Assembly: GCF_028369105.1 (NCBI RefSeq)
Contig: NZ_JAQNDO010000001.1
Span: forward strand, 5,238,501-5,302,500
Origin: Polyangium mundeleinium
GTDB taxonomy: Bacteria > Myxococcota_A > Polyangia > Polyangiales > Polyangiaceae
Length of the DNA stretch: 64,000 nucleotides
Direction of reading: 5' to 3'
Positions 1-64,000 of the stretch are shown one piece after another. A program made the position numbers and the translations under genes. The notes under the pieces are model-generated. The model was not told where the DNA came from and ran no database searches. It saw only the letters and a list, made by a program, of their open reading frames with translations. The stretch's first letter is position 1; every line of letters starts with the position of its first letter.

Positions 1-183
1 GGCCTCGCCGGTCAGCGCCGTGACGTCGAGGGCGAGCGCGGTCGAGAGGATATCGCGGTCGAGGTTTTGCGTTGGCGCGACGGGGATGGGACCGGGCTCC
101 GGCCCCTCTCCGCTGCCGTCGCCGCAGCCGGCGAGGAGGAGCAGGGGGAGCGAGGCCCAAGCGAGCGTGAAGAGGTGCTTCAT
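1..183 (-). CDS. Lipoprotein, N-terminal part only (gene runs off the window)
   Basis: The reading frame starts with ATG at 183 and stays open to the window edge (61 codons). It opens MKHLFTLAWASLPLLLLAGC, a short charged start, a hydrophobic stretch and a lipobox (LAGC), so a signal-peptidase II lipoprotein is very likely. After a Gly/Glu/Pro-rich linker the visible part reads DRDILSTALALDVTALTGEA. That resembles the first strand of M1-family aminopeptidase N-terminal domains, but about 20 residues cannot settle a family. The region upstream of its start carries the 43-bp repeats described separately. Confidence 0.7.
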   Translation of the reverse strand, partial: MKHLFTLAWASLPLLLLAGCGDGSGEGPEPGPIPVAPTQNLDRDILSTALALDVTALTGEA

Positions 184-381
184 TCGGCCAGGGTACGAGC
201 CGGGCGGCGCAGAGGTCAACGGCGCCGGCTCGGGGCATTTCGGCGGGGCATTGCTTCTTCGACCTGCTCGGACGACCGAGGCGCGGGGGGCCGATGCTCA
301 TCCGAGCTGCCCGCCGAGCGACGCGGTCCCCATCGGCACCTCCTTGGACCTGCTCGAACCCCCGGAACGACCCCCCTCCGA

Positions 382-660
382 GCAGGTCGGACCTGCCCGG
401 AGCACCCGAGCCCATCCCCTCCGAGCAGGTCGGAGAAGCTCGCTCATGCCGGTGAAGGGGTACGCGGGCAGGTCGGAGAAGCTCGCTCGTGCCGGTGAAG
501 GGGTACGTCAGCAGGTCGGAGAAGCTCGGTGTGGGCGCGGGGCGGCGCCGGGGACATGCTCGGCTCTCATCGCGCGTGCCGGCGAAGGGGGATCGGGGCA
601 GGTCGGAGGAGCTCGTCGGGCGCGGCGCCGAGGGAGGGGAGCAGGTCCGAGGAGCTACGG
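382..660. repeat. Degenerate 43-bp tandem repeat
   Basis: The motif GCAGGTCSGA recurs at 382, 425, 468, 511, 598 and 641. Successive starts are exactly 43 bp apart, apart from one unit (about 554) that keeps only its second half and carries a 1-bp insertion. Well-conserved units continue with AGAAGCTCGCTC and then TGCCGGTGAAGGGGTACG. The array fills the gap between the leftmost lipoprotein gene and the stop of the next minus-strand gene, which it just overlaps. Bases 184-381 hold diverged, partly inverted versions (CCTGCTCG) and no gene that I can support. Confidence 0.75.
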
Positions 661-1407
661 GGTGGCGGCCGTCGCCTCGGGGGCGGAGGGCGGGGGAGGA
701 ATCTCGGGCGAAGCCTTGCCCTTTTGCGCCTGAGCGGCGCTCTTTTCGAGGAGGTCGAAGTAACCGAAGACACGCGCGTCGATGTCTTTGGGCAGGCTCG
801 GATCCTCCTGGAGCTCCAGGGCGAGGTTTTTCCGCGTGCGATTCAGGAGGCCGATGACCTCTCCGCGGAGGCGGGTCGCGTCTTTGCGGGTCTTCGTTTC
901 GAGATCGGCGCGGGCGCTGAGGAGAGAATCGATGGCGACGCCGGCATTCAGGAAACTGTCGGCCCAATCGTGGAGGGTGCCGCCGCCGGCGACGGGGAAC
1001 AGCGCGAGCTCCGATTGCAGGCTCGCGAGCGCCGGCTTTCGGTCCATGGCCGCCTTGGCTTCGGCCGGATAACTGGCCCCGAGGTCTTCGAGGGTGGGAA
1101 TAAAAGCGGCGCGGATTTTCCGGGCGGCTGCGCGAATGTGCTCGGGGATGTCAGGGTGGCGGTCGTACGCTTCGAGGAGGTGCCAGAGGGCATACCCGAG
1201 GGCATCATGGCGGATGTCGGCAGCGTCGAGCTCGTCGACGAGGGGCCGGCCCGCGGCGACGGAGGGGAGCTTGGCGAGGGCGTCGTGTTTGGCCGTGAGG
1301 AGCTTGGTGCTGGCGGCGCCGGAGGCGAAGCTCACGAGAGCGGCTTTTCGATTTGTGAGGAGATCGTTTAATCCGACGAATAGAGCGACAAGAGAGATGT
1401 GGCGCAT
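655..1407 (-). CDS. Unknown protein, 250 aa
   Basis: I do not recognise this family. The product starts MRHISLVALFVGLNDLLTNR, with a weak hydrophobic start that may be a short signal or anchor. The body is mostly helical, rich in Ala, Leu and charged residues (for example ADIRHDALGYALWHLLEAYD), and includes a possible coiled segment around residues 165-200 (LETKTRKDATRLRGEVIGLL). The last 20 residues are Pro/Ala-rich and look disordered. The frame has the codon bias expected of a real gene in this DNA (GC-rich third positions), and the opposite frames are shadows. It stands alone, separated from the next minus-strand gene by 85 bp. Confidence 0.65.
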   Translation of the reverse strand: MRHISLVALFVGLNDLLTNRKAALVSFASGAASTKLLTAKHDALAKLPSVAAGRPLVDELDAADIRHDALGYALWHLLEAYDRHPDIPEHIRAAARKIRAAFIPTLEDLGASYPAEAKAAMDRKPALASLQSELALFPVAGGGTLHDWADSFLNAGVAIDSLLSARADLETKTRKDATRLRGEVIGLLNRTRKNLALELQEDPSLPKDIDARVFGYFDLLEKSAAQAQKGKASPEIPPPPSAPEATAATP

Positions 1408-1492
1408 GGGGTGGGAGGTTACAGGGGTTGGCAGGGAGGGGGCAAGGGAGATGCGACGGGCGACGTGGAATGCTGCCTGCGCTGCCGACCCG

Positions 1493-2398
1493 TCACTCGT
1501 CCTCGACGACGCGGATGGGCAACCACTGGAACCCCTTCACGCCCGCGTCGCGGAAGATACGCCAGACCTTGGGGGTGACGAGGAACCTGGGTTGCGAGAG
1601 TACGGCTGTCTTCAGGTCGCCGTTCCACCGCGCGAGACCGAAGTGCTCCCACATCCGGTTCACGTCCTGGGCCCCGGCGAGATCCTGGGCGCGGTAGGCG
1701 ACGCGCAGGGGCCCTGGGTGCGTCATCTCTACCTTGCTGTGCCCGCACGACTTGCACACGCGGTCCCAGGAGACCCCCGTCGACCGCCGGGACATGGGGG
1801 GCAGCATGTGGGACGCCCACATCTGCCGCCAGGGCAGCTTGATCTGACGCATGTCTTTCTGCCGGGTGTAGACGCTCCGGAAGGAGAGCCCCGAGAGGCC
1901 TGCGCCTTCGAGGGTCTCTGCCAGCCGATGGTCGACCAGGATGTCGCTGTAGCTATCCACGGCGCGAAACTTTCCGAGCTTTCCCATGCTCTCGGCGTCG
2001 GCACCATCGAGCACGTACGCCGAGGTCTGCCGCATCCCCGCCCCGCACGCGGGGCACGCATTCGACAGGTCGTAATCCGTGCCGAACCGCGGGCCTCCGA
2101 GAACGCAGATTTCGAAGGTATCGGTCACGAGGATCAAATGCGCGGACTCGAAGTCGTCGTCCGTGTACTCGTCCCAGCGATCCTCGAACCATTCGACCTT
2201 GTAGGCGAGGAGGAGCTGGAGGAGGAGAGGCAGACGAGCGTCGTCAACGTCCATGATGACGTCGACGAGAACCTGCCGTAGAGCCTTGTAATCGTGCACC
2301 GTGACGACATCAGGCCCGCAGCCCGCCGGAACGAGGATCGTCCGCTCTCCCCCTGGGACATGGTGGCCATGGAAAGATATTTTTACCTTGGTTTTCAT
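1493..2398 (-). CDS. Double-CXXCG protein, probable SitI6-like immunity protein
   Basis: This 301-aa cytoplasmic protein has two CXXCG motifs, NACPACGAG near residue 115 and VCKSCGHSK near residue 212, spaced as in the family named for a Myxococcus xanthus double-CXXCG paralogue group. Between them lies SGLSFRSVYTRQKD, also typical of that group. As I recall, members include SitI6 immunity proteins, which protect cells from Sit polymorphic toxins passed between siblings by outer-membrane exchange. The two motifs probably bind one zinc. The gene lies 27 bp downstream of a toxin-like gene on the same strand, the usual toxin-then-immunity order. That it neutralises this neighbour is inference from position and family. 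Confidence 0.72.
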   Translation of the reverse strand: MKTKVKISFHGHHVPGGERTILVPAGCGPDVVTVHDYKALRQVLVDVIMDVDDARLPLLLQLLLAYKVEWFEDRWDEYTDDDFESAHLILVTDTFEICVLGGPRFGTDYDLSNACPACGAGMRQTSAYVLDGADAESMGKLGKFRAVDSYSDILVDHRLAETLEGAGLSGLSFRSVYTRQKDMRQIKLPWRQMWASHMLPPMSRRSTGVSWDRVCKSCGHSKVEMTHPGPLRVAYRAQDLAGAQDVNRMWEHFGLARWNGDLKTAVLSQPRFLVTPKVWRIFRDAGVKGFQWLPIRVVEDE

Positions 2399-2425
2399 CG
2401 CTCGATGTCCGGTTCACCCAACCAG

Positions 2426-3763
2426 TCAATCAAAGTAATGCTTGATCGCCTTGAGCCAATGGGGACAATCCGCGTAGACTTTCTTGTATGCATTCCAGAG
2501 CCTCGGTAGCTGGTCGCGACCGATGCCTGTCGTAGCGTCGCGCAGCTTGTTCGTCATCACCGTGTGCGCCTCATTCGACAGGATCACCGCCGGTCCATCC
2601 AGGGCATCGAGGCCGGCCTCGATCATCCTCGCCGTTTCGTAGATATGGTGCGCTTGCCACTTCCGTTCATACCCCAGCGTGAACTTCTGCATCACCCGAA
2701 ACGGCCCGACCACGCCCGCCTCCGCGAGCGCCTGCGTCAGCTCCTCTCCATACTCCTTCGCCAGGTACTCCGCCGCATCCTCCGACAGCTCACTCAGATC
2801 CTTGAGGACGAGCTTCTCCCCCGCCTTGCTCGCCTCGGCCGCCGCCTTCATGAACTTGTTGCCGAGCGCCATCGCCACCGGCGAGAACATCACCGCCGCG
2901 GCCGCCGCCTGGAGCCTCGGGTCGTTCGGACCGTCGGCGTTCATTCCACCGACGATCCCGTATTCCTTCCCGTCGGGCCGATGGAGGTCCTCGTTCATTT
3001 GCAGGTTGAAGATCGCCCCCGCGATCACCACCTGCTCCAGGATCGCCCCGTGCCGCGTCTTCTCCTTCCGCGCCGGGCAGCCCTCCTTCGTCTGTTCGCA
3101 CGACGTGACGTTCAACGGCTTGCGGTCCGCCGTGTCCACGAGCTGTGGGAGCGCGCCGCCTCGATCCACGAGCCCGTGCTCCTTGTCCGCCCACTTCGCC
3201 TCCCGCTGCGGGAGGATCGGCTCGCTCGACAGGACACCTTGTCGCGGCAAAACAGGATCTTGCCGCTGTGCCGGGGCCGAAGCACGCGGAGGCGGCGGGC
3301 CCTCCTTCGGCTGCGGAACGCGATGTTTCTCGACGCGCTTCTCGACGCTGCCCTCGTCGTCGCCGCCTTTACGTTCCTCGTCACCGCCGCGCTTGCCAGG
3401 CGCTTTGCTCGTGCTCCCGTCCTCCGCTTTCTTCTCTTCTTTGGGCGGCTCCTTCGCCGGCGCCGGTTTCGGAGGCGGCGGGCATTTCAGCGCGTTGTAC
3501 GGGATGGGCAAAATGCGAACGCTCTCTGGCGGCGCATGGGGGTCAAAGATGAAGGTGGCGCGCCCCTCGACCCTCCGCGCGAACTCCATCCGGCTGCGCG
3601 TGGTCCACACCTTCGCCGACCCCTGCTCATAGGCCCACTGGGTCAGGCCGGGCGGGACGTCCGGCGGCTTGACGCAGACGCGGAACTCCAGCGCACGCGC
3701 GGGCGAAGCGCAGAAGAGAAGGGTCAGTGGCAGCAGGGACGAGGTGAAGACACCACGGCGCAT
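2426..3763 (-). CDS. Probable secreted toxin with C-terminal His-Me-finger-like nuclease domain
   Basis: ATG at 3763 (MRRGVFTSS) gives 445 aa and places a signal peptide at the start (SLLPLTLLFCASPARA, likely cut after ARA; the Cys lacks a proper lipobox). The open frame continues upstream, but without a signal and across the divergent regulator, so that start is rejected. The middle (residues 95-190) is Pro/Lys/Glu-rich linker; a helical region with AAAAAVMFSPVAMAL follows. The last 80 residues carry WQAHHIYETARM and LSNEAHTVMTNKLRD, an AHH plus distal-His arrangement seen in HNH/AHH toxin nucleases. Followed after 27 bp by the double-CXXCG gene, it fits a polymorphic toxin with cognate immunity. 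The nuclease family is not certain. Confidence 0.6.
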   Translation of the reverse strand: MRRGVFTSSLLPLTLLFCASPARALEFRVCVKPPDVPPGLTQWAYEQGSAKVWTTRSRMEFARRVEGRATFIFDPHAPPESVRILPIPYNALKCPPPPKPAPAKEPPKEEKKAEDGSTSKAPGKRGGDEERKGGDDEGSVEKRVEKHRVPQPKEGPPPPRASAPAQRQDPVLPRQGVLSSEPILPQREAKWADKEHGLVDRGGALPQLVDTADRKPLNVTSCEQTKEGCPARKEKTRHGAILEQVVIAGAIFNLQMNEDLHRPDGKEYGIVGGMNADGPNDPRLQAAAAAVMFSPVAMALGNKFMKAAAEASKAGEKLVLKDLSELSEDAAEYLAKEYGEELTQALAEAGVVGPFRVMQKFTLGYERKWQAHHIYETARMIEAGLDALDGPAVILSNEAHTVMTNKLRDATTGIGRDQLPRLWNAYKKVYADCPHWLKAIKHYFD

Positions 3764-3806
3764 GGGACCTCTCGCGCCGAGGATACCGGTTTTTCGAGCC
3801 CGCTCA

Positions 3807-4043
3807 ATGACCCATCCGCTTCTCACAGCCCTCGGCGCGCGCGTGCGGGAGCTGCGCCTCGACCGAAAGATGTCGCTGGCCGACCTGGCCGAGACGAGCG
3901 GCGTCGGAAAGGGCGCCCTGTCCAGCATCGAGAATGGGCGCGTCAACGTCACGATCGCGACATGCGTCCGGATCGCCATGGGTCTTGGGATCGGGGTCGA
4001 GGACATGATCCCGAAGGGTTCGAGCATCCAGAATCGGAGGTAA
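3807..4043 (+). CDS. XRE-family HTH transcriptional regulator, 78 aa
   Basis: This is a single Cro/C1-type helix-turn-helix protein. MTHPLLTALGARVRELRLDR leads into the DNA-binding motif MSLADLAETSGVGKGALSSI, then ENGRVNVTIATCVRIAMGLG, the standard layout of the family. ATG at 3807 is preferred because the domain begins a few residues later; the frame extends upstream only into the divergent gene. It is transcribed away from the toxin gene with 43 bp between the starts, so the shared promoter region is a natural operator. Control of the toxin or of itself is inference. Confidence 0.85.
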   Translation: MTHPLLTALGARVRELRLDRKMSLADLAETSGVGKGALSSIENGRVNVTIATCVRIAMGLGIGVEDMIPKGSSIQNRR

Positions 4044-4151
4044 GCGCGCCGTCCCTGCGCGGATGGGCGGGGAGCACAGGTACCGGCTGACCGCCATTTC
4101 CGCGCTGGGGCGATTGCCTGCCCCGGGGGACGCGTGGTAGGGCGTGTCCTC

Positions 4152-5720
4152 ATGGCCCGCTCCCTCGTCCTCGCCGCCGCCCTGCTCACGGCTGGCTGCC
4201 ATTCCGCAAGCCAGACGCCCCAATCCTCGTCCTTGCCGGCCGCGGCGCCGGTATCCGCGGCGGTCCCCTCGAAGCCCCGTGAGATCGTCGTGGAGCGGGG
4301 GACCGTCAAGAGTGAGAACGGCACCGATGTGCCGTACGAGCTCGGCACGTTGATCGTGCCCGAGAACAGGCGAAACCCCGGCAGCCGTTTGATTGGCGTC
4401 GGGTTTGCCCGCATCAAGGCGCCGCGTTCCACCGGCGCGCCGCCTGTCTTCTGGTTGCCGGGAGGCCCCGGTCTGAGCGTGCTCGGCGCGCTCACCGACG
4501 ACGACGCGGCCGCGAAGAGCCGATTGCGATCCTGGCTGACCTTCGGGGCCGTGGGGGACCTGGTCGTGATCGAGCAGCGCGGGTATACACGCCGGGGCGA
4601 AATGCTCGAAGCGATGAGCGAAGGCTTGCCCTTGGATCAGCCCGGTTCGGCGCGCGCGGATACCGAGGCCATGCGGGCCTTGGCCAAGGCGGCGATTGCG
4701 GCGAACCCCGACAAGGACCTTTCGGGCTACGACATCGGCGAGCTCGCCGCCGATGTGGACGATCTTCGCCGGGCGCTCGGGTATGACAAGATCAGCCTGT
4801 TCGGAGGGAGCTTCGGCTCCCAGTGGAGCTTCGCGGTGATGCGACTCCATCCCGACATCGTCGCGCGCGCGGTGCTCTCGGGCGTGGAGCCGTTGAACAA
4901 CGGCTATGACATGCCCTCGCACGTGTTCGCGGCGCTGCAGCGTATCGCGAACGACGCCGACCGGGATCCTGGGCTCGCCCCCTATCTACCCGCGGGCGGC
5001 GTCATGGAAGCCGTGCGCGTGCTGCGTCGGCGTTTCGCCGAGAAATCGGTGCACCTGCAGGTCAAGGACGAGGCCGGTCGAGAGCACACGGTGGTTCTCG
5101 GGGCGGAAGACCTGCAGCTCGCCCTGCAGTCGCATACGCAGGAAGGCGAGCAATGGCCTGCGTTCATCTTGTCGCTTTATCACGGGCACTACGAGGCCTG
5201 GGCACGCGAGGTCTTCGAAGATCGAAAAGCGAGCAAGACGAAGCTCATCGGACCCCTGGTCGACAGCAGCCTGGGCGTCACGGCCGCGCGCGAACGAGAG
5301 CTGCGGACCGATCCGGCCGTCGAGATGCTGGGCACATGGAACTTCGAATCGAACATCGCTTCCGCGCCCGATTGGCCTACCCGCGACATGGGCGACGCGC
5401 TACGTGAGCCGGTCGAGAGCCCGATCCCGGTCGTGTTCGTGCATGGGGATTGGGATACCTCGACGCCGGTCGAAAATACCCTGGGCCTCAAGCCTTACTT
5501 TCCGAACGGCCATGCGATCGTCGTCCATCGCGCCGGCCACGACGGCACGTTTTATCAGCTTCGCGGGGAGCCGGCGGTGAAGCAGGCGGTGTATGAATTC
5601 CTCAAAACAGGCAAGAAGGAGGAACTCCCCGCCGAAGTGACGTTGCCGCTCCCCAAGTTCGAGGTGCCGCCGTTTGCGCCCCCGGCGCGCGACGTGAAAG
5701 CGGGAGCGGGGCGCAAATAG
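4152..5720 (+). CDS. Alpha/beta-hydrolase lipoprotein, S33 peptidase-like
   Basis: ATG at 4152 gives MARSLVLAAALLTAGC, a lipoprotein signal with lipobox TAGC (Cys16); the GTG six codons earlier would push the signal inward. The 522-aa product has the S33 (proline iminopeptidase/tripeptidyl aminopeptidase) layout: oxyanion segment WLPGGPG near 101, nucleophile elbow GGSFGSQ (Ser220), acid in HGDWDTSTP and His in RAGHDG near the C-terminus. A cap domain lies between Ser220 and the acid. The mature enzyme should sit on the periplasmic face of a membrane and hydrolyse peptides or esters; the substrate cannot be read from sequence. It stands alone, 21 bp before a convergent gene. Confidence 0.82.
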   Translation: MARSLVLAAALLTAGCHSASQTPQSSSLPAAAPVSAAVPSKPREIVVERGTVKSENGTDVPYELGTLIVPENRRNPGSRLIGVGFARIKAPRSTGAPPVFWLPGGPGLSVLGALTDDDAAAKSRLRSWLTFGAVGDLVVIEQRGYTRRGEMLEAMSEGLPLDQPGSARADTEAMRALAKAAIAANPDKDLSGYDIGELAADVDDLRRALGYDKISLFGGSFGSQWSFAVMRLHPDIVARAVLSGVEPLNNGYDMPSHVFAALQRIANDADRDPGLAPYLPAGGVMEAVRVLRRRFAEKSVHLQVKDEAGREHTVVLGAEDLQLALQSHTQEGEQWPAFILSLYHGHYEAWAREVFEDRKASKTKLIGPLVDSSLGVTAARERELRTDPAVEMLGTWNFESNIASAPDWPTRDMGDALREPVESPIPVVFVHGDWDTSTPVENTLGLKPYFPNGHAIVVHRAGHDGTFYQLRGEPAVKQAVYEFLKTGKKEELPAEVTLPLPKFEVPPFAPPARDVKAGAGRK

Positions 5721-5741
5721 GCCCCGGCGCCCGGCCCGTGC

Positions 5742-6260
5742 CTACGGGGCGTGCATGCCAGGGATCACCGTACCTTCGCAGGTCGCCAGCACCCGGCTCC
5801 GGACCTGGAGGATCGGCATGGGGGGGTCATCCAGGTCCGGACACGGGTGGATCTGCCCGTCCCGGCCGATGACCGCGACGTCGCAGTCCGCGCGTGCGGC
5901 CTCGAGTCCGACGATGCGGCCGTCGCGGATGCGGATGGCGACACCGCTCGCGCCGCACGCCGCGCATTCGATGTCGAGCCCGTTGAGGTTGAGGCCCCGT
6001 ACCAGGAGATCGCGCAACAAGGGATCGCCGAGGTTGCCCGCCTGGAGCGCGCCCTCGAAATACACCCACGGTCGGATCTGGCCCTCATCGTCGAGCCTCC
6101 AGCGGAGCGCATCGCCGATGTGATAAAACAGATCCTCCCAGGGCTGACGGCTGGGACAGTAGCCCCACTGGAATGCGATCAGGTCTTTGGGGCGCCTCGT
6201 GATCTCGACATTGCATCCAGGACATCGCACTCGCGCGACGAGATGGGCGTACGACGGCAT
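5742..6260 (-). CDS. Zinc-ribbon protein, 172 aa, function unknown
   Basis: ATG at 6260 gives MPSYAHLVARVRCPGCNVEI. Four ribbon cysteines are visible early (RCPGC, then GYCPS), followed by a second CxxC site (IECAACGAS near residue 90) and scattered later cysteines (DCDV, HPCPD). Between them is WEDLFYHIGDALRWRLDDEG, an aromatic helical stretch. It has no signal peptide or membrane segment, so it should be cytoplasmic. I know no name for the family. The metal-site layout is loosely like the double-CXXCG protein at 1493-2398, which makes an immunity-like role conceivable, but no toxin gene is adjacent. Confidence 0.65.
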   Translation of the reverse strand: MPSYAHLVARVRCPGCNVEITRRPKDLIAFQWGYCPSRQPWEDLFYHIGDALRWRLDDEGQIRPWVYFEGALQAGNLGDPLLRDLLVRGLNLNGLDIECAACGASGVAIRIRDGRIVGLEAARADCDVAVIGRDGQIHPCPDLDDPPMPILQVRSRVLATCEGTVIPGMHAP

Positions 6261-6521
6261 GGGCGAAGCGTAGCCCACGGTGTGACGTCTGGAAACCGAA
6301 CGGGAAGGCGAGGGGACCGTTGGGGGAGGCGGCGGGGCCGGGCGGGGAGGCGACCTCACGCGGAGGTGCGCCCACGGAAGCGGACGCGAACGCGCGGAGG
6401 GACGGGGGTTTCAAGCGGCCTGGCTCGCCTCGCTCAAGTCTCCTGGCGGAGCGTGAAAAAAACCACCGCGGGGATGCCCAAACGTCTTGCAAGAGGATCC
6501 GGATCAGGACGAGCCTGGTGG

Positions 6522-7616
6522 TCAGCGCTTGCTTGCTTTTGGGGCCTTGATCGGCAGGTATCCCAGCACGGCTGGTTCGAGCACGTCCCAGTGCGCCCCG
6601 TACGAGGCCCCGATCTTCGTGGCGTAGGTATACGCTGCGTTGCCGACGGCGAAGGCGCTCGGCAGGCCGAGCTTGACGCCCGCCTTGGTGTGCTCGTTGC
6701 CCACGTCGAGCGTGGCGCGCCCGCGCGTCCAGCGGAAATGGGCGTCCAATACCGACTGGTAGAGCGCCGTGGTGCGCACCTGGAAGGCGAGCCCGTCGCG
6801 CGTGTAGGTGAGATCGAGCTCGCCCCCGTCCGACTTCACCTTGTAGGCCGTATTCGGCCCTGAAAACCCCTTCGATTGCAGGAAGGCGCCGATGTCCCGC
6901 TCGATGGCGGTGACGAAGGGCGCGAAGACTTCGGTGAGGTCCCGCAGCTTGCGCTCCGGAGAGATGGGCTCCGCGAATACGTTGAAGCTCGTGACGACAC
7001 ACGCCACCTCGCCGTCGGCATCGAGGCCGAAGTAGGTCGCATAGGTCCCGTCGCCGTCGCCAGAGCGGAAGATCATCACGTTTTCGCTCGTGCTCCCTTG
7101 GGGCCGATGATCGACCCACCGGTCCCCATTCGCGCGGAGCTCGGGACTCACGACGTCGTAGTAGCTCCCATACGAGGGCCCCTCCGCCTTCTGGCGCGCG
7201 GCGTCCGCATTGCGGAGGTGACGCAGGGCGGCCTCGTCGGCGAAGCAGCCGAGCCCCGCGTCGACCGGATAGCCGAAGAATCGCCCCTCGCCCAGCGTCG
7301 TTGCATCCTGCCCGGCGAGGGTGGCGAGCTCGAAATGGTCGATGGCCGTCTTTCGCAATCGGATCTCGGCGAATCCGATCACCGAGCCTTCCTTCGCGAC
7401 GAAGAGGTGAACGGGGTATTTCCCCGGCGCGAGGAGGCGCTCGAAGGGGGGCCGCTCGGGCTGCATCAGCGGATCGCAGGCCACGAGGCGCCCCGTCGTG
7501 ATCACGATTTCGCCGGCGGGAAGGACCTCCTTCACGCCAGCGGCCTTCTTGCCGGCGAGGTGGGCGTTGCGAATCGGAAGGAACGAGCGGGGGAGCGCGT
7601 AGCGGGGGGCGTTCAT
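6522..7616 (-). CDS. DUF4241-domain protein, 364 aa
   Basis: ATG at 7616 gives MNAPRYALPRSF. The first 190 residues match the DUF4241 pattern: TGRLVACDPL near 40, PGKYPVHLFVA near 63, and YPVDAGLGCFAD near 115, followed by a conserved-looking SYYDVVSPEL stretch and VMIFRSGDGDGTYATYFGLD. A second module of about 150 residues follows (FAPFVTAIERDIGAFL, then a beta-rich tail with DLTYTRDGLAFQVRT) that I do not recognise. It is cytoplasmic. The gene starts 12 bp after dhaM stops on the same strand, so it may be read through from the dha operon, but no functional link is known. Confidence 0.75.
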   Translation of the reverse strand: MNAPRYALPRSFLPIRNAHLAGKKAAGVKEVLPAGEIVITTGRLVACDPLMQPERPPFERLLAPGKYPVHLFVAKEGSVIGFAEIRLRKTAIDHFELATLAGQDATTLGEGRFFGYPVDAGLGCFADEAALRHLRNADAARQKAEGPSYGSYYDVVSPELRANGDRWVDHRPQGSTSENVMIFRSGDGDGTYATYFGLDADGEVACVVTSFNVFAEPISPERKLRDLTEVFAPFVTAIERDIGAFLQSKGFSGPNTAYKVKSDGGELDLTYTRDGLAFQVRTTALYQSVLDAHFRWTRGRATLDVGNEHTKAGVKLGLPSAFAVGNAAYTYATKIGASYGAHWDVLEPAVLGYLPIKAPKASKR

Positions 7617-7627
7617 CGCGCGAGACG

Positions 7628-10003
7628 TTATCCGATCTCGGCGCCCGCTACGAGCGCCGCGGCGACGCGGGCAAGGGCCGCCGGGCCCATGCTGAGCCGC
7701 GTGATGCCGAGCCCGACGAACGTCGCCGCGAGCTTTGGATCCGCCGCGGCCTCGCCGCAGACGGAGACGGCGCGCCCTGCGGCTCGTCCCGCTTGGGAGA
7801 CCCGATTCACGAGATCCAGCACCGCCGGATGTCCCGCGTCCGCGAGCGCGGCGAGCTTCGGATGACCTCGCTCGGCCGCGAGCGTGTATTGCGTGAGATC
7901 GTTCGTCCCGATGCTGAAGAAATCGACGTGCGGGGCGAGCTGATCCGCGAGCAGCGCCGCTGCCGGCACCTCCACCATGATGCCGAGCGGAACGGGCCAG
8001 AGATACGGTTTGCCCGTGGCGTCGAGCGTGCGCGCGGCACGCGCGAGGGCCGCTTTCGTGGCTTCGATCTCGGTCACCGTCGATACCATCGGGATCATGA
8101 TCCGCACGTCCCGGCCCCGCCCGGCGCGGAGGATTGCGCGGAGCTGCGTCTCCAGCAGGTCGGGCCGATCGAGGGAGAGGCGAATGCCGCGGAGGCCGAG
8201 GTAAGGGTTTTCCTCGGGGGGAACGTGCAGCCATGGCAATCGCTTGTCGCCGCCCGCGTCGAGCGTACGAATCACGACAGGCGCGCCGGGGAAGGCGGCG
8301 AGGACCTCGGCATAAAGGTCGGCTTGTTCGTCCTCACCGGGCGCGTCGTCGCGGTCGAGGAAAAACATCTCCGTGCGCAAAAGGCCGATCCCGAAGGCGC
8401 CTGCTTCCTTGGCGGCGCGCGCCTCCAGCGCGCTCGCGGCATTGGCCCAGAGTTCGACCGTCGGGCCCGAGGGAAGGGTGATCTTGCCGTGAAAGGCCGC
8501 CGCGGAGAGCCGCGCGGCCCGTTCTTCGGCGCGGCGGCGTTCGAGGTCGGCCGTGCGCTCGGGACCCGGATCGATCCACACCTCGCCGGTCGATCCATCG
8601 AGGCCGAGGCGGGCAGGGGATGCGGGAAGATCCTTCAAAAGGGATGCGGCTCCGAAGACGGCGGGAATGCCGGCGCCGCGCAGGAGGATCGCGGCGTGTG
8701 AGGTCGGGCCGCCACGCAGGTCGACGACGCCGAGCACGCGCGCGGGGTCGAGGCGCGCGGCTTCGCTCGGCAAAAGCTCGTCGGCGAGGAGAAGGGCCGG
8801 CGGGCCTTCGGGCAGGACGGCCGCGGGCGCGGCGCCGAGCGCGCGCAAGACGGCGAGCTCGACGTCGCGCAGGTCAGCGATACGAGCGCGCATGTAAGGG
8901 TCGTCCGCGCTCGCGAGGGCCATGGCCGCGCGTTCGATCCCCTCGTGGAAGGCGGAAGCGGCATTCTGATGTTGTTTGGTGATGCGCTCGCGGGCCGTTT
9001 GCAGGATGACGGGATCCCGGAGCAACGTGGCGTGCAGGGTCGCCATGTCGTCACGACCATACGCGCCGCGGATCTCCGCCTCGACCTCGTCGAGCGCGGC
9101 CGTGAGCCGATCGAGCTCCGCGGGGGGATTTTTGGTGAAGGGATGCGAGAAACGGATCTCGGCTCGTTCCAGGCGGACACACGGTCCCACGGCAACACCT
9201 GGCGCAATGGGGATCCCGCGGTCGTTCGTGGTCTTGTCAGGTGCCGGCGGCGGGGGCGCGTCGGGCGTCGTGCCAAACGTGCGCACGAGGGCTGCGATTG
9301 CGCGGACGGCGGCCTCCGCCTGGCGCCCCGAACCGGCGATGCGTAGAACATCCCCCCGCCGCGCCTGGAGCCCCGCGAGGAGGACGACGCTGTCCGCCGC
9401 GCGCGGCCCTTTTCCATTCGTTCGATTTTCGATCGCGACCTTCGCGTCGAACTGGGAAGCACAGGACACGAGCCGCGCCGCGGGTCGTGCATGCAGACCG
9501 TGCTCGTCGCCGATGACGGCGTCCTCCAAAAACACGTTTTCCGTGCTCTCGTCGACCGACGCGGGCGCGGGCGCGGGCGGGGCCTCCCCGAGCTGCTCCT
9601 CCTTGGCCAGGAGCCCCCGCCGCGCCTCGGCCGCGACCTCGTCGAGCGTCCCACCGCCCGCCGCGCGCACGGCCGCGGCGACGGCGCCTTCGACGAAGGG
9701 CCCTGCGGAGAGCCGCGTCTTCGCCGCGATCGACGCATCCACGAGATCGAGCGCGGTCTCGGCGCTCAAAAGGGCGCTGCCGAGATCCATCAAGACGAGC
9801 GCGCCTTTCTCGCCGGCCGCGCGTTCGAGCGCCGCCAGGATGGCCGTCGCATCGGTGCCGAGCGCCTCGCCCGCCTCGCCGACGCCGGCCGCGCATTCGA
9901 TGACCACCCTGTCGCCCGTCATCTGCGTCGCGAGCGCGCGCGTGGCCTCGGCGAGCGCGCGGCTATGGGAGACGAGGACGAGCCCGACCGTCGTTTGGCT
10001 CAT
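7628..10003 (-). CDS. dhaM: Dihydroxyacetone kinase phosphoryl donor DhaM fused to HPr and full Enzyme I
   Basis: The 791-aa product has three modules. Residues 1-135 are a DhaM EIIA domain (LVLVSHSRALAE, His13). Residues 155-245 are HPr with the hallmark HGLHARPAARLV (His171). Residues 260-791 are Enzyme I, with the swivelling-domain His436 in LRGGPTSHAAIL and the PEP-binding barrel marked by GTNDLTQYTLA and VCGEAAADP near the end. Escherichia coli DhaM has only an Enzyme I N-terminal piece and depends on separate EI and HPr; here the barrel is present, so phosphate could pass from PEP through His436 and His171 to His13 and on to ADP held by DhaL. Its ATG overlaps the dhaL stop (ATGA). Confidence 0.93.
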   Translation of the reverse strand: MSQTTVGLVLVSHSRALAEATRALATQMTGDRVVIECAAGVGEAGEALGTDATAILAALERAAGEKGALVLMDLGSALLSAETALDLVDASIAAKTRLSAGPFVEGAVAAAVRAAGGGTLDEVAAEARRGLLAKEEQLGEAPPAPAPASVDESTENVFLEDAVIGDEHGLHARPAARLVSCASQFDAKVAIENRTNGKGPRAADSVVLLAGLQARRGDVLRIAGSGRQAEAAVRAIAALVRTFGTTPDAPPPPAPDKTTNDRGIPIAPGVAVGPCVRLERAEIRFSHPFTKNPPAELDRLTAALDEVEAEIRGAYGRDDMATLHATLLRDPVILQTARERITKQHQNAASAFHEGIERAAMALASADDPYMRARIADLRDVELAVLRALGAAPAAVLPEGPPALLLADELLPSEAARLDPARVLGVVDLRGGPTSHAAILLRGAGIPAVFGAASLLKDLPASPARLGLDGSTGEVWIDPGPERTADLERRRAEERAARLSAAAFHGKITLPSGPTVELWANAASALEARAAKEAGAFGIGLLRTEMFFLDRDDAPGEDEQADLYAEVLAAFPGAPVVIRTLDAGGDKRLPWLHVPPEENPYLGLRGIRLSLDRPDLLETQLRAILRAGRGRDVRIMIPMVSTVTEIEATKAALARAARTLDATGKPYLWPVPLGIMVEVPAAALLADQLAPHVDFFSIGTNDLTQYTLAAERGHPKLAALADAGHPAVLDLVNRVSQAGRAAGRAVSVCGEAAADPKLAATFVGLGITRLSMGPAALARVAAALVAGAEIG

Positions 10004-10635
10004 TCTGCCGCTGCCTCGGCGAGGCTCTGGAGCAGGAGCCACATCGACGTGGCGCCCGGATCCTGATGGCCCGCGCTCCGCTCCCCGAGATAACTCGCCC
10101 GTCCTTTGCGCGCCACGAGCGGAATCGTCGCCTCCGCTCCCTGCCGCGCCGCCTCGGCCGCCTGCGAGAGCGCTTCGGCGAGCGAAACCCCCTCCGCGCC
10201 CTCGAAGGCCCGGATCGCAGGACCCAGCGCGTCGACCAGCGTCTTGTCGAGCGGCTCGGCCTTCCCACGTTTCTGGATCCCCGCGAGCCCGGCCGCGAGC
10301 GATTGCAGGATCGTCGCCCGATCGATCTCCGGTTTTCCCGCCGTTACCTTCGCCGCTTCCAGGAACAAGGTCCCGTAGAGCGGGCCGCTCGCGCCCCCGA
10401 CGGTCGAGAGCAACGTCATGCCCACGGTCTTCAGGATCGCGCCGACATCGTCTCGGGAATGCTCCGCGAGCTTGCCGCGCACGGCCGAAAAGCCGCGCGC
10501 CATGTTCGCCCCGTGATCACTGTCGCCGATGGCCGCATCGAGCTCGGTCAAGGTTTTCTCATTTTCCCCGATCACCTCGGCCGCGCGCTCGATCCACTGG
10601 ACCACGGTGTCCCCGTTCAAGATTCCGCTTTCCAC
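10000..10635 (-). CDS. dhaL: Dihydroxyacetone kinase ADP-binding subunit DhaL
   Basis: This 211-aa subunit carries the nucleotide that receives phosphate from DhaM and gives it to dihydroxyacetone on DhaK. The diagnostic stretch LTELDAAIGDSDHGANMARG (magnesium-binding Asp residues) is near residues 27-46, with STVGGASGPLYGTLF near 75 and GKGRASYLGERSAGHQDPGA-type residues at the C-terminal end. No ATG precedes the conserved core, so GTG at 10635 (VESGILNGDTVVQWIE) is chosen; it lies 1 bp after the dhaK stop. The 3' end overlaps the dhaM start by 4 bp, implying translational coupling. Confidence 0.92.
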   Translation of the reverse strand: MESGILNGDTVVQWIERAAEVIGENEKTLTELDAAIGDSDHGANMARGFSAVRGKLAEHSRDDVGAILKTVGMTLLSTVGGASGPLYGTLFLEAAKVTAGKPEIDRATILQSLAAGLAGIQKRGKAEPLDKTLVDALGPAIRAFEGAEGVSLAEALSQAAEAARQGAEATIPLVARKGRASYLGERSAGHQDPGATSMWLLLQSLAEAAAE

Positions 10636-10636
10636 G

Positions 10637-11638
10637 TCACACCCCCCAGCGCAGCGCCGCCGTGTGCACGGGCGCGTCCCAGGACCGAAGCATCTCCTCG
10701 TCGACCTGGAGGAGGGTGATGGATACGCCCGCCATTTCGAGCGAGGTGATGTACGGCCCGACGAGGCTGCGCACGACACGGAGGCCCCGCGCCGTCGCGA
10801 TCTCGTGCGCCTTGCGGAACACGACGTAAAGCTCGAGGAGCGGCGTGGCGCCGAGGCCATTGACGAAGAGGAGCACGTCCTTTCCAGCCCGGAACGGGAG
10901 ATCGTCGAGGATCGGTTCCATCAACATTTCCGTGATTCGATCGGCGGATTCGAGCTTCGCGCGCCTTCGGCCAGGCTCGCCGTGGATTCCGATCCCGACC
11001 TCCATCTCGTCCGGCCCGAGCTCGAACGAGGGTTTTCCCGCATGCGGCACCGTGCACGGGCTGAGCGCGATCCCCATGCTGCGCCCGTGCTCGTTCACGC
11101 GCCGGCCGAGGGCCGCGACGTCCGCCAAGGCTCGCCCCGCCTCGGCCGCGGCGCCGCAGATCTTCTCGACGAGCACCGTCGTCCCGACACCGCGGCGCCC
11201 CGCCGTGTACAGGCTGTTCTCCACGGCCACGTCGTCATTCACGAGCACGGTCTCGGTGGTGATTCCGAGGTCGCGCGCGAGCTCGCCGGCCATCTCGAAA
11301 TTCATGACGTCGCCGGTGTAGTTCTTGACGATGTGGACGACGCCCGCGCCGCCGTCGACGGCGCGCGTGGCTTCGAGGATCTGATCCGGCGTGGGGCTCG
11401 TGAACACCGCGCCGGGACACGCGGCGTCGAGCATGCCGCGCCCGACGAACCCCCCATGCAAAGGCTCGTGCCCGCTGCCGCCGCCGGAGAGCACCGCGAC
11501 CTTGCCCCGCACGGGCGCGTCGGCGCGCACGAGGAAAGCCGGGTCGACGTGGACGCGGAGGAGGTCCGGGTGCGCGAGGGCCATGCCCGCGAGGGCCTCC
11601 TTCACGAGATCGGAAGGCGCGTTGAGGAGCTTCTTCAT
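10637..11638 (-). CDS. dhaK: Dihydroxyacetone kinase substrate-binding subunit DhaK
   Basis: This 333-aa protein binds dihydroxyacetone covalently as a hemiaminal on a histidine. Visible landmarks are [14 protein letters not shown] (His57), [14 protein letters not shown] (Asp110) and the covalent-site His219 in [11 protein letters not shown], all at the positions expected from the family. It is first in a minus-strand dhaK-dhaL-dhaM operon. PTS-dependent kinases of this type turn dihydroxyacetone from glycerol or sugar breakdown into DHAP. No DhaR/DhaS-type regulator lies next to it in the window. Confidence 0.94.
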
Positions 11639-11809
11639 CGCGCGGAGGATACCGAAAGAGGGGAGCGGCCCGCGAGCGGAAAACGGAGGCGCTGGGAGAG
11701 AGGCGGGGGCGGAGAATCAAGACGGCAAAGCCTCGATGCGAGCGTTTCGCCCATGCGACCCTTGCCGTTCGGTGTGACGACCGCACGTTCCGGACTGGAA
11801 GGGGGATTC

Positions 11810-12190
11810 ATGGTCAAGAATTTCATTCGTACTCTCCTCGTGGTAGGCGTTTTTGGCGCGGGGCTCGCCGGGGTCACGGCGCCGTCCGTGGCCCGGGCGG
11901 ACATCCCGCCGCCGGCACCGGAGCTCGTCGACGAGGACGTGGGCGTGTCCGAGGATGCCTTGAACGAGTCCGACGAAGCCGTAGACGAATCCGAGGATGC
12001 CCTGAGCACCCAACCGTGGGATCGTCGTTACGACCGTCGTTATGATCGTCGCTACGATCGTCGTTACGATCGTCGTTACGATCGTCGCTACGACGATCGC
12101 TACGACCGTCGCTACGACCGTCGCTATGACCGTCGCTACGACCGTCGCTACGACCGTCGCTACGACCGTCGCTACGACCGTTATCGCTGA
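11810..12190 (+). CDS. Secreted low-complexity (DRRY)n repeat protein, 126 aa
   Basis: ATG at 11810, behind a GGAAGGGGG ribosome site, gives MVKNFIRTLLVVGVFGAGLA with an Ala-rich cleavage region (SVARA-DI), a type I signal peptide. The mature protein has an acidic segment (residues 40-68, rich in Glu/Asp) and then thirteen near-perfect Asp-Arg-Arg-Tyr tetrads (one is DDRY) ending DRYR and the stop. It is a polyampholyte with no foldable domain visible. The strict repeat continues to the stop without frame damage, which argues for a translated gene. A strong hairpin terminator follows at 12230. Its function is unknown; a surface, matrix or RNA/polymer-binding role is only a guess. Confidence 0.8.
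   Translation: MVKNFIRTLLVVGVFGAGLAGVTAPSVARADIPPPAPELVDEDVGVSEDALNESDEAVDESEDALSTQPWDRRYDRRYDRRYDRRYDRRYDRRYDDRYDRRYDRRYDRRYDRRYDRRYDRRYDRYR
12020..12187. repeat. 12-bp coding tandem repeat (14 units)
   Basis: The unit GAYCGTCGYTAY (Asp-Arg-Arg-Tyr) is repeated 14 times in frame; the seventh and last units are variant (DDRY, DRYR). Early units use GTT/TAT-type third positions and later units are almost identical copies of GACCGTCGCTAC, which suggests expansion from the 3' side. Because the unit is a multiple of 3, copy-number change keeps the frame. Confidence 0.95.
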
Positions 12191-12229
12191 GATTGACGCA
12201 GATCCCGGACGAACAAGCAGTCCATGAAG

Positions 12230-12263
12230 GCCGCCCACCGGGGATCCGGTGGGCGGCGTTTGG
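12230..12263 (+). terminator. Rho-independent-like terminator after the DRRY gene
   Basis: A perfect 12-bp stem, GCCGCCCACCGG (12230-12241) with CCGGTGGGCGGC (12246-12257), closes a 4-base loop and is followed by GTTTGGTT. It lies 40 bp after the DRRY stop and just before the GGAAGGAG ribosome site of the next gene. Confidence 0.75.
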
Positions 12264-12279
12264 TTGGAAGGAGTCGATC

Positions 12280-12777
12280 ATGCGCCCCGTGCCGCGCCGA
12301 TGGCTGATCGGGCTTGCCGCCGCTCATTTGCTCCTCGTGACGCTCGGAGCCTCGGACGTTCCGTTGCGCCATGTCGGGCCCATCGGGCGCGTCCTTTCTC
12401 ACTACAGCGACCTCTCGGGCGCAGGAACGGGGTACGGGTTCTTCGCGCCCGTGGCGCGTGACCAGTTCATGCTCCATTTCGACGTGATCGATCACGAGGA
12501 ACGCAGGACGACGACCACCCTCGAGACGGGCGGGAGCCGCGAGGTCGACCTCCGCCTCTCCCATGTCGCGGCCGAGTTCCAGTACGACGATCCCGAGCAT
12601 CGGCGCACCCTCGCCACGGCGCTCGCGGCGAAGATTTTCAAACGGAACCCGGAGGCGCGCGAGGTCGTCGTGCGCGTCGAAGACTTCGAATCGGTCTCGA
12701 TGGAGGAGCACCGAAACGGGCGCACGCCGAGCATGAAGCCGATCTACCAGGCGAAATTCAAGCGCGGATCCCGGTGA
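12280..12777 (+). CDS. Unknown protein with N-terminal membrane anchor, 165 aa
   Basis: ATG at 12280 follows a strong GGAAGGAG. MRPVPRRWLIGLAAAHLLLV forms a signal anchor or uncleaved signal. The rest should lie outside the cytoplasm: SGAGTGYGFFAPVARDQF, then a beta-rich stretch (TTTTLETGGSREVDLRLSH) and a basic C-terminus. The stop is 14 bp before the HTTM gene on the same strand, so the two form a likely operon. In other genomes HTTM proteins often sit beside a small membrane-anchored companion of this sort; the role of either is unproven. Confidence 0.72.
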   Translation: MRPVPRRWLIGLAAAHLLLVTLGASDVPLRHVGPIGRVLSHYSDLSGAGTGYGFFAPVARDQFMLHFDVIDHEERRTTTTLETGGSREVDLRLSHVAAEFQYDDPEHRRTLATALAAKIFKRNPEAREVVVRVEDFESVSMEEHRNGRTPSMKPIYQAKFKRGSR

Positions 12778-12791
12778 GACAGGGGGACATC

Positions 12792-13799
12792 ATGGAACGG
12801 TCGATCCTCGATGAGCTGGCTGTGAAGGCACGCGCGCGCAGCGCCCTCGACGCCTTCTTGTTCGCCCCGGCCACGGCGCGGCCGCTCGCTGTCTTGCGTA
12901 TCGGCCTCGCGCTCGTGCTGCTCGTGCAGGCCGCCACGCTTCGCCCCGAGATCGTCGATTGGTTCTCGCGCGACGGCCTGTTCCAGGGCTTCGGCAGCGC
13001 CTCGGGCGCCTCGGGCGCCTCGTTCGGGCCGCGTGTCCACGACCTCCTCGCAGGGCTCTCCTCACTCGGGCTCGACGAAGGGAGCGGCATTCGCGCCCTC
13101 GGCGCCGCCTACGTCGTGGCCCTCGCCCTGCTCGCCGTCGGCCTGTGCACGCGGCTCGCCGCCTTGCTCGCGTGGTTTCTCCACTGGACCTTCATGCTCA
13201 GCGCCGATCCGCTGGGCTACGGGGTGGACCGGTACGCCCACATTTTCCTGTTTTATCTGATCTGGGTCCCTGCCGGCCGTGCGATCTCGCTCGATGAAAT
13301 GCTCTTCCGTCCGTCGTCCGCGTCCGCGTCCGCGGCGCGGTTCGGGCTGCGCGTGATGCAGATTCACATGGCCATCTCGTACCTCGCCAGCGGCCTCGAG
13401 AAGGCCTCCGGGATCGACTGGTGGGACGGAGAACTCCTCTTCCGGGCCCTTTCGTTCCCGGATTGCAAACAATTCGAGATGTCGTGGCTCGCGTCCTATC
13501 CCGCGATCGCGCAGCTCGCCTGCCTCGGCACGCTCGCCGTCGAGCTCGGGTATTGCGTGTTCATCTGGCCGCAGCGCACGCGGAGGTTGTGGCTCGCGGC
13601 GATCCTTTCGCTTCACGTCGGGATCGCCGTCTTCCTCGGCCTCCACTTCTTCGGCGCCATCATGTTCGTGCTGAACTTCGCGCTCTTCGGCGTCTCCGCC
13701 GAGCCGCGCCCCGATCAGGCCGCCTTCTTCGCAGGGGCGGAGGGCGGCGCGAGCTCGACCTTGACCCAGCCCGGCATGCGCCGATCGAATGCCTTGTAG
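12792..13799 (+). CDS. HTTM-domain membrane protein (gamma-carboxylase-related)
   Basis: The 335-aa product has several hydrophobic spans and the HTTM pattern: PLAVLRIGLALVLLVQAA near 31, WFLHWTFMLSADPLGYGVDR near 135, LIWVPAGRA, and MQIHMAISYLASGLEKASG with WWDGELL. The domain is related to the membrane part of vitamin K-dependent gamma-carboxylase. Bacterial members are mostly of unknown activity, so no carboxylase function is claimed. ATG at 12792 behind AGGGGG is chosen over GTG at 12774. The last 85 bp overlap the convergent alcohol dehydrogenase gene, and the final 28 residues therefore look unlike a membrane protein. Confidence 0.8.
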   Translation: MERSILDELAVKARARSALDAFLFAPATARPLAVLRIGLALVLLVQAATLRPEIVDWFSRDGLFQGFGSASGASGASFGPRVHDLLAGLSSLGLDEGSGIRALGAAYVVALALLAVGLCTRLAALLAWFLHWTFMLSADPLGYGVDRYAHIFLFYLIWVPAGRAISLDEMLFRPSSASASAARFGLRVMQIHMAISYLASGLEKASGIDWWDGELLFRALSFPDCKQFEMSWLASYPAIAQLACLGTLAVELGYCVFIWPQRTRRLWLAAILSLHVGIAVFLGLHFFGAIMFVLNFALFGVSAEPRPDQAAFFAGAEGGASSTLTQPGMRRSNAL

Positions 13800-14944
13800 G
13801 CGTCGATCACGGAGACGAGCGGCTCCCGGTTCGTCAGGATCTTCGTGGGATCCACGACGCCGCTCGCGACGAGATCGAGCAGCTTCGGGATGAACCGGCG
13901 ATGCGGGCAATTGCCCATGTTCACCGTGAGGTTGCGCGACATGGCAATGCCGATCGGGAACCATTTCATCTGCGGCGGATAGACGCCGATGATGGACAAC
14001 GTCCCGGCCTTCGCGAGGGCCTCCACGGCCCAGGTGAGCGCCTGCGACGGGGCATCCCCCGGGTGCCAGTTGTCGCCGTCCTCGTTCGTCCTCGGCGCCA
14101 CCTGCTCGACCATTCGATCGGCTTCTTTCTTGTCCTCGCGGCTGACCTTCGCCGGCCCCGCGTGCGGGCGGTTCGCGTCGACGCCCACGGCGTCGATCGC
14201 GCGGTCCACGCCGATCCCGTCGGTGAGGCGCTGGATCGTCTCGATCGGGTCCTCCTCGTTGTAATCGATCACCTCCGCGCCGAGCGCCCGCGCCATGTCG
14301 AGGCGCGAGGGGACGGTGTCGATCGCGAGGACCCGGTCCGCGCCGAGCATCTGCGCGCTCACGATCGCGAAGAGGCCCACGGGCCCGCAGCCGAAGACGG
14401 CCACGGTGTCGCCCGGCGTGATCTCGGCGATCTCCGCCCCGAAATACCCCGTGGGGAAGATGTCCGAGAGCAGGATCGCCTGATCGTCGCTCACGCCGTC
14501 GGGCAGCTTGACGAGGCCCACGTGCGCGAAGGGGACGCGGGCAAACTCGGCCTGGAGCCCGTCGAACGGGCCGGTCTGGATGGGCCCGCCGAAGAAGGCC
14601 GTCCCGGCCTGCTTGCCATTCGGGTTCTTGTCGCACTGCGACTGGTAGCCGGCTCGGCAATACGAGCAGGTGCCGCAGGCGATGGTCGAGGCGACGACGA
14701 CGCGGTCGCCCTTCCGCAGGTTGCGCACGTCCTTGCCGAGCTCCTCGACGACCCCGACCCCCTCGTGCCCGAGGATCGTGCCCGGCTTCATCCCGGACAT
14801 GGTCCCGCGGACGAAGTGCAGATCGGTCCCGCAAATCGCGCTCGCCGTCAGGCGCACGATCGCGTCCGTCGGCTCTTTGATCTTCGGCTCGCGGACGTCA
14901 TCCAGCCGGATGTCGCCGACCCCGTGAAACACGACGGCTTTCAT
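13715..14944 (-). CDS. Zinc-dependent alcohol dehydrogenase (MDR family)
   Basis: The 409-aa product begins MKAVVFHGVGDIRLDDV, typical of medium-chain zinc dehydrogenases. Catalytic zinc ligands are in ASAICGTDLHF and LGHEGVG. The structural-zinc cysteines are in IACGTCSYCRAGYQSQC, and FGCGPVG is the Rossmann loop for NAD(P). Family members of this length with the insert near 90-130 include formaldehyde dehydrogenase-like enzymes, so a short-chain alcohol or formaldehyde substrate is possible but not shown. It converges on the HTTM gene and overlaps it by 85 bp. Confidence 0.9.
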   Translation of the reverse strand: MKAVVFHGVGDIRLDDVREPKIKEPTDAIVRLTASAICGTDLHFVRGTMSGMKPGTILGHEGVGVVEELGKDVRNLRKGDRVVVASTIACGTCSYCRAGYQSQCDKNPNGKQAGTAFFGGPIQTGPFDGLQAEFARVPFAHVGLVKLPDGVSDDQAILLSDIFPTGYFGAEIAEITPGDTVAVFGCGPVGLFAIVSAQMLGADRVLAIDTVPSRLDMARALGAEVIDYNEEDPIETIQRLTDGIGVDRAIDAVGVDANRPHAGPAKVSREDKKEADRMVEQVAPRTNEDGDNWHPGDAPSQALTWAVEALAKAGTLSIIGVYPPQMKWFPIGIAMSRNLTVNMGNCPHRRFIPKLLDLVASGVVDPTKILTNREPLVSVIDAYKAFDRRMPGWVKVELAPPSAPAKKAA

Positions 14945-15063
14945 GCAGCCACCCCCTCGCCTGGGCCCTAACGCCGGCGGCCCGTGTTGCCCAGGGAAGA
15001 AACATGCCTCGGATTGCTCGGTGCGCTCTTCACCCGCGCGCTCGTTTGCTCTATGAAGGACCC

Positions 15064-16014
15064 ATGAGCTTCGTTGCACGGTGGGTGGGTGTGGTGGCGC
15101 TCGTGGGCGCTTCTTCCGCAGGTGTGGCGCGGGCGGACGAGGGCCCGGTCCCGGACGAGGGCCCTGCCGCAGCGCCGGCCGCGGCCCCGGTCTCGGTCTC
15201 GGTCCCGGGCGCGGGCTCGGTGACCACGGGGCCCGCCGAGATTCAGCTCAAGAATGGCAGCACGATGCGCGGCACCCTCGTGAACGTCGAGCCGGGGCAA
15301 CGCGTCATCGTCATCGTCGCGGGGGAGCAGAGCGTCATCCCGTGGAGCGAGATCGCCAAGATCGCGGGCGGCCCGCAGGAAGCCCCCGCCCCCGCGCCCC
15401 CGGCCGCCGCCGCGCCGGCCGCAGCCGCGCCGCTCGCGCCGGGGCAGGGCGTGCCGTTCCTCCACATCGAATCGGATTGGCCCAACGTGGAGCTCGCACG
15501 GATCGACGGCGAGGTCGGCGGCGGCTACCAGCAGCAAGCGTACGCTGGACCCAATACGATCACCAAGTTCATGTGCAGCGCGCCGTGCGACAGGCTCGTC
15601 GACGGGCGGGACGGCCATCGGTTCTTCATCAGCGCCCCCGGCATGTTCCCGACCGAGGCCTTCCGCCTCGATTCCCAGGCGGGCCACGTGACGGCGCGCG
15701 TCAAAGGCACCAGCATGGCCCGGTTCGCGTCGGGCATCCTCCTCGTGACGATGGGCGGCGTGCTCAGCCTCGGCGGCGTCATGTTCACGGCTGCGAGTTT
15801 CACCATGGACACGACCCCGAGACCCGACAACACGGATCCGATGAAGAGCGTTCGGGCCGTCCGCACGATTGGCCTCATCACGCTCGGCCTCGGCGCGGCG
15901 TCGGTCGTCGGGGGGGCCATGTTCCTGTCGGAGGGCCGCACGCGGATCGAGCTCGTCAAGGCGCAGGGCGCGAATACGGGCGTCGTGCTGGAGAATGGGG
16001 TCTTGCGGTTCTGA
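15064..16014 (+). CDS. Exported/membrane protein of unknown function, 316 aa
   Basis: ATG at 15064 follows GAAGGA and gives MSFVARWVGVVALVGASSAG with cleavage near ARA-DE. An Ala/Pro linker leads to a small beta unit (IQLKNGSTMRGTLVNVEPGQ, then VIPWSEIAKIAG), a layout common in myxobacterial envelope proteins. After a second Ala/Pro linker comes a PEGA-like segment (VPFLHIESDWPNVELARID, CSAPCDRLVDG, FFISAPGMFPT). Two hydrophobic helices follow (LLVTMGGVLSLGGVMF and TIGLITLGLGAASVVGGAMF), so the C-terminal part is likely membrane-embedded. An upstream in-frame start at 15004 would hide the signal peptide and is rejected. Confidence 0.75.
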   Translation: MSFVARWVGVVALVGASSAGVARADEGPVPDEGPAAAPAAAPVSVSVPGAGSVTTGPAEIQLKNGSTMRGTLVNVEPGQRVIVIVAGEQSVIPWSEIAKIAGGPQEAPAPAPPAAAAPAAAAPLAPGQGVPFLHIESDWPNVELARIDGEVGGGYQQQAYAGPNTITKFMCSAPCDRLVDGRDGHRFFISAPGMFPTEAFRLDSQAGHVTARVKGTSMARFASGILLVTMGGVLSLGGVMFTAASFTMDTTPRPDNTDPMKSVRAVRTIGLITLGLGAASVVGGAMFLSEGRTRIELVKAQGANTGVVLENGVLRF

Positions 16015-16083
16015 CGGGAAGAAGAGGCTGGCGCGTGGCGGCTTGCCACCCAGGCGTACGGGCTTAGGTACGTCGGGGAGGGC

Positions 16084-16806
16084 ATGACCATGAAGCACGT
16101 TTTTCCGATTCTCGCGCTTGGTCTCGGTCTCGTGACGGGCTTCGCGGCGGAGGCGTCGGCGCGGGATCCGGTCATCATCCAGCATCCGCCGCCGCGCGTG
16201 CCGGCGGTCAACGTGGAGCCGTTCCTCGCCGCGGGCTGCGTCCGGAGCGAGGACACGCTGGATTGCTCGGCCTCCGCCACGATCCAGCCATTCGGATGTT
16301 TCGGAAACACCCTGCGCATCGACGATGCGCTCGGCGGCCTTTCGCCGCGCGTGGCCATCGCGGAATGCAATGCGGACGCGCGCGAGGATTCGGCGGTGGG
16401 GATCGTCAACCTCGGCTGCATGTTGCCGCAGAAGCGGCGATATTTGCTGGCGACGGGCGGCGGGCACTTCGAGCTCATCGACACGGCCGCGGGGTTCGTC
16501 GACCGTTTCGCCCCGGTGACCTCGCAGGCGGAGGCGCTCGGCTTCGCGGTCGCGCTCACGACGGCGAACCCGGAGTACACGATCGAGATCAACGACGGCC
16601 GCGATTTCCTGGTGGATCGCATCGAGACGACGAACGTCCGGAAGGTCCGGGGGGGATTCCGGGTGCGGCTGTTCGACATGGAGCTTTGTGGTTGCGGGCT
16701 GCACCCGACGTCGGCGGTGGATTATTTCGTGCCGAATAGCGGGCGGGTGCGGGTCGCAGACCGGGAGCAGGTCTACCGATTCACGGGCTTCGTCTGCATC
16801 GATTGA
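16084..16806 (+). CDS. Secreted protein of unknown function, 240 aa
   Basis: MTMKHVFPILALGLGLVTGF with EASA-RD gives a type I signal peptide. The mature protein has eight cysteines spread over its length (GCVRSED, DCSASA, FGCFGN, ECNADA, GCMLPQ, CGCGLH, VCID at the end), which suggests disulfides in the periplasm or outside. I do not recognise the fold. It lies 69 bp behind the previous gene on the same strand and 75 bp before the next, so the three may be co-expressed. The disulfide-rich content is worth noting next to the DsbA-like gene at 19146-21599. Confidence 0.72.
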   Translation: MTMKHVFPILALGLGLVTGFAAEASARDPVIIQHPPPRVPAVNVEPFLAAGCVRSEDTLDCSASATIQPFGCFGNTLRIDDALGGLSPRVAIAECNADAREDSAVGIVNLGCMLPQKRRYLLATGGGHFELIDTAAGFVDRFAPVTSQAEALGFAVALTTANPEYTIEINDGRDFLVDRIETTNVRKVRGGFRVRLFDMELCGCGLHPTSAVDYFVPNSGRVRVADREQVYRFTGFVCID

Positions 16807-16881
16807 GGGAGGCGGCGGCCCCACGCGGGCGCGTCGTGGGTGGACAAGGGCGCACCGATCGCCGATAGTTCCGGGCGGCCC

Positions 16882-18327
16882 ATGCAGAGGACCGCCCATT
16901 TTCCTTTCATGTTCCCGCTCGTCGTGATGCTCGCTTGCGTCGCGTCGTGCAAGAAGAACGAGCCCCCGCCGCCGCAGCAAGACGCGCCGAAGGCCGCGCC
17001 GAGCGCGAGCGCGGCCTTGGCGGAGCCCGCGGGGCCGAAGGCCGTGCCCACGCTCGTCCTCGAAGAATTCGCGCCCGCGGGCAGCAGCAAGCCGGAGGCC
17101 GTCTTCGACGTCGAGGGCGCGGTCGTGGTGACGCACAAGCAACGCGTCGGCCGGATCGTGGGCGACGGCGTCGAATGGCTGAAGGAGACGATCCCGCCCG
17201 AGATTGGCGGGCCGCAGGCGACGGTCATCGACTCCGTGCAAGGCCTTTGGCCCGACGCGATCGACGTGCTCTATCGCAGCGACAGCATGCGGGCGCCGGT
17301 GCCCTCGTACATGCCGCTGACCGGAAAGGGAACCCGCAAATCCTTCGCCTGGGGCGGTGGCCCGGCCGCGATCAACGGCATCGCCCGGATCGGAGAATCG
17401 GTCCTGCTCCTGGGATGGTCGTACGCGTACGGGGACGGGATCTTTTTCTCGACCGTGCGCGGGCCCAAGCTCGATCGGAAGCAGCAGATGCCCACGGAGG
17501 CGGGGTGCAAGCCGGGAGAGGTCGAGTCCAGCGAGTTCATGCCGATCCGCCCCGCGATATGGGCGGACACGATCGCCGCCTCGAAATCGGGCGTGCTCGT
17601 CGCCGTCGGCCAGATGTGCCACACGCGGGGGCCGGCGCTGGAGGTATGGGACGAGAACGCGACGAAATCGCGGTTCATCGACGTTCGGCCTCTCGTGAAG
17701 GACATCGGCTTTTGGCCGAAGCTCCTCGGCGGCAAGGACGAGGTCTGGCTTTATTCGGGGAAAAACAATCCGATTCTCCAGCTCAAAGGCGGCGAGCTCA
17801 CGGCGTTGCCCCGGACCGAGGCGCCGCCGACGCTCGCATTCGTCTCGACGAGCGGCGTCTTGCACGTGGTCGCGGGCCCCTCGCTCGCGCGATGGGAGGG
17901 CGGGACATGGGTGGAGATCGGAAAGCTCTCCTGGCCCATGATCTTCCGCTCGATGGTCCTCGACGGCGACGCGATGTGGGCGTCCGCCGAGGGCAAGGTG
18001 TACCGGGTGCGCGAGGGGAAAGGCTGGTCGTTCGCGGAGGGGTGCAAGACGCCGCTCGTGTATCTCTACGACGTGAACCCCGGAAACGCGAACAAGTTCA
18101 CGTTTCCTTCGACCCGCAAGGCCCTCGCCACGTTCCCCGGCGTCGCCGACATTCGCTTGGTGGAGTTTTTCGAAGGCGGGCGGCGGCTCGGCGTCGAGGT
18201 GAAGAGCCAGGCGCAGGGAGAGGCCCTCATCTCGCACGTGAAGGCCACGATGAACGAGGAGAACCCGATCTTGATTTGCCACGCACCGGACAAGCCGCGC
18301 GTCATCGAGATCAAAGACGGGAAGTGA
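16882..18327 (+). CDS. Lipoprotein of unknown function, 481 aa
   Basis: ATG at 16882 gives a start with FPFMFPLVVMLACVASC, a lipobox-like VASC followed by KKNEPPPP; an internal ATG at 16909 would give a shorter, equally valid signal. A Pro/Ala linker leads into a mostly beta-rich body with repeated WxxG-type segments (KSFAWGGGPAAINGI, LLLGWSYAYGDGIFFS, LGGKDEVWLYSG, EGKVYRVREGKGWSF), compatible with a beta-propeller. No catalytic motif is visible. The stop is 5 bp before the next start, so the two genes are an operon. Confidence 0.72.
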   Translation: MQRTAHFPFMFPLVVMLACVASCKKNEPPPPQQDAPKAAPSASAALAEPAGPKAVPTLVLEEFAPAGSSKPEAVFDVEGAVVVTHKQRVGRIVGDGVEWLKETIPPEIGGPQATVIDSVQGLWPDAIDVLYRSDSMRAPVPSYMPLTGKGTRKSFAWGGGPAAINGIARIGESVLLLGWSYAYGDGIFFSTVRGPKLDRKQQMPTEAGCKPGEVESSEFMPIRPAIWADTIAASKSGVLVAVGQMCHTRGPALEVWDENATKSRFIDVRPLVKDIGFWPKLLGGKDEVWLYSGKNNPILQLKGGELTALPRTEAPPTLAFVSTSGVLHVVAGPSLARWEGGTWVEIGKLSWPMIFRSMVLDGDAMWASAEGKVYRVREGKGWSFAEGCKTPLVYLYDVNPGNANKFTFPSTRKALATFPGVADIRLVEFFEGGRRLGVEVKSQAQGEALISHVKATMNEENPILICHAPDKPRVIEIKDGK

Positions 18328-18332
18328 GGCCC

Positions 18333-19130
18333 ATGCTTCCTCTGAAGAAACATCCGACCCGCGCGCACGCAGGCCCCGGCGAAACCGTCGCGAACACCCC
18401 CAATGGCGTGGCGGGCAAGAGCGTGTACGTGGCCGACGTCGACGATTACGAGCTCTACCGCACGATGCTGTATGGGCTGGGCGCGAAGGGCGTGACCAAC
18501 AAGTTGATGGCGACGGCGGACGTCATCCTCCACGGCGCGCAGGCGGCCCCGCAGAAGGCGCGCGCGAAGTACCCATCCGCCGAGATCGTGAAGGCCTCGG
18601 CGATCCTGCCCTTGTTTCACCAGGAGATACGGTCCTTCAGCGACCTCGTTCGGGCCCTCCAGCGCCACGGTTTTACCGTGCGCAATCCGAGCGACGAGGG
18701 GGATGCGGAGTTCGACCACTTCGAGCTGCCGCTCGTGGGCGATTCGCTGCACGAGACCCTGCTGCATTGGCTCGGCAGCTCGGCGTTCATCCGGAGCTAC
18801 GCGAAGAAACAGCACTTCCCCATCGACAAACGCGAGGAAGGGTACATCGATTTCCCGATCCCGGACAGCGGTGGTCTCACCTGGTATTACACGTGGAACA
18901 GCGACGCCTGGAGCCGTGTCCACGCCCTGCGCGGCGAGGGCGATTACCCGCTCGACATCAAGGGCCACCAGCTCCTGCGCGTCGAGCCGCTCTTGTGGAC
19001 GCAGAGCACGGGGCTGTACTTCCACGAGTATCCGCTTCTCGACAGCATCACCGGCCTGTTCATCCAGGCGGGCGTCGACGCGCGCACCGGCAGGGTGAAC
19101 GGCACGGCGATCTCCCGCGTGTGGACGTAA
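18333..19130 (+). CDS. Unknown cytoplasmic protein, 265 aa
   Basis: ATG at 18333 lies 5 bp after the preceding lipoprotein gene. There is no signal peptide. The sequence holds SVYVADVDDYELYRTMLYGL, then an alpha/beta-looking middle (AILPLFHQEIRSFSDLVRAL), and an aromatic, glycine-rich C-terminal half (GLTWYYTWNSDAWSRVHAL, LLWTQSTGLYFHEYPLLDS). I cannot assign a family. Its close coupling to the lipoprotein suggests a shared process, but nothing in either sequence says which. Confidence 0.68.
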   Translation: MLPLKKHPTRAHAGPGETVANTPNGVAGKSVYVADVDDYELYRTMLYGLGAKGVTNKLMATADVILHGAQAAPQKARAKYPSAEIVKASAILPLFHQEIRSFSDLVRALQRHGFTVRNPSDEGDAEFDHFELPLVGDSLHETLLHWLGSSAFIRSYAKKQHFPIDKREEGYIDFPIPDSGGLTWYYTWNSDAWSRVHALRGEGDYPLDIKGHQLLRVEPLLWTQSTGLYFHEYPLLDSITGLFIQAGVDARTGRVNGTAISRVWT

Positions 19131-19145
19131 GACCGAAACGAGCGG

Positions 19146-21599
19146 TTACTGCGTCCGCACGATGATGTGGAATCCGAACGGCGACTCCACGATGCCGCTC
19201 GTCTCGCCCACGCCGAGGTTGAGCACGGCGTCCTCGAATTCGCGGACCATCGCGCCCTTCGGGAACGTGCCGAGGTCGCCCCCGCGTTGCGCGGCGCCCG
19301 GCTCGTCGCTGTATTGTGCGACGATATCGTCGAAGCGCGCCCCCGCTTGCAGCCGCTTGTGCGCGTCCTGCGCGAGCGCCAGCGCCTCGCTCCGGCTGCG
19401 CGTGATGGTCGCAGGCGCGCGTTTGGAGCCCGCATACATCACGATCAGGTGTTTTGCGCCCAGGTGCCCCGCGGGCGTCACCGCCGACGCCGCGGGCGCG
19501 GGCGGGGCCGGGGACGGGGACGGCGGCGGGCTCAGCGGCGGCGGGGACGTCGCCACGAGGGGCACGGGCTGCCGGGCGTCGGCCTTCAGCGTGCCGGAGG
19601 CAATGGGCTCGTTCGGCTTCAGGGCCCTCGTGACGATCCGCTTGAAGTTGCGAAGAGGTTGCGCGTTGCCTACGAAATAATCGTTGATGACGAAGGCCGG
19701 CGTGCCCGTGATCTTCAGGCGCTCGGCGAGCTCCAGATCGGCCTGGACCACCTTCCAATGGGTGCGCGCGTCGAGTGCTGCCGAGAGCTTCGCCACGTCG
19801 AGCCCCGCCTCGGCGGCTTTGCGCTCGATGGCCGGGCGGCTCAAGCCCTGCTCGGTTTGATCCTCCCACAGGCGCGCCGAGAAGGCCCAGAAGCCGGCCT
19901 CGCCTTTCTGCCGGAAGGCCTCGACGGAGGCCTCGGCAGCGAGCTGCGCGTGCTTGTGGAAGGAGAGGGGAAAATGCCGCCAGACGACGCGGACCTTGCC
20001 CGGGAAGGCGGCGATGAGCTCATCGATGACCGGCTGCGCGCGCTTGCTGAAAGGGCACTGAAAGTCGGCGAACATCTGAATGGTCACTGCCGCTCCGGCC
20101 GGCGCGCCTTTGGCCGGATGGTCCTTCGTGGGCGCGGGGGCGAGGATTCTCTCCACGGGCTCGGGGCCCTTTGCGTCTTTCTGGAGTGCATCATAGATGT
20201 TCGCGGCCGGCGTCCCCGCGGCGATGAGCTTTTCGGCCTTCTTGATCTCCTCGTCGATGAGGGCTTCGAACGCCTCGCGGGGCTGCGCGCCGATGAGGCG
20301 CCTGCCATTGACGAAGAAATGCGGCGTGCCCATCACCTTGAAATCGTCCGCCAGATCCAGATCGCGCTCGATGCGCGCGGCATGCGTGTGCGACGCGATT
20401 GCCTTTTTCACGCGCTTCACGTCGAGGCCGAGGGCGATCGCGAGGTTTTCGAGCTCGGGGTCCGCGAGGCGATCCTGGGTGTCGAAGAGTGCCTGGAAGG
20501 CCTTCCAGAAGGCGGCCTCTCCCTTTTGCACGCCGGCCTCGATGGCGAGCTCGGCGGCCGCCTCGGCGCGCGAATGCATGGGCAGGGGGTTGTGCTTGAA
20601 CACCAGGCGCAGTTTGTCGCCGTACTTGGCTTCGAGCTCGGTGAGCGTCGCGATCGACCGCTTGCAGAAGGGGCACTGGAAATCGCCGAACATCACCATG
20701 GTCACGAGCGCGGTCGATTTGCCGCGCGCGGGCGAGCCGTCGAGCGGGATCTTCCAGGCCGTGTCCGAGTCCGACGGCGGAGGGGGAGGCGGCACGGGCG
20801 GCGGCGCGTTTTTGTAGTTTTGCTCGGAGAGCTCGGCATAGACGCGCTCGGGGGGAACGCCCTTGCGCCGGAGCGCGGCGGCCTCTTCGAGCTCGGCGTC
20901 AATGGCCTCCTGGAACTTCGTGAGGGGCTGAGCGCCGGCGAGGAAGATGCCATTGATGAACGAGGCCGGCGTCCCTCGGACGCCGACTTGCTTGGCGAAC
21001 GCGAGGTCCGCGTCCACGTTCGCGGCGAAGCGCTGCTGGTCGAACGCCGCCTGGAACGCCCAAGGATCGATGCCGCTCTGGGCCGCCCAGTCGTTGAAGG
21101 AGGGGACGTCGAGGGAGCGCTGGTTCCGGAACGCGAGGGCGTGAAACTTCCAGAATGCGCTCGCGCCCCCGAGCCGCAGCACCGTCTCGGCCGCGAGGTG
21201 GGCGGGGCGCGCATTCCTGTGGAACGGGAGCGGGTTGTGTTTCCAGACGACCCGCAATTTGTCGGGACCGTACTGCTGCTGCAGGAGCGCCAGCGTGGCC
21301 ATGAGCCGCGACGTGAAGGGGCACTCGAAATCGCCCCAGATGACCATCGTGACCGGGGCGAGCGGGTTTCCCCAGGCAGGGGCGTCGGGACCGACGGGGA
21401 TGGCCGTCCCGGGATCGGGGAGCGCGGCCGCGCCCTCGCCCTCGTTGGCCGCCTCGGGCACGGCGAGGGGGCGGCGCCCCGGTTCGTCCTGGCTTACCGC
21501 CACCGCCGGCTGCACGGGCGGCGGGGGGGCGCAAGCGGCGAGCAAGATCAGGGCCGTCGAAACGAACGCCGCGCGGCGCCGTCCACGTGCGTGGTTCAT
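19146..21599 (-). CDS. Lipoprotein with three DsbA-like thioredoxin domains and a C-terminal parvulin PPIase domain
   Basis: The 817-aa product starts with a lipoprotein signal (ALILLAAC, Cys23). Three DsbA/thioredoxin_4 domains follow, each with an active-site loop, a conserved KHNPLPxH-type segment and a cis-Pro loop (GTP). Their loops differ: CPFT at 93-96, CPFC at 309-312 and CPFS at 515-518. Only the middle domain has the CXXC needed for disulfide exchange; the outer two keep the first Cys and could bind substrate as mixed disulfides or act as holdases. After a Pro/Ser linker, residues 712-817 match parvulin (AKHLIVMYAG, QYSDEPGAAQRGGDLGTF, FGFHIIV). It should fold or oxidise exported proteins at a membrane. 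It is divergent from the MNIO operon with 194 bp between starts. Confidence 0.92.
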   Translation of the reverse strand: MNHARGRRRAAFVSTALILLAACAPPPPVQPAVAVSQDEPGRRPLAVPEAANEGEGAAALPDPGTAIPVGPDAPAWGNPLAPVTMVIWGDFECPFTSRLMATLALLQQQYGPDKLRVVWKHNPLPFHRNARPAHLAAETVLRLGGASAFWKFHALAFRNQRSLDVPSFNDWAAQSGIDPWAFQAAFDQQRFAANVDADLAFAKQVGVRGTPASFINGIFLAGAQPLTKFQEAIDAELEEAAALRRKGVPPERVYAELSEQNYKNAPPPVPPPPPPSDSDTAWKIPLDGSPARGKSTALVTMVMFGDFQCPFCKRSIATLTELEAKYGDKLRLVFKHNPLPMHSRAEAAAELAIEAGVQKGEAAFWKAFQALFDTQDRLADPELENLAIALGLDVKRVKKAIASHTHAARIERDLDLADDFKVMGTPHFFVNGRRLIGAQPREAFEALIDEEIKKAEKLIAAGTPAANIYDALQKDAKGPEPVERILAPAPTKDHPAKGAPAGAAVTIQMFADFQCPFSKRAQPVIDELIAAFPGKVRVVWRHFPLSFHKHAQLAAEASVEAFRQKGEAGFWAFSARLWEDQTEQGLSRPAIERKAAEAGLDVAKLSAALDARTHWKVVQADLELAERLKITGTPAFVINDYFVGNAQPLRNFKRIVTRALKPNEPIASGTLKADARQPVPLVATSPPPLSPPPSPSPAPPAPAASAVTPAGHLGAKHLIVMYAGSKRAPATITRSRSEALALAQDAHKRLQAGARFDDIVAQYSDEPGAAQRGGDLGTFPKGAMVREFEDAVLNLGVGETSGIVESPFGFHIIVRTQ

Positions 21600-21793
21600 C
21601 GAAACTCCTCCTCCATCGGGGCGCGCCGAGACTACGCCACGACGACCGGAGGGGGAAGGCCATGGTCGCGTTCAAACGAGGAGGCGGCAGCAGGAGGCGG
21701 TCGCGAGGGCGCAAGAACAGGTGACGGAAACTGCGATACGTTCTACGCTGCAATCCCAACGGGGCGCGCAGCGCCCGCCATCAAGGAGTTTCC

Positions 21794-22324
21794 GTGGAAT
21801 TGAAAATTGCCCTCGTCGCTGGAGCCGTTGGCGCCCTCGCCGGTTGTGCCGGTGCCGCGGACGGGTCGTCTCCCAGCCAGGCGGACACCACACCCGAGCC
21901 CGACCCGGCCGCGGGCAACGCCGCCCTCATGTCGCTGAATGAGAACATGGCCCGCCTGCGCGCGCTCGCGGTCTTCGATGCCGATCATGTCATCTTTGAT
22001 ATGCCCGGGCATTCTTCCAATTGTTATTCGGTCTGCAAGCATCGCCAGATCGCCGCGCTCCGCGTGGACAAACTGGCCGACGTCGCCGAGTCCGCCGTGA
22101 AGACCCCCGCCCCGGACGCCTGCGCCGAGGCGACCATCGAAAAGAACCTCGCCGCGCTGAACGCGCTCCATATCGTGCACGTCGAGGGGCTGATCAAGGA
22201 CGAGCCCAAGAACAGCGCCAACTGTTACCAGCCCTGCGAGCCCGTTGTTCAGGATGCCAAGGCCCTCACCTGCGAGCGCGCCGGGAAGCTCGCGAGCATC
22301 GTGAACGCGGCCAAGGATCTGTGA
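21794..22324 (+). CDS. Lipoprotein with duplicated NCYxxC module, candidate MNIO substrate
   Basis: There is no ATG near the start; GTG at 21794 sits 5 bp after AAGGAG and gives MELKIALVAGAVGALAGC, a lipoprotein signal with lipobox LAGC (Cys18). The 176-aa product repeats one module. Residues 50-103 contain ENMARLRALAVFDADHV, then SSNCYSVC (Cys77, Cys81) and KLADVAESAVK. Residues 116-175 contain EKNLAALNALHIVHVEG, then SANCYQPC (Cys144, Cys148) and KLASIVNAAKD. Two more cysteines lie at 110 and 160. The next gene starts inside its stop codon. MNIO enzymes modify cysteine-bearing peptides, so this is the natural substrate candidate; a heme- or metal-binding lipoprotein is an alternative. Confidence 0.8.
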   Translation: MELKIALVAGAVGALAGCAGAADGSSPSQADTTPEPDPAAGNAALMSLNENMARLRALAVFDADHVIFDMPGHSSNCYSVCKHRQIAALRVDKLADVAESAVKTPAPDACAEATIEKNLAALNALHIVHVEGLIKDEPKNSANCYQPCEPVVQDAKALTCERAGKLASIVNAAKDL

Positions 22325-23271
22325 GGGCCCGTTTTCCCGACGTGAATGGGCGCCTCGGGCTGGGGGTCGGAATGGATCTCCCCTGGGGCGCCCCGGTCGG
22401 GTTCACGCACGATTCCGGGCGTGGGGATCACGTGACGGATCCGGTCGTGCGGTTCTTGTCGTCCCATGCCGGGGCCTTTCGGTATCTGTTCACGTCCTTC
22501 CAGCCCCGGAGTCGAAATCGCCTCGATCCCCGCGAGTACTTCGACGCCTACGACGACCTGTTTGCCCGCATTCCAGCGTTCTCTGTGCGCGCCCTCCACC
22601 AGACGACCTTCAACCTGGGCGCGCTCGAAGCCTATGATCGCGGGCGGATCCTCGATTTCACGAACGCGCTCGTCGACCGGTACCACTTCGCGTGGGTGAA
22701 CGAGGATCTCGGCCTCTGGTCGCTGCACGGCAGGCCCTTGCCGTACCCGCTGCCGCCGTATCTCACGCCCGCGGGGCTCGACGCCGCCATCCGGAACACG
22801 GCCGAGGTGCAAGAGAAGCTTCTGGCGCCGCTCTTCGTGGAGTTCCCCGGATTCTCGGACGGGACGAGCTTTTTCATGGGCCAGATGCACGCGTATGATT
22901 TTTTCCGGACGGTCGTGGAGGAGACGCGGTCGCCGGCCACGCTCGACGTGGGGCACCTCCTTTCCTATCAATGGCTGCTCGGCAAGCGGGGCGAGGCGCT
23001 GTTCGGGGAGGTCGAGCGATTGCCGCTCGACCATTGCTTCGAGATTCACCTCTCGGGATGCGCGATCGACGGTGATTCCTTCATGGACCATCACCACGGC
23101 GTGCTTCTCGACGAGCAGCTCGAGCTCCTTCGTCGCCTCCTTCCGCTTTGTCCGAACCTGTCCGCGATCACCTACGAAGATCCGAGGCTCGACGCCGAAG
23201 GGCGGCTCGCCCCCGAGACCGTCACGAGCTTCGAGCGCCTCCGGGACGCCGTGGACCTCTGGCTCTCATGA
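22321..23271 (+). CDS. Divergent DUF692/MNIO family enzyme (MbnB-like)
   Basis: The 316-aa product follows the DUF692 TIM-barrel order: start RLGLGVGMDLPW, ALHQTTFN (His93), VNEDLGLWSLHG (Glu128) with PLPPYLTPAGLD, LLAPLFVEFPG (Glu174), TLDVGHLLS (Asp209, His212), EIHLSGC (His243), DHHHG (257-259) and ITYEDPR. These line up with the iron-ligand positions of MbnB and TglH, though several segments are atypical (LDVGH where many members have LDVNN). The start GTG at 22321 overlaps the upstream stop (GTGA); GTG at 22342 is the alternative. MNIO enzymes use two or three irons and oxygen to alter Cys or Asn side chains of ribosomal peptides. The reaction here is unknown. Confidence 0.82.
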   Translation: MRARFPDVNGRLGLGVGMDLPWGAPVGFTHDSGRGDHVTDPVVRFLSSHAGAFRYLFTSFQPRSRNRLDPREYFDAYDDLFARIPAFSVRALHQTTFNLGALEAYDRGRILDFTNALVDRYHFAWVNEDLGLWSLHGRPLPYPLPPYLTPAGLDAAIRNTAEVQEKLLAPLFVEFPGFSDGTSFFMGQMHAYDFFRTVVEETRSPATLDVGHLLSYQWLLGKRGEALFGEVERLPLDHCFEIHLSGCAIDGDSFMDHHHGVLLDEQLELLRRLLPLCPNLSAITYEDPRLDAEGRLAPETVTSFERLRDAVDLWLS

Positions 23272-23978
23272 TCTCGCTCGATCAGGCGCTCGACCGGCTT
23301 TTGCATCATCGCTCGTACCGGGAAGCCTTTCTCGCGGGACGCGTTTCCGAGCTCGACGTGTCGGAAGGCGATCTGCGCGCGCTCCAATCCATCGACCCGG
23401 AGCAGCTCCGAAGGACGGTCGAGCGCGTGCGCGCGGATGTCATCCAGCGAAAACATCGGGGGAGCGGCGGGCTCCTCACGATATACGCGCGCACCCTGGA
23501 CGCGTGGAGGGCCACGCATCCCGAGGATCACGAGCTCGAAGAGTTGCTGGCGTCGTTCCTGGAATCCCCAGCCTTCGATGCGTATCGCGCACATTCCCAC
23601 GCGGGCCCCGGGGTCTGCCTCGAAGAGGCCTTCTTTCGGTTCTGCGATGCACGCGGGATCGGCGACGGCGCGATCCGGGAGGCAGAGTTTCTCACGGCGA
23701 TGATGAAGGCGCTCCTGATGAGCCCGCTGCCGGATTTCACCCTGCCGGCGGAGGTTCGTGTCGTCCCGGATGGGTTTTTCGCGGTGGGCGAGCGGGCCGG
23801 GCCCACGCTCTACGCCGCCGTGCGCGGAAAGCTCGTCCTCGGGCCGATCACGCCCTTCCTCGCGGATCTGCTCCTGTCGGACGACAGCCCGGTCGAGATC
23901 GCGCGCAAACACCACGTCGCCACCATCGTGCTGCAAGCGTCGCTCGATCACCTCGCGGGGCTCGGGCTCGGCCGCTGA
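23268..23978 (+). CDS. Probable MNIO partner protein (MbnC/BufC-like), 236 aa
   Basis: The ATG overlaps the MNIO stop (ATGA), so the proteins are translationally coupled. The N-terminal part (LDQALDRLLHHRSYREAFLAGR, then IDPEQLRRTVERVRADVIQR) and the stretch LLTIYARTLDAWRATHPEDHELEELLASF resemble partner proteins that deliver substrate to DUF692 enzymes (DUF2063-type). The C-terminal third (VRVVPDGFFAVGERAGPTL to DSPVEIARKHHVATIVLQAS) looks like a small domain for docking or leader recognition (PqqD-like in outline). Family assignment rests mainly on position and general pattern, so it is provisional. It has no signal peptide. Confidence 0.65.
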   Translation: MISLDQALDRLLHHRSYREAFLAGRVSELDVSEGDLRALQSIDPEQLRRTVERVRADVIQRKHRGSGGLLTIYARTLDAWRATHPEDHELEELLASFLESPAFDAYRAHSHAGPGVCLEEAFFRFCDARGIGDGAIREAEFLTAMMKALLMSPLPDFTLPAEVRVVPDGFFAVGERAGPTLYAAVRGKLVLGPITPFLADLLLSDDSPVEIARKHHVATIVLQASLDHLAGLGLGR

Positions 23979-23982
23979 GCCG

Positions 23983-24191
23983 CGGTTCCACAAGGGCGAG
24001 GTCGCTCGCGCCAAGGCCGGGGGTGTGTTCCGCAACGGCGGAGCCGTGTTCCGCAAGGCGGCGTTGTGTTCCGCAAGGGCGATGTCGTGTTCCGCAAGGG
24101 CGATGTCGTGTTCCGCAAGGGCGGGGGCGTGTTCCGCAACGGCGGGGGCGTGTTCCGCAACGGCGGGGGCGCTCGCGTCAAGGGCACAGCC
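23983..24191. repeat. 21-bp tandem repeat array (about 10 units)
   Basis: Seven good units begin GTGTTCCGCAA at 24025, 24046, 24066, 24087, 24108, 24129 and 24150 (one step is 20 bp, the others 21). Diverged units flank them, including GCTCGCGCCAAGG at 24004 and GCTCGCGTCAAGGGCACAGC at 24171. The array lies between the convergent stops of the MNIO operon and the hybrid kinase gene. The last unit closely resembles the repeat at 54025-54383. Confidence 0.9.
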
Positions 24192-24203
24192 TCTCGCGCC
24201 CGG

Positions 24204-26945
24204 TCATCCCGTCCCCGTGGCCTCCTTCAGCTTCCCGCTCCCCACTTCGGCCAGCATCTTCTCCAGCGCCGGAAGGCTCGGCGGCTTCGCCATGTGCCTG
24301 TCGAAGCCGGCTTGCCTCGATCGCTCCACGTCCTCCTGCAAGGCATACCCGCTCAGCGCCACCAGGTAGACCGATCGCAGCTTCGGATCCGCGCGTATCG
24401 TCCGCGCCACGCCATACCCGTCCATCCCCGGCAAGCCAATGTCGCAGAGCACCACGTCCGGCTCGAAGCGACGCGCCTTCTCGATGCCCTCGGGCCCCGC
24501 GAACGCGACCTCGACCACGTGGTCGCCCATCCCCAGCGCGTCGCGCAGCGTCTCGGCCGCGTCCACGTTGTCCTCGATGACGAGGACCCGCCGCGCCGGC
24601 TCCCGCCGCGTGGCCACAGGCGCCGCAGCCCGGCTCCACGCGAGGGCCGGGGCGAGCGGCAGCCGCACCGTGAACCGCGCGCCTTGTCCGAGCCCCGCGC
24701 TCGCGGCCGTCACCGTCCCGCCGTGCATCTCGCAGAGGCCCTTCACCAGCGAGAGCCCGAGCCCGAGCCCTCCGCGGCTTCGATCGAGCGTGCAATCCGC
24801 CTGCACGAACGGCTCGAACACGTGCGGCAGCGTCTTCGGCGGGATGCCCGCGCCGTCGTCCCGCACGCACACCACAGCCTCGCCCCCCTCGCGCTTCGCC
24901 GACAGGAACGCGTGGCCGCCCCGCGGCGTGAACTTCGCCGCGTTCGTCAGCAGGTTGCCCACGACCTGCGCGAGCCGCGTCGGATCACCGTCGACGTGGA
25001 GCGACGCCGGGTCCACCTCGACCTCGAGCGTCACGCCCGCCAGCTCGAAGCTCGGCCCGAGATCCTCGGCGAGGCGATGCACGAACTCGCCGAGCTCGAC
25101 CCGCTCGCGCTGGAGCTGGATCTTGCCGCGCGAGATACGCGTGACGTCGAGCAGGTCGTCGATGAGCCGCGTCATGTGCGTGACCTGTCGCTCGATCGCC
25201 GCGTGCGCGCGCCGCGCCTGCGGCCCTCCCGGCGCGGCGCGCTCCAGGATGTAGAGACCGTTGCGGATGGGCGCGAGCGGGTTTCGGAGCTCGTGCGAGA
25301 GCATCGCGAGGAACTCGTCTTTGCGCCGATCCGCCTCGCGCAGCGCGGTCTCGCTCTCGCGCAGCGCTTGCTCGGCCTCCTTGCGCTGCGTGATGTCCTG
25401 CATGATGCCCACGCTCCGGACCGGCGCGCCCGCGGCGTCGCGGATCAGCCGCGCCGCGGCGTGCACCCAGATGATCCGCCCGTCCTTGCGGACGTAGCGC
25501 TTCTCCGTGCAGTACTCGTCAACCTCGCCGCGCACCATGCGGCTGTACTTCTCCCAGTCCGCCTGGCGATCGTCGGGGTGCGTCATGTCACGCACCGTGC
25601 CCGAGAGCAGCTCCTCGCGGCTGTAGCCGGTGATGTCGCAATACCGATCGTTCACGCGCAGGATCCGCCCCGTCCCGGGATCCACCTGGCCCATGCCGAC
25701 GATCGCCGTCTCGAAGAACGCGCGGTACTGCTCCTCGCTCTGCCGCAGCGCCTCCTCGGCTTGCCTGTGCTCGGTGATGTCGCGCTTCACCACGACCGCG
25801 AGGATCTGCTGGCCCTGCTCGTCCCGCACGGGCTCGCCGCTGAAGTTGAAGATCCACGTCTGACCCGTGTCGAGGCGCCTCGTGTGGAGCTGCCAGCCAG
25901 CGAAGGACTCGCCCCGCAGCGCGCGGGATACGGGCCATTCGTCGACGGCGAGCACGTGGCCGTCGAGATCGGTGAGCTCGTAGAGCGCGGCGAAGTCCGC
26001 GATGGAGATCTTCCTGCGGTTCATGAAGGCGTACTTCACCGCCTCCGCGCTGTTCACGAGGACCACCTTGCCCTCCATGTCGAAGACGACGATGCCGTCC
26101 GGGATCGCCTGGAAGACGGCTTCGAGCTGCGCGCGGCTGTGGTCGGCGCGGGCCGCAGTCTCGCGGAGCGCCTCGACGAGCTGCCGGCGCTCCTCCTCGA
26201 TCCGCTTGCGCGCCGTGACGTCGCGGAAGAAGACCGCGATGCCGCCCTCCTTCGTCGGGTACACGTTCACGTGTGTCCAGAGATCGAGCGGCGCGTAGTA
26301 CTCGTCGAACTCAGCAGGCACGCGCTCGCGCATGACGCGGCTGTACTCGCGGAAGTAACGCGAGTGCGGGCCCGCGAGGGAAGGGTAGACCTCCCAGAGG
26401 CTCCGGCCGAGCGTCTCGCTGCGCGGCTTCAGGCTCAGGCGCTCCTGGCGCGGGTTGACGAAGACGAAGCGGAAGTCTTGATCGAGCACGAAGCAGGCGT
26501 CGCCGCGATCGAGCACGTCGAAGGCGCGCGCGAGATCCTCGGAGTCGTGGCGCGCGTGCTCGTGCTGCTCGTGGATGTCGAGGGCGAAGCCGGACCAGTC
26601 GACGACGGCGCCGCGGTCGTCGAGGATCGGCGCGCTGCGGAGCGAGAACCAGCGGTACACGCCGTCGTGCCGGCGGATGCGGGCGTCGATCGCAAACCGC
26701 TCGGCCGAGGCGAGCGCGTGTCTCCACGCCCGAGCGGCGCAAGCTTGGTCGTGGGGGTGCAGCACGCGCTGCCAGCCGAGGCCGTAAAGCTCCGCGGCGG
26801 GGAGGCCGGTGTACGCGATCCACGAGGCGCTTGCGAAGTCGCATGTGCCGTCTGCCCGGCACGCCCAGACGAGCCCAGGCAAGCTGTCGAGGAGCCGTCG
26901 ACATCGGCCCTCCGCGAAGGCAGCACCTGCACGAGGCTCGGCCAT
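24204..26945 (-). CDS. Multi-PAS hybrid histidine kinase with receiver domain
   Basis: ATG at 26945 gives 913 aa; the frame continues upstream into the neighbour without a better start. There is no membrane segment, so it senses inside the cell. Four PAS domains are visible: 14-125 (LLDSLPGLVWACRADGTCDF), 135-245, 272-392 (LEAVFQAIPDGIVVFDMEG) and 400-518 (YRAFFETAIVGMGQVDPGTG). The phospho-acceptor His551 is in FLAMLSHELRNPLAPI, with N and G boxes (NLLTNAAKF, VRDDGAGIPP, GGLGLGLSLVKGL). A C-terminal receiver has Asp835 in LCDIGLPGMDG. Output must go through another protein, since no effector domain follows. The gene divergent from it starts 161 bp away. Confidence 0.93.
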   Translation of the reverse strand: MAEPRAGAAFAEGRCRRLLDSLPGLVWACRADGTCDFASASWIAYTGLPAAELYGLGWQRVLHPHDQACAARAWRHALASAERFAIDARIRRHDGVYRWFSLRSAPILDDRGAVVDWSGFALDIHEQHEHARHDSEDLARAFDVLDRGDACFVLDQDFRFVFVNPRQERLSLKPRSETLGRSLWEVYPSLAGPHSRYFREYSRVMRERVPAEFDEYYAPLDLWTHVNVYPTKEGGIAVFFRDVTARKRIEEERRQLVEALRETAARADHSRAQLEAVFQAIPDGIVVFDMEGKVVLVNSAEAVKYAFMNRRKISIADFAALYELTDLDGHVLAVDEWPVSRALRGESFAGWQLHTRRLDTGQTWIFNFSGEPVRDEQGQQILAVVVKRDITEHRQAEEALRQSEEQYRAFFETAIVGMGQVDPGTGRILRVNDRYCDITGYSREELLSGTVRDMTHPDDRQADWEKYSRMVRGEVDEYCTEKRYVRKDGRIIWVHAAARLIRDAAGAPVRSVGIMQDITQRKEAEQALRESETALREADRRKDEFLAMLSHELRNPLAPIRNGLYILERAAPGGPQARRAHAAIERQVTHMTRLIDDLLDVTRISRGKIQLQRERVELGEFVHRLAEDLGPSFELAGVTLEVEVDPASLHVDGDPTRLAQVVGNLLTNAAKFTPRGGHAFLSAKREGGEAVVCVRDDGAGIPPKTLPHVFEPFVQADCTLDRSRGGLGLGLSLVKGLCEMHGGTVTAASAGLGQGARFTVRLPLAPALAWSRAAAPVATRREPARRVLVIEDNVDAAETLRDALGMGDHVVEVAFAGPEGIEKARRFEPDVVLCDIGLPGMDGYGVARTIRADPKLRSVYLVALSGYALQEDVERSRQAGFDRHMAKPPSLPALEKMLAEVGSGKLKEATGTG

Positions 26946-27106
26946 GGGTCCATCGGCACGTGGTGCCGTGCGGGCCCGATCGCAAGCTGGCGCGGCGTAG
27001 CGGCTGCCCGTGCGCCTCGGGCATGGCCGGCTTGCCTCTTCACGTTCGCCCCGCGTCGGAGCAAACTGCGCGGTCTCTGTGGAGGCCGAGGAAGGAGCGG
27101 TGGCGC

Positions 27107-28399
27107 GTGAGCGAGGCACCTGGGATCTGGTTCGTGTATCGATCGCACTACGAAGGGCCGCTCTCGCGCCTCGTTCGGCGCCTCGACGCGCCCTCGATCC
27201 TCGCGTGGTTCTCGCAGAAGATGAGCGATGCCAAGAAGGCCGAGGATCCGAGCCGCATTTATGAGGACGAGCTCGGCGGCTACGTGTACGGGTTCGGCAC
27301 GGTGTTCGAGGCCGTCAAGGAACACGGGCTCATAGCGCCGAAGTCGACGGCCGAGCTCGAGAAGATCCTCCGCAAGCACCTCTACGTCGAGGGCGACGCG
27401 GGGCACATTCGCATCGACGAGCACTCGCTCCGCGTGCTGACGGACGACGACGAAGTCGAGCTCGCGTACTTCTTTTTCGATGACGAGGTCGTGCGCAAGC
27501 AGCCCGAGCGCGTGTCCTTTTTGCTCCAGGAGGAGCCGAAGCTGCCGGAGGGCGACGCGGACGGCTCGTTCACGCCGCCCTTCGAGCCGGAGCCCGTCCT
27601 GCCGCGCGGCGAAGGCGAGGGGACGACGTACGCTTGTCTGCTCACGTCGTACGACGGTGACTCGATCCCGGGCCTCGCCGTGGCCATCCCCGGCGTGCGG
27701 CTGCCCGATCTCGCGTCGCACCTGCGCACCGTGGTGCCGGCGAAGAAGCCGGCGTCCTGGTCGAAGGAGTGGCTCGAGACGTGGCCGGTGGAGCTCCGGC
27801 TCCTGCGGGCGATGATCGAGCCGGGCCAGATCTCGATCGCGCCGGCGCTCACGAAATGTGCGGCGTATCCGCTGCGCGAGGTCGTCACCGGGACGAACCA
27901 CACGCTGCTCGGCGTGGGCGCGCACCAGAACGCGGAGAGCGAGTTTTACAAGGTGGGGACGGCGTTCGAGGGGACCGGAGATCCCGCGCAGGCGATCGTG
28001 CAGGTGGGCAAGCACGCGGCGCTCTTCTGCCCGCACACGTCGAGCGCGTTCGGCCACGAGCAGTGGATCCTGTTCGACGATCGCTGGGCCGCCGCGCATC
28101 CGGCGCTCGCCGCGTCGATGTTGCGGTATGCGCACGGCTGGGATCCGCTCCGCGACCCCGCGCCGACGAAGCCGGTGGAGACCGCGGCCGAGCAGAAGGA
28201 GCGCGCCTGGAAGGAGGCGCTCGGCGGGCGGATGGAAGAGAAAGCGGCGCCGTACCGTACGACGGCGAGGTTTGCCGCCGGAGACCTCGTCGACCACACG
28301 AAGTTCGGACGCGGGCTCGTGCGTCGCGTGGACGGCGCGAAAATCGAAGTGATTTTCAAGGACGGCGCCAGGCTCCTGGCGCACGCGATGCCAGGGTGA
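27107..28399 (+). CDS. Unknown protein with C-terminal Tudor/SH3-like segment, 430 aa
   Basis: GTG at 27107 lies 9 bp after AAGGAG and is the best start (VSEAPGIWFVYRSHYEGPLS). The body (residues 1-380) is unrecognised and has WVxEF-type aromatic residues and acidic stretches, with no signal or membrane span. The last 50 residues, ARFAAGDLVDHTKFGRGLVR and then KIEVIFKDGARLLAH, match the Tudor-like module at the C-terminus of UvrD/PcrA helicases and of many myxobacterial proteins of unknown role, where it contacts partners such as RNA polymerase. The next gene begins 119 bp downstream in the same direction. Confidence 0.75.
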   Translation: MSEAPGIWFVYRSHYEGPLSRLVRRLDAPSILAWFSQKMSDAKKAEDPSRIYEDELGGYVYGFGTVFEAVKEHGLIAPKSTAELEKILRKHLYVEGDAGHIRIDEHSLRVLTDDDEVELAYFFFDDEVVRKQPERVSFLLQEEPKLPEGDADGSFTPPFEPEPVLPRGEGEGTTYACLLTSYDGDSIPGLAVAIPGVRLPDLASHLRTVVPAKKPASWSKEWLETWPVELRLLRAMIEPGQISIAPALTKCAAYPLREVVTGTNHTLLGVGAHQNAESEFYKVGTAFEGTGDPAQAIVQVGKHAALFCPHTSSAFGHEQWILFDDRWAAAHPALAASMLRYAHGWDPLRDPAPTKPVETAAEQKERAWKEALGGRMEEKAAPYRTTARFAAGDLVDHTKFGRGLVRRVDGAKIEVIFKDGARLLAHAMPG

Positions 28400-28518
28400 G
28401 GCGAAGCGCCGAGACCACCGGCGCTCCCGCTTCCGTTTCCGCTCCCGCCTCCGCCCGTTGGGCGAGGGTAGCCATATCGCTGGGCCCTCGCTAGCATCGG
28501 CCCGCGCAGAGCAAGTTG

Positions 28519-31434
28519 ATGAAGAAGGAACACGTCACGAAGACAGCGCCCCGGTGGTTCGATGCATCCTCGCCGGTGAGCATCGCCATGCGGGACGCGC
28601 GTGTGTCCCGCCGCGACGGGCGTGGGCTCATGTCGCTCAGCGAGGCGCGGCGCCTCATCGAATCGACCGAGGCCTTCCGCAAAGGGGAGGGCCGTACGGC
28701 CGCAGGGACGATGGTGTTCGAGAGCGACCGCGTGTGGGCGGCGTTTTTGTCGCTCGAGGACGCGGCCGAGTTCGTGAAGCACGGCCGGCGCATCCGCTGG
28801 GAGTTCCAGGTGCGCGGCCGCGACAACACCGCGCTCCACGATCGCTACGGAGACGGGATCCTGCCGTGGATCGAGAGCCGCCTCGAAGGCGACGGCACGC
28901 TCGTGAACGTGCCGTGGTGCGTGGTGCCGTGCCTGCTCGCGATCGGGTCGCGCGAGGCGCTCGAGGTCGCGCTGCGCGCGCGATCGATCGTGGAGCTCGC
29001 GGGCCAGGGCAGCGAGATCGAGGCCGAGGAGTCTGATCTTGCGGAGGACACGTCCGCGTCTTCCGACGACGACGACGACGACGACGGGGACGAGGACGAG
29101 GACGAGGACGACGAGGACGACGAGGATCCGGGCGCGGACGACGACGAGGACGACGAGCACGCCCGCGCCGACGGCGCCACGGAGGACGACGGTCTCGACG
29201 TGGCGCGGCGGTGGATGACGCGGCATCCGGACGCATACGGGGCGCTCGCGACGCTCGCGGACGAGGGCAACACGCGCGCGGCGGAGCTCTTGCGGGATCG
29301 CGCGTCGGCGCTCGGCGGCGTGGTGCGCGAGGCGATCGAGGCGGCGCTCGGCGCCGAGGCAGCCAAGCGGATCGCCGAGCAGTTCAACCTACCGCGGACG
29401 CGTTTGCCCGAGGAGGTGGAGCGGCTGCTCGCCGAGTCCGAGGCGATCGACGAGCCCCGAGGTCCGCTCTGGAGCATCGCCGAGCTCGACGAGGCCGCGC
29501 GCAGGTTTGATCTGCCGATTTGGGACAACGCGAACTACACGACCGCGGCGATGCGGATCACGGGGTACGCGTCGCAGAAGGGCGACGTGCTCGTCCTCGA
29601 GCAGATCCTCCACCACCCGGGCTCCGGCACGCTCGCGGGCTGGGAGTTCTCGGCGTACGGGCCCGGCGCGGGCAAACGAACCACGCGCGACGACGAGCTC
29701 ATCGACGCCGCGCGGGACGAGCTCCAGAGCGTGGAGATCGACGCGGACGACTACGTCGACGGCATCACGAACCAGATCGTCCTGCTCGGCGAGCGCGACG
29801 AGAAGGGCCGGCCCACCGCGGGATCCGACGGCCCGCGCATCGTGCCGCTGCCGCTCCCGTCGGACGACATGATCGTGCACGTCAAGCGCGCCGCGGTGCG
29901 GCAGAAGGGGGATCCGCTGCGCGCGAGCTACCGCCTCCCGCGCGCGTTCGCATCGCTGCCGGAGTCCGCGCGCGGAAGCCTCCGCCTCGTGACGCCGGTC
30001 GAGGCGCTCGTCGTGGATCTGTGCCGCCGGCATCGCGACGTGATCTTCGCCGCCGATCGGGATCTGCGCGTCGCCGCAGCGATCCCGCAAGGCGCGACGC
30101 GGCTCTTCTCGTTCGACGATTTCCAGTACGTCGCCGCGGGCGAACCGGCCTCGCGATCGATGGATCTCGTGGCGATGGTCGAGGCGCTGCGCGCGCGGCG
30201 CAAGATCACGCGCCTGCCCGGCGCGGCGAACGCGCGGCCCGAGTGCTGGATCCCCGGCGCGGCCGAGCTCCGCAGCTACGCGGGCGGCGACGCGTGGGCC
30301 GAGGGCGACGATCCGATCGAGCCGGAGACGCCGGCCGAGGGCGTCGGCGTGACGCCGTACTGGAGCCTCACGATCGCGCGCGGTTTTCCGCACGGGGTGT
30401 GGCTCCTCCACGGCGCGGCGCAGAACAAGAAGGGGCAGGCGGAGCAGGCGATCCTGCACCTCACGAACGCGTCATCGCCCGTCGTGCGCCTGTTCTGGCC
30501 GCGCCGGACGGCGTGCATGTGGGCGCGTGTCGCGGGCCTGGCCGAGCGCAAGTGGGTGACCGGGGATCGCGGCGTGCTCGCGGCCGCGAAGAACGAGCGC
30601 ATGCTCTACGCGGCCGAGGCGCGGAAGCTCGTGGAGACCTTCGTCCTCCGGCCATGGGCCGTGCCCGCGCACGTGGGCACGGAGTTCGTGCTCTTGCTGG
30701 AGGCGCTCGTCGGCGGGCGCGAGACGGTCGAGGCGTTCGTCGCCGCGCTCGGAAAGCTCTCGCCGGAGGCGTGGGCGTCCGACAGGGCGGCGCTCGCGAG
30801 CGCGATCTTCGAGCTCGGCTTCGTCCTGCGTCGCGTGGAAGGGTCGCGGGGCCCGCTGCGCGATCGGCTCGCGGCGTCGTGGCGGCCGGGACAAACGGGC
30901 GAGGCGCCGCGCATGCTCGACCTCGTGCTCCACGGCCGCGCCGGGGCCGAGCGCAGCGCGCGGTGCGAGCTCGATCTCGCGCACGCCGGCAACGATCCGA
31001 CGTGGGTCCGTGACAAACTCCTCGATCGCAAGACGGCTGCATCCGCGCCCGACGTGTTCCTGGTCTCGCTCGCGGGCGAAGAGATGCTCGGGAAGTACGA
31101 GGCGCGGATCCCGCAGGTGACGGACGCGGCGTGGGTGGGCAGCCAGCTCGCGCGGCTCGCGTCGGCGCGGGTGGTCGGGATGGCGCTCGCGCTCTACGCC
31201 GATCGGCCGGAGGCGCGCGCGGCGATCTCGCAGGCTCTCTTCGAACGGCCGGAGATCCGCGCCGAGATCGAGGCGAACCAGCGGGGCCCGCAAGCCAAGA
31301 TCGCGCGTGCCCTGCTCACCGCGCTCGACGAGCGGGACGAGCGCGCCTACGCGCGGAGGCAGGGCGCGCAGGACGACGAGCTCGACGATGAGGAGGAGGA
31401 CGAGGACGACGACGAGGACGACGACGAGGCGTAG
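28519..31434 (+). CDS. Large unknown protein with acidic tracts, 971 aa
   Basis: The frame is open from ATG 28519 to TAG and shows strong GC-rich codon bias throughout. No known domain is seen. Residues 168-214 form a long Asp/Glu tract (runs of seven and more Asp), and the last 22 residues are again almost only Asp and Glu. Between them is a folded-looking region of about 700 residues containing PIWDNANYTTAAMRITGYAS, LVTPVEALVVDLCRRHRDVI, TPYWSLTIARGFPHGVWLLH and a helical C-terminal third. No signal peptide is present. The acidic tracts could bind basic proteins or calcium; this is speculation. A 130-bp palindrome follows directly. Confidence 0.8.
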   Translation: MKKEHVTKTAPRWFDASSPVSIAMRDARVSRRDGRGLMSLSEARRLIESTEAFRKGEGRTAAGTMVFESDRVWAAFLSLEDAAEFVKHGRRIRWEFQVRGRDNTALHDRYGDGILPWIESRLEGDGTLVNVPWCVVPCLLAIGSREALEVALRARSIVELAGQGSEIEAEESDLAEDTSASSDDDDDDDGDEDEDEDDEDDEDPGADDDEDDEHARADGATEDDGLDVARRWMTRHPDAYGALATLADEGNTRAAELLRDRASALGGVVREAIEAALGAEAAKRIAEQFNLPRTRLPEEVERLLAESEAIDEPRGPLWSIAELDEAARRFDLPIWDNANYTTAAMRITGYASQKGDVLVLEQILHHPGSGTLAGWEFSAYGPGAGKRTTRDDELIDAARDELQSVEIDADDYVDGITNQIVLLGERDEKGRPTAGSDGPRIVPLPLPSDDMIVHVKRAAVRQKGDPLRASYRLPRAFASLPESARGSLRLVTPVEALVVDLCRRHRDVIFAADRDLRVAAAIPQGATRLFSFDDFQYVAAGEPASRSMDLVAMVEALRARRKITRLPGAANARPECWIPGAAELRSYAGGDAWAEGDDPIEPETPAEGVGVTPYWSLTIARGFPHGVWLLHGAAQNKKGQAEQAILHLTNASSPVVRLFWPRRTACMWARVAGLAERKWVTGDRGVLAAAKNERMLYAAEARKLVETFVLRPWAVPAHVGTEFVLLLEALVGGRETVEAFVAALGKLSPEAWASDRAALASAIFELGFVLRRVEGSRGPLRDRLAASWRPGQTGEAPRMLDLVLHGRAGAERSARCELDLAHAGNDPTWVRDKLLDRKTAASAPDVFLVSLAGEEMLGKYEARIPQVTDAAWVGSQLARLASARVVGMALALYADRPEARAAISQALFERPEIRAEIEANQRGPQAKIARALLTALDERDERAYARRQGAQDDELDDEEEDEDDDEDDDEA

Positions 31435-31437
31435 CCT

Positions 31438-31567
31438 CTAGCAACCTGTAGAATTATCGTCGCGAGCGCCCCGAAGCTAGGGCGACGGAGCGAGGAATCC
31501 TGAAGGATTTCGAGCGATGTCGACCGACGATTCGGGGCGCGCAGCAGATAAGTCCACAGGCTGCTAG
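31438..31567. repeat. 130-bp imperfect palindrome between convergent genes
   Basis: The ends are CTAGCAACCTGT (31438-31449) and its near-perfect inverse ACAGGCTGCTAG (31556-31567), 11 of 12 paired. Inside, GCGCCCCGAA pairs with TTCGGGGCGC and GAATCC with GGATTT, around a central TGAA. The two 62-base arms therefore pair along most of their length. It begins 4 bp after one stop codon and contains the stop of the GNAT gene. It could be a miniature inverted-repeat element or an elaborate two-way terminator. Confidence 0.8.
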
Positions 31568-32127
31568 CGCACCTCGTTCAGAAACTCCTGCTCCAGCAGC
31601 CCGTAGATGGCCGAGTCCGTGAACTTGCCGTTGTAGAACCAGTTCTCGCGCATGAGGGCGTCGCGCTTGAAGCCGAGCTTCTCCAGGACGCGTTGCGAGG
31701 CGTGGTTGTCCGGGTCGATGATCGCTTCGACCCGGTGCAGCTCCATTTCCGTGAAGCCGTAGCGGAGGATGGGCCGGAGCGCCTCGACCATGAGGCCGCG
31801 GCCCCAGAACGCGGGCGCGAGCTCGTAGCCGACCTCCGCGTAGCGGTGCGGCTTGTTCCAGCGCCAGAACCCGCACGTCCCGGTGAGCTCGCCGCTGTCC
31901 TTGAGCGAGAGGCCCCACCGGATGCCCGTGACGTCACGTTGCGATTCGAACACGATGCCGAGGAGCTTCTCGGTTTCGGCGAGGGTTCCGTGTGCAGGTC
32001 GGCCGAAGTACCGGACCACCTCGGGGTTCGACTGGATGCGGAAGATCGCCTCTGCGTCGGCCGGGACGAGCTCACGCAGGACGAGGTGGGGTGTTTCGAG
32101 CGTCGGGAACGGGGTGAACGAGACCAT
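31564..32127 (-). CDS. GNAT-family N-acetyltransferase (RimJ/RimL-like)
   Basis: ATG at 32127 gives 187 aa starting MVSFTPFPTLETPHLVLREL, the usual RimJ/RimL opening (TxRLxLRxL). Later marks are GTCGFWRWNKPHRYAEVGYEL, the acetyl-CoA loop region PAFWGRGLMVEALRPILRYG, and NHASQRVLEKLGFKRD, all in family order and at full length. Members acetylate N-terminal amino groups of ribosomal proteins or small molecules; the substrate here is unknown. Its stop codon lies inside the right arm of the palindrome at 31438-31567, so its last codons are part of that element. Confidence 0.9.
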   Translation of the reverse strand: MVSFTPFPTLETPHLVLRELVPADAEAIFRIQSNPEVVRYFGRPAHGTLAETEKLLGIVFESQRDVTGIRWGLSLKDSGELTGTCGFWRWNKPHRYAEVGYELAPAFWGRGLMVEALRPILRYGFTEMELHRVEAIIDPDNHASQRVLEKLGFKRDALMRENWFYNGKFTDSAIYGLLEQEFLNEVR

Positions 32128-32182
32128 GAGGGCCGGGGAGGCTCCCACCTTTCCGTGACCCCAGCAACGACGCCGCGGCGCG

Positions 32183-32289
32183 TTGCACGATCGCGACGCG
32201 TGAGGTTGCACGATTGAAAGTCGGTCCGGAAGAACCTATGGCCAAATGCCCGGATCGACACATGAACGACGTTGGCCCGGACCGTGCAA
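32183..32289. promoter_or_regulatory. Repeated TTGCACG motif in a divergent promoter region
   Basis: TTGCACGAT occurs at 32183 and again at 32206 (23 bp apart), and its inverse CGTGCAA occurs at 32283. The second and third copies are extended by GGTCCGG/CCGGACC. They lie in the 332-bp gap between the divergent GNAT and DUF4846 genes, which otherwise holds a run of C and no recognisable promoter boxes. Three copies in such a gap could be an operator; chance is not excluded. Confidence 0.35.
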
Positions 32290-32459
32290 TCTCTACGGGC
32301 AGAGCGCCTGCTCCGGCCGCCCCCCCCCGCCGTAGAGTAGGCGCTCGCTTTTTGTCTCCCCGTCACGTGGCGCGCAGGCCCGGGCGGGCGAGCGCACGTC
32401 ACACTTCCGAGCGCCCGTTCGATACGTGGAGGGCACGATCGGATCGGAAGGAGATGACC

Positions 32460-33446
32460 ATGCGGTGGACCCTCGCGCTTCTCGGCTCGCTTTCGGCATG
32501 CACGGCGCTCGGGTCGCCGGGCACGGAGCCTCGGCGCGACGCGGAAGACCCCGCCGTGCGCCCCGAGCCCGCCCGCGCGCTTCCTGCCGCGAGCGCCAAA
32601 GGCAGCGGACCGGCGAGCGTGTCCCCCGCGACCCCGCCGGCGCCGGATGCTTTCGCGCGGTACCCGTGGCTCGAAGGGGGAGCCGTGGGCATGCCGGCGC
32701 CGGTCGACACGCTCGAAAAGCGGTTTCCACCCCCGCCCGGCTTTTCACGCGTGTCCCTCGCCCCGGACGGCTTCGGCGCGTTCCTGCGCACCTTGCCGCT
32801 CGCCGCGAAGGGCACGCCGGTCAAGTCTTACCGCGGCGACGCGATCCGCGCCGACGGGCACCCGAACGTCGCCGCCGTCGTGGCCATCGACGTCGGCAAG
32901 GCGGATCTGCAGCAATGCGCCGACGCGATCCTCCGGCTGCACGCGGAGTGGCGCTGGTCGCGTGGGCAGCGCGACCACGCCTACCGGACGGCGAGTGGCA
33001 CGACGCTCGAATTCCAGCGTTATGCCTCGGGTCAGCGGATCCGCGCCTCTGGCAATCGGCTCGAGCTCGTCCCATCGGCGAAGCGCGCCGAGGCGACCCA
33101 CGCGCTCTTCCGGACCTGGCTCGACGACGTGTTTGGCTGGACCAACACGGGCGCCCTCGCGCGGGACGGCGAGCGCGTGGCCCTCGACACGTTTCGCCCC
33201 GGGGACTTTTTCGTGCTGACCGGCGTGCCGTTCGGCCACACGGTCCTGGTCCTCGACATGGCAAAGGATGCGGCCGGGCGCCGCGCGGTCCTGCTCGGCC
33301 AGAGCTTCGTCCCCGCGCAGAACGTCCACGTGATCCGCCCCGAGCCCGCGAGCGCGTGGTTCGTCCTCGACGAGGCCGCGGGCGCGCTCACGACCCCGTT
33401 TTGGGACCCATTCCCGTTCGATTCGCTCCGCCGTTTGCCCGAGTAA
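32460..33446 (+). CDS. DUF4846-family lipoprotein, 328 aa
   Basis: ATG at 32460 lies 6 bp after AAGGAG (the ATG at 32454 touches the ribosome site). MRWTLALLGSLSAC is a lipoprotein signal (LSAC). After a Pro/Ala linker the domain shows YPWLEG, FPPPPGFSRVSLAPDGFGAF, GTPVKSYRGDAIRADGH, QQCADAILRLHAEWRWSRG and GDFFVLTGVPFGHTVLVLDM, the DUF4846 sequence order. The family's activity is unknown; members are surface lipoproteins of many bacteria. Its last 59 bp overlap the convergent esterase gene. Confidence 0.82.
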   Translation: MRWTLALLGSLSACTALGSPGTEPRRDAEDPAVRPEPARALPAASAKGSGPASVSPATPPAPDAFARYPWLEGGAVGMPAPVDTLEKRFPPPPGFSRVSLAPDGFGAFLRTLPLAAKGTPVKSYRGDAIRADGHPNVAAVVAIDVGKADLQQCADAILRLHAEWRWSRGQRDHAYRTASGTTLEFQRYASGQRIRASGNRLELVPSAKRAEATHALFRTWLDDVFGWTNTGALARDGERVALDTFRPGDFFVLTGVPFGHTVLVLDMAKDAAGRRAVLLGQSFVPAQNVHVIRPEPASAWFVLDEAAGALTTPFWDPFPFDSLRRLPE

Positions 33447-34422
33447 ACCGGCGCCGAAGGCGACCCCCGAGGAGCGCCAGGGCCGCCGCAAAAGCAACCC
33501 CTTCGGAACCCGGGGGCCGTTCGCCCATTCGGCATCCACAAAGCGCAGCCGGCGCCGGCGTCGTTTGCGGCGGAGGGGGCGGCTTCGTTTGCGGCGGAGG
33601 GGGCGGCGGAGGCGGAGGCGGCGGCAGCGGCAAGGGCGGAGGCGGAGGCGGAGGATCCGGCGCGGCGGGCTCGGTTTTGCAGGTCCGCGGCCGCGCGGCG
33701 AGCCAATCGAGCAGGCTGTCGGCTTTCCCTCTCGCGCCGAGCGCCCGCCACTCGCCGCCGTGATCCTTGCCGGGCAAGAGGTCCCACGTCACGTCGCGCG
33801 TGCAGGCGGCGACGCGCTCATGCAGCCCCCGGGCGAGGTGGTGGAGCGGGTTTCGGTCGCCGACCAGGAAATACGCCGGCGGCGCGCACGTCGGGTTTGG
33901 CTCCGGCGCGCACGTGTTGTCCCGCGGGGGCATGCCCCCGCCGACGAACACCACCGCCGCATACCGCGCCCCGAGCCGCGCCCAGTTCCACCCGAGGAAC
34001 GATGCGCCCCCCGACCAACCCGCAATCCACACCCGATCCGCGTCGATCCCGTACTCACGGCCGATCGCGTCGATCTGCGCCTCGATCCACCCGGGAGGAT
34101 CGCCCTCGGACCATTGCCAGAAGCTCCCGACCCGGCATCCCTCGGCTTTCGGGCACATCGGCGCAAAGAGCGCCACGCCCCGCGCGGCGGCGGCCGCGAC
34201 GAACGGCGAGGCGTCCCGCTCCACGAGCGGCGTCTTGCCGCCGGGCGCATCGCCATGCAGCACCACGAGCAGCGGCGCCTTCGTCGCGCCCTCGGGCGGC
34301 GGATCAAAGAGGCAGCCGGGGCAGGGATATCCCACCCGGCGGCGCGGGGTTGCCTCGGCCGCACCCCCGGCGAGGGCGACGATCGCGAGCGTGGCGGCGG
34401 CGAGGGCGCGGGCCTTCGTCAT
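33388..34422 (-). CDS. Secreted PHB-depolymerase-like esterase with proline-rich stalk and MYXO-CTERM-like tail
   Basis: The 344-aa product has a signal peptide (LAAATLAIVALAGGAAEA). The catalytic domain shows LLVVLHGDAPGG, the nucleophile elbow AGWSGGASF and KDHGGEW for the His, as in LpqC/polyhydroxybutyrate depolymerase-type esterases. A Pro stalk (residues about 255-290) leads to ALCGCRMGE, a hydrophobic stretch FAAALALLGG and RLRRR, the Cys-hydrophobic-Arg order of MYXO-CTERM anchors. About 16 residues follow the Arg cluster, which is unusual and results from the overlap with the DUF4846 gene. The enzyme is probably displayed at the cell surface. Confidence 0.8.
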   Translation of the reverse strand: MTKARALAAATLAIVALAGGAAEATPRRRVGYPCPGCLFDPPPEGATKAPLLVVLHGDAPGGKTPLVERDASPFVAAAAARGVALFAPMCPKAEGCRVGSFWQWSEGDPPGWIEAQIDAIGREYGIDADRVWIAGWSGGASFLGWNWARLGARYAAVVFVGGGMPPRDNTCAPEPNPTCAPPAYFLVGDRNPLHHLARGLHERVAACTRDVTWDLLPGKDHGGEWRALGARGKADSLLDWLAARPRTCKTEPAAPDPPPPPPPLPLPPPPPPPPPPPQTKPPPPPQTTPAPAALCGCRMGERPPGSEGVAFAAALALLGGRLRRRFTRANGGANRTGMGPKTGS

Positions 34423-34470
34423 GCGGCCCGCCGAGGATAGCTGATCCGCGCGTCTCCTTGGGCGCCGCGA

Positions 34471-34893
34471 TCACTCGCCGTTCAGCGTGTAGAGGTAGGC
34501 CGCGATGTCCTTCGCTTCCTGCTCGCTCACGCCGAGGGTCGGCATCTTCGTGCGTGGATCGAGGTCCGTCGGGCGCCGGATCCACCGGATGAGGTTGTCG
34601 GGCGTGTTGGGCGCGACGTGCGCGATGTCGCCCCGGTTCGCGAAGCCGAACAGCGGATGCGACTCCTTGCCGATCGCCCCTTCGACGCCCGGGATGAGGT
34701 GGCAGGCGCCACACGCGTACTTCTTGATCGCCTCGCGCCCCCGCTCCGCGTCTCCGCCGGCCACGTCGCGCGGCGGCGCCGGCTTCGACTTGCACGCGGC
34801 GAGCGCCCCGGGCGCGGCGAGCGCGAGGAGGAGCAGGAAAGGCCGATACCGTCGTGACAAAACCACCAGATCTCCCGTGCCTGCCCCGGGCAT
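34471..34893 (-). CDS. Class I cytochrome c lipoprotein
   Basis: The 140-aa product has one heme-binding motif, ACGACHLIPG, with a likely Met ligand in TKMPTLGVSEQEAKDIAAYL, the normal class I order. The N-terminal part (PFLLLLALAAPGALAAC) is a lipoprotein signal with Cys at ALAAC followed by KSKP. The ATG at 34893 leaves about 15 residues before the hydrophobic core; a nearer GTG (VVLSRRYRP) is possible. It should carry electrons in the periplasm while anchored to a membrane. No oxidase or other redox partner lies beside it. It is divergent from the MFS gene, with 159 bp between starts. Confidence 0.9.
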   Translation of the reverse strand: MPGAGTGDLVVLSRRYRPFLLLLALAAPGALAACKSKPAPPRDVAGGDAERGREAIKKYACGACHLIPGVEGAIGKESHPLFGFANRGDIAHVAPNTPDNLIRWIRRPTDLDPRTKMPTLGVSEQEAKDIAAYLYTLNGE

Positions 34894-35052
34894 CCGCAGG
34901 AAGGCTCGCCCTCGATAGGGGCTCCGAGGACGGCCGGCAAGCTAGCACGAAGGGGTTGGGACGGAAGGCGGGCCGTGCTGGTCGATTGAGCATCTGCCAA
35001 TCCGCTGGCCCGCCCAACGCGCGGATGCGGAGAAAGCTGCCATGCTTGCCGC

Positions 35053-36312
35053 ATGTTCGACCTGCTCCGTCGCCGCCCTGCGTTCCGTCGCCTTTGGGCG
35101 GCTGGGACCATCTCGCTCGTCGGCGACTGGCTCGCGTTCGTCGCCGTGAGCCGGCTGGCGCTGGACCACGGCGGGGGCGCGCTCGCGCTCGTGGGTGTCT
35201 TTGCGGCGCATTCGCTCCCGCATGCGTGCCTGTCGCCCATCGCGGGGTTCGTCGCCGACCGGTTCGACCGGCAGCGCTTGCTCGTCGGCATCCCGCTCGT
35301 CCAGGCCGCCTTCACGATCGCCATGGCGGTCGCGGCCGCACGGGGCGAGCTCGCGGCGCTGCAGGCGCTCGTGCTCGTGCGATCCGCGTTCACGGCCTTC
35401 ATGGTCCCGGCCGAGACGGCGGCGCTCCGGCACACGGTCGAGCCGCCGGAGCTCCTCCGGGCGAACGCCATCGTCTCGGGGACGTGGAGCATCACGTTCG
35501 TCGCGGGCATGGCGCTTGGCGGATGGCTCGCCGCGCTCGGGCCCGTGCCCGCGATCCTCGTGGACAGCCTCTCGTTTTTCCTCGCCGCGGCGCTCGCCTC
35601 GGGGCTGCCTTCCTTGAAGCCCGAGGGGGCCGGGGCGCCGCAGGCCACCGGCGTCTGGGGACTCGTCCGGGCGGTGCCGCGGGATCTCTGGGCTGCGCTC
35701 GGGCATGCACGCGCGCGGCCGGCGCTCTTCCGGGCCGTCTTCTCGAAGGTGCCCGCGGCGCTCGCGGGGGGCATGGGCTGGGTCACGCTGAACCTCGTCG
35801 CGGATCAGGCGGCGCCGTTCGGCGCGGCGGCCCTTTCGCTCGGCATCTTGCAATCCGTGCGAGGGGCGGGGACGGGGCTCGGCCCGCTCGGCATCTCGCT
35901 CCTCACGCGCGGCCGCGATCCGGGGCGGGGGCTCGAGCACGCGGCGACGCTCACCACGTTTGCGGGCATCGTCGCCTTTTCGCTGGTGCAGCCCTGGCCT
36001 GCGCTCTTGCTCGTGGCCGTGCTCGTGTGGGGGATGGGCGGCGGGAGCAACTGGGTGCTCACGAGCGCCTCCCTCCAGCGCCTCGCGCCCGACGCGATGA
36101 TCGGCCGGCTTTCGAGCATCGACGATCTCACGACCACCACGACGATGGTGGTGGGCGCGCTGATCGCGGCGTTCCTGTACCAGGCCTCCTTCTCGGTCCA
36201 GGCGATCGGGGCGATGGGGGCGGGGGCGGGGCTCGTCGTCTGGATCGCACTCTCGCTCCGGCGGACGGAGGCCCCGCTTTCCCTGGAAAAAACCGCCCTC
36301 GAGCGGGGATGA
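35053..36312 (+). CDS. MFS transporter (EntS-like exporter)
   Basis: The 419-aa product begins MFDLLRRRPAFRRLWAAGTI and has about 11-12 hydrophobic spans. Between spans 2 and 3 lies FVADRFDRQRLLVG, the major-facilitator signature loop. LGGWLAALGPVPAILVDSLSFFLAAAL and LVLVRSAFTAFMVPAETAAL resemble the MFS_3/EntS group of drug and siderophore exporters. It should sit in the inner membrane and use the proton gradient. The substrate cannot be predicted and no biosynthetic genes are adjacent. It ends 9 bp before a convergent gene. Confidence 0.88.
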   Translation: MFDLLRRRPAFRRLWAAGTISLVGDWLAFVAVSRLALDHGGGALALVGVFAAHSLPHACLSPIAGFVADRFDRQRLLVGIPLVQAAFTIAMAVAAARGELAALQALVLVRSAFTAFMVPAETAALRHTVEPPELLRANAIVSGTWSITFVAGMALGGWLAALGPVPAILVDSLSFFLAAALASGLPSLKPEGAGAPQATGVWGLVRAVPRDLWAALGHARARPALFRAVFSKVPAALAGGMGWVTLNLVADQAAPFGAAALSLGILQSVRGAGTGLGPLGISLLTRGRDPGRGLEHAATLTTFAGIVAFSLVQPWPALLLVAVLVWGMGGGSNWVLTSASLQRLAPDAMIGRLSSIDDLTTTTTMVVGALIAAFLYQASFSVQAIGAMGAGAGLVVWIALSLRRTEAPLSLEKTALERG

Positions 36313-36321
36313 GCGTGCCGC

Positions 36322-36822
36322 TCAGTTCAGCGGTTTTGCGGGCCGCTCCGTCGCCACGAACCTGAATCGCCCATAAAGTGTCGGGCCGCGCATGTCCGAC
36401 TCGCTCATGGCGAGCACGCCCATGCCGATGTCCTCGAAAAGGAGAACGACGCCGAGCCAGCCCGCGAAATACAGCATTCCGTGCGTCAGGCGGTGCTCGT
36501 GCAGCCGGAGCAGCTTCATCTCCTTGAAGCGGAGCGGCCGGCCCGCCATCTGCTCCGCCATGGGCACGAGCGAGCCGACGAGCGGCCGCTCGTCGATGCG
36601 GACGCCGTTGGTCAGGAAGCGGAGATCCGTGCCGAGTTGATCGAAGAACGCGTCCATCACCCCGCCGAAATCGTCCGTGTGGACGAGCTTCTCCTTCACG
36701 TTCGCCACGAGGGCGCGGATCTCGTCGACATCGGGGGCGTGGAGGGGAGTGGGGCGTCCGGACGAACCCCGGGGGGAGTGGTTTTGAAACGGGGGACGAC
36801 GGGGGGGACGGGGAAGTTTCAT
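36322..36822 (-). CDS. Unknown protein, 166 aa
   Basis: The start region (MKLPRPPRRPPFQNHSPRGS) is basic and Pro-rich and may be untranslated; internal starts are absent until later. The folded-looking part runs DVDEIRALVANVKEKLVHTD, DQLGTDLRFLTNGVRIDE, LHEHRLTHGMLYFAGWLGVV and LLFEDIGMGVLAMSESDMRG, with a single moderately hydrophobic segment. I do not recognise a family. It has no signal peptide and probably acts in the cytoplasm. Confidence 0.65.
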   Translation of the reverse strand: MKLPRPPRRPPFQNHSPRGSSGRPTPLHAPDVDEIRALVANVKEKLVHTDDFGGVMDAFFDQLGTDLRFLTNGVRIDERPLVGSLVPMAEQMAGRPLRFKEMKLLRLHEHRLTHGMLYFAGWLGVVLLFEDIGMGVLAMSESDMRGPTLYGRFRFVATERPAKPLN

Positions 36823-37167
36823 GGCGCTCGTCTACCGGGAACGGGTTTTTCTGGAACGGTCCTCGCAAGCGCCGCGCGGCGCTTTCGGGGCTCGCACCCG
36901 TCCATCGACCGGAGGTGTACCCCAGTTGCGTACTTTCGTGATTTTTTTTCGAACGGCTTCGAGCGATTTTGCAGTTCCGCGGAAAAACCTGGGGGCGCCG
37001 GGCCACGTGTTTGGCACGAAGAACAGCTTGGCCCCGGGTGGTGCGTGGACAGGAGCCGGCGCGGGGGCTCCGGCACGCGCGCCTCGCGCCGCGGGCACGC
37101 AGCTCGTGCCCACCGCGCCGAGGTCGGTTCCCCCTTTCGCAGGACTTCTGGTACCCTCCGCGCCCGC
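36823..37167. other. Divergent intergenic region before the Ser/Thr kinase gene
   Basis: These 345 bp separate divergent starts. The only distinct feature is an A/T-rich run with eight T at about 36940-36950 in otherwise GC-rich DNA, which could be a promoter or a protein-binding site. No open frame with good codon bias and no clear hairpin is seen. Confidence 0.4.
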
Positions 37168-38748
<1,581 letters not shown>

Positions 38749-39153
38749 TCGTCTCGGTCGAGCGCACGCGCCGGCTGCTCGTCGTCGAGGCACAAGGGGG
38801 AAGGGTCGCGCGGCTCTCGGGCCGGGCGCCGGCGGAGCTCGCCGCCGACATCGAGGACGTCCTCGGTCGATCCCGGGCGACCGGGACGATCGTGCTACGG
38901 CTTCAGGGCGGACGTGTTGTGGTGCACACTGAAAAAGGGATCGACGAGACCACGGCGCAGCGGCTCCGCAACGTGGTCGGACGTTTCCCCGTCGCCCGCC
39001 TGCGCACAGCGCGGCGCGTCGAGCGTGGCGCGACGAGGTAGGCTGGCCCGAAGCGTCGTCGGCCCGACCATTGCAATGCGGAATCTTCGATTGGGAGGGA
39101 CGAACGCCGAGCGCGCGGAGATTCTCGTCTTTGGCGAATCGTCGTGGGTTGCA

Positions 39154-39177
39154 AGCGCCCGGCACGATCCGGGCGCT
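39154..39177 (-). terminator. Hairpin between convergent genes
   Basis: AGCGCCCGG (39154-39162) pairs perfectly with CCGGGCGCT (39169-39177) around a 6-base loop. It lies 20 bp beyond the stop of the minus-strand 88-aa gene and 112 bp past the DUF3634 stop. No T-run follows on either strand, so it is a weak or factor-assisted terminator candidate. Confidence 0.5.
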
Positions 39178-39196
39178 CGCGGGCGTGGCGAAGGGC

Positions 39197-39463
39197 TCAA
39201 GCCTTGCTGAGGAAGCTCTTGACCTGCGACTCGATCGCGCTGCCGGGCACCACGAAGGGCTTGTCCGTGATGTCCACGGCGAACGCCTGGCCCGTGATCG
39301 TGTAGACGCCCTTGACCGTGCCGGCCGGCGTGGGGACCGAGAAGTCACCCTTCTTCTCGTCACCGCCGAACTTGCCGCCCGCCTTCTCGATCGCGCCCTT
39401 CGCCTTCGCGATGATGTCGACCGCGGCGCCGGGGAAATTGACCGAGAAACTGTGCTTTGCCAT
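39197..39463 (-). CDS. Small conserved-looking protein, 88 aa
   Basis: MAKHSFSVNFPGAAVDIIAK continues with AIEKAGGKFGGDEKKGDFSV, VKGVYTITGQAFAVDITDKP and a C-terminal helix ESQVKSFLSKA. The beta-alpha pattern resembles small SRPBCC- or polyhydroxyalkanoate-system-type proteins in which a single domain is built on one long helix and several strands, but I cannot name the family. It is cytoplasmic with no signal. The clean start with 130 bp of free upstream DNA and the hairpin downstream suggest a single-gene transcript. Confidence 0.72.
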   Translation of the reverse strand: MAKHSFSVNFPGAAVDIIAKAKGAIEKAGGKFGGDEKKGDFSVPTPAGTVKGVYTITGQAFAVDITDKPFVVPGSAIESQVKSFLSKA

Positions 39464-39597
39464 GTCGTATACCCCTGTGGTTATGCGCCGCGCGGAGCCT
39501 ACTCCCCCTCACGGCAGTGGCGACCCTAATCCGTTCCCGTGACGAAATCCAGCCCGAACTCCCTCGCTAACTTATCGAAGTGCCTCGATAAGACGCG

Positions 39598-40725
39598 TCA
39601 GGTATGGGGCGGCCGGCTTCGCTTCTTCTCGGCCTCGAGCGTCTCTTCGAGCTTCCCCTTGCCCTCATCCACGACCTCGCGCTCGTACCAGGGGCGCGTC
39701 GAGCGTTCGCGGACGCGGTAGATGATCCACGCCCCGAGGAGCAGCGGCACCACGCTCCAGGCGAGGTGGTGGACCGTCAGGTGACCACCGATCGTCGTGT
39801 TTGAAGCGAGCGACCCCTCGACGAGCCGCACCGGCAAGATCTGGCCCTCGTGCATCCACGCGAAGTCTTCCGGCTCCACCTCGTCGTTGACCGAAATTCC
39901 GTCCTGCGGCGACAGCCATACCCGATAATGGTGTGTGATGGTGTCGTCGCTCTCCGTGACGTAATGGTCGAGCTTGTGGATGGTGGCCGTCGTGGCCCTG
40001 CCGGCCCAGCGCCGTATGTGATAGCCGAGGAACATGGCGTGAAACGCGAGCGCGGTGAGCACGATCCACATCGCCCAGCGCCCGTGAAAGCGGGCGCGCT
40101 CGTGGAAACGCTCGCCGAGCGGCTGCGACGAGAGCAACATGCGCCCGCTGCGCGGCGGCCGGAGCACGTACCCCTCGCCCCCCGATCGATATCCCGCCGC
40201 CGGCTGCGCCTCCGGATCCGGCGCGCGCGAGAGCACCCCCGCGGCATACACGCGCTCGCCGGGCGTGAGCTCGGCGTACCGCATCCGGGCCTTCAGATCG
40301 ACGCGGACGAGCCCGTCCATCTCGTCCACGAGGAAGACGTCGTCCCGCGGCTCGATTCGCACGCGATCGCCGGACGCGAGGCGCAGATAAAATGGCGCGA
40401 CGAAGACCCGCCGCTTCTTTTCGGTCCACTTGTGCGACCACACGCCGGAGCTCTCGGACTCCTCGCCCTCCTGATCCACCTCGACGCGCACCGTGGTGTC
40501 CGACCGCTCGGCCCGCTCGACCTTGCCGAAGAGCACCGCCTCGCCGGCCACGAGCTGCTTCTCGCCGTCGAACGAGGCCTCGGCGGCCCGCGCCTCCGCG
40601 CGCTTGCGGGCCCGCGCGAGGAGCGCGGCGCCGCAGAGCGCGAGGAAACCCAGCGTACCCACGCCGTCCACGAGGAACGACGAGAACAGGGGGCCGAGGT
40701 GGTTCTCCGACATGAGATCGGACAT
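39598..40725 (-). CDS. GIDE-like membrane protein, 375 aa
   Basis: ATG at 40725 gives [20 protein letters not shown] with a first membrane helix ([18 protein letters not shown]). The soluble part (50-210) has [20 protein letters not shown], then [20 protein letters not shown] and FLVDEMDGL, the order seen in GIDE-type domains of bacterial proteins related to the mitochondrial MUL1/GIDE E3 ligase, although no RING finger is present. Two more helices follow ([19 protein letters not shown] and [16 protein letters not shown]), with an extracytoplasmic loop between them. The C-terminal tail is charged. The role is unknown. Confidence 0.7.
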
Positions 40726-40785
40726 GGCGGCGACTCTACCACACACGCGAGCCGAGCCGCGGCCTTGCTGCGCCCGGAAACCCCC

Positions 40786-40814
40786 TTGACACCGGCCACC
40801 CCGGGGAGTTTGCT
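40786..40814 (+). promoter_or_regulatory. Possible sigma-70 promoter of the aldehyde dehydrogenase operon
   Basis: TTGACA at 40786-40791 is a perfect -35 box. Seventeen bases later TTTGCT (40809-40814) is a poor -10 match. It lies about 70 bp before the aldehyde dehydrogenase start. In such GC-rich DNA the -35 box is notable, but the weak -10 leaves this uncertain. Confidence 0.35.
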
Positions 40815-40884
40815 CCTCGCTCGCCTCCGAGGCGGCCCGCGGGGGGCACGTCGGGGGGCGAGACACGCTGCGGAGGGAATCGCA

Positions 40885-42405
40885 ATGGTGTACGTGCCGC
40901 CCAACCAAGAAGGCTCGAAGGTCTCGTTCAAGTCCCGCTATGGGAACTACATCGGCGGCGAGTGGGTCGCCCCGGTGAAGGGGGAGCATTTCGAGGACAT
41001 CTCCCCCGTGACCGGCCGGCCTTTCTGCGAGATCCCGCGCTCCTCCGCGGAGGACATCGACAAGGCGCTCGACGCCGCGCACGCCGCGCGTGCCGCCTGG
41101 GGTCGCACCTCGCCGACGGATCGCGCGAACATCCTGAACAAGATCGCCGACCGGATGGAGCAGAACCTCGAAAAGCTCGCGGTCGCGGAGACGTGGGACA
41201 ACGGCAAGCCCGTGCGCGAGACGCTCGCGGCCGACCTGCCGCTCGCCATCGACCATTTCCGTTATTTCGCAGGCTGTATTCGTGGCTCGGAGGGCACGAT
41301 CGGCCAGATCGACGATACCACCGTCGCCTACCATTTCCCCGAGCCGCTCGGCGTCATCGGCCAGATCATCCCCTGGAACTTCCCGCTGCTCATGGCCGCG
41401 TGGAAGCTCGCGCCCGCGCTCGCCGCCGGCAACTGCGTCGTCCTCAAGCCCGCCGAGCAGACGCCGGCCTCGATTCTGCTCTGGGCCGAGCTCGTCGGCG
41501 ACCTCCTGCCGCCCGGCGTCGTCAACATCGTGAACGGCTTCGGCTTCGAGGCCGGCAAGCCCCTCGCGTCGAGCCCGCGCATCGCGAAGATCGCTTTCAC
41601 CGGCGAGACCACGACGGGCCGCCTCATCATGCAATATGCCTCGGAGAACCTGATTCCGGTCACGCTGGAGCTCGGCGGCAAGTCGCCGAACGTGTTTTTC
41701 GAGGACGTCTTCGCGCAGAACGACGATTTCGCCGACAAGGCGCTCGAAGGGTTCGCCATGTTCGCGCTGAACCAGGGCGAGGTCTGCACCTGCCCGTCGC
41801 GCGCGCTCGTGGCCGAGAAGATTTACCGCCAGTTCATCGAGCGGGCCGTCGAGCGGACGAAGAAGATCAAGCAGGGCAACCCGCTCGATCCGACGACGAT
41901 GATCGGCGCGCAGGCGTCGAGTGATCAGCTCGAGAAGATCCTCTCCTACATCGACATCGGCAAGAAGGAGGGCGCGAAGTGCCTCCTCGGCGGCGAGCGC
42001 GTGCGGCTCGGCGGCGATCTCGAGAATGGATATTACGTCGCGCCGACGATCTTCGAGGGCACGAACCGGATGCGCATCTTCCAGGAGGAGATCTTCGGGC
42101 CGGTCGTGAGCGTGACGTCGTTCAAGGACGAGGCCGAGGCGCTCGCGGTCGCGAACGACACGCTTTATGGTCTCGGCGCCGGCGTGTGGACGCGCGACAT
42201 CAACACGGCGTATCGCATGGGCCGCGCGATCCAGGCGGGCCGCGTGTGGACGAACTGCTACCACCTCTATCCGGCGCACGCCGCATTCGGTGGCTACAAG
42301 CAGTCGGGCATCGGGCGCGAGACGCACAAGATGATGCTCTCGCATTACCAGCAGACGAAGAACCTGCTCGTCAGCTATAGCCCGAAGGCGCTGGGGTTCT
42401 TCTGA
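40885..42405 (+). CDS. NAD-dependent aldehyde dehydrogenase (acetaldehyde dehydrogenase type)
   Basis: The 506-aa product is a full-length [23 protein letters not shown] is the cofactor-binding start, FTGETTTG the Rossmann turn, [15 protein letters not shown] carries the general base Glu262, and [11 protein letters not shown] carries the nucleophile Cys301. The GEVC context and the C-terminal [20 protein letters not shown] match the AldA/ExaC-like acetaldehyde dehydrogenases. ATG at 40885 follows GGAGGG. The stop overlaps the DUF779 start (TGATG), a pairing common for this ALDH group, which supports the subfamily call. Confidence 0.93.
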
Positions 42406-42800
42406 TGGAAGCCACGGCCCCGCCGCGCGTCACGGCCACGGAGGCGGCCATTGGCCTCATCCGGCGGCTCGTGGTGCGCCACGGCCCGCTCATGTTCCAC
42501 CAATCGGGGGGCTGCTGCGATGGCAGCGCCCCGATGTGTTACCCGCGTGGTGAGTTCAAGGTGGGCGAGCGGGACGTGTTGCTCGGCGAGATCGAGGGCT
42601 GCCCCGTGTACATCGGCGGCGCGCAGTTCGAGCTGTGGAAACACACGCAGCTCGTGATTGACGCCGTCCCGGGCCGCGGGGCCGGCTTCTCGATCGAGTC
42701 GCCCGAGGGCATGCGATTCCTCACGCGATCGAATGTCTTTGGCGAGGGCGAGCTCTGCGCGCTCGACGCCGTCGGCGTCAGGCGCGGCCCGCAAGGCTGA
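42405..42800 (+). CDS. DUF779 protein, companion of aldehyde dehydrogenase
   Basis: The 131-aa product matches DUF779: VTATEAAIGLIRRLVVRHGP, the signature FHQSGGCCDGSAPMCY, DVLLGEIEGCPVYIGGAQFE and GAGFSIESPEGMRFLTRS. The conserved cysteines suggest a metal or redox role, but no activity is established. Its ATG overlaps the ALDH stop by one base, so it is translated with it. The last 23 bp overlap the convergent methyltransferase gene. Confidence 0.9.
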   Translation: MEATAPPRVTATEAAIGLIRRLVVRHGPLMFHQSGGCCDGSAPMCYPRGEFKVGERDVLLGEIEGCPVYIGGAQFELWKHTQLVIDAVPGRGAGFSIESPEGMRFLTRSNVFGEGELCALDAVGVRRGPQG

Positions 42801-44622
42801 GCGCGGCATACCGTTCGAAGAGCGCTCGCAGCCGGTCCGCCTCCGTGCGCATCGGTGTTCCCCCCTCGAAAAGCACCTCCACGGCCCTGTCGAGCCCATC
42901 GTGGGCCCTCGCCAGCTCCTTCGGCATTCCCCGCGGATCGTACAGCTCGCCCAGGCTCTTGCCCGGGAACGTCTTTCTCGCATCGAGCACGGCGCGGGCC
43001 GCCTCCTCCACGCGGCGGCGGCCTTCGGCGTCGGGTTCGGGGAAGGGGAACGTGCAATACGTGAGGTGCGGCGCGATGCTGATGTCGCTCTTCATGCGCC
43101 CGGCCACGGCGCGCACCCAGGCCATGAACATGCTCGATTGCAGCAGCCCGAAGAGCCAGTCGTCCGCGCCCGGGAACGTGATGAGCTTGTTGCCGGCGAT
43201 CACCTCCGGATCGAGGAACGCTGCGGGGATCACGCGGCGGTTCTCGGACGAGACCTCCGGGAGCACGAGGTAACGAACGGAGGGCTGCCGGATCTGCGTG
43301 AACAGCCACGGCTTGTCCGCGAGATCCCGCACGGACGGCGTGCGCGACGCGAGGCGCAGACGGCGAATCGCCTCGATACGCCGTTGCAGAATGGGGGAGG
43401 CCTCGAGTTCCTCGGGGCGCACGCCTTCGAGCCAGAGGCAATGGCGCGGCTCGTCCCAGAGAAACGCCGACGCCTGGAGATACCGCCGCACGTAACGCCG
43501 GGCCACGGGATCGGCCATCACCGCGGCGTGATCCGCGGGCTCGACGACGAGGTGGCCGCCGTCGGTCGGCTGGCTGCCTTTCGTGCCCGCAGGGTAACCG
43601 GCGCCGAGCGGGGTTTTTCGTTTCCGCGGCACGACGTCCGGCCCGTCGGCGAGATACACGTTGATGTTCGCCGCCGCCCGCTCCACGGGTTCGCCCCGCG
43701 GATCGGGGTAATCGAAGATCCGGCGCGGCCCCGCGTCCCCGCGGGAAAACCCGAGCACCACCACGTGCACGTTGGCTTTCCCTTTCGACGCGCTCGCCCA
43801 GTGAAACGTCCGATGCGCGAAATCGAGCCGAACCCCGCACCGGCGGAGCAGCGGGCCGAGGCTCCGCGCCTGCTCGCCCTGGGTCAGGGAGTTCGTGGTG
43901 ACGAACGCGCATCGGACGGGGTGGCTCGCGCCATACGTGATCGCGCGGGCGATGAAGGCCGCGGCATAATCGAGCCTGCCGGCGTGGATCCCGCGCGTGT
44001 CGAGTGGTTCGAATGCAAGGCGGCGATCCTCCTGCTGTTCGGGGCTCATCCAGGCCATGCCCACGAATGGCGGGTTTCCGAAGACGAACGGCGCGCGCTC
44101 GGCGGGCAACACGTCGTTCCAGTCGATGCGCAGCGCATTGGCGACCGTGATGCGCGGCGTTTCGTCGCGCGGGCCCACGAATTTGGGGCGGTGCGCTTTG
44201 CGCTCCGCGGCCTCGGCTTCCCGTCGCAGGGCGAGCCGCGCGGCGTTCGCGGCGCGCGCGTCGATCTCGATCCCGCAAAACTGGTCGAGCCGCACCCGGC
44301 GTGGCTGGTTCGTGCCCCGGGCGCGGAGGCGAACGAGGGCCGCGATTTCGAGCCTGCGTATTTCTCGGTATGCAACCACGAGAAAATTTCCCGCGCCGCA
44401 CGAGGGATCGAGGAAACGCAGGCCGAGGAGCCGTTCGACGAACGCGTGAAGCGCGGCGGCCGTACGCGCCGCGGCGAGCGAGGCTTCGAGCGCGTCGAGG
44501 AAAAGCGGCCGGATCGTGCGGAGGATGAACGCCTCGTTCGTGTAATGGACGCCGAGCTGCCGGCGCTCGGCGGCGCTGATCGTCTCCTCCACGCGCTCGG
44601 GCGCTCCGGTCACGGGCCCCAT
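42778..44622 (-). CDS. MmeI-like adenine DNA methyltransferase lacking the endonuclease part
   Basis: The 614-aa product starts ERRQLGVHYTNEAFILRTI and reaches the SAM motif FLDPSCGAGNFLVVAYRE (residues 70-86) at once; QFCGIEIDARAANAARLAL and the catalytic FGNPPFVGM (Asn183) follow. NQPRRVRLDQFCGIEI and SLTQGEQARSLGPLLRR are typical of the MmeI (type IIL) methyltransferase, and the C-terminal half (YLVLPEVSSENRRVIPAAFL, GLLQSSMFMAWVRAVAGRMK) resembles the MmeI target-recognition and C domains. MmeI proteins are near 900 aa with an N-terminal nuclease and spacer, both absent here. It may be a solitary methylase. It is divergent from a lipoprotein gene. Confidence 0.85.
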   Translation of the reverse strand: MGPVTGAPERVEETISAAERRQLGVHYTNEAFILRTIRPLFLDALEASLAAARTAAALHAFVERLLGLRFLDPSCGAGNFLVVAYREIRRLEIAALVRLRARGTNQPRRVRLDQFCGIEIDARAANAARLALRREAEAAERKAHRPKFVGPRDETPRITVANALRIDWNDVLPAERAPFVFGNPPFVGMAWMSPEQQEDRRLAFEPLDTRGIHAGRLDYAAAFIARAITYGASHPVRCAFVTTNSLTQGEQARSLGPLLRRCGVRLDFAHRTFHWASASKGKANVHVVVLGFSRGDAGPRRIFDYPDPRGEPVERAAANINVYLADGPDVVPRKRKTPLGAGYPAGTKGSQPTDGGHLVVEPADHAAVMADPVARRYVRRYLQASAFLWDEPRHCLWLEGVRPEELEASPILQRRIEAIRRLRLASRTPSVRDLADKPWLFTQIRQPSVRYLVLPEVSSENRRVIPAAFLDPEVIAGNKLITFPGADDWLFGLLQSSMFMAWVRAVAGRMKSDISIAPHLTYCTFPFPEPDAEGRRRVEEAARAVLDARKTFPGKSLGELYDPRGMPKELARAHDGLDRAVEVLFEGGTPMRTEADRLRALFERYAALSLAGRA

Positions 44623-44713
44623 GATGTTCGTCCGTCCTCCCGTGCGTCAAGGCGCAACGCGGGGGAGGGGCCCCGCGGAAAAAATCACTGGATCGCGCGG
44701 GCCGAATGGATGG

Positions 44714-45724
44714 ATGCTGCGCGCGCTCATGCTGCGCGCGCGACTGCCCCTCCTGCTCCTCCTGTTCACCGCGGCCTGCGGCGCCTCGTCCGAGGCCACG
44801 AAAGACCCAGCCACGCCCGCCTCCGGTTCGTCCGCAGGGAGCACCGACGAGGCCGCGGAGCCTGCCGCGACGAACGTAGACGTCCTCTCCTTCGGGTGGA
44901 AAGTGCCTTGCCGGGTGCCCGTCTTGCGCGTCTCGGAGAAGCGAGGGAAGCGCGCGAAGATGCGCTTCTTCGTCGCGGCCCGCCCCGCCAAGGACGACAG
45001 GATCGAGATCCGCATCGAGGGCACCGAATTCCTCGAGATCGACGGCGAAGACGCCACCACCCCCGAGGCCCAGGAGAAGCTCGCCCCGCTGCTCCCGCTG
45101 CTCAGCATGCCCGTGCCCATGATCATTTCGGCGGAGGGCGAGTACCTGGAAGCCCGCGAGCTCGATCAGGTCATCGCGCGTCTGCTGGCCGCGCCGGCGA
45201 TCGCCAAGGACCCGAAGCTCTCCGCGTTCATGGCGCAAACGCTCCGCTCGCCGCAGATGCAGGCGCAGCTCGCCGCGACCGTGGGTGACACCTGGAAGGC
45301 CTGGGTCGGCGCGTGGATCGGGCTCTCGAATTCGCCGGGCGAGGTCGTCGACGTGGACGACGAGGTCCCGGTCGGCGCGGAGAGGGTCCCCGTGCGCATG
45401 CGCTTCGAGCATCACGGCAAAGTCCAGGACGACGACGCGCTCGTCCGCGTGTCGATCACACAGACCCTCGCGGGCGGAGAAGCCGCGCAGGGACTCGCCC
45501 ACCTCCTCCGCGAGCTCGCCGGGCCCCATTTCCCCCAAGACATGCCCATTGAAAATATCCGCCGTATCACGCGCACGGAAGCGGAGACCGACCCGCGTAC
45601 GCTCCGCCCTCGCCACGTCCGGTTCGAGCAGACGATCGACATGACGATGGGCGGAAAATCGCAGTCGACCCGGGAGTTCAAGGACGACACGTTCGACTGG
45701 TCCCGCGCCGAGGGCTGCCGCTGA
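44714..45724 (+). CDS. Lipoprotein of unknown function, 336 aa
   Basis: ATG at 44714 gives MLRALMLRARLPLLLLLFTA followed by AC-GASSEA, a lipoprotein signal; a second ATG five codons on is equally possible. The frame extends upstream to the methyltransferase start, but that would bury the signal. After a Ser/Thr/Ala linker the body has VDVLSFGWKVPCRVPVLRVS, a helical middle (ARELDQVIARLLAAPAIAKD, MAQTLRSPQMQAQLAATVG) and a beta-rich end with repeated VRF/VRM strands. I do not recognise it. Unknown lipoproteins of this kind are frequent in the window. Confidence 0.72.
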   Translation: MLRALMLRARLPLLLLLFTAACGASSEATKDPATPASGSSAGSTDEAAEPAATNVDVLSFGWKVPCRVPVLRVSEKRGKRAKMRFFVAARPAKDDRIEIRIEGTEFLEIDGEDATTPEAQEKLAPLLPLLSMPVPMIISAEGEYLEARELDQVIARLLAAPAIAKDPKLSAFMAQTLRSPQMQAQLAATVGDTWKAWVGAWIGLSNSPGEVVDVDDEVPVGAERVPVRMRFEHHGKVQDDDALVRVSITQTLAGGEAAQGLAHLLRELAGPHFPQDMPIENIRRITRTEAETDPRTLRPRHVRFEQTIDMTMGGKSQSTREFKDDTFDWSRAEGCR

Positions 45725-45763
45725 CCCCTGCCGTCTCGCCGAGCGCCGTGATAAAAAAGCGGC

Positions 45764-46618
45764 ATGCGAAACGACGGAAAACTCTCAGCGATCCTCCTCA
45801 CGGCCGCCCTGGGCGCCGCCGCGTGCACGACCGAGGAACGACAGTTCGCGAGCATTTGCGACACGGCGCTTCTTTGCGACGACTTCGAATCGTACGCTGA
45901 CAGCGACAAACCCGGCGGCAAGTGGCGCACCGTCGAGGTGGGCGGGTCCGTCGTCGTCTCCTCGGAGAACGCCCGGAGCGGCTCACGCGCGGTGAAGATC
46001 ACGGCGACCGCGATGAGCGGCGATTTCCGCACCGTGATGCTCGCGCTCGACGATACCTCGGTGCTCCCCCCGGAGGGCAACGTGCTTTATGGCCGGGCGA
46101 TGCTGTTCGTCGAATCCGTGCCCATGGAAGCGGGGGGGATCGGGCTCGTGACGGCGCAGGGGCGCGTACCCGGACAGACCTACAAGGCCTATTACCGGTA
46201 TGGCGTGCACCATCCGATCTTCGACGAGGCGACGGGCTCGTTCCTCGGCAGCCAGCTCACGGCGTTTTACGACACGCCCGAGTATTACGACGATCCGATG
46301 AGCGCTCCTCACACGGCGTGCTGGGCCCACTCGCACTCTGTGGCCGTGCCCGTTGGGCGGTGGGCGTGCTTCGAATGGAAGTTCGACGGGCAAAACAACG
46401 CGATGCAGCTCTCCGTCGACGGATATGGCGTCCCCGGCCTCTCCGTGAAGGAGACCGGGGACGGCTGCACGAACCCGGACACCCCCGCGGCTCCCTGGAC
46501 GGCGCCGCTCTTCTCCGAGATCTACCTCGGATGGGAGTCCTATCTGCCCGACGAGGCGCGCGCGATCTGGATCGACGACGTCGTCCTCGCCACGCAGCCG
46601 ATCGGTTGTCCCGAATGA
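45764..46618 (+). CDS. Lipoprotein with likely concanavalin/LamG-like beta-sandwich, 284 aa
   Basis: MRNDGKLSAILLTAALGAAAC is a lipoprotein signal. The mature protein opens with FASICDTALLCDDFESYADS, then GKWRTVEVGGSVVVSSENAR and SGSRAVKI, a pattern of jelly-roll carbohydrate-binding or lyase-like lipoproteins in myxobacteria (CxxF/CDDFE start, then strands). Later come RWACFEWKFDGQNNAMQLSV and EIYLGWESYLPDEARAIWID, typical of LamG-like sandwiches. Polysaccharide binding is plausible; no catalytic residues can be picked out. It ends 3 bp before the stop of a convergent gene. Confidence 0.75.
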   Translation: MRNDGKLSAILLTAALGAAACTTEERQFASICDTALLCDDFESYADSDKPGGKWRTVEVGGSVVVSSENARSGSRAVKITATAMSGDFRTVMLALDDTSVLPPEGNVLYGRAMLFVESVPMEAGGIGLVTAQGRVPGQTYKAYYRYGVHHPIFDEATGSFLGSQLTAFYDTPEYYDDPMSAPHTACWAHSHSVAVPVGRWACFEWKFDGQNNAMQLSVDGYGVPGLSVKETGDGCTNPDTPAAPWTAPLFSEIYLGWESYLPDEARAIWIDDVVLATQPIGCPE

Positions 46619-46621
46619 ACG

Positions 46622-47065
46622 TTACTTCTTGCCCTTGAACGTCCAGTCGTACGAAACCACGGTCGCGTCGTTTTTCGTGGTGCCCGTGACCTCCATCGAG
46701 AGGGCGCCCGTGTCGTCGAAGCTCAGCGTCGCCGAGAGGGGCAACTTGCCCTCCCAGTTCGCCACTTTGACGTCACACGTGTTTTTCACGACCACGAGCT
46801 TCGGCGTCGACGCCTCGCCCTTCATCTCGCAGGACGCGAATTTCACGGTGTAGCCGCTGCCGTCCTTCGAGACCGTCACGGTCGCGTCGGGCACCTTGCG
46901 CGGCGGCGACTCGTTCTTGGCGACGTCCGCCGTCTGCGGCACGGCGATCTTCACCGTGCCGGACTCCGTGGCTTCGCCCTTGTACGTGCCCGAATAATCC
47001 GTGCCACAACCGGCTGCGCCGAGGGCCCCCACCGCGAGAAGACCGAAGAGAAATTGGTGTTTCAT
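46622..47065 (-). CDS. Small lipoprotein, 147 aa
   Basis: ATG at 47065 gives MKHQFLFGLLAVGALGAAGC, a clear lipoprotein signal (AAGC). The mature part is a beta-rich domain: YSGTYKGEATESGTVKIAVP, DATVTVSKDGSGYTVKFASC, PKLVVVKNTCDVKVANWEGK, LSATLSFDDTGALSMEVTGT and a final WTFKGKK. Two cysteines could pair. The strand-loop pattern suggests a small beta-barrel or lipocalin-like fold. Function is unknown. Confidence 0.75.
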   Translation of the reverse strand: MKHQFLFGLLAVGALGAAGCGTDYSGTYKGEATESGTVKIAVPQTADVAKNESPPRKVPDATVTVSKDGSGYTVKFASCEMKGEASTPKLVVVKNTCDVKVANWEGKLPLSATLSFDDTGALSMEVTGTTKNDATVVSYDWTFKGKK

Positions 47066-47275
47066 CGTGCCTCGTTCGATGCACCGAAGACCAAGCACTT
47101 GGCGTGCCGGGCTCGCTCGTCGCCCTACATACACCAACCAGGCCGGTGTTTCACCCCTCGTGAGCGGTGCGGGCTCCGCGCGGCGCGCAAGACGCGCGCG
47201 GCGGCGCAGGAGATGCGCCTCGGGCGTGCCCTTCGTCGTTGAGTCGGGCGCGCGCGATCTGGTAGGTAAACGAGG

Positions 47276-48793
47276 GTGAGCTTCAAGGAGTACGACGACC
47301 ACGACGCCCTGGGCCTCGCCGCGCTCGTGAAAAAGGGCGAGGTGAGCCCCGCCGAGCTGCTCGAGGAGGCGATCACGCGCGCCGAACGCGTGAACGGGCG
47401 GCTCAACGCGATCGTGATCGGCATGCACGTCATCGCGCGCGAGCGGGCGCGCGGCGAGCTGCCCGACGGCCCCTTCCGCGGCGTGCCTTTTCTCATGAAG
47501 GACATGGCCACGGCGTATGCCGGCGTGCCGCTCCAGGCCGCGAGCCGCCTCTTTCGGGGCAACGTCCCGGCCCACCACGCCGAGCTCACCGAGCGGTTCC
47601 TGCGCGCCGGCCTCGTCGTATTCGGCAAGACGAACTCCCCCGAGTTCGGCATCCTGCCGACGACGGAGCCCGAGCTTTATGGCCCCACGCACAACCCCTG
47701 GCGCCTCGGCTACTCGCCGGGCGGATCGAGCGGCGGCGCGGCGGCGGCGATCGCGGCGGGGATCGTGCCCATGGCGCACGGCGGCGACGGCGGCGGCTCG
47801 ATTCGCATCCCGGCCTCGTGTTGTGGCCTCTTCGGCTTCAAGCCCACGCGCGCACGAAACCCCGTCGGCCCCGACGTGAGCGAGAGTTTTTACGGGTTCG
47901 CCGCCGAGCACGTCCTCTCCCGCACCGTGCGCGACAGCGCGGCCGCGCTCGACGCGACGGCCGGGCCCGAGGCGACCGCGATGTACCACGCGCCCGCGCC
48001 GTACCAGGGGTTTCTGGCCGCGCTCGATACGCCGCCCGAAAAACTCCGGATTGCGTTCACGAGTGATCCGCTCCTCCACGGCGCCGAGCCCCACCCGGAC
48101 AACCGGCGCGCCGTCGAGGAGACGGCAAAGCTCCTCGAAAAGCTCGGCCATCACGTGGAGCCGGCGCGGCCGAGCTTCGAAGCGCGCGATTTCGCGAAGG
48201 GGTTTTTCCTGCATTTCAGCGCGCTCGTCGCTTCCGAGATCCGCGCGGCGGAGGCCTTCCTCGGCCGTCCGGCGAAGCGCGAGGACGTCGAGCGGACGAC
48301 GTGGCTCCTGAACCTCGTCGGCCGGAGCACGGACGCGGGGACGTTCGTGTATTACCGGCGCAAGCTCTTCGAGGTGCAGCGCGCGATCGCCGGGTTTTTC
48401 CAGGATTACGATGTCCTGCTCACGCCGACGATCGGCAGGCCGCCCGTGCCCCACGGGACGCTGCTCGCGAAGGGCCTCGAGGAGGGCATGCAGGAGCTCG
48501 TGGCGCGGCTCGATCGCCCCGAGCTCCTGCGGCTGCCGCGCCTGCTCGACATGGCCGTGGACCGGGCGTATGCGTTTTCCCCGTTCACGCCGGTCTTCAA
48601 CGTGACGGGCCAGCCTTCGGCGAGCGTGCCGCTCCACTGGAATGCCGACGGTTTGCCCATCGGGACCATGCTCACGGCGCGCTTCGGCGAGGACGCGCGT
48701 CTCTTCCGGCTCTGCGCGCAAATCGAGGAGGTCCAGTCCTTCCGGGCGCGGCGGGCGCCCGTGCACGCCGCCGCGTCCGCGGGTTTGGCGTGA
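47276..48793 (+). CDS. Amidase signature family enzyme
   Basis: The 505-aa product is a full amidase-signature protein. The catalytic Lys75 is in [14 protein letters not shown], the cis-Ser Ser151 in [13 protein letters not shown], and the nucleophile Ser175 in [14 protein letters not shown]. Landmarks [20 protein letters not shown] and [18 protein letters not shown] agree. GTG at 47276 is the only start near the conserved beginning ([20 protein letters not shown]). It should hydrolyse amide bonds in the cytoplasm; the substrate is unknown. It is not next to gatB or gatC, so a role as GatA is unlikely. Confidence 0.92.
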
Positions 48794-48802
48794 CGGAATC
48801 GC

Positions 48803-50047
48803 TCAGGGCGTGAAGAGGACCGGATAGACGACCCAGGTCTCCTTCGTCGCCGCCGGGAATACGAGCGCCTGGGCGGCGTCACGCATGCACGTCTCCATCG
48901 ACTGGATCGAGGCCGAATCCGCGGTGGCCTTCATGGTCGTCACATGCCCGTCGGCGTCGATCTTGAAATCGAGCGAGATACTTCCCTGCGCCGCCGGGTT
49001 CCTCTGGAGGACCGTCTCGTAACAAACGCGGAACGAGTTGAAGGATCCGCGGACGACGGCCTGGATCTCCTCGGCCTCGAGCGACGCCGGCACATCGACG
49101 CTCGTCGCTTCGAGGGGCAGAGCGTCCATGCCGGCGAGCGTGCTTTCGACATTGTCGAGCTGGGAGAAGCGCGGGGCCGCGATGAGGATCACGGGCGGCG
49201 CGCCATCACGTTTCTTCGCGGCCACGAGCCCTTTGCCCTTCGCGAGCCGCGCCTTGATCTCGGCCGAAGGCAGCGGCAGCTCGGCGTCGTACCGCGCGGG
49301 GATCTCGCCGCCCTCGAGGTCGTAATAATAAACGACGAGCGAGGAGGCGAGCTCGGCGCGCGCGCGGACGATGCCGATCCACGACGTCTCGCGGTTCGTG
49401 TTGCTGTCGACGTTCACCTCGCACGTCGGGCACGTTTTCTCTTTTTCGGCGCGGATCGCGCCGCCCACGTTGAACGTGCCGATCCGATCACTCGAAAAAT
49501 TGCGATCGCCGCCGAACGCGAGCACCCGCACGCGATATCGTCCGCCCGCGTCGGCCGGGAAATACTTCGCGAGCTCGGCCGCGAAGATCGAGACCGGCGG
49601 CTCGGCCGGGGTGAGGCGGCGCTTCGGCGTGTCCTCGCTGCCCGTGAGCAGCTTGCGGAGGCGTTTTTCGGCCTCGGACGAGAAGGCCCATTCCCGGTCG
49701 CCCGCGTGCTGCGCGAGGAGGGCCTCGACGGCGCTGATCGCGCCTTCCATGTCGCCATTGGCTTCGAGGGCGCGGCTCTGCACGAGCGTCGCCTCGTCCT
49801 GCTCGGTCGCGGTGGCGGCGGGATGCGTGAGCGCGAGAACGATCTCGTCGAGCGCCTGCTTCGGATCCTCGCCCCGGTCGAGCGCGCGCGCGACCCGCTC
49901 GATACGAAGCGCGACCGACGTCTCACCGGCCGGCGCCGCCTGAATGGCGGGCGCCTCGGTCCCCTCGGTGCCTTCCCCTGCGCAACCGAGCACGAACGTC
50001 GAAGCCAAGGAAACCAGTGCAAAACCACGGCCGAATTGCTTCATCAT
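48803..50047 (-). CDS. Lipoprotein with AgmX/PglI-type C-terminal domain
   Basis: AGGAGG followed by 8 bases precedes the double ATG at 50047 (MMKQFGRGFALVSLASTFVL, then GCAGEG: lipobox VLGC). Residues 45-140 are helical with TPR-like spacing (EQDEATLVQSRALEANGDME). The centre has CPTCEVNVDSNT and a beta-rich portion. The last 100 residues (VVRGSFNSFRVCYETVLQRN, GSISLDFKIDADGHVTTMKA, SMETCMRDAAQALVFPA) match the TonB-like AgmX/PglI C-terminal domain, common in myxobacterial motility and envelope proteins. The two Cys of the domain usually form a disulfide. The specific role is unknown. Confidence 0.82.
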   Translation of the reverse strand: MMKQFGRGFALVSLASTFVLGCAGEGTEGTEAPAIQAAPAGETSVALRIERVARALDRGEDPKQALDEIVLALTHPAATATEQDEATLVQSRALEANGDMEGAISAVEALLAQHAGDREWAFSSEAEKRLRKLLTGSEDTPKRRLTPAEPPVSIFAAELAKYFPADAGGRYRVRVLAFGGDRNFSSDRIGTFNVGGAIRAEKEKTCPTCEVNVDSNTNRETSWIGIVRARAELASSLVVYYYDLEGGEIPARYDAELPLPSAEIKARLAKGKGLVAAKKRDGAPPVILIAAPRFSQLDNVESTLAGMDALPLEATSVDVPASLEAEEIQAVVRGSFNSFRVCYETVLQRNPAAQGSISLDFKIDADGHVTTMKATADSASIQSMETCMRDAAQALVFPAATKETWVVYPVLFTP

Positions 50048-50209
50048 GATCGAGACCTCCTGTTGGCGCTTGGGGCTGCGGATCGCCTTCGGCGTCCTAC
50101 GCCCCAAACCCCCTATGGCTGCCATCGCGGCGCCGTCTGGAGACCACTATGCGGCGCGTTCCTGTACGAAGTTTCTCTGCCATGTCACCGTTCGGTCACC
50201 GGGCACGGG

Positions 50210-50938
50210 TCAGTCGCCGCCCGTGCTCGGGGCGCGCGTGAAGCGGTAGCCGGCGCCGCGCACGGTGACGAGGTGGCGGGGGTTCTTCGGGTCGTCCTCG
50301 ATCTTGGCGCGGAGGCGGTTGATGAAGTTGTCGACGGTGCGATCCGTGCCGAAGTAGTCGGCGCCCCACACGGCATCGAGGATACGCTGGCGGGGCAGGA
50401 GCGTGCCCTCGTGGCGCAAGAAGTACCGGAGCAGGCGCATTTCGAGCGCGGTCGTCTCGAGCGGCTGGCCTTTGCGGCGCAGCGTGTGGGCGCGGAAGTC
50501 GGCGGTGATGTCGCCGATCTGGAGGACCTCGGTCTCCACCTCGGCGCGCCTGCGCCGCCGGAGGGCCGCGTCGATGCGCGCGCAGAGCTCGGCCACGCCG
50601 AACGGTTTTACGATGTAATCGTCGGCGCCGAGCCGCAAACCCCGGACCTTGTCGGGCTCCTCGCCTTTGGCTGTGACCATCAAAATGGGGACCTCGGGGT
50701 CCGCCTCGCGGAGCCGCTGGCAAACCTCGAAGCCGTTCATGCCGGGGAGCATCACGTCGAGCAGGACGAGGTCGGGTTTTTGCGCGAGCGCGGCTTCGAG
50801 GCCATCCTTGCCGGTGCCCGCGATCTCGACCCGGAATCCCTCGGATCGCAGGGTCTTCGTCATGGCGAGGCGCAAGCCGAGGTCGTCCTCGACGAGGAGA
50901 ATGGTCTCCTGTCGCCCCGCGGGGCTCTTCGTGCTCAT
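50210..50938 (-). CDS. OmpR-family response regulator
   Basis: The 242-aa product has a receiver domain (ILLVEDDLG acidic pair, phospho-acceptor Asp61 in LVLLDVMLPGMNG, Thr/Lys marks in MVTAKGE and IVKPF) and a C-terminal winged helix (LRRKGQPLETTALEMRLLRY, ILDAVWGADYFGTDRTVDNF, VRGAGYRF). It binds DNA and controls transcription when phosphorylated. Its ATG overlaps the stop of the upstream histidine kinase gene (ATGA), so the pair is translationally coupled and is the likely partner set. Confidence 0.95.
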   Translation of the reverse strand: MSTKSPAGRQETILLVEDDLGLRLAMTKTLRSEGFRVEIAGTGKDGLEAALAQKPDLVLLDVMLPGMNGFEVCQRLREADPEVPILMVTAKGEEPDKVRGLRLGADDYIVKPFGVAELCARIDAALRRRRRAEVETEVLQIGDITADFRAHTLRRKGQPLETTALEMRLLRYFLRHEGTLLPRQRILDAVWGADYFGTDRTVDNFINRLRAKIEDDPKNPRHLVTVRGAGYRFTRAPSTGGD

Positions 50939-52734
50939 CCCTTCCTCCCTGGAAAAATCAAAAGGAACGTCGCGCCGCGGCCGGGCTCGCTCTCGACGCG
51001 CGCCGTCCCGCCGTGCGCGCGCATCACGTGCCGGACGAGCGAGAGGCCGAGGCCGCTGCCCTCGGTTTCCCGGCTCAACTTATCATCGAGCCGCTCGAAA
51101 GGCTCGAAGATGCGCTTCTGATCCCGGCGCGAAATGCCGGGGCCCCGGTCCTCGACGCGGATCGTGATGCCCTCGTCCGCGCGCCGCACGACGAGCCGGT
51201 ACGGCGCGCCGTCGGGTGCGTATTTGCGCGCATTGTCAAGCAGGTTGTCGAGGGCGAGGCGGACGAGCCCCGGATCGACGTGCGCAGGGGCCGGGGCGTC
51301 GATGGCGCGCTCGATCGCGGGGACATCGGGGAATCGCTCCTCGAAGGCGAGGAGGGCCTCGTCCGCGACGGTCGCGAGATCGGCCTCGGCGCGCACCGCG
51401 GCGAGCCGGCCCTTGGCCATGCGGCCGAGCGAGAGCATGCGCTCGACCGTGTCGCCGAGCCGCTTCGATTCACGCGCGAGCGCCTCGAAGACCTCGTGTT
51501 GCTCCTCGGGCTCGACGCGCCCGCTTTCGAGCAGCTCGGCGAACATTCGCACGGAGGAGACCGGCGTGCGCAGCTCGTGCGAGACGGCGGAGACGAAATC
51601 GACCCGAAGCTCGCTCGTGCGCCGCGCCGCGCGCATGCGCGCCCATAACAACGCGAGGAGGCCGAGCGAGAGGGCGACGGCGCCCCCGCCGATGGCGGCG
51701 AGGACACGGCGGCTCCGCGCGGCGCGACGATCGATCGCCGTGCGATCGACAGGGACGACGTGCATGGCGAGGCCGGGCGAGAGGAGCGTCGTTCCGCGGA
51801 GATCGCCGAACGACGACACCGTGGGGGCGAAGAGGGCGCGCTCGCCGGGTTGCATCGCGGGAAACCCCGCGTCGAGGGAGGCGGCGAGGGATTCGCCGAG
51901 CACGACGAGGCCCGCGAGCCGGCCGTCGTCGAGCGCGCGGAGGACGAAGATGGCGCCCGGGGCGCGAAACCGCAGCATGCCGGCGCGATCGGGGCCGCCG
52001 CGGAGGGCCGTCGCGGCCTCCTCGCTGCGCAAGGCTTCGAGGATCCGGCCGCGCGTCGAGGGAGAACCCTTCAATGCGAGGAGCGCGCGGGCGCGCAAGG
52101 CCTCTCCGAGGGCGGCCGCCGTGGTGATCTCTTCGCGCGTGGCCTCGCGCTCCCCGGGCGCGAGGGAGCTCGCATGGCCCTCGATCCAGGCGACGAGGGC
52201 CGGGGCCTCGCTCTCCGAAAGGTTGGAGAGCGCGACGACGGGATAAAGGAACCGGCCGCCGGCGCCACGGACGTCCGGACAAAGGTCGAGCAGCTCCTTG
52301 CGGGCGGCCTTGCGCGCGCCCGGGTTTTTCGTGGTGGTGAACGTGGCGGCGAGGGTGTTGCAATGGGGGGTCGAGGCCGGCGAGGCGGCGCTCGCGGGCG
52401 GCGCGGCCGGCAGGGCCAGGGCGCGGTCGCGATCGAGGAGCAAGGGAGCCGCGAAGGGCGGGACGATGCCGGCGAGGGTGCGCTCGGCGTCCTGGAGATC
52501 GGGGCCGAAGCGCGCGGCGGCGAGGGCCACGTCGGCCTCCGCGAGGGCCTGCTCGACGCGGAGCCGGAGCCGCTCGGCGCTGAAGTCGAGCGCGCTCTGC
52601 GCCTCGCGCCGCTGCGCCGCCTCCTCGCCCTCCACCGCGCGGAGGCCGAGCACGCCGACGGCGATCGACGGCAGGAGCGCGAGCGTCACGAAGAGGAGGA
52701 GATCCCGCAGCCGCGCGGCGCGTTCGGTGAGCAC
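50935..52734 (-). CDS. Membrane sensor histidine kinase
   Basis: The 599-aa product has an N-terminal membrane helix (LLLFVTLALLPSIAVGVLGL), an extracytoplasmic sensor region of about 280 residues rich in Ala/Arg, a second helix (AIGGGAVALSLGLLALLWA) and a cytoplasmic kinase. The phospho-acceptor is His386 in FVSAVSHELRTPVSSVRMF. ATP-binding boxes are LALDNLLDNARKYAPDG, VEDRGPGISRRDQ and EGSGLGLSLVRHV. The sensed signal is unknown; its outer domain is not a recognised PAS or Cache domain by eye. It is followed by the response regulator with a 4-bp overlap. Confidence 0.93.
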   Translation of the reverse strand: MLTERAARLRDLLLFVTLALLPSIAVGVLGLRAVEGEEAAQRREAQSALDFSAERLRLRVEQALAEADVALAAARFGPDLQDAERTLAGIVPPFAAPLLLDRDRALALPAAPPASAASPASTPHCNTLAATFTTTKNPGARKAARKELLDLCPDVRGAGGRFLYPVVALSNLSESEAPALVAWIEGHASSLAPGEREATREEITTAAALGEALRARALLALKGSPSTRGRILEALRSEEAATALRGGPDRAGMLRFRAPGAIFVLRALDDGRLAGLVVLGESLAASLDAGFPAMQPGERALFAPTVSSFGDLRGTTLLSPGLAMHVVPVDRTAIDRRAARSRRVLAAIGGGAVALSLGLLALLWARMRAARRTSELRVDFVSAVSHELRTPVSSVRMFAELLESGRVEPEEQHEVFEALARESKRLGDTVERMLSLGRMAKGRLAAVRAEADLATVADEALLAFEERFPDVPAIERAIDAPAPAHVDPGLVRLALDNLLDNARKYAPDGAPYRLVVRRADEGITIRVEDRGPGISRRDQKRIFEPFERLDDKLSRETEGSGLGLSLVRHVMRAHGGTARVESEPGRGATFLLIFPGRKG

Positions 52735-52789
52735 GAGGCAGAGGTTCGCATGGAAATGTCACGGCCGTGTCACGGCGAGAGACCGTCCT

Positions 52790-53428
52790 TCATCCCCCGA
52801 AGACGGCCCGCCGCGCCGTGGGAAAATCCTCCCCCGCGGCGCCGCGGCGGGCCGCGAGGGCCTCGGCGAGGAGGTCTTGTTCGAGGAACGCCTGGACGTC
52901 CGCGCGCGTGGCCCCGTCCGTGGGGGCGAACCTCAGGAAATACGGTTTGTCTCCGGTCTTGACGCCCGCCTCGGCGCGCGCGATCACGTGGCGCAGGAGG
53001 GCGAGGGCGTCCTTGGGGAGGCCCCGTCCCCCGATCTTTTCGAATGCTTCGGTCCAGTCGAGATCGGACGATCCGCGGAGTTTGTCGAAGGTCAATTCGT
53101 AGGCGCGTGCGAGGTCCGGAGCCCAGCCGACGGCGTCGATCGCGGCGTCGAGCACATACTGATGGGAATCGCCCGATACGTCCATGATTTCGGCCTGGGC
53201 GAGGCGGAGGCGTCCCTTCAGGGCGGGGTCCGTCACGGCCAGGGATACGACGAGGAACGTGGAGGCATCCGCGCGCTCGATCACGACCTCCTCGTTCATC
53301 GCCCGCGCGGCCCAGGCGAGCAGCTCCGCGGGGAGATCAGGATTGTCCGCAAGGGCCGATTTCGCGAATTCTTTCTCGTTGACGTCGTCGTCGTTGCGGA
53401 GTCGATCCAGGAAGGATTGGGCGTCCAT
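52790..53428 (-). CDS. Unknown helical-repeat protein, 212 aa
   Basis: ATG at 53428 (MDAQSFLDRLRNDDDVNEKE) is chosen because the much longer open frame upstream runs through the 21-bp repeat and has no coding signal. The body is a string of amphipathic helices (EKEFAKSALADNPDLPAELL, NEEVVIERADASTFLVVSLA, LKGRLRLAQAEIMDVSGDSH, AFEKIGGRGLPKDALALLRH), compatible with a HEAT/ARM-like solenoid. It has no signal peptide or catalytic motif. It stands alone, 55 bp from the kinase gene. Confidence 0.7.
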   Translation of the reverse strand: MDAQSFLDRLRNDDDVNEKEFAKSALADNPDLPAELLAWAARAMNEEVVIERADASTFLVVSLAVTDPALKGRLRLAQAEIMDVSGDSHQYVLDAAIDAVGWAPDLARAYELTFDKLRGSSDLDWTEAFEKIGGRGLPKDALALLRHVIARAEAGVKTGDKPYFLRFAPTDGATRADVQAFLEQDLLAEALAARRGAAGEDFPTARRAVFGG

Positions 53429-53509
53429 GCGGGGGAAGATACATGGGACGAGGTCGAGAGTCTGCCTGGGTCTTGTGCCTCGGGCGGCAGGGATGTAGGC
53501 TCTGCGACC

Positions 53510-54007
53510 ATGGCCTCGGCCGACGAGATCCCTGCGTGGCTCAAGCTGCATCGCCGCCTCGTGTCCCTGCAGGACGGCGTGGGGGCCACAAACGCCCTGG
53601 TCTGCGACCTCTCGGGCAGTATCTTCTGTTGTGGTCTGTCGAGGCGATGGGAGGGCATCCCTGCCTTGCGGCTGGCCGCCACGCTGGGGGAAACGCAGGC
53701 CCAGCTCGCGCGCGAGCTCCCCGCGATCGGCGAGATGTTCGAGCGCGTGCTGCGCGCCCGCCCGCCCGGGAAAGAGAAACCCGGCGCGCGCTTCACGGTC
53801 GCGCTGGTAGACGAAGAGCCGTTCGCCTACGCGCAATCGTTCGCCGGTGTTTACGTATTGCTGCTCTGCTTCAGCGGGCCGTTCACGCCGTTTCCGGTGG
53901 CCTCGAAGGTCCGAGCCGCGCTGCCCGAGATCGAGGCGCTGACGGTGATGCTCCCGCCGCCCGAAGGGCCGGACCGTGAGACAATCGCCATGCGGCTGCG
54001 GGGCTGA
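53510..54007 (+). CDS. Unknown protein, possibly roadblock/LC7-like, 165 aa
   Basis: ATG at 53510 starts MASADEIPAWLKLHRRLVSL. The stretch GVGATNALVCDLSGSIFCCG has the beta-hairpin look of roadblock/LC7 domains, which regulate small GTPases such as MglA in myxobacteria, followed by a helix (ETQAQLARELPAIGEMFERV) and strands (ARFTVALVDEEPFAYAQSFA, YVLLLCFSGPFTPFPV). Overall length and strand order allow that fold, but the resemblance is weak. The 21-bp repeat array begins 17 bp after its stop. Confidence 0.65.
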   Translation: MASADEIPAWLKLHRRLVSLQDGVGATNALVCDLSGSIFCCGLSRRWEGIPALRLAATLGETQAQLARELPAIGEMFERVLRARPPGKEKPGARFTVALVDEEPFAYAQSFAGVYVLLLCFSGPFTPFPVASKVRAALPEIEALTVMLPPPEGPDRETIAMRLRG

Positions 54008-54024
54008 GCGGCGTTTTCGCCGAG

Positions 54025-54383
54025 GACACAGTCGCTCGCGCGGCGGGCACAGTCGCTCGCGCGGCGGGCACAGTCGCTCGCGCGGAGGGCACAGTCGCTC
54101 GCGCGGAGGGCACAGTCGCTCGCGCGGAGGGCACAGTCGCTCGCGCGGCGGGCACAGTCGCTCGCGCGGAGGACACAGTCGCTCGCGCGGCGGGCACAGT
54201 CGCTCGCGCGGAGGACACAGTCGCTCGCGCGGAGGGCACAGTCGCTCGCGCGGAGGACACAGTCGCTCGCGCGGAGGGCACAGTCGCTCGCGCGGAGGGC
54301 ACAGTCGCTCGCGCGGAGGGCACAGTCGCTCGCGCGGAGGGCACAGTCGCTCGCGCGGAGGGCACAGTCGCTCGCGCGGAGGG
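54025..54383. repeat. 21-bp tandem repeat array (17 units)
   Basis: GCTCGCGCGG starts a unit every 21 bp without a break from 54034 to 54370. Units end GGCGGGCACAGTC, GGAGGGCACAGTC or GGAGGACACAGTC, the only common variants. All six frames are open through it, which creates long false ORFs on both strands. It lies between convergent genes, as does the related array at 23983-24191. Confidence 0.97.
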
Positions 54384-54387
54384 ACTT

Positions 54388-54495
54388 CAGACCGGGAGCT
54401 CGGGTGACACTTCCTCCCTGCTGGCGATGTCGAGCCGTCCCCTCGGTCGGCGCAAACCGGGGGCTTGGGCACATAGACTGGGACCCTGGGTGACA
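54388..54495 (-). mobile_element. Remnant transposon end, left pair of TGTCACCC repeats
   Basis: Read on the minus strand, 54409-54388 is TGTCACCCGAGCTCCCGGTC plus TG, and 54495-54474 is TGTCACCCAGGGTCCCAGTC plus TA. The two are 86 bp apart. Both match the plus-strand copy at 58178-58199 at 18-19 of 22 positions. Repeated terminal sequences beginning TGT are a feature of IS21-type ends. No transposase gene lies nearby, so this is a remnant or an exapted end. The rest of 54496-54647 shows nothing recognisable. Confidence 0.6.
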
Positions 54496-54647
54496 CGGTC
54501 CGGCAAGGCGGGTACGTGGCCAAGGAGCTGCGGCTACAACGGAAAGCCGTTCATCCATGCGTGCCTCGACGACCTTTGATGTCGTCGAGAACATATCCGG
54601 CATGCGTCGGAATGATGCCCCCCCTTTTCGGCGTCAGCGGGCGAGGA

Positions 54648-57092
54648 TCAGGGGATGACCTCCCATTTCATGATCACCTCGACGGAGCCGGCCGTCAGGT
54701 TGGCGAGGCTAAAGCCCTGGGTCTCGACCATGTGGAGGTAGAGAATGGAATAGCCCGACCAGTTTGGCACGTGGCCGCCCTGCACGGCGGCAGAGCGCTT
54801 GAGCTGTGTACCGAGCTCCGCATCGTCGAGCCCCCTCGTGACGGGCGCGCTCGACGCGTTGAACGCGGCGATGTACGCGTCGGCAGCGATGCTGTTGCCA
54901 AAGCGCATCTCGGTTTGCAGCGGCTGCCCGCCGCTCGTCCCGGTGAATGGGGTCGTTACATGGAGGTAGGCAGCCACGAGCTTGGCGCGCGGGGCCGCCT
55001 TGCCGACGATGAGCCGGCGCTGATCCGCTCCCAGCGGGGGCGTCGACGCAAGGAACGCCTCGTACGTATACACTTGCTTCGTCCAGCCGGAGCGCGGCTC
55101 GTGCAGGACCTCGCGCGAGAAGCCGGGGCCTTTGTACGTCGGGTCGGGTGCGTAGGTGTGCCCGTAGAGGATGCCGGGCCCGAGCGTGTGGTAGTTGCCG
55201 TGGTAGTCCTTCAGCTTCCTGGCCTTGGACGTGGTCGTGTCGTAGGTGTAGTCGTTGATCGAGACGACGCGGATCTGCCTGTTGTTGCCGTGGTCGTTCG
55301 CCACGATGGGGTTCGTGCTTCCGTCGATGACGTCGATGTAATCGTCGCAATTCCAGTACAAGGACCCCGTGGAGAACAGGCCAGAGGGCCCGTTGCCATT
55401 GATGAGCGGGTCGCCGAGCTGGATGATCGGACGCAGCTTGAGCGGAGGGGGAGGAGGGTCCCCCGGCGCAGGCAGCGGCTGGTGGAGCTTGAGGTTGACG
55501 CCGATGAGCGTGAGTGTTCCGCTGTATTTGATGGCGACGCTATTCGACGTGGCCGTGCCGACCCAGGTTCCGCCGATGACCTTCACGGCGCCCGTGACGG
55601 CGCCATCCGACGTGATGAACTTCGCGCCGATGTTCACGTTCTCGGTCGCCTGCTCGATGATCGTGGCTTCACCGCCGCCGATCCTGTAATCGGCGATCGT
55701 GGTGCCTGCGGTGTTGACGCCCGAGACGAGGAGCATCCCGCTCGCTTGATCCCAGTCGACGCCATAGTGGCAATAGCCACTGATCGAGGTGTCGCGGATC
55801 GTGATGTTCTTGGTGTTGCCAGGGCTGAGCGTCTTGATGCAAGCAAGCGTGCTCGAGTCGCTGGCCCCCTGGAGAAAGCAGCTCTCGACCAGGACCTCGG
55901 AGGTCTGCGTCTGCGGTCCGCTCTCCGGCCCGAGCGCGAGGCATACGGAATCGGCGCCGCCCGCGTGGGCTATGGAGCAGCGGGAGATACGCCACCCGGA
56001 CGAGCCCACGCCCCCGTAGATGACCTCACCGGCGCCGTTCTTCACCTCGGCAGCATAGTCCAGGTGAACGCAGTATTTCGCGATGCCCATGCCGTCGAAT
56101 TCGAGGTCTTCGAGGACGCTTCCGTTCGCGCCCATCAAGTGAATGATCTTCCCGCCGGCCGACCCTGTCCATCGAAGGACGGTGCCGACCATCCCGAGCG
56201 TGTAGCCAATCTCGCCGCGAAGGTGGATGGCGCAGCCTGCAGCGCCTCGATACACGAGCGTCTGCTCGATCGGGTAGACGCCTCTCGGGAAGAAGATCAC
56301 GCCTGCCGTGACATCGGTCTCTTGAACGGGCGAGAACACGTTCAGCGCAGCCTGAATCGCTTCATCGTCCCGCGTCACGCCATCACCCCTGGCGCCGAAA
56401 TCCCTCACGTTCAACGTGAGCACGCCATTCTCCCGCGTGCTGCCGACGATCTGCCACGCGAGGCCGTCGAATCGCGCCACGACGACTCCAGGGCCGCCGA
56501 GATCGAAGAGCAACTGCCCGGCGGCGTCCAGGATGCGGATGCGGTACTGGGACATGTCCGAGCGCAGGAGGGTGATCGTGTCGCTGGGGAACGCGCCGAA
56601 GGCGGAGAGCGTGAGGTTGCGATCGCCGGAGAGGCTTTGCGCCGGTATCTGCCGGATCTTCCCTCCCAGTACGTCGATCGTCGTGCTGAGCGCCGAGAGC
56701 GTGAGCGTCACCGGGCTTCTCAGCAGGTTGCCGTGCAGCTGGTCGATGCGGAATTTGTCGGTGTGGTTGGGGATTTGCTCGAACCTGATCACGCCGCTCC
56801 CCGGGGTCGGCGCGTCGGACGTGCATTGCCAGCGCGTGTTATCGAGCGTATCGCCCTCCGACACGAACACCCGCAACCCGAGCAGCTCTGCGGCCGTGTC
56901 GAAATCGGGGTCGCGGATGAGGGTGAGGGTGGACGCATCATACACATAGACGCCATTCTCGGACGACGAGCTTTGGATGCGGAGCAGGGCGCGGTCGCCC
57001 GGGACCAGGTTCTTGCCGTCGAGCTGGTAGGGCGGCGCACCGGGCACCGGAATGTGAACCGTCGAAGCCAAGCGAACCACAGTCGTTGTCAT
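54648..57092 (-). CDS. Phage tail-spike-like protein with pectate-lyase beta-helix
   Basis: The 814-aa product has no signal peptide. Residues 20-95 (LVPGDRALLRIQSSSSENGV, YVYDASTLTLIRDPDFDTAA, VFVSEGDTLDNTRW) match the N-terminal repeat of phage tail fibres. VRDFGARGDGVTRDDEAIQA at 229-248 is the start signature of the pectate_lyase_3 parallel beta-helix, which runs to about residue 560 with regular strand repeats (KNITIRDTSISGYCHYGVDW, VKVIGGTWVGTAT). A separate C-terminal domain follows (KQVYTYEAFLASTPPLGADQ to VEVIMKWEVIP). Such proteins bind or cut surface polysaccharides. No other phage genes are near; it may serve a tailocin or be a relic. It lies inside inverted TGTCACCC repeats. Confidence 0.82.
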   Translation of the reverse strand: MTTTVVRLASTVHIPVPGAPPYQLDGKNLVPGDRALLRIQSSSSENGVYVYDASTLTLIRDPDFDTAAELLGLRVFVSEGDTLDNTRWQCTSDAPTPGSGVIRFEQIPNHTDKFRIDQLHGNLLRSPVTLTLSALSTTIDVLGGKIRQIPAQSLSGDRNLTLSAFGAFPSDTITLLRSDMSQYRIRILDAAGQLLFDLGGPGVVVARFDGLAWQIVGSTRENGVLTLNVRDFGARGDGVTRDDEAIQAALNVFSPVQETDVTAGVIFFPRGVYPIEQTLVYRGAAGCAIHLRGEIGYTLGMVGTVLRWTGSAGGKIIHLMGANGSVLEDLEFDGMGIAKYCVHLDYAAEVKNGAGEVIYGGVGSSGWRISRCSIAHAGGADSVCLALGPESGPQTQTSEVLVESCFLQGASDSSTLACIKTLSPGNTKNITIRDTSISGYCHYGVDWDQASGMLLVSGVNTAGTTIADYRIGGGEATIIEQATENVNIGAKFITSDGAVTGAVKVIGGTWVGTATSNSVAIKYSGTLTLIGVNLKLHQPLPAPGDPPPPPLKLRPIIQLGDPLINGNGPSGLFSTGSLYWNCDDYIDVIDGSTNPIVANDHGNNRQIRVVSINDYTYDTTTSKARKLKDYHGNYHTLGPGILYGHTYAPDPTYKGPGFSREVLHEPRSGWTKQVYTYEAFLASTPPLGADQRRLIVGKAAPRAKLVAAYLHVTTPFTGTSGGQPLQTEMRFGNSIAADAYIAAFNASSAPVTRGLDDAELGTQLKRSAAVQGGHVPNWSGYSILYLHMVETQGFSLANLTAGSVEVIMKWEVIP

Positions 57093-57490
57093 TCAGACCT
57101 CCTGAGGCGGCACCGTGTCGCCTTGAAGTCCGCTTAGACGCGTCACGCGTCCTGAATGGCAAATGAACTATGTTGAAGAATGTCCTATCCGTAATGGAAT
57201 GTTGCATCGCCACGGCATTTGTCGTCGTTGCATTGCACATCGTGCGGGCTCGTCGTGCCGAAGACGCCAATGTCGACCAAGTCCGATGCGCGGTGGACGA
57301 GGCGGGGAAGGGAGCACCGGATGCGGAACCATCCGCGAGCGGCAGCGATTTGTAGGCCGAGGATCCGGGCGGCCCCTGCACATCCCTCTTGACGTGCGTC
57401 CCAGCACAGCCTTTGATGCCGAACGCAAGGACTGGCATGAGCTAATCAAACCGTTGTCCCGCATTCTCCGACGCAAGGAGCGCCACAAGC
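57093..57490. other. AT-richer intergenic stretch in the island
   Basis: These 398 bp are visibly less GC-rich than the rest of the window. The only open frame with any appeal is 57170-57355 on the plus strand, 61 codons, with a hydrophobic stretch CCIATAFVVVALHIV; it lacks a ribosome site and good codon bias, so I do not call it a gene. A small palindrome GACGCGTCACGCGTC occurs near 57139. Confidence 0.4.
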
Positions 57491-58162
57491 ATGACAATGA
57501 CTCTCAAGGATGCCCTCGCGCAGCTGGAATCTCTCGGTCACGAGAAGGTCCGTGCGCAAAACAAAAAACATGGCGCGGGGGACCATCAGTTCGGCGTCCG
57601 TCTTGGTGACATCCGGAAGCTTGCCGCGAAGTTCAAGACCAACCAGCCGTTGGCCATCGCGCTCTGGGACACCGGGAACATCGATGCCCGGCTCCTGGCA
57701 ATCCTTCTGCTCAAGCCCCAAAACCTGTCTCGCGACGAAATGGATCGGATGGTGCGGTCGGTCGACTTTGTGCAAGTCGCGGACTGGCTGAATGCCAATG
57801 TCGTCAAGAACCATCCCGACAAGGAGTCTCTTCGCCAATCATGGATGCAAGACGATGACCCCTGGGCCGCCCGCGCCGGCTGGAGCCTGACGTCAGAGCG
57901 CATCGCCAAACGTCCGGACGGACTCGATCTGCCAGCGCTTCTGGACCGTATCGAGGCTGAGATGGGGAATGCTGCTTCGGAAGTGCAATGGACGATGAAC
58001 TTCTGTCTTGCAGGAATCGGCATTCACTTCCCCAAGCTTCGGAAGCGCGCCCTTGCTATCGGCGAAAGATTGGGCATCTATCGCGACTATCCGGTGTCCA
58101 AGGGGTGTACCTCGCCGTTCGCCCCCCTCTGGATCAACGAAATGGTGCGTCGGCAAAGTTGA
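57491..58162 (+). CDS. AlkD-like DNA alkylation repair protein
   Basis: The 223-aa product matches the AlkD/HEAT-like DNA glycosylase family: LKDALAQLESLGHEKVRAQN, FGVRLGDIRKLAAKFKTNQP, IALWDTGNIDARLLAILLLK, SVDFVQVADWLNANVVKNHP and a C-terminal helix pair (WTMNFCLAGIGIHFPKLRKR). Members remove N3- or N7-alkylated bases. ATG at 57491 follows AAGGAG (57476-57481) by 9 bases. Codon use is less GC-rich than in neighbouring genes, and the gene lies between inverted TGTCACCC repeats, so recent acquisition is likely. Confidence 0.78.
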   Translation: MTMTLKDALAQLESLGHEKVRAQNKKHGAGDHQFGVRLGDIRKLAAKFKTNQPLAIALWDTGNIDARLLAILLLKPQNLSRDEMDRMVRSVDFVQVADWLNANVVKNHPDKESLRQSWMQDDDPWAARAGWSLTSERIAKRPDGLDLPALLDRIEAEMGNAASEVQWTMNFCLAGIGIHFPKLRKRALAIGERLGIYRDYPVSKGCTSPFAPLWINEMVRRQS

Positions 58163-58177
58163 TCCATCGGACGGAAC

Positions 58178-58215
58178 TGTCACCCAGCCTCCCGGTCTAC
58201 CTGTCACTCAGGTAG
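58178..58215 (+). mobile_element. Remnant transposon end, right TGTCACCC repeat with hairpin
   Basis: 58178-58199 reads TGTCACCCAGCCTCCCGGTC then TA, the inverse partner of the copies at 54388-54409 and 54474-54495. The extended match GGAACTGTCACCC...CCCGGTCT (58173-58198) pairs with 54389-54414 at 22 of 26 positions. Directly behind, CTACCTG and CAGGTAG (58197-58215) form a 7-bp hairpin with loop TCACT that may also end AlkD transcription. The element limits cannot be fixed from this window. Confidence 0.6.
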
Positions 58216-58278
58216 CCGGTCTGTACCGCTGGCTTGGCCGCGGCGATCCCTATAAGATCGGACCCCAGGAGGTTTTTC

Positions 58279-59160
58279 ATGCGCACGCATCGACCTGTCA
58301 TGCTCGTGACGCTCCTTTCGGCCATCGCCGTCGCAATGTTCGCCGCGCCTGGATGCGAGGATGACAAGACGCAGGCGAGCAGCGGAGGACCGGAGCCGAC
58401 AGAGAGCGATTTCGTCTCCAGGTATGTGAAGGCCGTCTGCGACCGCACGTTCGCGTGCTGCGACGCGGCGGCCCGGGCCGCGCGCGGCCTGGACGCGAGC
58501 TCCGCCGACGCGTGTGCCTCGGACCTCAAAGCGATTTTCATTGCCATCGGCGGCGGAGGCGAGGTGAAGGGCACCTTCGTCCCGGAAAAGGCGGAGGCGT
58601 GTCTCGCCGAGGTGGGCGCCGCCCCTTGCGCCGAACTTGAAATCCTGGGCGCGCTTTTGGGGGTGGACGAGAAGTTCACGCCGTCCTGCCTCGATGCGTG
58701 GGACGGCTCCGTGCCCGAGGGCGGGACCTGCGGCACGGACTGGGACTGCGCCCGGGACCGCTGCGTGCGCAACGTCGATTCGAGCGGGCAATCGACGTCG
58801 GCATGCAAAGCGAAGGCGGTCGCCGGAGAGCCATGCACGGCGACGTTCGACTGCGAGGAGGCGCTCCGGTGCGACGCGGGGGCGTGCGCGCCGCGGCTCG
58901 CCGTCGGCGGGTCGTGCAAGGGGAGCGTCGACTGCCAAGAGGAGCTTCGCTGCGCCGAGGACGGCACATGCCAGGCGCGCGAGCAGGTGGGCGGTGCATG
59001 CACGTCGGACGAAGACTGCGCGGTCGGCGCTATGTGTGTTGGCGCCACGTGCGCGCCGCTCGGCACCGCCGGCGCGCCCTGCTCCTCCGACGCGGACTGC
59101 GCGTCTTCCGCGTGTGTGGATGCGACGAGCACCTGCGCCGACGTCTGCAAGGGCAGTTGA
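58279..59160 (+). CDS. Cys-rich lipoprotein with five Dickkopf-like repeats, 293 aa
   Basis: ATG at 58279 follows AGGAGG by 6 bases. The signal ends FAAPGC (lipobox APGC). A first region has AVCDRTFACCDAAARAARG and other paired cysteines. From about residue 150 the pattern GxxCxxxxDCxxxLxCxxGxC recurs five times (GGTCGTDWDC, GEPCTATFDC, GGSCKGSVDC, GGACTSDEDC, GAPCSSDADC), a disulfide-knit repeat common in myxobacterial surface lipoproteins. Function is unknown; adhesion or ligand binding is plausible. Oxidative folding would be needed. Confidence 0.82.
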   Translation: MRTHRPVMLVTLLSAIAVAMFAAPGCEDDKTQASSGGPEPTESDFVSRYVKAVCDRTFACCDAAARAARGLDASSADACASDLKAIFIAIGGGGEVKGTFVPEKAEACLAEVGAAPCAELEILGALLGVDEKFTPSCLDAWDGSVPEGGTCGTDWDCARDRCVRNVDSSGQSTSACKAKAVAGEPCTATFDCEEALRCDAGACAPRLAVGGSCKGSVDCQEELRCAEDGTCQAREQVGGACTSDEDCAVGAMCVGATCAPLGTAGAPCSSDADCASSACVDATSTCADVCKGS

Positions 59161-59285
59161 TCGCAGCGGAGGAGCGAGGCTCTCGGGTCGTCTTGTTCGT
59201 CCTCGGTCGCCTCGATCCGAATTCGATCGTCTCCGCGAGCGAGCAGTTGACGGCCCTGCAGATTCGCTGTTAGCTGGGCGTGAAG

Positions 59286-59678
59286 ATGAAACCCGTAACG
59301 CCGACCCCGCTCCCGCGCACTTCCCTCCTCGTCCGCGCCGGGCAAGCCGCGGTGCTCACCGCGGCGCTCTTGCCGGGGTGTGGGGGTGACACGACGGGCG
59401 GAGGTGGCGACATCCCGCCGCAGGCGCCGAATCCGACGACGAGCTCGACGGGGCCGGGCGGTGGAGGGGGCGCGGGCGGCGAGGGCGGCTTCCTCCCGCC
59501 GCAGCCTGGGCCCGGGGGAGGCGGCGAGGGCGGCGTCCTCCCGCCGCAGCCTGGGCCCGGCGGGGGAGGAGGCGCGGGCGGCGTCGGCGGTGGAGGTGGC
59601 GAGGGCGGCGCCATCCCGCCTCAACCCAATCCGGCCGGCGGGGGCGCCATTCCACCCCAACCCCCGGAATTCAAATAA
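59286..59678 (+). CDS. Gly/Pro-rich repetitive lipoprotein, candidate hydroxylase substrate
   Basis: ATG at 59286 (a GTG two codons earlier is possible) gives a basic start, hydrophobic AAVLTAALLPGC and lipobox LPGC (Cys32). The mature 98 residues are almost only Gly, Pro, Gln, Glu and Ala, built on the unit GGxxPPQP: GGDIPPQAP, GGFLPPQPG, GGVLPPQPG, GGAIPPQPN and GGAIPPQPP, separated by long Gly runs. It is surely disordered. Its stop is 10 bp before a JmjC-type hydroxylase gene on the same strand. Regular repeats next to a modifying enzyme suggest a substrate, but direct evidence is lacking. Confidence 0.75.
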   Translation: MKPVTPTPLPRTSLLVRAGQAAVLTAALLPGCGGDTTGGGGDIPPQAPNPTTSSTGPGGGGGAGGEGGFLPPQPGPGGGGEGGVLPPQPGPGGGGGAGGVGGGGGEGGAIPPQPNPAGGGAIPPQPPEFK

Positions 59679-59688
59679 GCCATCGCCG

Positions 59689-60753
59689 ATGGGCGGCAGC
59701 TCTCGGTTCAGGACGCGCAGCGTCCGTTCTCCACAGGCGACCGCGGGGGCCCGAGCAGCGACCCGGCTCTCGGCCGACGCGCTCGATTGGATCGTGCTGA
59801 ACCTCGCGCGCGGCGTGGCGCCCCGCGAGATTGTCGCGACGCTCTCCGGCGCAGGCCTTCCCGTGGCAGCGGTCAGGAGCGCGCTCGACGAGCTCGAGCA
59901 TTCGCAGATCACGCCGGCCTATGTCCGCGCGGTCGACGAGCGCGCCCGAGCCCGCGAGATAGGTCGGCTCCCGCAGCTCGTCGGGCGAGATGAATGCGCG
60001 CTCGTGGAGGTCTCGTGGTGCCCGCCCGCCGACGTGTTCCATCGCCAGCACTGGCTCGGCAATGCCCCGCTCGTCGTGCGAGGGTACGTGGAGCAATGGC
60101 CGCGACCACCGCGCGTTCGTTTCGAGGACCTCCGACGACGATTTGCCGACGTCGAGATCGAGGTCGCCCGCGGTCGAACCAAGCACACGCGCCCCGACCT
60201 CGAATTCACGGAGCTGCGGGCGAAGATGCCGTTCGGGGACTACCTCGATCTCGTCACGAGCGCGATCGGCAACGACGTCTATCTCGTCGCGCGCAACCGC
60301 GCCTTCGAGGACACCGCGATCGGGCAATTGCTCGACGAGATCGAGCTGCCCCCCGATCTCTTCCCGCCGCCGCGCCGCGGGGCCATGTCCTTTTGGCTTG
60401 GGCCCGAGGGCACGCACACGCATCTGCACCACGACGGGACCAACAACTTCTTTTGCCAGATCCTCGGCAAGAAGCGGGTGCTCCTGGTGCCGCCCAGCGC
60501 GACGATGGTGGCGGACGCGGCCACGGGTTTTTACGCCTCGCATACGAGCGAAGACGTTCGTCGAACCCACCCCGAGCTCGTCCATGAAGTGGAGCTCGCG
60601 CCGGGAGATGCATTGTTCATTCCGGTCGGCTGGTGGCACGAGGTATGGAGCCTGTCCCCGAGCCTCTCGCTCGCCGTCGTGGGCTTTCGATGGCCGAGCA
60701 GTTATGACTACCGGCCAGGGCGTCCGCTCCGCCAGCGCGAGTCGCTCGTTTGA
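59689..60753 (+). CDS. JmjC/cupin_8 2-oxoglutarate hydroxylase (FIH-like)
   Basis: The 354-aa product has an N-terminal helical part (28-90, LSADALDWIVLNLARGVAPR) and a cupin_8 domain. The entry strand APLVVRGYVEQWP is typical. The iron triad is His247 and Asp249 in HLHHDGTNNFF and His317 in VGWWHEVWSL. Lys262, 13 residues after Asp249, matches the 2-oxoglutarate lysine of human FIH, whose sequence around the site is alike (HxD...NFFxQIxGxK). Such enzymes hydroxylate Asn, Asp, His or Arg in proteins. Start ATG 59689 fits the 10-bp gap after the Gly/Pro-rich lipoprotein gene. Confidence 0.9.
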   Translation: MGGSSRFRTRSVRSPQATAGARAATRLSADALDWIVLNLARGVAPREIVATLSGAGLPVAAVRSALDELEHSQITPAYVRAVDERARAREIGRLPQLVGRDECALVEVSWCPPADVFHRQHWLGNAPLVVRGYVEQWPRPPRVRFEDLRRRFADVEIEVARGRTKHTRPDLEFTELRAKMPFGDYLDLVTSAIGNDVYLVARNRAFEDTAIGQLLDEIELPPDLFPPPRRGAMSFWLGPEGTHTHLHHDGTNNFFCQILGKKRVLLVPPSATMVADAATGFYASHTSEDVRRTHPELVHEVELAPGDALFIPVGWWHEVWSLSPSLSLAVVGFRWPSSYDYRPGRPLRQRESLV

Positions 60754-60779
60754 GGCGGGCGAGCGCCCGGGCACGACGC

Positions 60780-60848
60780 ATGATGACCGAAGACGAACAC
60801 AAGCGGCTCGCCGACGGGATCCTGGGCGGCGCACAGGTCGACAAATGA
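60780..60848 (+). CDS. Possible 22-aa micropeptide overlapping the next gene
   Basis: ATG ATG at 60780 begins MMTEDEHKRLADGILGGAQV-DK and ends in a TGA that overlaps the next ATG (ATGA at 60845-60848). A terminal overlap of this form is how genes in this window are usually coupled, which is why I list it. There is no good ribosome site and the length is within chance. It may be a leader ORF coupling translation, a small peptide, or nothing. Confidence 0.35.
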   Translation: MMTEDEHKRLADGILGGAQVDK

Positions 60849-61204
60849 GCACGTCGAACAATGTCACGCGTATCGATATGCGTGGGGCCGTCCCTCTCGC
60901 GAACGGCACCCTGGTCGACGTATGGATCGCGCAGCAAAAGGGCGGCATGTTCTCGAACAACTACGAGGGCACCTGGCTGCAAGTGGTCGACACCGGCGTG
61001 ATCTATTCGGACGCCTTGTTCTATCGAGAGGCGAGCTCCGTGATTCATCGCGAACATCCTGCGTCGCTGGAGGTGCGCGGCGATCTCCACACGCTCGCCA
61101 GGCTGCGCGGCCGCATCGTCTATTGCCGCGTCGCGTTCACGCACGAGCACCAGATGACCACCCTGCTCGTGCAATACGAGAACGCACCTGCTGTCTATCG
61201 CTGA
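60845..61204 (+). CDS. Unknown protein, 119 aa
   Basis: MSTSNNVTRIDMRGAVPLAN leads to NGTLVDVWIAQQKGGMFSNN, WLQVVDTGVIYSDALFYREA, a helix with DLHTLARLRGRIVYCRVAFT and a final HEHQMTTLLVQYENAPAVYR. It is beta-rich, cytoplasmic and unrecognised. It starts 92 bp after the hydroxylase gene in the same direction and overlaps the 22-codon ORF, so it may belong to the same transcript. Confidence 0.65.
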   Translation: MSTSNNVTRIDMRGAVPLANGTLVDVWIAQQKGGMFSNNYEGTWLQVVDTGVIYSDALFYREASSVIHREHPASLEVRGDLHTLARLRGRIVYCRVAFTHEHQMTTLLVQYENAPAVYR

Positions 61205-61308
61205 CGCTGGGCTGCGTTCGTTGGTCTCACGCCGAGCTGGAAATTCCGATGCTGGCCCTTTAGGCTCGCCGTCCCCAACCGGCCTCGGTGCGGGAGGAAC
61301 GGCTCCTC

Positions 61309-62391
61309 GTGAATATCCTTGATCTCTCGAATCGCGCGACCCTGAAGCTGCCCGCCGGCTGGGAGATCCTGCCTCCCGACCGTCGTGGGTTGTTCGAGCC
61401 GGCGTGGCGGCGCTGGCATGCCGCCTGGGACCAGAAGCACGGCAGCGGCGAGCCGTTCGAGTACGGGCCTCCTCAAAAGGGCCGCGACGCGCTGCCCTAT
61501 CCGTTGAACGATCTGTGGGATCTGCTCTCGAACGAAGCCGAGGTCGCCGAGGGGCGCTGGACCCGATGGGTGCTTGGGAACGCGGAGGCGCGCGCGCTGG
61601 CCTGGTTCTTCGTGCTCGCGTCCCCCTCGGAGGAGGCCTTCGACGACCTCGTCGAGTGGAGCGGTCTGCACATCAACGGCGAAGGCTCCGGGCGTGATTT
61701 CCGCAAGTACATGGGCCTTTCCTACGCGACCAGCGACTTCGATCTCGGCGCGAACGAGCTGCGGCACTATCGCCGGCATGGCCTCGTCGTGGCCGCCTTC
61801 AGCGTGGAGCCGTCTGCCCTCACGACCCTGTTCAAAGGCTTGTCGCCGGCGCGCCTTGCGACCCAGCTCCCCGTCGCCGAGCCCCGGTCCCCGGAGGGGA
61901 TCGAGGCGCTCGTCGCGCGCGTGCCGGCGTCAGGGTTTCCCGGCGACGACCGGAGCTTCGGGCCCGCGACGCGGCTCTTGCAGCGCCTCGCGGCAAGCGT
62001 GAAGCGGCCGTCGCTCACGATTCAGTTCCATCTTGTCCGCGGCAAGACCATTCGCTCCGCCTCGGTGGACGTTCTCGAGGGCAGTTCCGAGCCCTTCTGG
62101 ATGGCGAGGATCCACAGCGACCCGCCGCAGTGCCAAACGCTGCGAGAGGTGACCGAGCTCCTCGGTGCCAACGGCAAGGGCTGGGCGCTGGACCCGACGT
62201 CGGTCGATGTGAAGTGCAAGCGCCCGAAGGTGCCTGCCGATGCGATCACGGCGCTTGCGAGGGACTTCCTGGTGGAGGCGCTCGCCGGGGGCGGGGCGAC
62301 GGCGAAGAAGAAGGCGCCGGCGAAGAAGGTCGCATCGGCGAAGAAGGTGCCGGCGAAGAAGGCGCCGGCCAAGCGCAGGAGCGGCGCGTAG
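61309..62391 (+). CDS. Unknown protein with histone-H1-like Lys/Ala tail, 360 aa
   Basis: GTG at 61309 lies 11 bp after GGAGG (GTG at 61288 is the alternative) and begins VNILDLSNRATLKLPAGWEI. Residues 1-320 look like one or two alpha/beta domains (WAWF-rich helices RALAWFFVLASPSEEAFDDL, ELRHYRRHGLVVAAFSVEPS; a repeated start GWEILPPDRRGLFEP) that I do not recognise. The last 34 residues repeat the AKK/PAKKA motif (KKKAPAKKVASAKK and so on), as in histone H1 C-termini and bacterial H1-like proteins, so DNA or RNA binding is likely. No signal peptide is present. Confidence 0.75.
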   Translation: MNILDLSNRATLKLPAGWEILPPDRRGLFEPAWRRWHAAWDQKHGSGEPFEYGPPQKGRDALPYPLNDLWDLLSNEAEVAEGRWTRWVLGNAEARALAWFFVLASPSEEAFDDLVEWSGLHINGEGSGRDFRKYMGLSYATSDFDLGANELRHYRRHGLVVAAFSVEPSALTTLFKGLSPARLATQLPVAEPRSPEGIEALVARVPASGFPGDDRSFGPATRLLQRLAASVKRPSLTIQFHLVRGKTIRSASVDVLEGSSEPFWMARIHSDPPQCQTLREVTELLGANGKGWALDPTSVDVKCKRPKVPADAITALARDFLVEALAGGGATAKKKAPAKKVASAKKVPAKKAPAKRRSGA

Positions 62392-62520
62392 GGCGGCGCG
62401 GGCGTTCGAGGTGGTCGAGGGGGGCGCTCAGGTTGGAGCCGCTCGTCGTGTTGCCGTCCACCTCCTCCGAAACGCCGCGGCCGAGGCAGCGGGGTCCTCG
62501 GGGCGCCGCTGGCCGATCGC

Positions 62521-64000
62521 CTACCCTTTGCCGAGCATCAGCCGCGCGCAGCGGTCTCCGATCATCATCGAGGCCGCGTTCGTATTGCCGGACACGATGG
62601 TCGGCATGATCGCCGCGCCCGCGACGCGCAGGCCGGTCACGCCACGCACGCGGAGCTCCGGGTCTACCACCGCGCTCGGATCGACGCCCATCTTGCACGT
62701 GCCGACCGGGTGAAAATCGGCCTCGGAGTATTTGCGCAATGCCTCCCTGAGCTGATCGTCCGTGACCACGGTCGGCCCCGGCGTGTGCTCGGCGTCCTCG
62801 ACCCAGGCCAGGAGCTCCGGGGTATTGATGATCTGGCGGATCATCTTGTAGCCCTCGAGTTGCGTGGCCCAGTCCTCCGCTGTGCCCAGGAAATTCGGCT
62901 CGATGATGGGCGCCTCGCGAGGATCGGCCGAGCGCAGCTTGACGTGGCCACGGCTCGTGGGGTGAAGGTTGATGCAGCCGAGCGCGAGCGCCTCCGATGG
63001 ATAGTCGCTCCAGCCGTAGCGCATATAATACGACTGGACCTCGAACCGAGGCGGACCGTTCACGGCGCCGGGCGCTCCGTTCGTGAAAATCGATACGTCC
63101 ATGGTCGTGATGTGGCTCGGCGCGTTCGGCATCCTGAGCTTCTTGACGACCACCGAGATCAGGTGATCGTGCAGGTTCTGCCCGACGCCGGGCACGTCGG
63201 CGACGTGTTCGATCCCGAGCATTGCGAGCTCGGCGGCGCTCCCGATCCCAGAGAGCATGAGGAGCTGGGGCGTATTGACCGTGCCCGTGCAGAGCACGAC
63301 TTCCCGCCTCGCCCGGACGGCGATCTCGGCGCCATTCACGTCGATGAGGACCTTGTCGACCTTCCGGTTTGCATCGAATGTGATGCGCTTGACGCGCGCC
63401 AGCGTCTTGATCGTCAGGTTGAGATTCGAGAGGAGCGGCTTTACGAACTTCGTGAACGCGTCCTGCCGAGCCCCCGTCTCTACGTCGACGTTGAGCTGCG
63501 TAAACCCGACCCCGTAGGGCGAGGCGCCGTTGTAATCCTGGTTCAGCGGATACCCCAACTTCATGACGGCATCGAGCACGCCCTTGGAGAGCTCATTGTT
63601 CGAGGTAAACTCCGCGGTCGGGCCCATCGGGCCCATGGTGCCGTGGTAGGCGGGATCGCCGGCCAGGTAGGTCTCCAGCGTCATGAACGACGGCAGCACG
63701 CTCTCATAGCCCCAGCCCGTGCACCCCTGGGCAGCCCAGCCATCGAAATCGTCTTTATGGCCGCGCACCCAGACCATCCCGTTGATCGAGCTCGATCCTC
63801 CGAGCACCTTGCCCGCGGAGTAGGACTGCGCCCTGTCCAAGAGCTCGGGCTGCGGTTCGGACTTATAACCCCAATCGACCCCGGAGTCCGGCTGCGTGAG
63901 CTTCCACGATTGAGTGAAATTGCGAATGTCCTCGCGATCGTTGCTGCCGCCTGCCTCGACGAGCAGCACCGTGACGCCCGGCTCCGAGAGTAGGCGCGCG
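62521..64000 (-). CDS. GMC-family FAD oxidoreductase, N-terminus beyond the window
   Basis: The frame is open to the window edge; the visible part begins at RLLSEPGVTVLLVEAGG, the end of the FAD-binding beta-alpha-beta, so roughly 25-35 residues are missing. GMC signatures are AGKVLGGSSSINGMVWVRGH, TGTVNTPQLLMLSGIG (the second GMC signature) and, near the end, HPVGTCKMG (catalytic His) with VSGNTNAASMMIGDR. Members oxidise alcohols such as choline, glucose or aromatic alcohols; the subtype is not clear. It ends 130 bp from the H1-like gene, convergent with it. Confidence 0.93.
   Translation of the reverse strand, partial: ARLLSEPGVTVLLVEAGGSNDREDIRNFTQSWKLTQPDSGVDWGYKSEPQPELLDRAQSYSAGKVLGGSSSINGMVWVRGHKDDFDGWAAQGCTGWGYESVLPSFMTLETYLAGDPAYHGTMGPMGPTAEFTSNNELSKGVLDAVMKLGYPLNQDYNGASPYGVGFTQLNVDVETGARQDAFTKFVKPLLSNLNLTIKTLARVKRITFDANRKVDKVLIDVNGAEIAVRARREVVLCTGTVNTPQLLMLSGIGSAAELAMLGIEHVADVPGVGQNLHDHLISVVVKKLRMPNAPSHITTMDVSIFTNGAPGAVNGPPRFEVQSYYMRYGWSDYPSEALALGCINLHPTSRGHVKLRSADPREAPIIEPNFLGTAEDWATQLEGYKMIRQIINTPELLAWVEDAEHTPGPTVVTDDQLREALRKYSEADFHPVGTCKMGVDPSAVVDPELRVRGVTGLRVAGAAIMPTIVSGNTNAASMMIGDRCARLMLGKG

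Follow-up and report, generated by a model that had tools for sequence, protein, structure and literature searches.

Two matching loops in a membrane-anchored lipoprotein of Polyangium mundeleinium are probable targets of a PbsC-type iron enzyme

What an MNIO enzyme might do when the neighboring gene codes for a lipoprotein is the question raised by an operon of three genes (21794-23978, + strand) of Polyangium mundeleinium, embedded in the window, that is, the whole stretch of 64,000 nucleotides that was analyzed. The genes, in the order lipA, MNIO gene and partner gene, are translationally coupled; indeed, the GTGA and ATGA overlaps pointed out in the preliminary description are borne out by the gene coordinates. 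The features of the operon are as follows:

21794..22324, + strand: lipA, GTG start, 176 aa; predicted to be an exported lipoprotein and the substrate; contains two leader-core modules
21845..21847, + strand: Cys18, predicted lipid-attachment Cys (lipobox-like LAGC, read by eye)
21941..21991, + strand: leader-like segment of module 1, residues 50-66 (ENMARLRALAVFDADHV), from the family profile test; strand 61-66 in the model
22019..22036, + strand: core of module 1, NCYSVC (Cys77, Tyr78, Cys81)
22142..22192, + strand: leader-like segment of module 2, residues 117-133 (KNLAALNALHIVHVEGL), from the family profile test; strand 128-133 in the model
22220..22237, + strand: core of module 2, NCYQPC (Cys144, Tyr145, Cys148)
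22321..23271, + strand: MNIO gene, GTG start, 316 aa, GTGA overlap with lipA; PbsC-type, DUF692/PF05114
23268..23978, + strand: partner gene, 236 aa, ATGA overlap with the MNIO gene; PME-type 2, RRE-like domain at about residues 164-236

LipA is very probably the substrate of the MNIO-partner pair. This part of the earlier proposal is sustained by the coupling of the pair to a two-module lipoprotein and by their co-occurrence, whereas the likeness to Cys-modifying, copper-linked MNIOs that it implied does not hold, the enzyme grouping with PbsC and the modules resembling biphenomycin-type leaders. As for the co-occurrence, 377 genomes were sampled, and LipA and the PbsC-type MNIO subfamily turned up in the same 11; in a second set of 183, they shared the same 8. 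Among the genomes searched, LipA never occurred alone, which bears on the earlier question of whether the lipoprotein always accompanies this MNIO subclade. One LipA match (in G078) was discarded, having an in-frame stop, an E of 2.5e-4 and an ORF without a CYxxC core, and 240 genomes from the phylum to which L036 belongs yielded no LipA beyond the known one.

The assignment of the second gene to DUF692 was confirmed by the PF05114 profile (49.4 bits, cut-off 25). All nine published PbsC iron-ligand positions were matched in a single register with a constant offset of 4, by the published numbering and not by alignment with the PbsC sequence itself; they correspond to His93, Asp129, Glu174, Asp209, His212, His243, Asp256, His258, and Glu286. 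The seven residues previously listed as ligands are all present, but Asp256 and His258 had been overlooked, and Asp129, rather than Glu128, is the ligand according to PbsC numbering. The nine ligands are intact in all 26 readable members of the clade, and L054 retains the five lying ahead of its run of N. In the usual-type MNIOs (L001-L003 and L031), Asp129/His212 are replaced by His/Asn; judging from the DxxN pattern, this Asn seems to be equivalent to HvfB Asn175, a predicted site-3 ligand. The Asp/His pair is shared with PbsC and with L030, encoded close to a precursor of the StdA type (SNKEWQE); both belong to hydroxylase groups, a correlation drawn from few enzymes.

The phylogenetic tree placed the FHAFRF-linked and LipA-linked MNIOs in one group (support 99/97, 27 rows versus 7 others), the tree program warning of long branches where this 27-row group joins the outgroups. 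Within it, the FHAFRF-type rows form a subclade together with two Nonomuraea rows (98/96), and the LipA-linked MNIOs are not resolved as a single clade. In Nannocystis, two Streptomyces, an Actinomycetes MAG, and Rhodococcus, relatives with 48-58% identity have an FHAFRF precursor at a distance of 2.0-5.0 kb; a plasmid search with the MNIO gave just two distant matches, each over about half of the protein. On sequence grounds, the MNIO sides with PbsC, which hydroxylates aromatic residues, and not with MbnB, TglH, or BufB.

The third gene had been described as partner-like, and this is corroborated by its predicted fold (AlphaFold2 pLDDT 90.4, pTM 0.83), which contains the RRE-like domain and resembles TglI (Z 9.3 over 207 residues, 16% identity) and MbnC (Z 6.8-7.6, 8-12% identity); these two rank above all the other chains aligned to the model. 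The overall fold is the same, while the enzymes and substrates of TglI and MbnC differ. The partner has no Pfam match, and the DUF2063 signature that the preliminary description had led us to look for was absent from all 20 homologues of the partner at an E threshold of 1, so that the protein is not of PME-type 1.

The two homologous halves previously recognized in LipA emerged from reciprocal profile searches: in all 19 proteins, a module 1 profile hit module 2 in the same register, and a module 2 profile did likewise for module 1 in 16 of 16, with hand-cut modules and with a module 1 set from which L036, L037, and L074 were omitted, no usable leader-like segment being seen there. The proteins of this family are 136-267 aa long and mostly carry two tandem leader-core modules and a lipobox, whose Cys column is occupied by Cys in 17 of 19 homologues and lacks it in the two Bdellovibrionota proteins. 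The NCYxxC motif is indeed present in both modules of the window, but it is a local form: both have CxxxC spacing, whereas CxxxxC (CYNLPC) and longer forms are found elsewhere in the family, many homologues having CYNLPC as the module 2 core. In module 2, Cys144 is conserved in 19/19 homologues versus 17/19 for Tyr145; in module 1, Cys77 is found in 17/19 versus 16/19 for CY. L027 and L073 lack the second Cys of module 2, and L036/L037, whose second core is different, read CTGYC there. The first core is degenerate or lost in L073 and L074, the former keeping the Tyr and losing the Cys.

Comparisons with known proteins gave little for LipA. The best Pfam match among the 19 family members had an E of only 0.093; a structure search with LipA retrieved nothing convincing from the PDB (best Foldseek E 2.2, best VIA-align Z 3.0), which need not mean a new fold, nor from viral models (best E 0.33), and the LipA and partner profiles had no credible match among PDB chain sequences.

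The modules resemble the leader of biphenomycin-type precursors (LxxLxhhExxxL), followed by a CYxxPC-like core. The best-scoring segment for the LipA-module profile fell exactly 22 residues ahead of FHAFRF in five of five precursors taken from genomes, the letters of the PbsA leader itself not being part of the comparison; 53, 10, 0, 0, and 1 of 5000 shuffles, respectively, scored the same or better. The profile also preceded FHAFRF or YHSYTY in five of five further peptides, amounting to about three distinct ones (0/2000 shuffles each), a sixth match (L097) having failed the filter. When all 5079 ORFs were scanned, the precursors L038 and L042 did not reach the 45 best, and L049 scored below two unrelated ORFs. 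In the reverse direction, a profile of five biphenomycin leaders ranked LipA ORFs 6, 9, 11-17, 23, and 28 of 5079; it was weak for the single proteins L033, L032, and L036 (ranks 156, 239, and 259) and for the LipA of the window, which would rank 164 of 5080. A conserved leader ahead of the core is, then, borne out by the family profile, the signal being weak in a number of individual proteins, the one of the window among them. For 29 of the 35 modules, 28 residues separate the segment start from the core Tyr (24-29 over all modules), as against 25 and 27 residues for the two modified Phe. It is known that a PbsA3 fragment devoid of the conserved leader remains unmodified and that PbsC/PbsCD hydroxylates Phe and Tyr, the latter at C-delta1 (PMC12026744, PMC12257519). 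Since a PbsC-matching MNIO is accompanied by leader-like modules with cores, LipA is best read as two tandem leader-core substrates within one exported lipoprotein.

Based on these data, we consider it somewhat probable that the operon is a lipoprotein maturation system in which the MNIO-partner pair oxidizes the LipA cores, ortho-hydroxylation of Tyr being the likeliest reaction, before LipA is exported and anchored. The gene structure, the families of enzyme and partner, the co-occurrence, and the leader similarity are results; the substrate, the target residue, the order of events, and any function are what we infer. The MNIO-partner complex would act on pre-LipA in the cytoplasm, the RRE-like domain binding the leader-like beta-strand of each module, and the CYxxPC-like core following each strand would be oxidized, most likely by ortho-hydroxylation (C-delta1) of Tyr78 and Tyr145, as PbsCD does on Phe/Tyr. 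Export of LipA by Sec and lipidation at Cys18 would follow, and the protein would stay in the envelope, folded and with two modified loops, without cleavage to a free peptide. Apart from a LysR regulator adjoining the operon in seven compared loci (L028, L029, L036, L037, L054, L070, and L072), whose Polyangium homologue (52% identity) is unlinked to it, no gene was common to the operon flanks in the 15 loci and the window compared; for this reason, we set aside the idea that a linked peptidase or transporter frees a peptide. As to function, the Cys-Tyr-Cys loop might perhaps serve in redox reactions or bind a metal.

Tyr hydroxylation is favored because PbsC hydroxylates Phe and Tyr, and by this analogy, it appears more likely than Cys/copper chemistry at Tyr78/Tyr145. 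The two systems share the nine MNIO ligand positions, a partner with an RRE-like domain, MNIO relatives (48-58%) in biphenomycin-type clusters (PbsA/PbsCD, BipA/BipEF), and a leader-like segment (LxxLxVIExxEL) ahead of the target. However, the substrate here is a whole exported protein with a lipobox and mostly two modules, with CYxxPC-like cores instead of the FHAFRF/YHxYxY of a short precursor, and the four window neighbors scanned (19149-21599, 24207-27119, 26831-28396, and 16840-18324) contain no B12 radical SAM domain, arginase, or transporter. Given a core that is not FHAFRF and the absence of radical SAM and arginase from these neighbors, the PbsC reaction is not simply transferable to LipA.

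An alternative that we judge unlikely, albeit worth weighing, also has LipA as the substrate but places the change on the core Cys (thiooxazole, oxazolone-thioamide, or related), giving an anchored metal (copper) site, as in the earlier proposal. What counts against the Tyr reading speaks for it: conservation of the first core Cys matches or exceeds that of the Tyr, with Cys144 in all 19 homologues and Cys77 in 17, and most known MNIO reactions use Cys (PMC12257519). Lipidated CxxxxC precursors have also been predicted as MNIO substrates (PMC12636315), and the MNIO has a weak match to the BufB profile (41.4 bits, cut-off 310). Nevertheless, the enzyme carries Asp129/His212 and not the His/Asn of the usual-type enzymes, a pair common to the few enzymes of the two hydroxylase groups; the second Cys of module 2 is lost or displaced in the four homologues mentioned above; and the flanks in the window code for a DsbA/PPIase protein and a PAS histidine kinase, with no adjoining copper gene.

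Distinctly less probable is a change at another core residue or of another kind, such as Asn/Pro hydroxylation, a Cys-Tyr crosslink, or a BipEF-like backbone cleavage. MNIO outcomes vary widely and are reported to be unpredictable unless homology to studied enzymes is high (PMC12257519), BipEF cleavage depends on conditions and has been reported without additives (PMC12707348), and Asn/Gly and Pro turn up repeatedly among the cores (CYNLPC, CYGPC); yet Cys-Tyr is better conserved than Asn and Pro, and the cores of the window (CYSVC, CYQPC) have no Asn after Tyr. It is more improbable still that LipA is a functional partner and not a substrate, e.g., an envelope protein using an MNIO product made on another peptide. 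Genes beside MNIOs need not encode precursors, as described for adjamnio-II and -III (PMC12452194), but the leader-like segment lies within LipA itself, twice in 16 of 19 homologues, and LipA and the MNIO co-occur in 11 of 11 genomes.

Modification of a lipoprotein by an MNIO has precedents. The membrane anchor had been regarded as a novelty, but DybA and NedA are lipidated MNIO substrates (PMC12636315); with such DAG-RiPPs (DybA/DybH, NedA/NedBC) published, anchoring alone is not new. DAG-RiPPs likewise combine a lipoprotein signal and MNIO modification in one protein, and differ in that ChrH-type or oxazolin MNIOs act on CPACGMG or EGKCG motifs; the same source mentions an uncharacterized lipoprotein group with CxxxxC ("Cluster X") and describes mining that kept precursors of 50-160 aa, which would exclude 15 of the 19 LipA proteins (PMC12636315). 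The bufferins, Buf2, and the CxxxxC family share the order precursor-MNIO-partner and have Sec-exported precursors, some of them lipoproteins and some duplicated, but their partners are DUF2063 proteins of PME-type 1 (PMC12452194). By Pfam, the LipA operon has neither the DUF2282 precursor nor the DUF2063 partner of bufferin/oxazolin systems, and its combination of a signal sequence with a PME-type 2 partner is contrary to the correlation reported in that work.

In the open-access literature searched, supplements excepted, we found no description of a LipA-type lipoprotein family with a PbsC-type MNIO. As far as searched, three things are new: the substrate family, a signal-peptide protein paired with a PbsC-type enzyme, and a leader that is both embedded and repeated. 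The probable modification of LipA suggests that the chemistry applied to antibiotic precursors is turned on a protein of the cell envelope as well. A more specific idea, which we advance tentatively, is that biphenomycin-type aromatic hydroxylation modifies, after translation, an envelope protein that is folded and anchored in the membrane. Each of the two tandem modules would acquire an ortho-hydroxylated Tyr (2,4-dihydroxyphenylalanine), lying between Cys residues or next to one, so as to form a new kind of protein-borne redox/metal site, and the leader strands would persist as structural elements of the mature fold. If this were true, PbsC-type MNIO chemistry would reach beyond the short precursors of natural products and act on an envelope lipoprotein. 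A RiPP leader could be duplicated and go on to serve as a strand in a folded protein, and the association of DUF2063 partners with signal-peptide substrates, as reported, would be broken. The Asp/His versus His/Asn difference offers a testable sequence predictor of hydroxylating versus Cys-oxidizing MNIOs.

Lastly, the MNIO and the partner share a single stop-free frame in four loci (L029, L043, L053, and L072); an apparent fusion in L054, where a run of N separates the two domains, was left uncounted.

The arrangement of three genes with GTGA and ATGA overlaps, reported in the preliminary description, was seen again with all the genes on the + strand; this confirms the observation, and the operon is conserved. 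The genome that harbors it spans 13.25 Mb and has Polyangium strains as its nearest named relatives. The operon includes:

21794-22324, + strand: lipA, first gene of the operon, encoding the lipoprotein LipA
22321-23271, + strand: gene encoding the MNIO, with the GTGA overlap with lipA
23268-23978, + strand: gene encoding the partner-like protein, with the ATGA overlap with the MNIO gene

The codon comparison between the window and three other Polyangium genomes gave dN/dS values of 0.36-0.72 for lipA, 0.11-0.13 for the MNIO gene, and 0.27-0.39 for the partner gene, which implies that all three genes are constrained and that lipA is the fastest evolving. In four loci (L029, L043, L053, and L072), the MNIO and partner genes are in the same frame with no stop in between, representing putative fusions.

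Of 183 genomes of the order, 8 harbor an MNIO of the window subfamily (E 8.9e-97 or better), and LipA is found in these 8 and no others; two more genomes harbor distant MNIOs only. Across the 377 genomes sampled from the phylum, 11 matched the MNIO profile at E 1e-40 or lower, and the LipA profile matched the identical 11 plus G078, whose match was judged spurious. Considering genome sets and named contigs together, LipA is present in 20 genomes (two of them Bdellovibrionota), and the check proposed earlier, i.e., whether the lipoprotein sits beside the MNIO subclade in homologues, revealed adjacency in 19 of them. One of the 19, the Polyangium genome G149, retains only remnants of the operon, with all three genes shortened together (L026, about 9452-10217). 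The exception is G443, where an intact lipA (L071, 4180-4758, - strand) lies on a separate contig from a fused MNIO-partner frame (L053, 9323-11134, + strand), which is preceded by a short LipA-like ORF. Profile searches detected neither protein in another congener (G152) and gave no LipA match in any of the eight genomes where the same MNIO clade has another context (in three of these, 150 of the 158-168 candidates were scored). The co-occurrence spans several families and two phyla, even though the genomes are related and it is therefore not a count of independent events.

The assignment of the second gene to the DUF692 MNIOs was confirmed by a clear Pfam match; its scores with the NCBIfam equivalog models ApyH, BufB, and ChrH fall far under their cut-offs. 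According to PMC12026744 and PMC12257519, the ligands of the biphenomycin-type MNIO PbsC, predicted from a model, are His97, Asp133, and Glu178; His216, Asp260, and His262; and Asp213, His247, and Glu290. The equivalents in the window MNIO are His93, Asp129, Glu174, His212, Asp256, His258, Asp209, His243, and Glu286, the numbering being 4 lower at all nine positions in a match based on published numbering rather than on sequence alignment. All nine are kept in the 26 clade members (26/26) readable throughout, and the five readable ones are present in the L054 MNIO, interrupted by a run of N. At the positions of Asp129 and His212, the usual-type MNIOs L001-L003 (same genome) and L031 harbor His and Asn. 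Besides the MNIO gene of the operon, the window's genome has three with the usual active site (G000:C1:5805460, 11054983, and 12166328). The Asp/His pair is also shared by the L077 MNIO and by a more distant MNIO from a genome of the same order (L030, about 9529-11672, - strand), near which precursors ending in SNKEWQE and SAKEWQD form a std-type cluster; such precursor ends lie near the MNIO in the std system too, whose MNIO hydroxylates homocitrulline according to PMC13174530.

Relatives of the window MNIO sharing 48-58% identity were found in Nannocystis pusilla, two Streptomyces, a Rhodococcus, and an Actinomycetes MAG, with precursors bearing the biphenomycin-type core FHAFRF located 2.0-5.0 kb from them. 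The phylogenetic tree unites these relatives with the LipA-linked MNIOs in a single group of 27 rows (support 99/97), within which the FHAFRF-linked rows and two Nonomuraea rows form a subclade (98/96) and the LipA-linked rows do not resolve into a single clade; the tree includes seven outgroup rows, and the program warned of long branches meeting at the outgroup join. The cluster of N. pusilla DSM 53165 (L038, 7578-11726) is a biphenomycin-type one with an FHAFRF precursor in a myxobacterium, and in the Streptomyces locus L042 a radical SAM gene with a sub-threshold B12-binding match lies upstream.

The third protein had been said to resemble partner proteins, and its confident AlphaFold2 model (pLDDT 90.4, pTM 0.83) favors this idea. 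The best Foldseek match was MbnC (E 0.1, probability 0.85), and VIA-align placed TglI first (Z 9.3, rmsd 5.0 over 207 residues) and MbnC second (Z 6.8-7.6), with all the others at or below 4.8. The DUF2063 search suggested for it found that signature in 0/20 homologues. The partner is of PME-type 2 in the classification of PMC12452194. Exported precursors go with PME-type 1 partners according to that paper, a link to which the LipA systems represent an exception.

LipA starts with a lipobox-like LAGC (Cys18, read by eye) and its module cores are NCYSVC and NCYQPC. The profiles of the hand-cut modules 1 and 2 match each other in register (19/19 and 16/16; L036, L037, and L074 were left out of the module 1 set, as a usable leader-like segment is absent there), bearing out the idea of two homologous halves; on this sequence comparison, the two modules are homologous. 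The LipA model (pLDDT 84.6) displays in each module a helix, a beta-strand within the leader-like stretch (61-66 and 128-133), a core loop, and a long helix. Of the 19 homologues, 12 have both Cys110 and Cys160 and 6 have neither (the discordant protein is truncated), the pattern expected for a disulphide in an exported fold.

According to PMC12026744, PbsCD left a fragment of the precursor PbsA3 unmodified when a conserved leader stretch was absent; we infer that this stretch corresponds to the segment seen in the precursors found here. This segment reads like ELDDLDVIESAELKVGGAFHAFRF, and LipA modules share its pattern (e.g., LAALDGLDIVEVFGLVEEVPQNNPYCYNLPC in L034). The best window of the LipA-module profile lies exactly 22 residues before FHAFRF in 5/5 precursors, with 53, 10, 0, 0, and 1 of 5000 shuffles equal or better. 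Among 5079 ORFs, the same profile placed the precursor locus L045 first below the LipA proteins and L049 fourth, two unrelated ORFs scoring above the latter; L038 and L042 were absent from the top 45. In relatives of a Streptomyces, five more peptides (two with YHSYTY), picked regardless of the MNIO neighbour and holding two near-identical pairs, showed the spacing of 22 again, with 0/2000 shuffles as good; one additional match failed the filter. The reverse profile, built on five biphenomycin leaders, ranked LipA ORFs 6, 9, 11-17, 23, and 28 among 5079, and all 20 LipA rows (18 proteins) within the first 259. Since some single proteins rank weakly (L033 156, L032 239, L036 259), including the window's own LipA, which was outside the scanned set and would rank 164 of 5080, it is the family as a whole, rather than the window protein by itself, that carries the leader case. 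The leader-to-target distances agree: counted from the start of the segment, the modified Phe residues come at 25 and 27 residues and the LipA core Tyr at 28 in 29/35 modules (range 24-29).

On the whole, LipA is very probably an MNIO substrate, and the hydroxylation of Tyr is the likeliest reaction. PbsCD hydroxylates Tyr and Phe at the identical ring position (PMC12257519), and within the LipA core nothing is more constant than the Cys-Tyr pair (CY in 16/19 first and 17/19 second modules). The chief rival is the oxidation of core Cys, which is possible because the first Cys is conserved at least as well as Tyr. Deviations are seen in single proteins: module 1 of L073 has lost its cysteines and kept Tyr at offset 28, and module 1 of L029 has Cys in place and Tyr shifted by one. 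In module 2, L027 and L073 lack the second Cys, and CTGYC stands at the core in L036/L037. After export, the repeated Cys-Tyr-Cys loop might serve as a redox or metal site.

The idea that a membrane anchor sets the substrate apart from known precursors does not hold, as DybA and NedA are already described in PMC12636315 as lipid-anchored MNIO substrates, and about 16% of Buf2 bufferins carry predicted lipoprotein signals according to PMC12452194. In the open-access literature searched, we found neither an exported protein coupled with a PbsC-type MNIO nor an MNIO substrate with two embedded leader-core modules. PMC12636315 also mentions an uncharacterised group of CxxxxC lipoproteins.

As for the surroundings of the operon, tandem GTGTTCCGCAAGGGCG-like repeats lie directly 3' of the partner gene (about 24020-24180). 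The divergent neighbour (19146-21599, - strand) encodes a protein of 817 aa that combines three DsbA-like thioredoxin domains with a PPIC-type isomerase domain; it adjoins the locus in 5/5 Polyangium loci, those with a broken operon included. A LysR regulator is located next to the lipA operon in seven loci (L028, L029, L036, L037, L054, L070, and L072), and its Polyangium homologue is unlinked to the operon.
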